From positions 1 through 21,637 of IMG/VR virus record IMGVR_UViG_3300032282_002850: a DNA stretch of 21,637 nucleotides, one strand, 5' to 3'. This DNA comes from a virus. The translations under genes were made by a program, and so were the position numbers. Positions 1 to 21,637 of the stretch are shown one piece after another (position 1 is the stretch's first letter; every line of letters starts with the position of its first letter). The notes beneath the pieces are model-generated. The model did not search any database. It was not told the DNA's origin and saw nothing but the letters and a program-made list of their open reading frames with translations.

Positions 1-1
1 A

Positions 2-1753
2 GAAGAATGGGGAGAAATGAAGAGATGCAAATATGATCTTGTCTATTTTGCCACTAACTACTGTAAGATACAAACGGACGATGGTGTAAAGTTTGTGAAG
101 GATACTGCAGGTCTTCGAGATTTTCAAGAAGAGATCCTTACTTCCTTCAAAGGAAACAAATATAACATCTTGATGGCAAGTCGCCAGACGGGTAAATCAG
201 TTACTTCTGCAATCTTCATTTTATGGTTCCTTCTGTTCCATGCGGAAAAGACTGCGCTAATAGTAGCCGATAACTTTACAACTACTCGAGAACTATTAGA
301 TAAGTTTAGAATATGTCTAGACGGTCTTCCGTTCTTCATGAAACCTGGAATTAAGCACATAAACTCAGGAAACATTAAGTTCGATAATGATAGTCGTATC
401 GTTGGACGAACTACTACCAAAAAATCAGGTATTGGTCTTACTGTTAACTTACTCTACATCGATGAGTTTGCCCACATTAATGAGTCTAACTTAGACGATT
501 TCTATCGAGCAATCTTACCTACGATCACGGCTGACCCTAATGCGAAAGTAATAATCACGTCCACGCCAAACGGTCGTAACAAGTTCTACGAGATCTGGCA
601 AGACGCGATTGCTGGCATAAGTGAATACGTTCCTCTACGAGTAGACTGGTGGCAGGTTAAGGGTAGGGACGAAGAATGGAAACAAAAGGTGATTGCTAAC
701 ATGGGATCAGTCGAAGACTTTAACCAAGAATACGGTCTTCAATTCTTTTCATCAGATCAATTATTGCTCAATTCAAATGAGCTTAAGAGACTTTATGGAA
801 TACGTGCAAACTACGTCAATTCCTCCTTCATGTTGACTGAAGATAAACAGTGGATAAACGACTATTTCACAGTCCATCCAAGCTATGCAAAAAGGACGCC
901 TTTGGAATATAAAAACGATACTGCATATTATGTCTTTTCAATAGATACTGCGGATGGAGTAGGAGGCGATTTTTCGGTGCTTAACATATATAAGGCAGTC
1001 GCTCTCCCAGTAAAGGAACTCATCAAGAAGAAGGAAGCTATCCGTGGAGAGTCAGACACAGTCTCACTCATTCAGGTAGCAACACTAAGGTCTAATGAGA
1101 TCGATGTGAACCAATTTGCAGCAGCGGTCGAGTTCATAACATACGACTTGTTCAATCCTGAGAGAGTAAGGATAGTAATTGAGATGAATCACAAGGGGGA
1201 GATAATAAAGAATAGACTACAAGATAACGATGAATATTGGTCCTCGCAATTGATACACACTAAACACACAGAAATGGCAGTACAAGCTAAGCCTGGAATA
1301 AGATTGGGACCGACTAACAAGATAAAATATTGTGAAAAGTTCAAGTATTTAATAGAGGTTACTCGAATAATCCCAAACGATTACTTAACTATTGCTGAGC
1401 TTATGTCGTTCGGTAGATCTAAAGGAGGAACTTATCGTGGTCAAAACGGAAATGATGACCTGGCAATGACTAGTGTCAATCTTGCCCCAGCCTTCGAGTC
1501 ATCCCAAATGTGGGACCTTTCGATTGCCACATATGAAGCTACGAGTAAAGAGTATCGTAAAGAAGTTGAAGAAAAGATATTCAGCTTATTTAGGACAGGG
1601 TCGACTAAACCGCTCTATGATTACGATACTTTAAGAAAAGTCAACTCACCTTCAAATGGATCAGACTCTAATAAGTCAAAGTCAGCAAATGTCTTTGATT
1701 TAGAGTCTTTGGAAAAAATGAAAAAAATTAACTCCAAATTTTTTAAGAATTAG
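2..1753 (+). CDS. 17: Terminase large subunit (T4 gp17-like), 5' end outside window
   Basis: This is the DNA-packaging motor: an ATPase that drives phage DNA into the prohead and a nuclease that cuts the concatemer. Counting from the internal ATG at 17, Walker A is SRQTGKS (55-61), and Walker B is LLYIDE with D149 and E150. The RNase H-like nuclease domain supplies D310 (in FSIDTADG), E389 (in VIEMN) and D480/D481 (in GNDDLAM), the same three acidic stations as T4 gp17. The frame stays open to the window edge. The codons before the ATG read EEWGE, which continue the match to the T4 segment before its VYFAETYC, so the ATG at 17 is almost certainly internal and about 100 N-terminal residues lie upstream. 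The C-terminal tail, about 60 residues rich in S and K, is not recognised. It is followed after 39 bases by the sigma-factor operon. Confidence 0.95.
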   Translation, partial: EEWGEMKRCKYDLVYFATNYCKIQTDDGVKFVKDTAGLRDFQEEILTSFKGNKYNILMASRQTGKSVTSAIFILWFLLFHAEKTALIVADNFTTTRELLDKFRICLDGLPFFMKPGIKHINSGNIKFDNDSRIVGRTTTKKSGIGLTVNLLYIDEFAHINESNLDDFYRAILPTITADPNAKVIITSTPNGRNKFYEIWQDAIAGISEYVPLRVDWWQVKGRDEEWKQKVIANMGSVEDFNQEYGLQFFSSDQLLLNSNELKRLYGIRANYVNSSFMLTEDKQWINDYFTVHPSYAKRTPLEYKNDTAYYVFSIDTADGVGGDFSVLNIYKAVALPVKELIKKKEAIRGESDTVSLIQVATLRSNEIDVNQFAAAVEFITYDLFNPERVRIVIEMNHKGEIIKNRLQDNDEYWSSQLIHTKHTEMAVQAKPGIRLGPTNKIKYCEKFKYLIEVTRIIPNDYLTIAELMSFGRSKGGTYRGQNGNDDLAMTSVNLAPAFESSQMWDLSIATYEATSKEYRKEVEEKIFSLFRTGSTKPLYDYDTLRKVNSPSNGSDSNKSKSANVFDLESLEKMKKINSKFFKN

Positions 1754-1792
1754 AGAAATCTTAGTATACTTATACAGTATCAAAAAAACTCT

Positions 1793-2101
1793 ATGAAAAC
1801 TCTAAAATTCCAAGGTGACATCACACTAGATGAAGTTTTTAACCACCACAAAAAGGTGATATATGACAACTTGATCGCATCCGTTGAAAAGTCTCACACC
1901 GACTTAGAAAAGACTGACGCAACGATCGTAAAGATAAGTATCAATGAAGACATTTACACAATAAATCTTTCTCAAGAAAAGTTCGTAAGCGGACTAGAAA
2001 AAGCTATCTCCTTTTATGAAGAGATAGAGGAGTATGAAAAATGCGCAAAGTGTTTGAAAATGATTAACTCAATAAACAGCAAAAAAATGGAAGTAAACTA
2101 A
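1793..2101 (+). CDS. Small unknown protein, 102 aa, with C-terminal CxxC
   Basis: I do not recognise this family. The protein is mixed charged, probably alpha/beta at the start (residues 1-60) and helical after that, with a single CAKC pair (C84, C87) near the end that could bind a metal or form a disulfide. It begins 39 bases after the terminase stop, in an AT-rich gap containing GTATACTTATACAGTAT, and ends one base before the sigma-factor ATG. The two are therefore very likely co-transcribed and perhaps translationally coupled. A sigma cofactor or anti-sigma role is conceivable from position only; nothing in the sequence shows it. Confidence 0.7.
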
Positions 2102-2102
2102 T

Positions 2103-2726
2103 ATGAACGAACAAACCAACGCTAGAACTAATGCAAGAATCCAAGAATTATCTGAAAAACTACTACTAAACGAAGTAAGGGAAGCTGACCGTAATGAGCT
2201 TGCTAGACTAATTTATCCGAAGCTACGATATTTTATTTGGAAATTTTGTAAAAACGACTTTGACACTGAAGAGGCACTGCAGTGGACTCTTAAAAAGATT
2301 TTCAAGAACATTGCTCAATTCAATTATGAAAAGGGCAGGTTTACCACATGGATCTATACGATCGCACGTAATGAAACTCTTTTCTATCTCTATCACCTAA
2401 AGAAAAATAGTCATTATGATATCGATGCGATCCAACATAAGTTGGACTATTCAACTGACTTTGGCGAAATTCAAGTCTCATGTGGAGACCTAGACATGAT
2501 CTACAACACGACCGTCTCAGAAATACATGAGATGCCAGATCCTCTTTTACGAGGAATCGCAGTAGATAAGATGATAAGAAACAAAAAGGTGAAGGATATC
2601 GCTATAAAGTACGAGATGAACGAAAACACAGTAAAGACTAAACTTAGAAAGATTAGGTCTGATTTAAGAACTTCAATTCTCAAGAAAAATCCACAGTTTG
2701 AGGAAAAAATAAAAGTAATACTATGA
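2103..2726 (+). CDS. Phage sigma-70 family (ECF-like) sigma factor, candidate late sigma
   Basis: Directs RNA polymerase core to specific promoters. Region 2 covers about residues 30-100: a helical core-binding stretch, then the hallmark [11 protein letters not shown] (80-90) of region 2.3/2.4. Region 4 is a helix-turn-helix at about 145-190, with [17 protein letters not shown] forming the recognition part. No region 1 or 3 is evident, and 207 aa is typical of ECF sigmas and close to T4 gp55 (about 185 aa). It is not a clear gp55 homologue by eye. Its ATG follows the upstream stop by one base, and its TGA overlaps the next ATG (ATGA). Because the window is full of ATAAATAA boxes resembling the T4 late promoter, I infer that this protein is the late sigma. 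Family assignment is firm; the promoter specificity is inference. Confidence 0.85.
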
Positions 2727-3187
2727 TATTAAACAAAATAAACCCAGTCTGGGTGATTAAGTCGCTTAGAAAAAACTTGGCTGAATATCAAAAGTACAAA
2801 AGATATAAGCAAATAATATATGATCTAAATGAGGCCGGTAAGATCAGCGAAATAGGCTTTAGGGTAGATGAGGAAGCTAACCTCTACTTAGGAATAAATC
2901 TAAATCCTGAATTGCTGCTTTACTCTGAAACCTCACAAGAATCAGTAGAACTAAAGATGATCTCAGAAAAGATGCTAAAGTATACTGACTTTTTAACTAA
3001 AGAGGGGATACTTGATGTGATAACTGTAGATTACGATAGAGTAAAGAACGATTCGTTCTATGGATACATACTACAAATCAAGTTCGATTTTAAGAATTTC
3101 AGCAGAAAAGAGGTGATTTGGGCAGCGTCATATCTTTCTACCTTACTGCTTGGCCTGCTAAGCTTAATTCTAACTGCCATACTATAA
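2723..3187 (+). CDS. Unknown protein with C-terminal membrane anchor
   Basis: The family is not recognised. About 130 soluble residues, with a basic helical start (residues 10-35) and an alpha/beta middle, precede a very hydrophobic stretch at 131-154 that runs to the last residue. This is the arrangement of a tail-anchored inner-membrane protein. It starts inside the sigma-factor stop codon (ATGA overlap), so translation is coupled to the sigma gene. A sequestering or membrane-localising role for the sigma factor is possible from the coupling but has no sequence support. It is followed by the first late box at 3189. Confidence 0.75.
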
Positions 3188-3188
3188 G

Positions 3189-3196
3189 ATAAATAA
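3189..3196 (+). promoter_or_regulatory. Late-promoter-like box ATAAATAA
   Basis: The box reads GATAAATAAC and is followed by A-rich DNA, 15 bases before the ATG at 3212. It is one of the series with consensus RATAAATAAnnAAAA near gene starts. It resembles the T4 late -10 element TATAAATA. Confidence 0.6.
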
Positions 3197-3211
3197 CAAA
3201 AAGAAACTTAC

Positions 3212-3517
3212 ATGAAAAATTGGTTACAAATACTAAAGACACATGCATGGAAAGTCAGCACAGTTGTTCTTTTGCTTCTTTACTTAGCTAAAGGTTGCAC
3301 ACATTCACGAGTGGCTAAACTCGAAAAACAATATGCTGAAGATTCAGCAAAGACGCAAGCACTCCTCGATTCGTTAAGAGGCACAGTTGCAAGCAAAAAA
3401 GAAGTCCGAGATGAAATGGAAAGAACCATGTTCAATTATTTGATATATGAGGACGACTTAGATAAAGGAAAAAGTAGTCTATCTGACGTTAAAAATAAGA
3501 TAGAGTCCAATGACTAA
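3212..3517 (+). CDS. Small single-pass membrane protein with coiled coil
   Basis: 101 aa. A short basic N-terminus is followed by a hydrophobic helix at about 15-27, then a charged helical region (33-100) with heptad-like spacing that should be periplasmic. The sequence LAKGC at 25-29 resembles a lipobox but has lysine at -2 and alanine at -3, so I do not call it a lipoprotein. The topology is that of an inner-membrane spanin (Rz-like) or a generic membrane-tethered coiled coil. Its end overlaps the next gene by 8 bases, linking it to the four-helix membrane protein. It sits behind a late box. Confidence 0.65.
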   Translation: MKNWLQILKTHAWKVSTVVLLLLYLAKGCTHSRVAKLEKQYAEDSAKTQALLDSLRGTVASKKEVRDEMERTMFNYLIYEDDLDKGKSSLSDVKNKIESND

Positions 3518-4238
3518 CTGGTTTACTCGGAACCAAAATCTAATCATTAAGTTTGCGTTCCTAATCCCGATAATATCGGTAGCGACAATCTCGATATCTC
3601 ACGTAGTCAGTTGGTATGACTTGGCAAATCCAATTAGTTGGGCAGTCTACTTATCAATTGCCGTTGAGATTGCAGCAATGTCTGCAATCGCAGCAGCGTC
3701 CGTTAAAGTTAAAGGTTTTTCAGTTTGGTTCGTTTTCATAATCGTTACCTTTATTCAATTTATAGGTAACATCTACTTTAGCTATACTGAAATAAACGAG
3801 GCTTCTAAGTTCTTTAAACAGTGGGTCGAGTTGACTTCACCAGTAATGGATTCATTAGGCGTAGACATCACAGATATCATTGCACAAAAAAGAGCATTAG
3901 CTCTTTTAGAAGGTGGGCTTCTTCCGTTAATCTCTCTTACTTGTTTACACTTCTTTATTCAATATGAAGGTAAACCTAAAGAGGCGATTGAAATCGCTAA
4001 GGAGATAGAAGAACTTCAAGATGAATTGGAAGAAAGGCTAGAAGAAGATGAATTAGAAGAAGCTATCCTTGAGGAGCAGATTGCTGAGAATGATGAAAAA
4101 TCCGAAGACTTGACAGAACTTGTAATTGAAACTAAGCCTAAGACAAGACCGAATCCAAACGGTAGAGGTACGATCGTAGAAGATTACAAGCGACCGATTA
4201 GAAAACCAGGCTCGCATACTGACAGGAGGATTTGGTAG
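3510..4238 (+). CDS. Four-helix membrane protein with acidic coiled-coil tail
   Basis: 242 aa, family not recognised. Hydrophobic helices fall at about 11-31, 43-65, 70-90 and 130-150. They are followed by a strongly acidic helical stretch (157-200, dense in E, L and D) and a basic end (210-242, rich in R and K). Both termini are probably cytoplasmic. It overlaps the preceding small membrane protein by 8 bases and is followed by a new late box. A holin or superinfection-exclusion function is possible for a late-expressed phage membrane protein, but the long acidic tail fits no holin class I know. Confidence 0.7.
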   Translation: MTNWFTRNQNLIIKFAFLIPIISVATISISHVVSWYDLANPISWAVYLSIAVEIAAMSAIAAASVKVKGFSVWFVFIIVTFIQFIGNIYFSYTEINEASKFFKQWVELTSPVMDSLGVDITDIIAQKRALALLEGGLLPLISLTCLHFFIQYEGKPKEAIEIAKEIEELQDELEERLEEDELEEAILEEQIAENDEKSEDLTELVIETKPKTRPNPNGRGTIVEDYKRPIRKPGSHTDRRIW

Positions 4239-4250
4239 ATACGACTTGAG

Positions 4251-4258
4251 ATAAATAA
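4251..4258 (+). promoter_or_regulatory. Late-promoter-like box ATAAATAA
   Basis: The box reads GATAAATAAAAAAAAT and ends 15 bases before the ATG at 4274. Spacing and the trailing A-run match the other boxes in the series. Confidence 0.6.
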
Positions 4259-4273
4259 AAAAAATAATACCAA

Positions 4274-4813
4274 ATGGCAGTTCCTAACCTTAATGACGTC
4301 TGTGATTGCTGCGGAGGCTATGAAAATCAGCCATTCCTTCAGCTTTTCAACGATAAATGTTTTAAGATCGTTGATCAAAAGGACGTTAGTGAAGAATTTT
4401 GCCTAGGCGACATTTCACTAGCAGTTGATGGTTATAGCTGTATAGGTCTTAAGTTAGAAGCAGGCGGAGGCACCATCACCCTATTTGACAATCAAGTAAT
4501 AATAAACTCCCCTAGTCAGATACTAGAAAGCGGTAAAGCTTACGCTAGAGGAATACTTCTAAAGGTCACATATCCTACCTACGATAATAACTCTGAGGAG
4601 CTTGCCTTAAATAAGAAATCAGTAAAACTTTCGATAGAACGTGCGAGCGACATGCAGTCTTTAGAATATCCTCTTCATAACCTGTTCATCATGTTTACTA
4701 ACCCGAAATCAAATGATCCTGAAGATTTGATAAATAAGATAGAGGTAATAAATCCAAACCAAGACTATGTCGTTAAGATATCTGCTCTGGTGTTATTTGG
4801 AAACGCTGATTAA
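4274..4813 (+). CDS. Unknown protein, cysteine-rich N-terminus, likely structural
   Basis: 179 aa. The start MAVPNLNDV is followed by a CDCCGG cluster (C10, C12, C13), with further cysteines at about 29, 43 and 56, so an N-terminal metal site or disulfides are possible. The rest is predicted to be beta-rich, with a glycine-rich turn (EAGGGT) and short polar strands, as in virion accessory proteins. It is the first gene of a run of three close genes (4274-5693) behind a late box, just before baseplate genes. Function not recognised. Confidence 0.7.
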   Translation: MAVPNLNDVCDCCGGYENQPFLQLFNDKCFKIVDQKDVSEEFCLGDISLAVDGYSCIGLKLEAGGGTITLFDNQVIINSPSQILESGKAYARGILLKVTYPTYDNNSEELALNKKSVKLSIERASDMQSLEYPLHNLFIMFTNPKSNDPEDLINKIEVINPNQDYVVKISALVLFGNAD

Positions 4814-4827
4814 AAAACTAAATAGAA

Positions 4828-5238
4828 ATGTTAGAAAGTGGTACAGAAATAATCACATTGGAGAATGATACAGTATACTCTCCGACCTTTATTAGCACAG
4901 ATAAGAGAATTCCATTAAATGGTCGAACTAGTCTCGGCTATTGGCGAATAGGTGAGACTCAACAATACGGTGCTTCAAGAGGACCTGTATTTAAAGTAGA
5001 GTTCATTGATTTTTCTGAAATTAGCGGTAGCGTAACTCACGTAAAGATTTGGGGAATAGACAACGACGACGATAATCTCGCTCCAATATATCCGCTTACT
5101 TACCTTGCAGACCACCCAGTAATTCATGTATACTTACAAAAATTCCTTTTCTGCGATTCTTCAGGTAACGCAGTAGACCCAGAAGAGGCATATACTGTTG
5201 TAGGATATAAGAAAAGAGTTCTTCCTCTTGCTTGGTAA
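4828..5238 (+). CDS. Unknown beta-rich protein, likely virion or tail
   Basis: 136 aa. It appears beta-rich, with many short polar strands and aromatic residues (GYWRIGETQQYG at about 36-47), an acidic loop (DNDDDN) and a proline-containing end. It starts 14 bases after the previous stop; the intervening CTAAATAG is too close to the ATG to count as a late box. The stop TAA shares its last base with the ATG of the next gene (TAATG), which implies translational coupling. Family not recognised; the structural role is inferred from its neighbours. Confidence 0.65.
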   Translation: MLESGTEIITLENDTVYSPTFISTDKRIPLNGRTSLGYWRIGETQQYGASRGPVFKVEFIDFSEISGSVTHVKIWGIDNDDDNLAPIYPLTYLADHPVIHVYLQKFLFCDSSGNAVDPEEAYTVVGYKKRVLPLAW

Positions 5239-5693
5239 TGAGTAAATTAAACGAAAATATGAACCCGAGTGCAATGGGACAGAGAGACTTCGCTAGAGGT
5301 CTACCTTTCTATGGAACTAAGGGTGACTTTAATTTCACAACGGGTCGTAGTCAATTTACTCCAGGTGTTTCTATCAAACAGGCTCCACTCACTGACATGT
5401 CAATAAAGGGAGATCCTGGCGTAAGTCCAATCGACGTTAAGATGGGAACGTTAAGAACCTTCTTTAAACCAGGTGACAGAATACGCGGAATAGTCATAAA
5501 TTCGCAAGCTTCAGGGAAACCTAAGTCGATCATCGGAAAGTTACACAAGCTCATCCCAAACTATGCAAATAACACAGTTAGAGTATGGATAACTGATCCA
5601 AAGACACTAAAGATCACAGAAGTCTATGTAGACACAATCGAAAGAATGTACGAAAGTCGAGCCTTGACCTTCGAGCAATTCATTAACTCCTAG
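5238..5693 (+). CDS. Unknown protein, likely structural
   Basis: 151 aa. I chose the ATG at 5238, which overlaps the preceding TAA (TAATG), over an in-frame TTG at 5232 that would add two residues. The first 60 residues are polar, glycine- and proline-rich and probably extended. From about residue 70 there is a compact beta-type domain (FFKPGDRIRGIVI, then VRVWITDPKTLKITEVYVD), ending in a helix. This pattern suits a baseplate or neck accessory protein, but I do not recognise the family. Confidence 0.65.
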   Translation: MSKLNENMNPSAMGQRDFARGLPFYGTKGDFNFTTGRSQFTPGVSIKQAPLTDMSIKGDPGVSPIDVKMGTLRTFFKPGDRIRGIVINSQASGKPKSIIGKLHKLIPNYANNTVRVWITDPKTLKITEVYVDTIERMYESRALTFEQFINS

Positions 5694-5712
5694 AACCATT
5701 TTTCGTTTTTCG

Positions 5713-5730
5713 ATATAATATAAAAAAGAA
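5713..5730 (+). promoter_or_regulatory. Possible promoter, ATATAATATAAAA
   Basis: The 45-base gap before the gp26-like gene is T-rich and then reads ATATAATATAAAAAAG, 8 to 25 bases before the ATG. It contains a TATAAT hexamer and partly resembles the late box with its trailing A-run, but is not ATAAATAA. No clear -35 element is visible. Confidence 0.3.
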
Positions 5731-5738
5731 AATATATT

Positions 5739-6737
5739 ATGGTCGAAGAAATCAATGAAGAAGAAGCGGCTCGCTTCTTAGATGAAAGGGACCGAGAACT
5801 GGGAATAAATCAAGTCGATCCAGTTCTTGAAGAGGTGGAAACAAAACCCAAAAGCCTTGGCGTAGTTGCCAGCTATTCAGAACTAAATGAACTTTCAGGA
5901 GCAGCAGAGTCTTCTTGGAAGATATTAGATCTTAAGGGACTTCCATCAGGAGGCATGTTTTATCCAGAGGGAGCTGAACTCCTACTGAGACCTGCAAAAA
6001 CCAAGGAAATACGGCATTGGTCAACTATCGACGAAAACGATCCAATCGATGTAAGAGAAAAGATCAATTTCGTGCTTAATGCCTGTACCAAGTTTACGAT
6101 GAAGGGAATGGGCAGACCTCTTAACTTTAACGATTTCTTAGAAATAGATCGATACCACATTCTTTTTAGGATATACGAACTTACTTTCCCTAATCAAGAA
6201 AACAAGCTGTGGGCAAACATAAAGTGCGAAAACGAAAGATGCGGCCACATAAATAAGATACAAGTAGGTAGTCAAAACCTAAAGGGCTTCGAATGCCCTG
6301 AAGAACTACTAAAATGGTATTTTCCAGAAGAGAGATGCTTTAAGATAGTTTCTGAAAAATTGCAAGAGACTATTAGAATCTACTTGCCTACCTTTGGTGT
6401 CGATACTCGAATAAGACAGCGTAAAACCCTAGAAGAAAATTCCGGAGTTGAGATAGACGACGCATTCTATGAGTTTGCTCCATTTTTGGCTGGAGACTGG
6501 CGAACCTGCGATTCTTCCTATCTCGCTACCTTAAAAATAAATTCTCAAAACTGGCAACAAAATAAGTTTGTCTTTATTCATAAGTTTACTAAGATGTTAA
6601 AAGAAGCTAGTCTTAATAAGGCAGGCTGTAAGTGCGAAAAGTGCGGTAACATCACGGAGAGCCACATTTTTTTGGCCGGAAGCTTCACTGTTAAAGATAT
6701 TTTCATTATTTCAGCTAGACTTGATGAACTTATTTGA
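5739..6737 (+). CDS. T4 gp26-like baseplate hub/assembly protein with zinc-binding cysteines
   Basis: 332 aa. The core begins at about residue 64 with LKGLPSGGMFYPEG (L68-P76 central), the signature of the T4 gp26-type baseplate family ('LPS.G..Y' followed by a reference to RP and a helical region). The order LPSGG, then RP (86-87), then an acidic helical region with the D..L helices near 125-145 fits the family. Two cysteine pairs, C163/C168 (CENERC) and C299/C302 in CKCEKCGN, suggest a zinc ribbon split by about 130 residues. T4 gp26 is about 208 aa, so this version is longer, with an acidic N-terminal 55 residues. It acts in baseplate assembly. The next gene overlaps its 3' end by 14 bases. 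Confidence 0.6.
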   Translation: MVEEINEEEAARFLDERDRELGINQVDPVLEEVETKPKSLGVVASYSELNELSGAAESSWKILDLKGLPSGGMFYPEGAELLLRPAKTKEIRHWSTIDENDPIDVREKINFVLNACTKFTMKGMGRPLNFNDFLEIDRYHILFRIYELTFPNQENKLWANIKCENERCGHINKIQVGSQNLKGFECPEELLKWYFPEERCFKIVSEKLQETIRIYLPTFGVDTRIRQRKTLEENSGVEIDDAFYEFAPFLAGDWRTCDSSYLATLKINSQNWQQNKFVFIHKFTKMLKEASLNKAGCKCEKCGNITESHIFLAGSFTVKDIFIISARLDELI

Positions 6738-6939
6738 GTTAAACACTCGATTAGCGGTGAAGCTTAATCAAAGCTTCGAAACACTTTACAATATGGACTA
6801 CAACGAATATTCTCTGATCCTAAACATAGTAAACAGAGATATCGATGAAGCTAATGACTCGATAAGCACTGACTTTATACCTGACGTCCCAGTCGGTCCA
6901 GTCAAAGTCAACTTACCAGATCATCTAAGATTCAAATAA
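6724..6939 (+). CDS. Small helical protein overlapping the gp26-like gene
   Basis: 71 aa from the ATG at 6724 (an in-frame TTG at 6721 is less likely). Mostly helical and acidic in the middle (MDYNEYSLILNIVNRDI), with a proline- and valine-rich end (about 50-65). It overlaps the gp26-like gene by 14 bases in the +1 frame, a coupling often seen between tail assembly proteins and small chaperone partners. A partner role is inference. The stop codon lies inside the late box at 6936. Confidence 0.6.
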   Translation: MNLFELNTRLAVKLNQSFETLYNMDYNEYSLILNIVNRDIDEANDSISTDFIPDVPVGPVKVNLPDHLRFK

Positions 6940-6943
6940 ATAA
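6936..6943 (+). promoter_or_regulatory. Late-promoter-like box ATAAATAA
   Basis: The box reads AATAAATAATAAAAAC and includes the stop codon of the preceding gene. Unlike the others it does not sit just ahead of a long gene; the next clear ATG is at 7091, 147 bases on. Confidence 0.55.
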
Positions 6944-7090
6944 TAAAAACCTTTTCCTGAGCGAAAGATACTTTAATGGATGAATACTAATCAAGTTACC
7001 CCAAAGTCTTATCGAGTATTCGTATGCATTGCTTCGTTAGAGAACAGGCTCTTTTAGATTTACTGAAAGTAATAAAAGAACACAAGCAAT
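6944..7090. other. 147-base gap: possible structured leader or tiny ORFs
   Basis: No gene of normal size is present. There is an inverted repeat of nine bases with one G-U pair (6980-6988 with 7015-7023, loop of 26). Two 25-codon ORFs lie here. One is at 6980-7057, starting 36 bases after the late box. The other is at 7024-7101 and overlaps the start of the next gene in another frame. Neither shows a recognisable motif. Either a short peptide or a structured untranslated leader would fit. Confidence 0.4.
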
Positions 7091-7342
7091 ATGAAAAGTG
7101 AAATAGAAAGATTAAAACAGTTAACTAATGTGTATTCTGAAGTTCACACTGCGCTCAAGGAAATCTCGTCTGAGGTGATGAAACTTGATAAGATGAGTCA
7201 CGAACTTAGTGAGGTTCTTAAAAAGACTAGAGATGAGGAAAGCCAGATAATAAATAAACTAGAAAAGGCGTACAACAAAAAGTTAGAGCCCAACGACATT
7301 CTAGAAATAATTAAAACTCATGAACAAGGATCTCTTTTATAA
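7091..7342 (+). CDS. Small coiled-coil protein
   Basis: 83 aa. Almost entirely helical and highly charged, with hydrophobic residues at heptad-like spacing from about residue 4 to 65; no membrane segment. The last 23 bases overlap the next gene, whose product also carries a coiled coil after its membrane anchor, so the two may pair. Family not recognised. Confidence 0.65.
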   Translation: MKSEIERLKQLTNVYSEVHTALKEISSEVMKLDKMSHELSEVLKKTRDEESQIINKLEKAYNKKLEPNDILEIIKTHEQGSLL

Positions 7343-8108
7343 GTTATTTATTGGGGCTGCACTAATCTTAATAATATTTTTTGCTTGGCAAAGTCGAATC
7401 GCTCAAAATAAGGCATTAAGCGAGACTGATAAGCTTAAAAAATCAATCATCGATGCAGACCGTCTTGTAAAAGAGGCAGATGGTCGTTATGCTAAGCTCG
7501 TAAACTATTATAACTCTGAGAATGACTTAAAGAACCAACTTAAAGATCAGAACAGAGAGCTATACGATGTCATTAAAGATCAAGGCGAAAGACTCTTAAG
7601 CATAACAAACACAGTAGTTTCATTGGACTCTAAGGTAACTGAAGGCTTTGGGCACATTGATGATGTTGACACAAATAGAATAAATGTTGCTCTTAGATAT
7701 CCTTCTAAAGATGATCCATTCGTATTCTGGGACGGTTGGATAAACCGCAACACTGCTCAATATAACGGAGAATTTACCTTTGGTAAGTTACCGATTCAAA
7801 TAGTAGTTACTGAGGATTCTAGAGGTCTTTGGAAACACAGAATAGTTGGACCTGAATGGTTAAAGGTAGATTCTTTACAGGTAAATAGCTTACCTCCTGC
7901 TGAATACAACCCACTTACTCCTAGAAAAATACAGTGGTTAGTCGGCGGAATGTATAACCATTCTCTTACAAACTCAAGCCTTAATTCAATAGGGATAGGT
8001 GTAGGCTTAAACTTATTCGATCAGCACAACATCATATTTAGTGCCAATTCACAAGCACAAATTGGAGTAGGATACTACTTCAAAATAAAATCACTAAAGA
8101 AGAAATAA
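7320..8108 (+). CDS. Membrane-anchored protein with coiled coil and beta-rich C-terminus
   Basis: 262 aa. A short N-terminus and a hydrophobic helix at about 8-24 are followed by a long charged helix (30-95) and a mixed domain containing DPFVFWDGW and RGLWKHRIVGPEW. The end (about 205-257) alternates hydrophobic and polar residues in hairpin-like strands (IGIGVGLNLF, then IGVGYYFKI), as in outer-membrane beta proteins of Bacteroidota. The order inner-membrane anchor, coiled coil, outer-membrane-like strands suggests a protein bridging the envelope, perhaps a spanin analogue used in lysis. The family is not recognised and the bridging role is inferred. It overlaps the upstream coiled-coil gene by 23 bases. 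Confidence 0.65.
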   Translation: MNKDLFYKLFIGAALILIIFFAWQSRIAQNKALSETDKLKKSIIDADRLVKEADGRYAKLVNYYNSENDLKNQLKDQNRELYDVIKDQGERLLSITNTVVSLDSKVTEGFGHIDDVDTNRINVALRYPSKDDPFVFWDGWINRNTAQYNGEFTFGKLPIQIVVTEDSRGLWKHRIVGPEWLKVDSLQVNSLPPAEYNPLTPRKIQWLVGGMYNHSLTNSSLNSIGIGVGLNLFDQHNIIFSANSQAQIGVGYYFKIKSLKKK

Positions 8109-8109
8109 G

Positions 8110-10311
8110 ATGGCACAAAGCAGGTTCGTAAATCTAACGTCATATTGCATGGCCGAATACATGGCAGAGCCGTTAGGTTCTTCTAATTATTACAATGACG
8201 ATTTCATCTTGGTCGAGAACGCTAAGACTGGGATTCATCAGATATTTAATGATGATGCTTCTTACCATACCACCAAGAACATACAGGATCTGACTGCCAT
8301 TTTGCTAGGTAATAACACATACGCTTATTTAGATAGCGAGAAGATACCTAATTATTTAGCATACGATACTGATTTGACAGTTACACCAATAACTGGCTAC
8401 AATGTCGTAATGGAAAAAGTAAGATTTCACTTTGTTGCAGGTTTTGATTTTGATCAATTTGTTGCTCTATTACTAAACGTGAGTCATACTGAGAATGATG
8501 GAAAGAAAAACGTTTTCGCTAACATCTTGCTTTCTCCGGAGACAATCCATGAGTTAATAATATTCAACCCAAAACCGTTATTCATCTCCAATGCAATGTA
8601 TGATAGGTTCATTGACATCCTAGTACCTTCGATAAAGAACATAAACGAGGACTATAAGATAGCTGCGGTACCTGCAAACACCTTTGTTGCTGCAATAACT
8701 CCAACTCCTAACGGTTCTACTGGCTTTATCTATAACAACCCAATTGACTTAGGACTAGCTGAATGCAGCAAGAAAAAGACGATAGTCACTGGAACTTCAA
8801 CTAATTACGATTCTTATGAAGTCTCTGAGTTCTACACTGCGACTGTTTCTCAAAGCAACGAATTCGATAATGTCGGAGCTTACATAAACGAATCTGCTGT
8901 AGGCGACTACATCGAGTTTTATCTGACGTTCAATAGCGGATTTCCAGAAGAACTTATCTCAATATTAAACCGTAGAAATCCAGCAGATAGCTGGATAGTC
9001 ATTCATCAGCTCAGCGTGTTTGAACAATTAGGAAGTTCATTCATAAACACAAGCAGACAAGTATTCTTTCAAGAAGACGGATTTGACGAACCTAACATAT
9101 TTAGACCAGTTTTAAAGAACGCTAACCATGCGGTAAGCATGTCAATTGACTTGATTTGTCGATTGACTAATCAACGAAACGGTGAACAGATAATCAGGGA
9201 AGCTTCATTTAACTTAATCTCTCCTAAAAAATATGGAAAGAAGTTAAATGCTCTACCTATATTAGATAAGCCAGGTTCACAGACCGTCTATAATAAGATA
9301 GTCAAGAATAACTTTGAAGCTACTTCTCTTTTCATTGAACCTGCACAAGTTTCACCACAGTCTACCACAATAGGCTCGACTACTGGAGGAACTACTCCAA
9401 CTCCTTCTACTACTGGAGGAACGAGCACGACTCCTATTACCTATACTGAATACGTGCCAATCTTCTTCAATAACAATAACATATCGATTGCTTCAACGAA
9501 TAGTATGGTAAAAATATCTGATGCGTCAGAAGAAATAGTATTTAGTCCGGGTAAATTAAGATTCGTCTTATCTCCGTTTGATAACTTGCTTAAGTTTAAG
9601 GTTTATACTAAGAATTCATCAACTACTTCAAATACCCCAATACCTCTAGACTTAAATACTAATGCACCAACGTATAAAATAGTTTTTGAAACCGATAATG
9701 GTAAAATCGCCATTAAAAACACCGGAGACTCTCAACTTGAGAACCTTTCTACTGGAGTAATTGCATTCAACATTGCTAAGGCCGACAGTGAGATAATTTC
9801 AGGATCAAAGAACAGAACGATGTACTTAACTTCAGTTTCACAAGACGGTCGTGAGACTTTCATGTATTCTGGAGAATGGAGAAAGCCTAGCGAACAATCT
9901 GAAGTAGATTCAGCAATTTCAACTGCCTTGGCTGAATCAAATAAACAAAAGAACTTACAGGAGATATTAGATAAGATAACTGCTCAAAACTCGAGCACAA
10001 CTTCTCAATTAGACATCTCCTCAGCTAATTCAACTTCCTCAATTAAGGATAAAGGTCAGGCACCTACCGTAAACAGATTTGGAATAAAGGACAGTAAATC
10101 GCTACAGGCAACTATTAAGAACCTTGTTTCCGGAAACACTACTGCTACTTCAAATACATCTAAGAAGCAAACTGTTTATACTGTTGCTAAAGGAGATAGC
10201 ATAAAAACTATCTCTGTAAAATACGGTGTAACTGTCGAGTCTATTAAAAAAGCAAACAACTTAACTACTAACGAAGTAGCAATTGGTCAAAAGTTGATCA
10301 TTACCTTCTAA
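8110..10311 (+). CDS. Large virion protein with C-terminal LysM domain
   Basis: 733 aa, starting one base after the upstream stop. The body is not recognised: an alpha/beta region (1-400), then a threonine/proline/glycine-rich linker at about 418-445 built from a duplicated 30-base unit, then a beta-rich domain (450-590). A low-complexity S/T/N/Q stretch follows (600-685). The end (687-733) is a clear LysM peptidoglycan-binding domain: VYTVAKGDSIKTIS, then VESIKKANNL and IGQKLIITF. LysM is known in T4-type baseplate wedge protein gp53 and in many tail proteins that touch the cell wall. A baseplate or tail-tip place fits the upstream gp26-like gene. Not a gp53 by size (gp53 is about 196 aa). 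Confidence 0.75.
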   Translation: MAQSRFVNLTSYCMAEYMAEPLGSSNYYNDDFILVENAKTGIHQIFNDDASYHTTKNIQDLTAILLGNNTYAYLDSEKIPNYLAYDTDLTVTPITGYNVVMEKVRFHFVAGFDFDQFVALLLNVSHTENDGKKNVFANILLSPETIHELIIFNPKPLFISNAMYDRFIDILVPSIKNINEDYKIAAVPANTFVAAITPTPNGSTGFIYNNPIDLGLAECSKKKTIVTGTSTNYDSYEVSEFYTATVSQSNEFDNVGAYINESAVGDYIEFYLTFNSGFPEELISILNRRNPADSWIVIHQLSVFEQLGSSFINTSRQVFFQEDGFDEPNIFRPVLKNANHAVSMSIDLICRLTNQRNGEQIIREASFNLISPKKYGKKLNALPILDKPGSQTVYNKIVKNNFEATSLFIEPAQVSPQSTTIGSTTGGTTPTPSTTGGTSTTPITYTEYVPIFFNNNNISIASTNSMVKISDASEEIVFSPGKLRFVLSPFDNLLKFKVYTKNSSTTSNTPIPLDLNTNAPTYKIVFETDNGKIAIKNTGDSQLENLSTGVIAFNIAKADSEIISGSKNRTMYLTSVSQDGRETFMYSGEWRKPSEQSEVDSAISTALAESNKQKNLQEILDKITAQNSSTTSQLDISSANSTSSIKDKGQAPTVNRFGIKDSKSLQATIKNLVSGNTTATSNTSKKQTVYTVAKGDSIKTISVKYGVTVESIKKANNLTTNEVAIGQKLIITF
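9379..9435 (+). repeat. Imperfect tandem duplication encoding Thr-rich linker
   Basis: A 30-base unit beginning ACTACTGGAGGAAC (9379-9392) recurs at 9409-9422, followed by diverged copies of the rest. It encodes two TTGGT-type linker units in the LysM protein and probably sets linker length. Confidence 0.6.
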
Positions 10312-10336
10312 AGTGAATTTGTGTTAGCCGAAAAAG

Positions 10337-10344
10337 ATAAATAA
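10337..10344 (+). promoter_or_regulatory. Late-promoter-like box ATAAATAA
   Basis: The box reads GATAAATAATAAAAAT, 18 bases before the ATG at 10363, and is one of the best matches to the series. It precedes a gene with signs of high expression. Confidence 0.65.
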
Positions 10345-10362
10345 TAAAAATAATAGCAAGAA

Positions 10363-11955
10363 ATGAAAGGTTTCGTAAACCAACTACTTAATTCATTAAA
10401 GTCTGATGAAAAGTTGGGCAAAGACCCACTAGTAAAGATGCTTATCGAATCTACTGATAAGTCAATCCTTTTGGGAGAGCACCCAGTTTCAATCTACGAT
10501 AAGTTAAAAGAAGGAGTAACAGCATTAGCTTCGACTACAAAAAGCCCTAAGCTAAAAGCTATTTCTGAACAATTCAATAAGTTTGAATCTACTCCTGAAA
10601 CAAAAATTAACGCTATTGCTAAAAAAATAGACCTTTCGTCTAGGATTTCTGAGATCAAAGGATCTGAGCTTGGTAAGAACCCAGTAATTTCTTCTCAATT
10701 AGATCTTTTTGAGAGCCATTTAGTTCAAGGAGCACCAGACTTTCTTTTATGCGAGTCATTCCTTAATTTACTAGCTCCTCATCAATATGATAAAGTTGCT
10801 AAAAAGCATTCTAGAGTCATTTCAAAGTATTTGAAAGAAAACCAAAGCAAGCATCTAATCATGGCTGCGATCTATAACATGGACGCAATGCCAAACAACC
10901 AATACACAAACGTTTCTTCAGATCTTAAACAAATGTTGTTGAAAGAGTCTTATTCTTCTGACATCCTTAAGATCAAATACGGCACGACTATTCCAGTAGT
11001 TAACCAATTAGTAAATGATTTACGTTTGATTGAGTCTAAAAAAGAAGGTTACTTTACATTAGGCGAAGGAGATTCTATTACTGCAATTAGCAACATGATT
11101 GCACCTGCTACTCAAGCAAAAGACGGATTCATTGTTTATACAAACGACAGATTCGTTTCAATAAGAGAGTCTAAGGCGCTTACTGGTAAAGAAACTAAGA
11201 TTTATGTTGATAGCAACGTAAAGATTGCTGAAGTTGATCCGAACTATGTTAAAGATAAATTTCCTAGATTCTATAAAGTAGCTGAGTCTTTTGCTACCTT
11301 AGGATTTAAGAAAAACATCGATGGTACTGGAGTAGAGTCTAATTCAATTAGAAACTTTAACTTGAGACTTTCGGTAAACGAGCAAAACAATATCGATATT
11401 TACTTAAATGGAAACATCGTTGCCGATGCTACTGAGATCAGTCTTAACGAAGCAATCTCTTTAGAAACGGCAGACACTAAACAACGATTAGTAAACCTTC
11501 TTGAAAACACTGATAATATCTTTAACTTTGATTTCATTAAAGAAGTTACTAACGACCGTACATTGGCTGAAGCTAAAGTAGTTAAGATCAATGATGATTA
11601 CTTTGTTTGTGAGAAGCTTAATGCTGCTGAATATGAGTGGAATAAGATGGACGAATACCAAATGTATGAGTTCTTTTCTCACAAATTCAATTACGACATT
11701 AGTCCTATTTTCAAAACTAAAATCGATGAAAAGGTTGAAAAATTCAAACACATCGAAAACAAAAAGAAAGACATCTTAGGAGACGTAAGCAAATTAGAAA
11801 TTACTTTAGATAAATTACAAGCAGCAATTCACAATCCGGACATGGATTCAGACGCAGTTAAGAAGCTAGAAAAGATCAAAGAATCTGTTGAAGCAACGAT
11901 GACTGCTCTAAAGCAAGATTACGTAGGTTTAGATCTAATTAAGAAAAGCATTTAA
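10363..11955 (+). CDS. Unknown abundant virion protein, single-gene transcription unit
   Basis: 530 aa. The family is not recognised. The first 110 residues are helical and lysine-rich, the middle (about 200-420) looks alpha/beta with strands such as DGFIVYTNDRFVSI, and the last 80 residues form a long charged coiled coil. No membrane segment or signal peptide. The gene is flanked by a late box 18 bases upstream and a strong terminator 22 bases downstream, so it is transcribed alone. By hand count only about 2 of some 44 isoleucine codons are ATA, whereas ATA is common in neighbouring genes such as the terminase. That bias suggests heavy expression, as expected of a major head or tail protein. 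It could also be an internal head protein, but its N-terminus (MKGFVNQLL) lacks the cleavage-site motif seen further on. Confidence 0.8.
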   Translation: MKGFVNQLLNSLKSDEKLGKDPLVKMLIESTDKSILLGEHPVSIYDKLKEGVTALASTTKSPKLKAISEQFNKFESTPETKINAIAKKIDLSSRISEIKGSELGKNPVISSQLDLFESHLVQGAPDFLLCESFLNLLAPHQYDKVAKKHSRVISKYLKENQSKHLIMAAIYNMDAMPNNQYTNVSSDLKQMLLKESYSSDILKIKYGTTIPVVNQLVNDLRLIESKKEGYFTLGEGDSITAISNMIAPATQAKDGFIVYTNDRFVSIRESKALTGKETKIYVDSNVKIAEVDPNYVKDKFPRFYKVAESFATLGFKKNIDGTGVESNSIRNFNLRLSVNEQNNIDIYLNGNIVADATEISLNEAISLETADTKQRLVNLLENTDNIFNFDFIKEVTNDRTLAEAKVVKINDDYFVCEKLNAAEYEWNKMDEYQMYEFFSHKFNYDISPIFKTKIDEKVEKFKHIENKKKDILGDVSKLEITLDKLQAAIHNPDMDSDAVKKLEKIKESVEATMTALKQDYVGLDLIKKSI

Positions 11956-11976
11956 TCCAGAAAAATAATTAAAGTG

Positions 11977-12013
11977 AATGGGCGTTATTTTTAGCGCCCA
12001 TTTTTTATTTTTC
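11977..12013 (+). terminator. Rho-independent terminator
   Basis: A perfect 8-bp stem AATGGGCG/CGCCCATT (11977-11984 with 11995-12002, ten-base loop) runs straight into a T-rich tract, TTTTTTATTTTT. It ends the unit of the abundant protein and separates it from the island that follows. Confidence 0.9.
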
Positions 12014-12056
12014 ATTTTTTATAGTATTATAGTCTCAAACTTAAAATTATTTTTAA

Positions 12057-12338
12057 ATGAAAAGTAACATTGTAGTCGGCCCAATCCAAAAGGCAAAACC
12101 GACAGTTAGCAGCACAGTTGGATCTAAGATCCAAGAAAACCTTAAGAAAATGAAAATCGGAAACTTCTTTGAAGTTAAAGGTTTAAATGACAGTCGAGAG
12201 CTTCGTAACCTACGAGCAGGAATCAGCTATTTTAGCAGAAGAAACAGAATCAAAGTTGAGACTTCTTTCAAAAGTGGTGTTCTTATTGTCATGAAGACTA
12301 AAAAATCGGGTGAAACCCAAAAGGCTGAGACAGTATAA
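12057..12338 (+). CDS. Small basic unknown protein
   Basis: 93 aa, strongly basic, with K and R spread throughout and a possible short alpha/beta fold at 35-85 (IGNFFEVKGL, then ISYFSRRNRIKVETSF). This charge suits nucleic-acid binding, but no known motif is visible. It is the first gene after the terminator, has no ATAAATAA box, and is preceded by TATAGTATTATAG at about 12020-12032, which may be part of a different class of promoter. It leads the island of three DNA- or sugar-related enzymes. Confidence 0.65.
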   Translation: MKSNIVVGPIQKAKPTVSSTVGSKIQENLKKMKIGNFFEVKGLNDSRELRNLRAGISYFSRRNRIKVETSFKSGVLIVMKTKKSGETQKAETV

Positions 12339-12355
12339 GAACTAAACAACCCTTG

Positions 12356-13183
12356 ATGGATACTAGAATAGACTTTAATACTGCCAAAAAATTCAATCAG
12401 CTTGAACTCATTGACTGGAAGACCCGATATGCGGACTTCCAGTTTTGGGTTCGACGTGGATTAAATGAAGTTACCTATAACGTTGGAACAAACGTTTCTA
12501 GGGGACCGAATAGTGGAGAATACATTAAGCCCTTTGTCGCAAAGAGCATGGGAGAACCGTTAGACGTTAACTTTATGTTGAATCGCGCTGACACATGGTT
12601 AGACATAGGCGGTCACATGGGATTCTTTGCCATTCGTATGGCAAAACAGTTTCCTAACATCTCAAACATTATTTTATACGAAGCTTTACCTCACAACGTG
12701 TCTTTTGCAGTTGAGAACATTAAGCTTAATGGAGTAGAAGATAAATGTGAAGTTGTGCAAAAGGCAATCAGCCCAATCGATGAAGAACGTATCGAGTTCT
12801 TTATATCTTCTGATTCTGGAAAACACTCAATCCTTCCAGTAAGAGGTCGAGAACACATCAGCGTTCCTGCAATAAACATCAATGACGCCATTAAAGAAAG
12901 CGGTGCTACTGCAATCAAGATGGACGTAGAAGGAGCAGAGTACGAGTTGATCAAGGCCGTTACTGATTGGTCTCAAATCAGAGTGATTGTTGTTGAGTGG
13001 CATTTTAATGCTCTACGTGCACTAAGAAAAGGTAAAGACCACCGAACTAAATTATTCGGAGAGGTGATGCAGATCTTAGAGCAAAACTTTGATGTCATTC
13101 GTAAGTTACCTAACGTGGCTGAGGGTAAGAACTACATAACACACTTCGTTGCGTATAAGAATGATACTGAAGAGTCCGTTTAA
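12356..13183 (+). CDS. FkbM-family SAM-dependent methyltransferase
   Basis: 275 aa from the ATG at 12356; an in-frame TTG at 12353 is less likely. The Rossmann core shows motif I WLDIGGHMGFF (81-91), the acidic end of strand two in YEALPHN (108-114) and the FkbM signature IKMDVEGAEYELI (187-199). FkbM enzymes usually O-methylate sugars or small hydroxyl substrates using SAM. Here the enzyme lies between a basic small protein and a glycosylase, and one gene before a glycosyltransferase-like protein, so the substrate may be a sugar on phage DNA or on a virion glycan. The substrate is inference. Its 3' end overlaps the next gene by 23 bases. Confidence 0.85.
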   Translation: MDTRIDFNTAKKFNQLELIDWKTRYADFQFWVRRGLNEVTYNVGTNVSRGPNSGEYIKPFVAKSMGEPLDVNFMLNRADTWLDIGGHMGFFAIRMAKQFPNISNIILYEALPHNVSFAVENIKLNGVEDKCEVVQKAISPIDEERIEFFISSDSGKHSILPVRGREHISVPAININDAIKESGATAIKMDVEGAEYELIKAVTDWSQIRVIVVEWHFNALRALRKGKDHRTKLFGEVMQILEQNFDVIRKLPNVAEGKNYITHFVAYKNDTEESV

Positions 13184-13583
13184 TCTACTACAAGAAATAT
13201 ACAATGAGCACCCTTGGCGGGTGCTCATTTGTTGTATAATGTTGAATTGTACTTCTAGAAAACAGGTCGATAGAGTTAGAGATAAGTTCTTTGAACTCTA
13301 CCCTGAGCCAGAGAGTGCGATCTCAGCAGATCCTAATGAGATGGCAGAAGTCATCGCCCATTTAGGTTTTAAGAATCGTAGAACCAAGACGATTCAGAGG
13401 TTCTCAAGGGACTGGGTTGAATTAGAATGGACCGAACCTAACGAACTATATGGAATAGGCAAATATGCTCAGGACTCATGGGAGATATTTAAAAAAGGAA
13501 ACCTTAAAGTCCAACCAGAAGACGGAGTACTCAATAAATACTTGGCTTGGGCTAAAACCCAACCCATAAACCCAATAAAATAG
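13161..13583 (+). CDS. MBD4-like HhH-GPD DNA glycosylase
   Basis: 140 aa from the ATG at 13161 (a TTG at 13149 would add four residues). It reads as the minimal catalytic domain of the MBD4 type. HPWRVLICCIMLN (17-29) matches the 'DPWKLLIATIFLN' start; LGF..RRTKTI.RFS (68-82) and the hairpin ELYGIGKYAQDS (95-106) follow. The catalytic segment is VQPEDGVLNKY (117-127), with D121 at the place of the essential aspartate of human MBD4. There is no iron-sulphur cysteine cluster and no Endo III lysine, so it should be monofunctional. MBD4 enzymes remove T, U and 5-hydroxymethyluracil opposite G. The start region contains a perfect 11-bp hairpin at 13203-13229, and the gene overlaps the methyltransferase by 23 bases. 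Confidence 0.8.
   Translation: MILKSPFNLLQEIYNEHPWRVLICCIMLNCTSRKQVDRVRDKFFELYPEPESAISADPNEMAEVIAHLGFKNRRTKTIQRFSRDWVELEWTEPNELYGIGKYAQDSWEIFKKGNLKVQPEDGVLNKYLAWAKTQPINPIK
13203..13229 (+). other. Perfect 11-bp hairpin at the start of the glycosylase gene
   Basis: AATGAGCACCC and GGGTGCTCATT pair perfectly around a 5-base loop (TTGGC). An outer ATACAA/TTGTAT pairing is possible with a small bulge. It lies 20 bases after the methyltransferase stop, inside codons of the glycosylase. The following TTTGTTGTATAATG is only weakly T-rich, so a leaky terminator or an RNA structure affecting translation are both possible. Confidence 0.7.
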
Positions 13584-13586
13584 AAT

Positions 13587-14678
13587 ATGAAAAGCCTTTA
13601 CACCTATTTTGGTCTTCTTGACCTACACTTCACTGATACTCCAGGTCACAATCTATATCAATTAGGATTGATTGATTCTATCGCTAATGAGTATGGTCAA
13701 GAAAAATTTGATTTCTTTAGTTATTATCCAGAAGACGACATGCCTGATCGAAAGTCAAGCTTATCAGGTTTTCCCAACTGTCTTCACTCTAAAATATTCA
13801 TAAAATATTTTGAAAAGAGAATAGACAAATACCTAATAGGTTCGACCGAAATGTTTTCAAATGTTTCTGAGAAAAAATACGATAAGCTCTTTCTAAAGGC
13901 AAGGTTTAGAAATCTCTCAACTTTAAGTAAGAAGTGGAAAGACGCTAGAACATTTGAACTTTTGATAACTACTGCAATCGATGCAGGCTACTCAAAGGAA
14001 GAGATTATCATACTTGATACTGACCTTTCTCTTTCTCACCACTTCACCACCAAATATAGAGAGTCGGTGACTATCGTGATTCCATCAATTGATTTTCCTG
14101 GAATCTCATCCGATTTCTTAGAAGAATGTGTTACCGTTAATGTCGAAAATTGGGATGAGAAACACAACGGTCTTTGCACCGTCTATTATGGAAACATCAA
14201 TACTTCAAATTACAAGAAAGGCAATCAAAAGAATGAGATCTTAGGAGATGCAATTCGCCACATTGAAAAGATGAATGACGGGAAAGAAGATGCCTTGAGT
14301 CTGATTTGTAAAAGAGAAGATTATGAAGGCGCAGTTCTTCATCCTGATGCCAATAGAAACCTTCACATAGAGCGTTACGATAGACAGATAATTTTTGGTA
14401 CTTTACTTGCGTCAAACATCATGTTAAATGTGACTAAGGACAAATATGACAATCACAAATTCGTCCCGGCCAGAATATATGAAGCTTTAATATTTGGTTT
14501 GATCCCAGTCTCATATAAGTTTGAATTCATGAGTATGGCATTTTCTTTTAATAACATAGAAGACTTAGAAGAAATTTATCTCTATTTCAAAGAGTGTTCT
14601 AAGGAAGACATGCTAACTAACTACCAAGCTTTTATTAAGAGCTTCATTAAAGCTAAGCCATTTACTAATAGTAACTAA
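13587..14678 (+). CDS. GT-B glycosyltransferase-like protein resembling T4 DNA beta-glucosyltransferase
   Basis: 363 aa, close to T4 beta-glucosyltransferase (351 aa). The C-terminal half carries VTKDKYDNHKFVPARIYEAL, with R296 and E299 spaced like the UDP-contacting R and E of T4 RVWETM. That stretch is followed by a region like the T4 end (a stretch around residues 318-360 with a long final helix). The N-terminus has GHNLYQLGLIDSIA near 20-33, where T4 has SETIYLFKVISEMG. The middle is not clearly alignable by eye. The reaction would be transfer of a sugar from a nucleotide-sugar to a hydroxymethylated base; glycosylation of a virion protein is the alternative. It starts four bases after the glycosylase stop, with which it is co-transcribed. 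Confidence 0.55.
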   Translation: MKSLYTYFGLLDLHFTDTPGHNLYQLGLIDSIANEYGQEKFDFFSYYPEDDMPDRKSSLSGFPNCLHSKIFIKYFEKRIDKYLIGSTEMFSNVSEKKYDKLFLKARFRNLSTLSKKWKDARTFELLITTAIDAGYSKEEIIILDTDLSLSHHFTTKYRESVTIVIPSIDFPGISSDFLEECVTVNVENWDEKHNGLCTVYYGNINTSNYKKGNQKNEILGDAIRHIEKMNDGKEDALSLICKREDYEGAVLHPDANRNLHIERYDRQIIFGTLLASNIMLNVTKDKYDNHKFVPARIYEALIFGLIPVSYKFEFMSMAFSFNNIEDLEEIYLYFKECSKEDMLTNYQAFIKSFIKAKPFTNSN

Positions 14679-14696
14679 AAAGTCACACACGGTCAG

Positions 14697-14704
14697 ATAA
14701 ATAA
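14697..14704 (+). promoter_or_regulatory. Late-promoter-like box ATAAATAA
   Basis: The box reads GATAAATAATTAAAAC, 15 bases before the ATG at 14720. It is flanked by an imperfect inverted repeat (CGGTCAG and CTGATCG, one G-U pair). It restarts late transcription after the enzyme island. Confidence 0.65.
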
Positions 14705-14719
14705 TTAAAACTGATCGAT

Positions 14720-16516
14720 ATGACTGCTGAGCAGATACTGGCTTGCGACTATATAAACGCAGAGTTTCCTAAATACGAAAAGCAACTTACTGAATTTGTC
14801 ACATTTGATAACTTAGTGAGCGAGGCATTTTCATTAAATGCAATTGAAGATGTTCTTCCTAATAAAATCTTCACAGAAATACACTTAGGTAAGATATTAA
14901 ACGAGAGCGGAAGCCGAGTTAAAGAATATTATTTAGGCTTGGCTGGAGGAAAAAACCAAATCCTTGAAGAAGCTCGCGCACTAGGTCTTAGTACTCAACA
15001 GATAAATGAGGCCATTGAAGACTTTAGAAACTTCATAAAACATAAATTATTTGAAGATGCAATGGCACTCGGTGCACCAGTAGCTTCGGCTGGAGGCTTC
15101 GATGCTGCATTGACTGGCGGAGAGAAGAAGGCACCCGCATCAGGGTCAAAGTGGACGATCTTAGGAACTCTAAAAAGCATATGGAACGGTCTTACTGAAG
15201 GTGGTTCAGTCATTGGAATAATTCACCTAATAATTGATATCATCGGATTGGTAGGAGACTTTATATTCCCGGGAGTAGGAGTAGTTGCTGATATAATTAA
15301 CGCGATAATTTATGCGATCAGAGGAAAATGGCTTCTTGCTCTAATTTCAGTAATTGCCGCTGTAATCGTCGGCGCAGGCGATGGTCTAAAATTATTTAAG
15401 CCTGTCGTGCATACTGCTGAACCTATCTTTGTAGCACTCACTAAAAGGGGAGGAGTTGAGGCCGCTAGTGAACTTGCAGGTAAAGCAGCTAGTAAGGGAC
15501 CAGTTATGAGATTCTTGGGACTTCTTGCATCAATGTTAGGTACCGCTTTATCTAAAGCCTCTACTCTACTTGGAAAGTTTATTCAAGGAATAGGCAAAAT
15601 ATTTTCCTGGATTCCAGGTTTAAATAAACTCACTACTCCTCTATTTGAAGGTTTAGGAAGAGTGTTTACTAAGTTTGGTGATAGCATGAAGCTCTTTGCT
15701 GACAATTTTGCACTCATGGAAAAAGGCGCAGCTAAAGTCGCAGTTAGTGAAATAGATGATGCTATTTCAAGCGGAGCTGCTATGTATATCTCTAAGGATG
15801 GGAAATACGTAAAGTTTGCTAAAGAAGGTAAGGTCGTACAGTATCCAGCAGAAAAGGTTGCACAAGCATACATAATAAAGAATCCTTCTAATAAGTACCT
15901 GTTTAAAAATGGAGCAGATTGGTTAAAATACCATAGAGTCGTTGCTAAGCCTGGAATTAAAGCGGCGTTCAAAGATAGATTCCTTGCATTCTTCATGACT
16001 CGATTCAATAAAGAAGCTGCTGAGAACTTTAGTAAAAGACTTCCGTATTTTGTAGGAAAACAGATCTATAAGTTAATATTCGGATCCAATTTCGTAGAGG
16101 GACAGTCTAAATGGACTAAGGACGAGGTAGAAGGTCACGGAAACGGAGCATTTAACGACTTCATCAATCAGAGGATTGCTGCTGAGAAAAAGAAGACTGG
16201 CGCAGATTTCGTCCCTAGTTTAATGTTAGATTCTTCAGATAAAGAAGCATTTGATCACATTAGTGACTATCAAAATCATTACGCTGAAATGACAGGTAAG
16301 CCTTCAATCATGCACGTAGTTTATGACAAGGCAGACAACAGTCCAGACGCAAAGCAATTCAAAAGCTTTTTCGATAAAGTTTCTTCTGGTGAAATAAAAA
16401 GAGGCGGTCCTGGAGACATAGTTCGTACTGGAACTTCGTCAGACATCAGAGACACAGGTAAAGTAAACAATGAAAGCCGAACAGTCTTCTCATTTAAAGA
16501 CTTTAAAAAGAGATAA
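14720..16516 (+). CDS. Large protein with pretoxin-like membrane module, candidate internal or ejected virion protein
   Basis: 598 aa. Residues 1-145 are soluble and helical. They contain FDNLVSEA (29-36), KILNESGS (58-65) and QINEAIE (94-100), which hold possible prohead-protease sites of the (L/I)-X-E type. Residues 148-225 are strongly hydrophobic, in the order GLVGDFIFPGVGVVADIINA, AIRGKW, ALISVIAAVIVGAG. This pattern is typical of the membrane-active module found ahead of toxin domains in polymorphic toxins. A second hydrophobic, glycine-rich run covers about 260-300. The end (about 430-598) is soluble and mixed, with no recognised toxin domain. A head-packaged protein that inserts into the host membrane during DNA ejection would fit. 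This is inference, as is toxin ancestry. Confidence 0.7.
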   Translation: MTAEQILACDYINAEFPKYEKQLTEFVTFDNLVSEAFSLNAIEDVLPNKIFTEIHLGKILNESGSRVKEYYLGLAGGKNQILEEARALGLSTQQINEAIEDFRNFIKHKLFEDAMALGAPVASAGGFDAALTGGEKKAPASGSKWTILGTLKSIWNGLTEGGSVIGIIHLIIDIIGLVGDFIFPGVGVVADIINAIIYAIRGKWLLALISVIAAVIVGAGDGLKLFKPVVHTAEPIFVALTKRGGVEAASELAGKAASKGPVMRFLGLLASMLGTALSKASTLLGKFIQGIGKIFSWIPGLNKLTTPLFEGLGRVFTKFGDSMKLFADNFALMEKGAAKVAVSEIDDAISSGAAMYISKDGKYVKFAKEGKVVQYPAEKVAQAYIIKNPSNKYLFKNGADWLKYHRVVAKPGIKAAFKDRFLAFFMTRFNKEAAENFSKRLPYFVGKQIYKLIFGSNFVEGQSKWTKDEVEGHGNGAFNDFINQRIAAEKKKTGADFVPSLMLDSSDKEAFDHISDYQNHYAEMTGKPSIMHVVYDKADNSPDAKQFKSFFDKVSSGEIKRGGPGDIVRTGTSSDIRDTGKVNNESRTVFSFKDFKKR

Positions 16517-16519
16517 CTA

Positions 16520-17365
16520 ATGAAGCTCAAGAACTTCGATAACTATGCTAAGTTTTATTCTAAGGACCCGTTAAGGTTCGAAAAAAGGGTAGCTCTTGCT
16601 TCTAAGTTTGAGTCACATCCATTATTTGAGAAGATCTCTAATTTAGACGAGTTAGCTAGCCTTGACCGTGAGATTCCTCTCATAATGTGGGATAAGTTTA
16701 GTTTCAACTCAACCAATGAGAGCGCAAGCCCATACCTCTATAATCGAACATATTTACAAGACCCGAAAGAGATAATTAAAGCAATGCGTGGAGAAGAATT
16801 CATGCCGAAGATGGCAGACTCTAGAGCAACAGTAAAAGGTCTCAAGTTTCCAATAATTGGAATAGACGGCTCTAATCAAGAAGAATATAAGACCTATCAT
16901 AAGTTTAAGTCTTCCGAAAAGACTTTTCCTATTTACCAAGAGAAAATTAAGCCTAGGGGAAGATATGAGGTTGTCGTATTGGACGAAAAACCGATTCACA
17001 TGATAAAGAGAGTCAGTGGTGTCGATTTCGATGCAAACACGGCTAGGTTTAAATGGCAAGACCAATTAGACACAATCATAACTAAAGTCAAAGAACTTTC
17101 TGAGTCAAACGTCTTCATCATTAATGTCCTAGAAAAAGACAATAAGCTCTTTCTAGAAAAGGTGAGTCAGGAAGGAGAACTAAATGATGCACAATCAGTA
17201 AAACTATATGAGAAGCTTTATGAATCTCATTATTCTACACAGCTTCCTACTTGGTTCAAGAAGCACGTAAAAGACAAATACTTGACTCCTCACTACAAGA
17301 AGAAGTATCATGACTCTCTCTTGTTAAAACCCACCGGAGTGATAAACTATGAAGGGCTAATTTAA
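16520..17365 (+). CDS. ATP-grasp-like protein (possibly degenerate)
   Basis: 281 aa, starting three bases after the previous stop. The middle resembles an ATP-grasp core: KFPIIGIDGSNQ (109-120) where ATP-grasp enzymes have the glycine-rich loop, then YQEKIKPRGRYEVVVLDEKP (139-158) with a helix-strand pattern like 'EKI...YRV.VV'. FIINVLEKDNKLFLEKVS (199-216) stands where the 'D.....vlEvN' end would be. The usual asparagine after the final glutamate is absent, so activity is uncertain. The start MKLKNFDNYAKF resembles the N-terminal peptides of the NUDIX and M15/GH19 proteins downstream but lacks a clear NE(S/A) site. It is followed by bS21 with a one-base gap. Confidence 0.5.
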   Translation: MKLKNFDNYAKFYSKDPLRFEKRVALASKFESHPLFEKISNLDELASLDREIPLIMWDKFSFNSTNESASPYLYNRTYLQDPKEIIKAMRGEEFMPKMADSRATVKGLKFPIIGIDGSNQEEYKTYHKFKSSEKTFPIYQEKIKPRGRYEVVVLDEKPIHMIKRVSGVDFDANTARFKWQDQLDTIITKVKELSESNVFIINVLEKDNKLFLEKVSQEGELNDAQSVKLYEKLYESHYSTQLPTWFKKHVKDKYLTPHYKKKYHDSLLLKPTGVINYEGLI

Positions 17366-17366
17366 G

Positions 17367-17549
17367 ATGTTAATAGTAAAAGGAGAAGGAAAAAAGATCG
17401 AATGGATCCTAAAGGAATATCGCAGAAAGGTTGATAAGAGTCAACAGTTAAAGCGTTTGCGAGACCTTAGAGAATTTGAAAAACCAAGCATTGCCAGACG
17501 ACAGGAAAAACAAAGAGCAAGACATAGAGCACAAAATGAAAATCGCTAG
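17367..17549 (+). CDS. rpsU: Phage-encoded ribosomal protein bS21
   Basis: 60 aa. It has the full bS21 layout: a strand MLIVKGEG, a helix IEWILKEYRRKVDKSQQ (11-27), then LRDLREFEKPSIARRQEKQR (31-50), and a basic helical tail. bS21 sits at the 30S platform near the anti-Shine-Dalgarno 3' end of 16S rRNA and is a known phage-encoded ribosomal protein. At the C-terminal place where Bacteroidota bS21 has an aromatic residue (tyrosine near 54) thought to help hide the anti-SD, this protein has H53-R54. The leader GGGCTAATTTAAG has no strong Shine-Dalgarno. The NUDIX gene starts within its last 14 bases. Confidence 0.85.
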   Translation: MLIVKGEGKKIEWILKEYRRKVDKSQQLKRLRDLREFEKPSIARRQEKQRARHRAQNENR

Positions 17550-18015
17550 TTTTGAAAACTTTATTAATGAATCTAAGCACCTAGCTCGAAGAGCTGCTGG
17601 TGTTACTTTGCTGTTTGATAATAAAATCCTACTCATTCATCCTACTGGAGGTTCATGGAAGAATGGAACTTGTGGAATACCTAAAGGTAAGATAGAAGAG
17701 GGAGAAGACATGTTCGAAGCAGCTCTTCGTGAACTTAGGGAAGAGACTGGAATAGAGATAGAGCCTTCACTAGTTGACCCTACTCCCCATTCAATTGATT
17801 TTTATAACGGTAAGACTCCTAGTGGAAAACTCATCTATTTTGTATGTGAGCTTTCTAGCTTAGAAGATATTGGTCTTACTGATATCATATTACCAAAATC
17901 TATGTTACAGCTCGAAGAAGTAGATTGGGGAAAATTCGTAGGTCGCGACGAAGCCTATGGATTGATGACTAGAGCACAGTTGATAATACTGGACAGGCAC
18001 CTAATAAATAACTAA
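17536..18015 (+). CDS. NUDIX hydrolase with capsid-targeting-like N-terminus
   Basis: 159 aa from the ATG at 17536. A start at 17476 is also open but would overlap bS21 by 74 bases and add an unconserved basic stretch. The Nudix box is complete: G51, E57, R65-E66, E69-E70, G72, matching GX5EX7REUXEEXGU, so it should cleave a nucleoside diphosphate linked to another group. The acceptor is unknown: nucleotide sugars, ADP-ribose, capped RNA and dNTPs are all possible. The first residues MKIASFENFINES resemble the T4 head-targeting peptide (recalled as MKTYQEFIAEA), with a possible cut after I10-N11-E12. The start is about 26 bases downstream of the sequence that codes for the bS21 basic tail. 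Confidence 0.85.
   Translation: MKIASFENFINESKHLARRAAGVTLLFDNKILLIHPTGGSWKNGTCGIPKGKIEEGEDMFEAALRELREETGIEIEPSLVDPTPHSIDFYNGKTPSGKLIYFVCELSSLEDIGLTDIILPKSMLQLEEVDWGKFVGRDEAYGLMTRAQLIILDRHLINN
18004..18011 (+). promoter_or_regulatory. Late-promoter-like box ATAAATAA
   Basis: The box reads AATAAATAACTAAAAG, overlapping the last codons of the NUDIX gene and 15 bases before the GTG start at 18027. Spacing matches the other boxes. Confidence 0.6.
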
Positions 18016-18026
18016 AAGATCTTCTA

Positions 18027-19484
18027 GTGAGACTATTTAACTTTGACAGTTGGCAATCAGTTAATGAGGCAGCATACGCCTTTAAATTCGACCCTGCAGC
18101 AAGATATCCAGATCCAACATTTGGACTTGCCCAAGGTCCAATAGATTCAGCTAAGGCTGCGCCTGGAGGAGAGGGAAGTAACTGGGGAGGATCTATGACT
18201 AGGGCGCTTGCCTTTGCCAAGATAGCTAACGATTTCATGGGAAAAAACGTAGTTTCCTCTCAAAAGAGAAGCCGTGAGCTAACTGCTTCGGGTAATATGT
18301 CAGATCACTTTAAAGGAAATGAAAGCACATATGCAGTAGACCTTGCATGCAGCGGAGAAGAGGGAGATAAGTTACTTGCTCATATAATGACGTGGTTCGG
18401 TAAACCAGACTATACCGGAGGATCGTGGTTAAACGTAGTAAAAGACGGATATCGCTATCAATTTGGTTGGAAGGTAAAGGGTCATTATGATCACATTCAT
18501 ATCGGAGTGAAGAAGACCGTAAAGGACAAGATAAAATCAGCAGCAGATCAAGTCGAAACTGAGGTGAGAAACGCGATAACTGCTATGCCTGGAAACAGCT
18601 TTGCTGAAAAACTCGTAAACAATCCAGAATTCTTAACATGGTATTCAAGTTATGCTCCTCCTGGGAGCCCTGCGCCGACTACTGAATTCATAAACACCTA
18701 CATTTCTGAAAACCCAGGTAAAAAAGACTGGTTTATTAATAGGTTTAAATTAAACTCAGACGGTGACAAGATAAACGACGATGCTGCTGGTCAGAGAACT
18801 GATGTAAAGGACAGCGAGGTTGCAGCCGACTTTACTTCAACTGAGATAAAGACTAATTATACTGGAGAAAAGGCAAGAAACATCGATCTTTTAGTGAATG
18901 AGATCAAAAAGCAGGGAGTGACTAATAAGTATGCAATAATTGGAATGTTAGCAACGATCGGTAAGGAAAGCGGATTCATTCCCAAGAATGAGATTCCTTA
19001 CACTAACACCTCAAACGATAGGATACGTAAGATCTTTGGATCTAGAGTAAAGGACTTTACTGATGATGAGCTCACAGCATTAAAGAAAAACGCTACTAAG
19101 TTTTGGGATAGAGTATATGGATCTGATGATCCTACAGGTAGATCACAACAATATGGAAACTCTGAACCTGGAGACGGTTCTAAGTACTTAGGTAGAGGAT
19201 TTAATGGAATAACGTTTAAGGGTAACTATAAGAAATATGGAGACATGGTCGGAATGGATCTTGTGTCTAATCCGGAAGCATTAAATGATGTTAAGGTTGC
19301 TGCGCAAGCAGCTGTTAAGTTTCTACTGACTGTCTTAAAGAATATGAGAATAGACCCAAATAGCTTTACGAATAAGACAGATGCAATCAAGTCATTCGTT
19401 CAAGCTAATCATGGAGGACATTCAGCTCCAGCCGAAGGTATCACAAAGGCGACTGAAGTCTCACAAAATCTAGATGTTGCCTAA
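18027..19484 (+). CDS. Bimodular peptidoglycan hydrolase: M15 peptidase plus GH19
   Basis: 485 aa. The start is GTG at 18027; the frame has a TAA at 18009-18011, and no other start is available. Residues about 55-162 form an M15-type zinc peptidase (SDHFKG with H94, AVDLAC with D105, GHYDHIHIG with H156/H158). Residues about 285-445 form a GH19 lysozyme/chitinase domain with E314 in GKESGF and GDGSKYLGRGFNGITF (382-397). Together they would cut both the peptide stem and the sugar backbone of the cell wall. The N-terminus MRLFNFDSWQSVNEA has a possible cleavage after V12-N13-E14, which resembles a head-targeting peptide. Without a signal sequence it would act as an endolysin late in infection or as a virion enzyme at entry. 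Confidence 0.85.
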   Translation: MRLFNFDSWQSVNEAAYAFKFDPAARYPDPTFGLAQGPIDSAKAAPGGEGSNWGGSMTRALAFAKIANDFMGKNVVSSQKRSRELTASGNMSDHFKGNESTYAVDLACSGEEGDKLLAHIMTWFGKPDYTGGSWLNVVKDGYRYQFGWKVKGHYDHIHIGVKKTVKDKIKSAADQVETEVRNAITAMPGNSFAEKLVNNPEFLTWYSSYAPPGSPAPTTEFINTYISENPGKKDWFINRFKLNSDGDKINDDAAGQRTDVKDSEVAADFTSTEIKTNYTGEKARNIDLLVNEIKKQGVTNKYAIIGMLATIGKESGFIPKNEIPYTNTSNDRIRKIFGSRVKDFTDDELTALKKNATKFWDRVYGSDDPTGRSQQYGNSEPGDGSKYLGRGFNGITFKGNYKKYGDMVGMDLVSNPEALNDVKVAAQAAVKFLLTVLKNMRIDPNSFTNKTDAIKSFVQANHGGHSAPAEGITKATEVSQNLDVA

Positions 19485-19514
19485 AACCTTTGGCCTATTC
19501 TGAGTTTAATACTC

Positions 19515-19522
19515 ATAAATAT
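19515..19522 (+). promoter_or_regulatory. Variant late-promoter-like box ATAAATAT
   Basis: The box reads CATAAATATTAAA and ends only 6 bases before the ATG at 19529. A small inverted repeat TGAGT/ACTCA (19501-19505 with 19511-19515) lies just upstream. The short spacing would make a nearly leaderless message. Confidence 0.45.
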
Positions 19523-19528
19523 TAAATT

Positions 19529-20038
19529 ATGTCAGAAGAAACATTAAACCAAGAACAACAAGTAGAAGAAGTAGTTCTTCAAACTGAATCACTCGATGAA
19601 GTAGAAAATCTATCAATGACTGCTGAACCTCAAGAAGAGATAAGTGAAATGGATCAATTGATCGCAAGAAGAATGGGTAGTTTTAACGTGTCCCTTTCAT
19701 TAAGCGACCTAAAATACCTTAGAAACAAGTTAAATGACGTTACTTGGACTGGTCCAAATGAAGCGTATCTTCAGATCATGGCAGTAGTTGCGATAAACAA
19801 TGAGATTCGTAACATAGAAAACCAAAAGGACACTAACACAAGACACACAGTGTCTCTCCCTTCAACGACAATTGAATCCATAAACTTCTTCTTAAGTCGA
19901 GTTTCTGGAAAGGGCGAAGAAGGCGCGCATCGACTTTTTGCAGTATCAATGTTGCTTCGATCTGTCATGGAAGAAATAAAAAACATGGATGCAGACATCA
20001 CTGCCGCTAGAAATTCTCAAGATTCTGAAAAAAATTAA
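19529..20038 (+). CDS. Unknown acidic protein
   Basis: 169 aa. The first 45 residues are very rich in E and Q and probably disordered. The rest is helical, with a hydrophobic core at about 85-145, followed by an acidic end. No known domain. Position between the peptidoglycan hydrolase and the core-like acidic protein suggests head assembly, but nothing in the sequence proves it. Confidence 0.65.
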   Translation: MSEETLNQEQQVEEVVLQTESLDEVENLSMTAEPQEEISEMDQLIARRMGSFNVSLSLSDLKYLRNKLNDVTWTGPNEAYLQIMAVVAINNEIRNIENQKDTNTRHTVSLPSTTIESINFFLSRVSGKGEEGAHRLFAVSMLLRSVMEEIKNMDADITAARNSQDSEKN

Positions 20039-20049
20039 GAATTGAAGGA

Positions 20050-20057
20050 ATAAATAA
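20050..20057 (+). promoter_or_regulatory. Late-promoter-like box ATAAATAA
   Basis: The box reads AATAAATAATAAAAAA, 18 bases before the ATG at 20076. It is among the best matches to the series. Confidence 0.6.
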
Positions 20058-20075
20058 TAAAAAATTCGAACAGAA

Positions 20076-20405
20076 ATGACAAGAGTAAAAAACTTTCAAG
20101 GTTTCATGAGAAGCAGACTTAACGAGTCTGAGGAAATGGGATCAGAGGCATATGGAATGGAGCCTGATACATACGGAATGTATGGTGCAAATCCAGAAGA
20201 CGAAGATGCTCCAGAGGATGCTCCAAAAGACGGCGAAGAGGGCGATGAAGAAGAGGAAGTAACATTAGACAGCCTTAAAGCTATGATCGAAGATCTTACT
20301 GAAAGAGTTGAAAAACTTGAAGGTGGTGAAGAAGGTGAAGACGTTCCTGAAGACGGCGAAGAAGCTCCTGAAGAAGGTGCTGAAGAAGGAGCAGCTAAGA
20401 AATAA
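20076..20405 (+). CDS. Small acidic prohead-core-like protein
   Basis: 109 aa, extremely acidic. The N-terminus MTRVKNFQGFMRSRLNES has a basic, aromatic peptide ending in a possible prohead-protease site after L15-N16-E17. The rest is E/D/G/P-rich, with one helix (VTLDSLKAMIEDLTERVEKL, residues about 62-81) that could form a coiled coil. The composition and N-terminal peptide recall T4 gp67 (PIP), the small acidic core protein cleaved in the maturing head. Its unit is closed by the terminator at 20433. Repeated GAAG-type codons give low-complexity DNA. Confidence 0.65.
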   Translation: MTRVKNFQGFMRSRLNESEEMGSEAYGMEPDTYGMYGANPEDEDAPEDAPKDGEEGDEEEEVTLDSLKAMIEDLTERVEKLEGGEEGEDVPEDGEEAPEEGAEEGAAKK

Positions 20406-20432
20406 GAAATACTCTTAATTTCAATAATATAC

Positions 20433-20466
20433 AAAAGCGGATCGAGTGGTCCGCTTTTTCTTTTTT
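20433..20466 (+). terminator. Rho-independent terminator
   Basis: A 9-bp stem AAAAGCGGA/TCCGCTTTT (20433-20441 with 20450-20458) with an 8-base loop is followed by TTTTTCTTTTTT. It ends the unit of the acidic protein. Confidence 0.9.
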
Positions 20467-20468
20467 AG

Positions 20469-20476
20469 ATAAATAA
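20469..20476 (+). promoter_or_regulatory. Late-promoter-like box ATAAATAA
   Basis: The box reads GATAAATAACTTAAAT, directly after the terminator, and ends only 5 bases before the ATG at 20482. Transcription from it would start at or very near the start codon. Confidence 0.55.
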
Positions 20477-20481
20477 CTTAA

Positions 20482-21450
20482 ATGAAGTCTAGAGCATTCG
20501 CATATAACCCTTCGGAAACACCTGTTACTGGTGCCATCTCACATGGTAATCTATTGATTGAAGACCTACCTAACGACTATTCATCTAAGCCTGGAGAAGT
20601 GACTTGGTGGGAAGGGCCCGATGAGGATTTGGGTTATGTAATAGCGACTAGCTTTCCTGCAGGAACTAGACCTACTCCAATAGGTAATATTGGGACCGTT
20701 CGTTTTTGGAGAACTCAATCCTTTGATGACACTCAATTCATTAATCTAGCGAGCATCGTTGCTGGCCAGAGCTTTGTGGATACTGCTTCTGCTGTTAATT
20801 GGCTCCACTCAAACTCTTACTGGACCTCATACACTAGCACATATGCGCTAGTTTCCCTATATGAAGCTAGAAACTCATCTTCATACCCTTCGCCTTATAG
20901 CGGAAGCACGTGGTTTGATCTATCTAGCCAAAACAATGACGCTTCGTTAACTAACACTTCATTTGACACCGAGCTTTTTAGTATGTACTTCAACTCGGCG
21001 TATGCTTCTATTGGGCAACCCATTTCAGGAAATGCATATTCTATAGCTGCTTGGATAACACCATTCTCCACAGTAGGGGCAAGAAACATAGTTTCTTCAC
21101 AAAACAGTCCTTTTTGGATAAACAGCGGTACCCTTTATGGAGGAGTAGGCGGGGGTTATACTTTAGTTAGTGAAACGATAAACGAATCTCAAAGGTATTT
21201 TGTTACTTTGACGTTCAATGGCAATTCAAATACTATGACGTTATACGTCGATGGGGTTAAAGTAGACCAAAACACCAATGTTACTCAAAACTATACATCA
21301 GAACCTACATTTATTGGGTCACATTACGTAGGAACCAATGCGTCTTTTTTTGAAGGCTTAATAGACTATGTTGCGATCTATGACGGTGAACTTTCATCTA
21401 GTGCAGTCTCATCAATTTATACAAATACTTATTCTACTTATGGCAACTAG
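20482..21450 (+). CDS. Surface protein with shared N-terminal domain and LamG-like domain
   Basis: 322 aa. Residues 1-60 form an N-terminal module (RAFAYNP, DYSSKPG, TWWEGPDEDLGYVIA) that recurs in the next gene. The last 200 residues resemble a laminin-G/concanavalin-type jelly roll: VSLYEARNSSSYP near 124-136, then WFDLSSQNNDASL, YSIAAWI and MTLYVDGVKV, ending in LIDYVAIYDGELS. Such domains bind sugars and are found on phage capsid or tail-fibre adhesins. It is therefore probably exposed on the virion and may bind host or mucus glycans; whether it sits on head or tail is unknown. The next gene starts within its last 11 bases. Confidence 0.75.
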   Translation: MKSRAFAYNPSETPVTGAISHGNLLIEDLPNDYSSKPGEVTWWEGPDEDLGYVIATSFPAGTRPTPIGNIGTVRFWRTQSFDDTQFINLASIVAGQSFVDTASAVNWLHSNSYWTSYTSTYALVSLYEARNSSSYPSPYSGSTWFDLSSQNNDASLTNTSFDTELFSMYFNSAYASIGQPISGNAYSIAAWITPFSTVGARNIVSSQNSPFWINSGTLYGGVGGGYTLVSETINESQRYFVTLTFNGNSNTMTLYVDGVKVDQNTNVTQNYTSEPTFIGSHYVGTNASFFEGLIDYVAIYDGELSSSAVSSIYTNTYSTYGN

Positions 21451-21637
21451 AGCATTTGCATATAACCCAACTCAAGCAACAATTACAGGAACTACTAATG
21501 TGGGTACCTTATGTATAGGAGTATCTGCTTTAGATTTTAGTTCAAAACCTGGCGGATTGACTTGGTGGATGGGACCAGAAGAAACTAACGTTTATATCAT
21601 AGCTAAAGATGTCTCTACACAAAATTTTCCGACGCAA
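21440..21637 (+). CDS. Paralogue of the preceding surface protein, 3' end outside window
   Basis: 66 residues of an open frame running off the window. The start MATRAFAYNP and the later SSKPGGLTWWMGPEE repeat the N-terminal module of the upstream gene, roughly 20 of 60 positions being identical by eye. The ATG overlaps the previous stop by 11 bases in another frame. The C-terminal domain is not visible. Confidence 0.8.
   Translation, partial: MATRAFAYNPTQATITGTTNVGTLCIGVSALDFSSKPGGLTWWMGPEETNVYIIAKDVSTQNFPTQ

Follow-up and report, generated by a model that had tools for sequence, protein, structure and literature searches.

The analysed window is a single stretch of 21,637 bases that comprises the entire IMG/VR record, and it could be extended only via related contigs. 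At the 3' end of the window, two adjacent co-directed genes, hereafter A and B, are encoded downstream of a terminator-like hairpin and a late-promoter-like motif (Table 1). The start of gene B was placed at the ATG at position 21440, the ATG at 21368 in the list of open reading frames being merely the first one in frame. As the initial annotation held, the two genes overlap and share an N-terminal module: across residues 1-55, A and B have 28 identical residues (28/55, or 51%; E 1e-17, 61.6 bits), compared with the top score of 18.9 bits for 300 shuffled versions of B against A. The LamG-like domain that the same annotation had assigned to one of the two genes is indeed present in the C-terminal part of A, where Laminin_G_3 (PF13385) scores 63.4 bits, above the curated cut-off of 27.6; the Pfam scan detected no enzymatic domain in gene A. 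With 66 codons of B inside the window, differences between the C-terminal parts of A and B are visible through relatives only.

Table 1. Features of the A/B locus, with positions in the window.
Feature	Position	Strand	Remarks
Terminator-like hairpin with T-run	20433..20458	+	11 pairs, 5 of them G-C; separates the acidic gene 20076-20405 from A
GATAAATA, T4-type late-promoter-like motif	20468..20475	+	Starts 14 nt upstream of the A start codon
Gene A	20482..21450	+	Adhesin-like, 322 aa
N-terminal module of A, residues 1-117	20482..20832	+	Mean pLDDT 93.5 (AlphaFold2, module alone)
LamG domain of A, residues 178-309	21013..21408	+	PF13385, E 3.4e-17
A/B overlap	21440..21450	+	11 bases; also 11 bases in 6/6 relatives checked (L003, L004, L005, L006, L007, L017)
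Start of gene B: 66 codons, within the N-terminal module	21440..21637	+	Runs past the end of the record

Given the hairpin that precedes it, A probably begins a transcription unit of its own. The region contains three such hairpins with a T-run, where 1.6 would be expected; a similar hairpin is located 5' of A in the related records L003-L007 and L014, and is absent in L017. In the window, NATAAATA precedes 8 of the 25 gene starts (sites at 3188, 4250, 10336, 14696, 18003, 19514, 20049 and 20468), with a mean of 0.9 and a maximum of 5 in 2000 shuffles; it has 13 copies on the coding strand against one on the opposite strand. According to a report on cyanophage S-PM2, NATAAATA is the late promoter of that phage (PMC2984593). 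The presence of GATAAATA in front of the ATG, the enrichment of the motif in the window and the fit to the S-PM2 sequence together suggest that A is probably a late gene. This argument is restricted to the window and its clade; a family-wide enrichment of NATAAATA was considered and rejected (9 of 85 module genes, against a shuffled mean of 7.9). The distance from the motif to the ATG is 14 nt at A and 24-27 nt at 6 of the 7 other genes with the motif, and given this spacing, the transcript of A may have hardly any leader. Upstream of 46 of the 85 distinct module genes (shuffled mean 3.5, maximum 9) lies TATTTAT, which is the T4-type motif in reverse complement, and it may be that the central bases of the late promoter changed between T4-like groups; our literature search found no paper on TATTTATA as a phage late promoter.

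The module, about 117 residues long and with a confidently predicted structure, shows no convincing relationship to any Pfam or PHROG family: among 82 modules, the best Pfam match, in one member, has an E value of 0.07, and two PHROGs without a given function match one module each (E 0.004 and E 0.005). The search for sequence matches in the PDB was equally negative (best E 0.04), and no PDB fold was found for the module (best Foldseek E 2.2; 0 of 225 chains with Z of at least 2), which by itself would not establish that the fold is new. With three members as queries, tblastn did not detect the module in 50,697 phage records, and the module profile, which was positive in 50 of 50 module-bearing records, found nothing in five phage records taken from the best TerL matches and in HTVC112P (0/6). 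Literature searches on the arrangement yielded no paper on the module among their results. Within the reach of these searches, what is new is the family of anchors, its occurrence across uncultured T4-like phages and the natural series of swaps described below.

The profile search retrieved 172 relatives among 235 candidate stretches, and the best 80 of the 172, representing 79 loci, were kept. Two of nine genome contigs carry the module, one from a Bacteroidetes MAG and the other from a Winogradskyella MAG. After the removal of four duplicate loci, 94 records were searched, and the module was identified in 122 reading frames from 92 of these, more than one such frame being present in 24 of the 92; it begins at residues 2-74 of stop-to-stop frames, a range that is given apart from the split module of L056. 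In that record (L056:12320-13621), an insertion of about 200 residues splits the module near module position 67. The 50 records searched whole, many of them fragments and some near-duplicates, contain one module in 35 cases, two in 10 and three in 5, with one split module counted once. The earlier suggestion that further copies might follow downstream of B was not borne out when the locus was extended and copies were counted on related contigs, as that annotation had proposed: in L003 and L017, the A/B pair gives way to unrelated genes, a third copy being absent from the sequence covered, and 35 of the 50 records have a single module. Long arrays of copies are thus not supported by these sequences.

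Beyond the module, the C-terminal parts vary in size from none to 1203 residues. Pfam searches of 78 C-terminal parts, in which a single part can match several families, identified LamG in 26, GLEYA, PA14 and Lectin_L-type in 3 each, Lectin_leg-like and DUF285 in 2 each, and Gly_rich_2, PKD_4 and F5/8 type C in 1 each. A weak match to Toxin_R_bind_N (1 of 78 parts, E 2e-4) was read as the same lectin-like fold. Near the start of 38 of 110 C-terminal parts, there is a P/T-rich stretch, a possible stalk. Four BFVD proteins match the module (E up to 0.001), all from uncultured Caudovirales, and three of these are named for different C-terminal domains, namely GLEYA, SPRY and concanavalin-like. 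The L016 C-terminal domain is similar (33.6%) to a protein annotated in HTVC112P as 'putative tail protein'. The model of full-length A is good in the module and poor in the LamG part (mean pLDDT 58.7); the PDB structures that match it (Z up to 8.0) do so mainly over residues 118-322 and show no more than a common lectin-type beta-sandwich, and the names sialidase, neurotoxin binding domain and pilin among these matches carry no functional meaning here. Head-less frames of 142 aa, which consist of nearly the module alone, are found in L064, L066, L073, L079, L081 and L082.

Scans of viral contigs yielded contigs collinear with the window, L003 for example matching positions 10480-21633 at 74% DNA identity. 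Complete homologues of B occupy the same place in L003, L004, L005, L006, L008 and L017; L003, L004 and L005 probably represent one phage, as their A proteins are identical to within one residue. Comparison of L003 with L006 reveals a clean cassette swap at gene B. The DNA of the two records is 86% identical from 9919 to 11306, through A and the B module, of which position 11306 is the last codon; no match is detectable in 11307-12017, and the alignment resumes with 97% identity from 12018, B of L003 stopping at 12008. The end of B in L003 is LamG (E 1e-9), and that in L006 is weakly L-type-lectin-like (E 7e-5; 23.1 bits, far under the Pfam curated threshold of 78.3). In protein comparisons, the B modules of L003 and L006 are 89% identical, with C-terminal parts dissimilar at E 1e-4, and the same holds for L050 and L051 (modules 91%) and for two tandem genes of L054 (modules 91%). 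The reverse also occurs: L018 and L096 share a C-terminal domain (86% over 139 aa) and have modules that are 39% identical, and L016 and L096 share a PA14/GLEYA-type domain (80%) with modules at 46%. Thus, in related phages, a conserved N-terminal module is joined to unrelated C-terminal domains. The view in the initial annotation of a constant module with exchangeable ends holds for the exchange, which runs in both directions (L003/L006 and L018/L096), and fails in that a long array is not supported and A keeps its LamG end. Its proposed comparison of C-terminal halves between related phages gave B proteins of L003 and L006 that are unrelated past the module, and the pattern that would have spoken against it, a B gene like A along the full length without variation between phages, was not found for B.

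Set against these examples, many proteins with similar modules resemble each other in the C-terminal part as well: in a strict protein test, with 70% identity demanded across the entire alignment and redundant records counted, the alignment ends near the module end in 7 pairs and continues for more than 100 aa beyond it in 68. Because of this identity requirement and the counting of redundant records, we prefer the DNA-level swap between L003 and L006 as evidence. Grouping the 110 C-terminal parts by single linkage was uninformative, with 16, 30 or 48 families depending on the coverage cut, because LamG domains and linkers chain sequences together. With the most permissive cut, copies from the same record fall into one family in 17 of 23 multi-copy records, and we accordingly make no claim that tandem copies always differ.

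Within the clade of the window, the two genes have had different fates. The LamG end of A is retained in the window and in all six relatives compared, and the module and the C-terminal part of A are about equally conserved across seven records including the window (86 and 86% between the window and L003). By these comparisons, A is unexchanged in this clade, and B alone is exchanged there. In L003 and L017, both A and B have LamG-type ends, those of A being assigned by likeness to A of the window. A remnant of B with an in-frame internal deletion that leaves 67 codons is present in L007 (4183-4386), L012 (131-334) and L013 (131-334), and a stub of 24 codons in L014 (2426-2500).

The TerL of the window matches phrog_2 and phrog_5989, and it matched 2631 phage records, with no more than 35.4% identity among the matches listed; the terminase appears to be of the T4 type but distant. 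Gp23, the capsid protein of T4, was identified in 34 of 51 records (28 long and 6 short matches), the short window not being among them, and terminases related to that of the window are present in 14 of the 51, window included, two of these being weak. Judging from the distribution of Gp23 and of the terminase, the module probably spans more than one T4-like phage group. A sigma-factor-like gene is located near the terminase in the window (2103-2726; phrog_1740, E 5.7e-11). The motifs AGGAG, GGAGG and AAGGA are missing from the last 20 nt of all 85 distinct upstream regions, and this, together with the two MAG hits, would fit Bacteroidota as hosts.

The analysis of gene neighbours covered 92 of the 98 listed upstream of module genes and 86 of the 91 listed downstream, the ones left out being those of the near-duplicates L014 and L071, one upstream neighbour in L043, one downstream neighbour in L049 and one very long upstream neighbour in L090. 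Collagen-like repeats occur in 10 of the 92 upstream and 4 of the 86 downstream neighbours; among the 92 upstream neighbours, each of the PHROGs for tail fibres or collagen-like tail proteins has 5-10 matches, numbers that the collagen repeats inflate. In the window, none of the genes beside A and B can be recognised as encoding a tail fibre. Genes shortly before A repeatedly encode proteins with N-termini such as F..FINES or F..F...LNES (17476-18015, 18027-19484 and 20076-20405 in the window; 8783-9040 in L017). These N-termini resemble T4 capsid-targeting sequences, and by this resemblance, the proteins may be packed into the head.

We consider it fairly probable that an uncultured T4-like phage expresses A and B late and carries them on the virion as adhesins, in which the module serves as a plug, the C-terminal part binds glycan, and recombination at the boundary swaps the heads. 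The module would be a compact plug that holds the protein at a constant site on the virion, most likely the tail fibre or baseplate; binding of a glycan on the host surface would fall to the C-terminal part, which is often lectin-like (LamG, L-type lectin or PA14/GLEYA). Recombination at or near the module boundary would replace the binding part and keep the plug, such that a new specificity would still be compatible with the same virion. In the clade of the window, A would then be a stable adhesin and B a variable slot that is swapped or decaying. Of this scheme, the sequences themselves show the constancy of the module, the exchange and the kinds of domain. A tail location is favoured by the collagen-like upstream neighbours (10/92) and by the match of the L016 head to the putative tail protein of HTVC112P.

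The same exchange would be expected if the module were attached to the head and the lectin-like ends decorated the capsid surface in the manner of Hoc, holding the virion to mucus, particles or cell surfaces instead of performing primary receptor recognition; it is the place and use that differ from those in the adhesin scheme. Such capsid decoration, which we regard as possible but rather unlikely, would agree with the capsid-targeting-like N-terminal motifs, recognised by eye, of the genes directly upstream in the window, and with LamG and PA14 being general adhesion domains. However, the module matches no catalogued family of any kind, and collagen-like proteins are encoded next to it in other phages (10 of 92 upstream neighbours). 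T4 Hoc presents adhesion-type domains on a T4-like particle, as A and B would, and a PKD domain is found in 1 of the 78 C-terminal parts, but the conserved, capsid-binding part of Hoc is C-terminal, whereas the module is at the start of the frame.

Improbable in our judgement is a role of A and B off the virion, as adhesins or lectins that are produced by the infected cell and, for example, alter or mask the host surface: a late-promoter-like motif precedes A, the gene is named a putative tail protein in the sole public phage record that turned up with a relative of the C-terminal domain, and the module occupies the first residues, with no signal-peptide-like N-terminus seen by eye. A plain tandem duplication, in which both copies are kept conserved and nothing is exchanged, would account for the full-length conservation of A in the window and six relatives and for the LamG-type ends of both genes in L003 and L017; it is very improbable, being contradicted for B by the swap between L003 and L006, unless the L006 assembly is chimeric, and given that modules and C-terminal parts are differently combined across the family. 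The variable C-termini of adhesins are typical targets of diversity-generating retroelements, but such an origin of the variable ends is hardly credible here, because the differences are whole-domain replacements and not point changes, and because reverse transcriptase (PF00078) was detected in none of 50 module-bearing records, mostly fragments, compared with 3 of 14 control genomes.

The principle of a constant anchor with a changeable head, on which the favoured adhesin scheme relies, is well known. The tip adhesins of T4-like phages (gp38 type) combine a constant attachment part with a changeable recognition part, as A and B would; in the gp38 type, it is loops that vary, whereas here it is a whole lectin-like domain, and the module has no gp38-like PHROG match. 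LamG proteins of cyanophages and uncultured Caudovirales in BFVD have the LamG fold in common with A, and some are annotated as structural, but most share LamG only, the module alone matching just the four entries mentioned above. In the receptor-binding proteins and tailspikes of podoviruses, such as Klebsiella phage KP32, N-terminal domains attach to the virion and C-terminal modules vary and include carbohydrate-binding or lectin-like folds, according to PMC13082707, and domain mosaicism is pronounced among receptor-binding proteins, as stated in PMC10684548. The design of A and B, as deduced here from sequence, is similar, with a putative attachment N-terminus and a varying C-terminus; unlike these proteins, the module lacks a Pfam, PHROG or PDB-sequence match, gene A has no enzymatic domain by Pfam, and the module-bearing phages are largely T4-like and uncultured.

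More tentatively, and with less conviction than for the adhesin role itself, we propose that the module is an uncatalogued socket-plug, possibly with a new fold, of uncultured T4-like phages that probably infect Bacteroidota, onto which lectin, PA14/GLEYA, SPRY and other heads are fitted by recombination at the boundary, A being the stable slot and B a test bay for swap and loss. The exchange looks like a means for uncultured T4-like phages to alter the target of adhesion. The module is common in uncultured large phages, and with an anchor that has no Pfam or PHROG match, the adhesins that carry it would be missed or labelled 'LamG protein'; a module profile would pick out candidate host-range proteins in viral metagenomes, and the natural swaps reveal where the module boundary tolerates exchange. 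L096, a 254 kb contig from a Bacteroidetes MAG, contains two module genes together with ORFs that, by eye, have capsid-targeting-like N-termini; the contig is possibly that of a large phage which was placed in the bin of a host.
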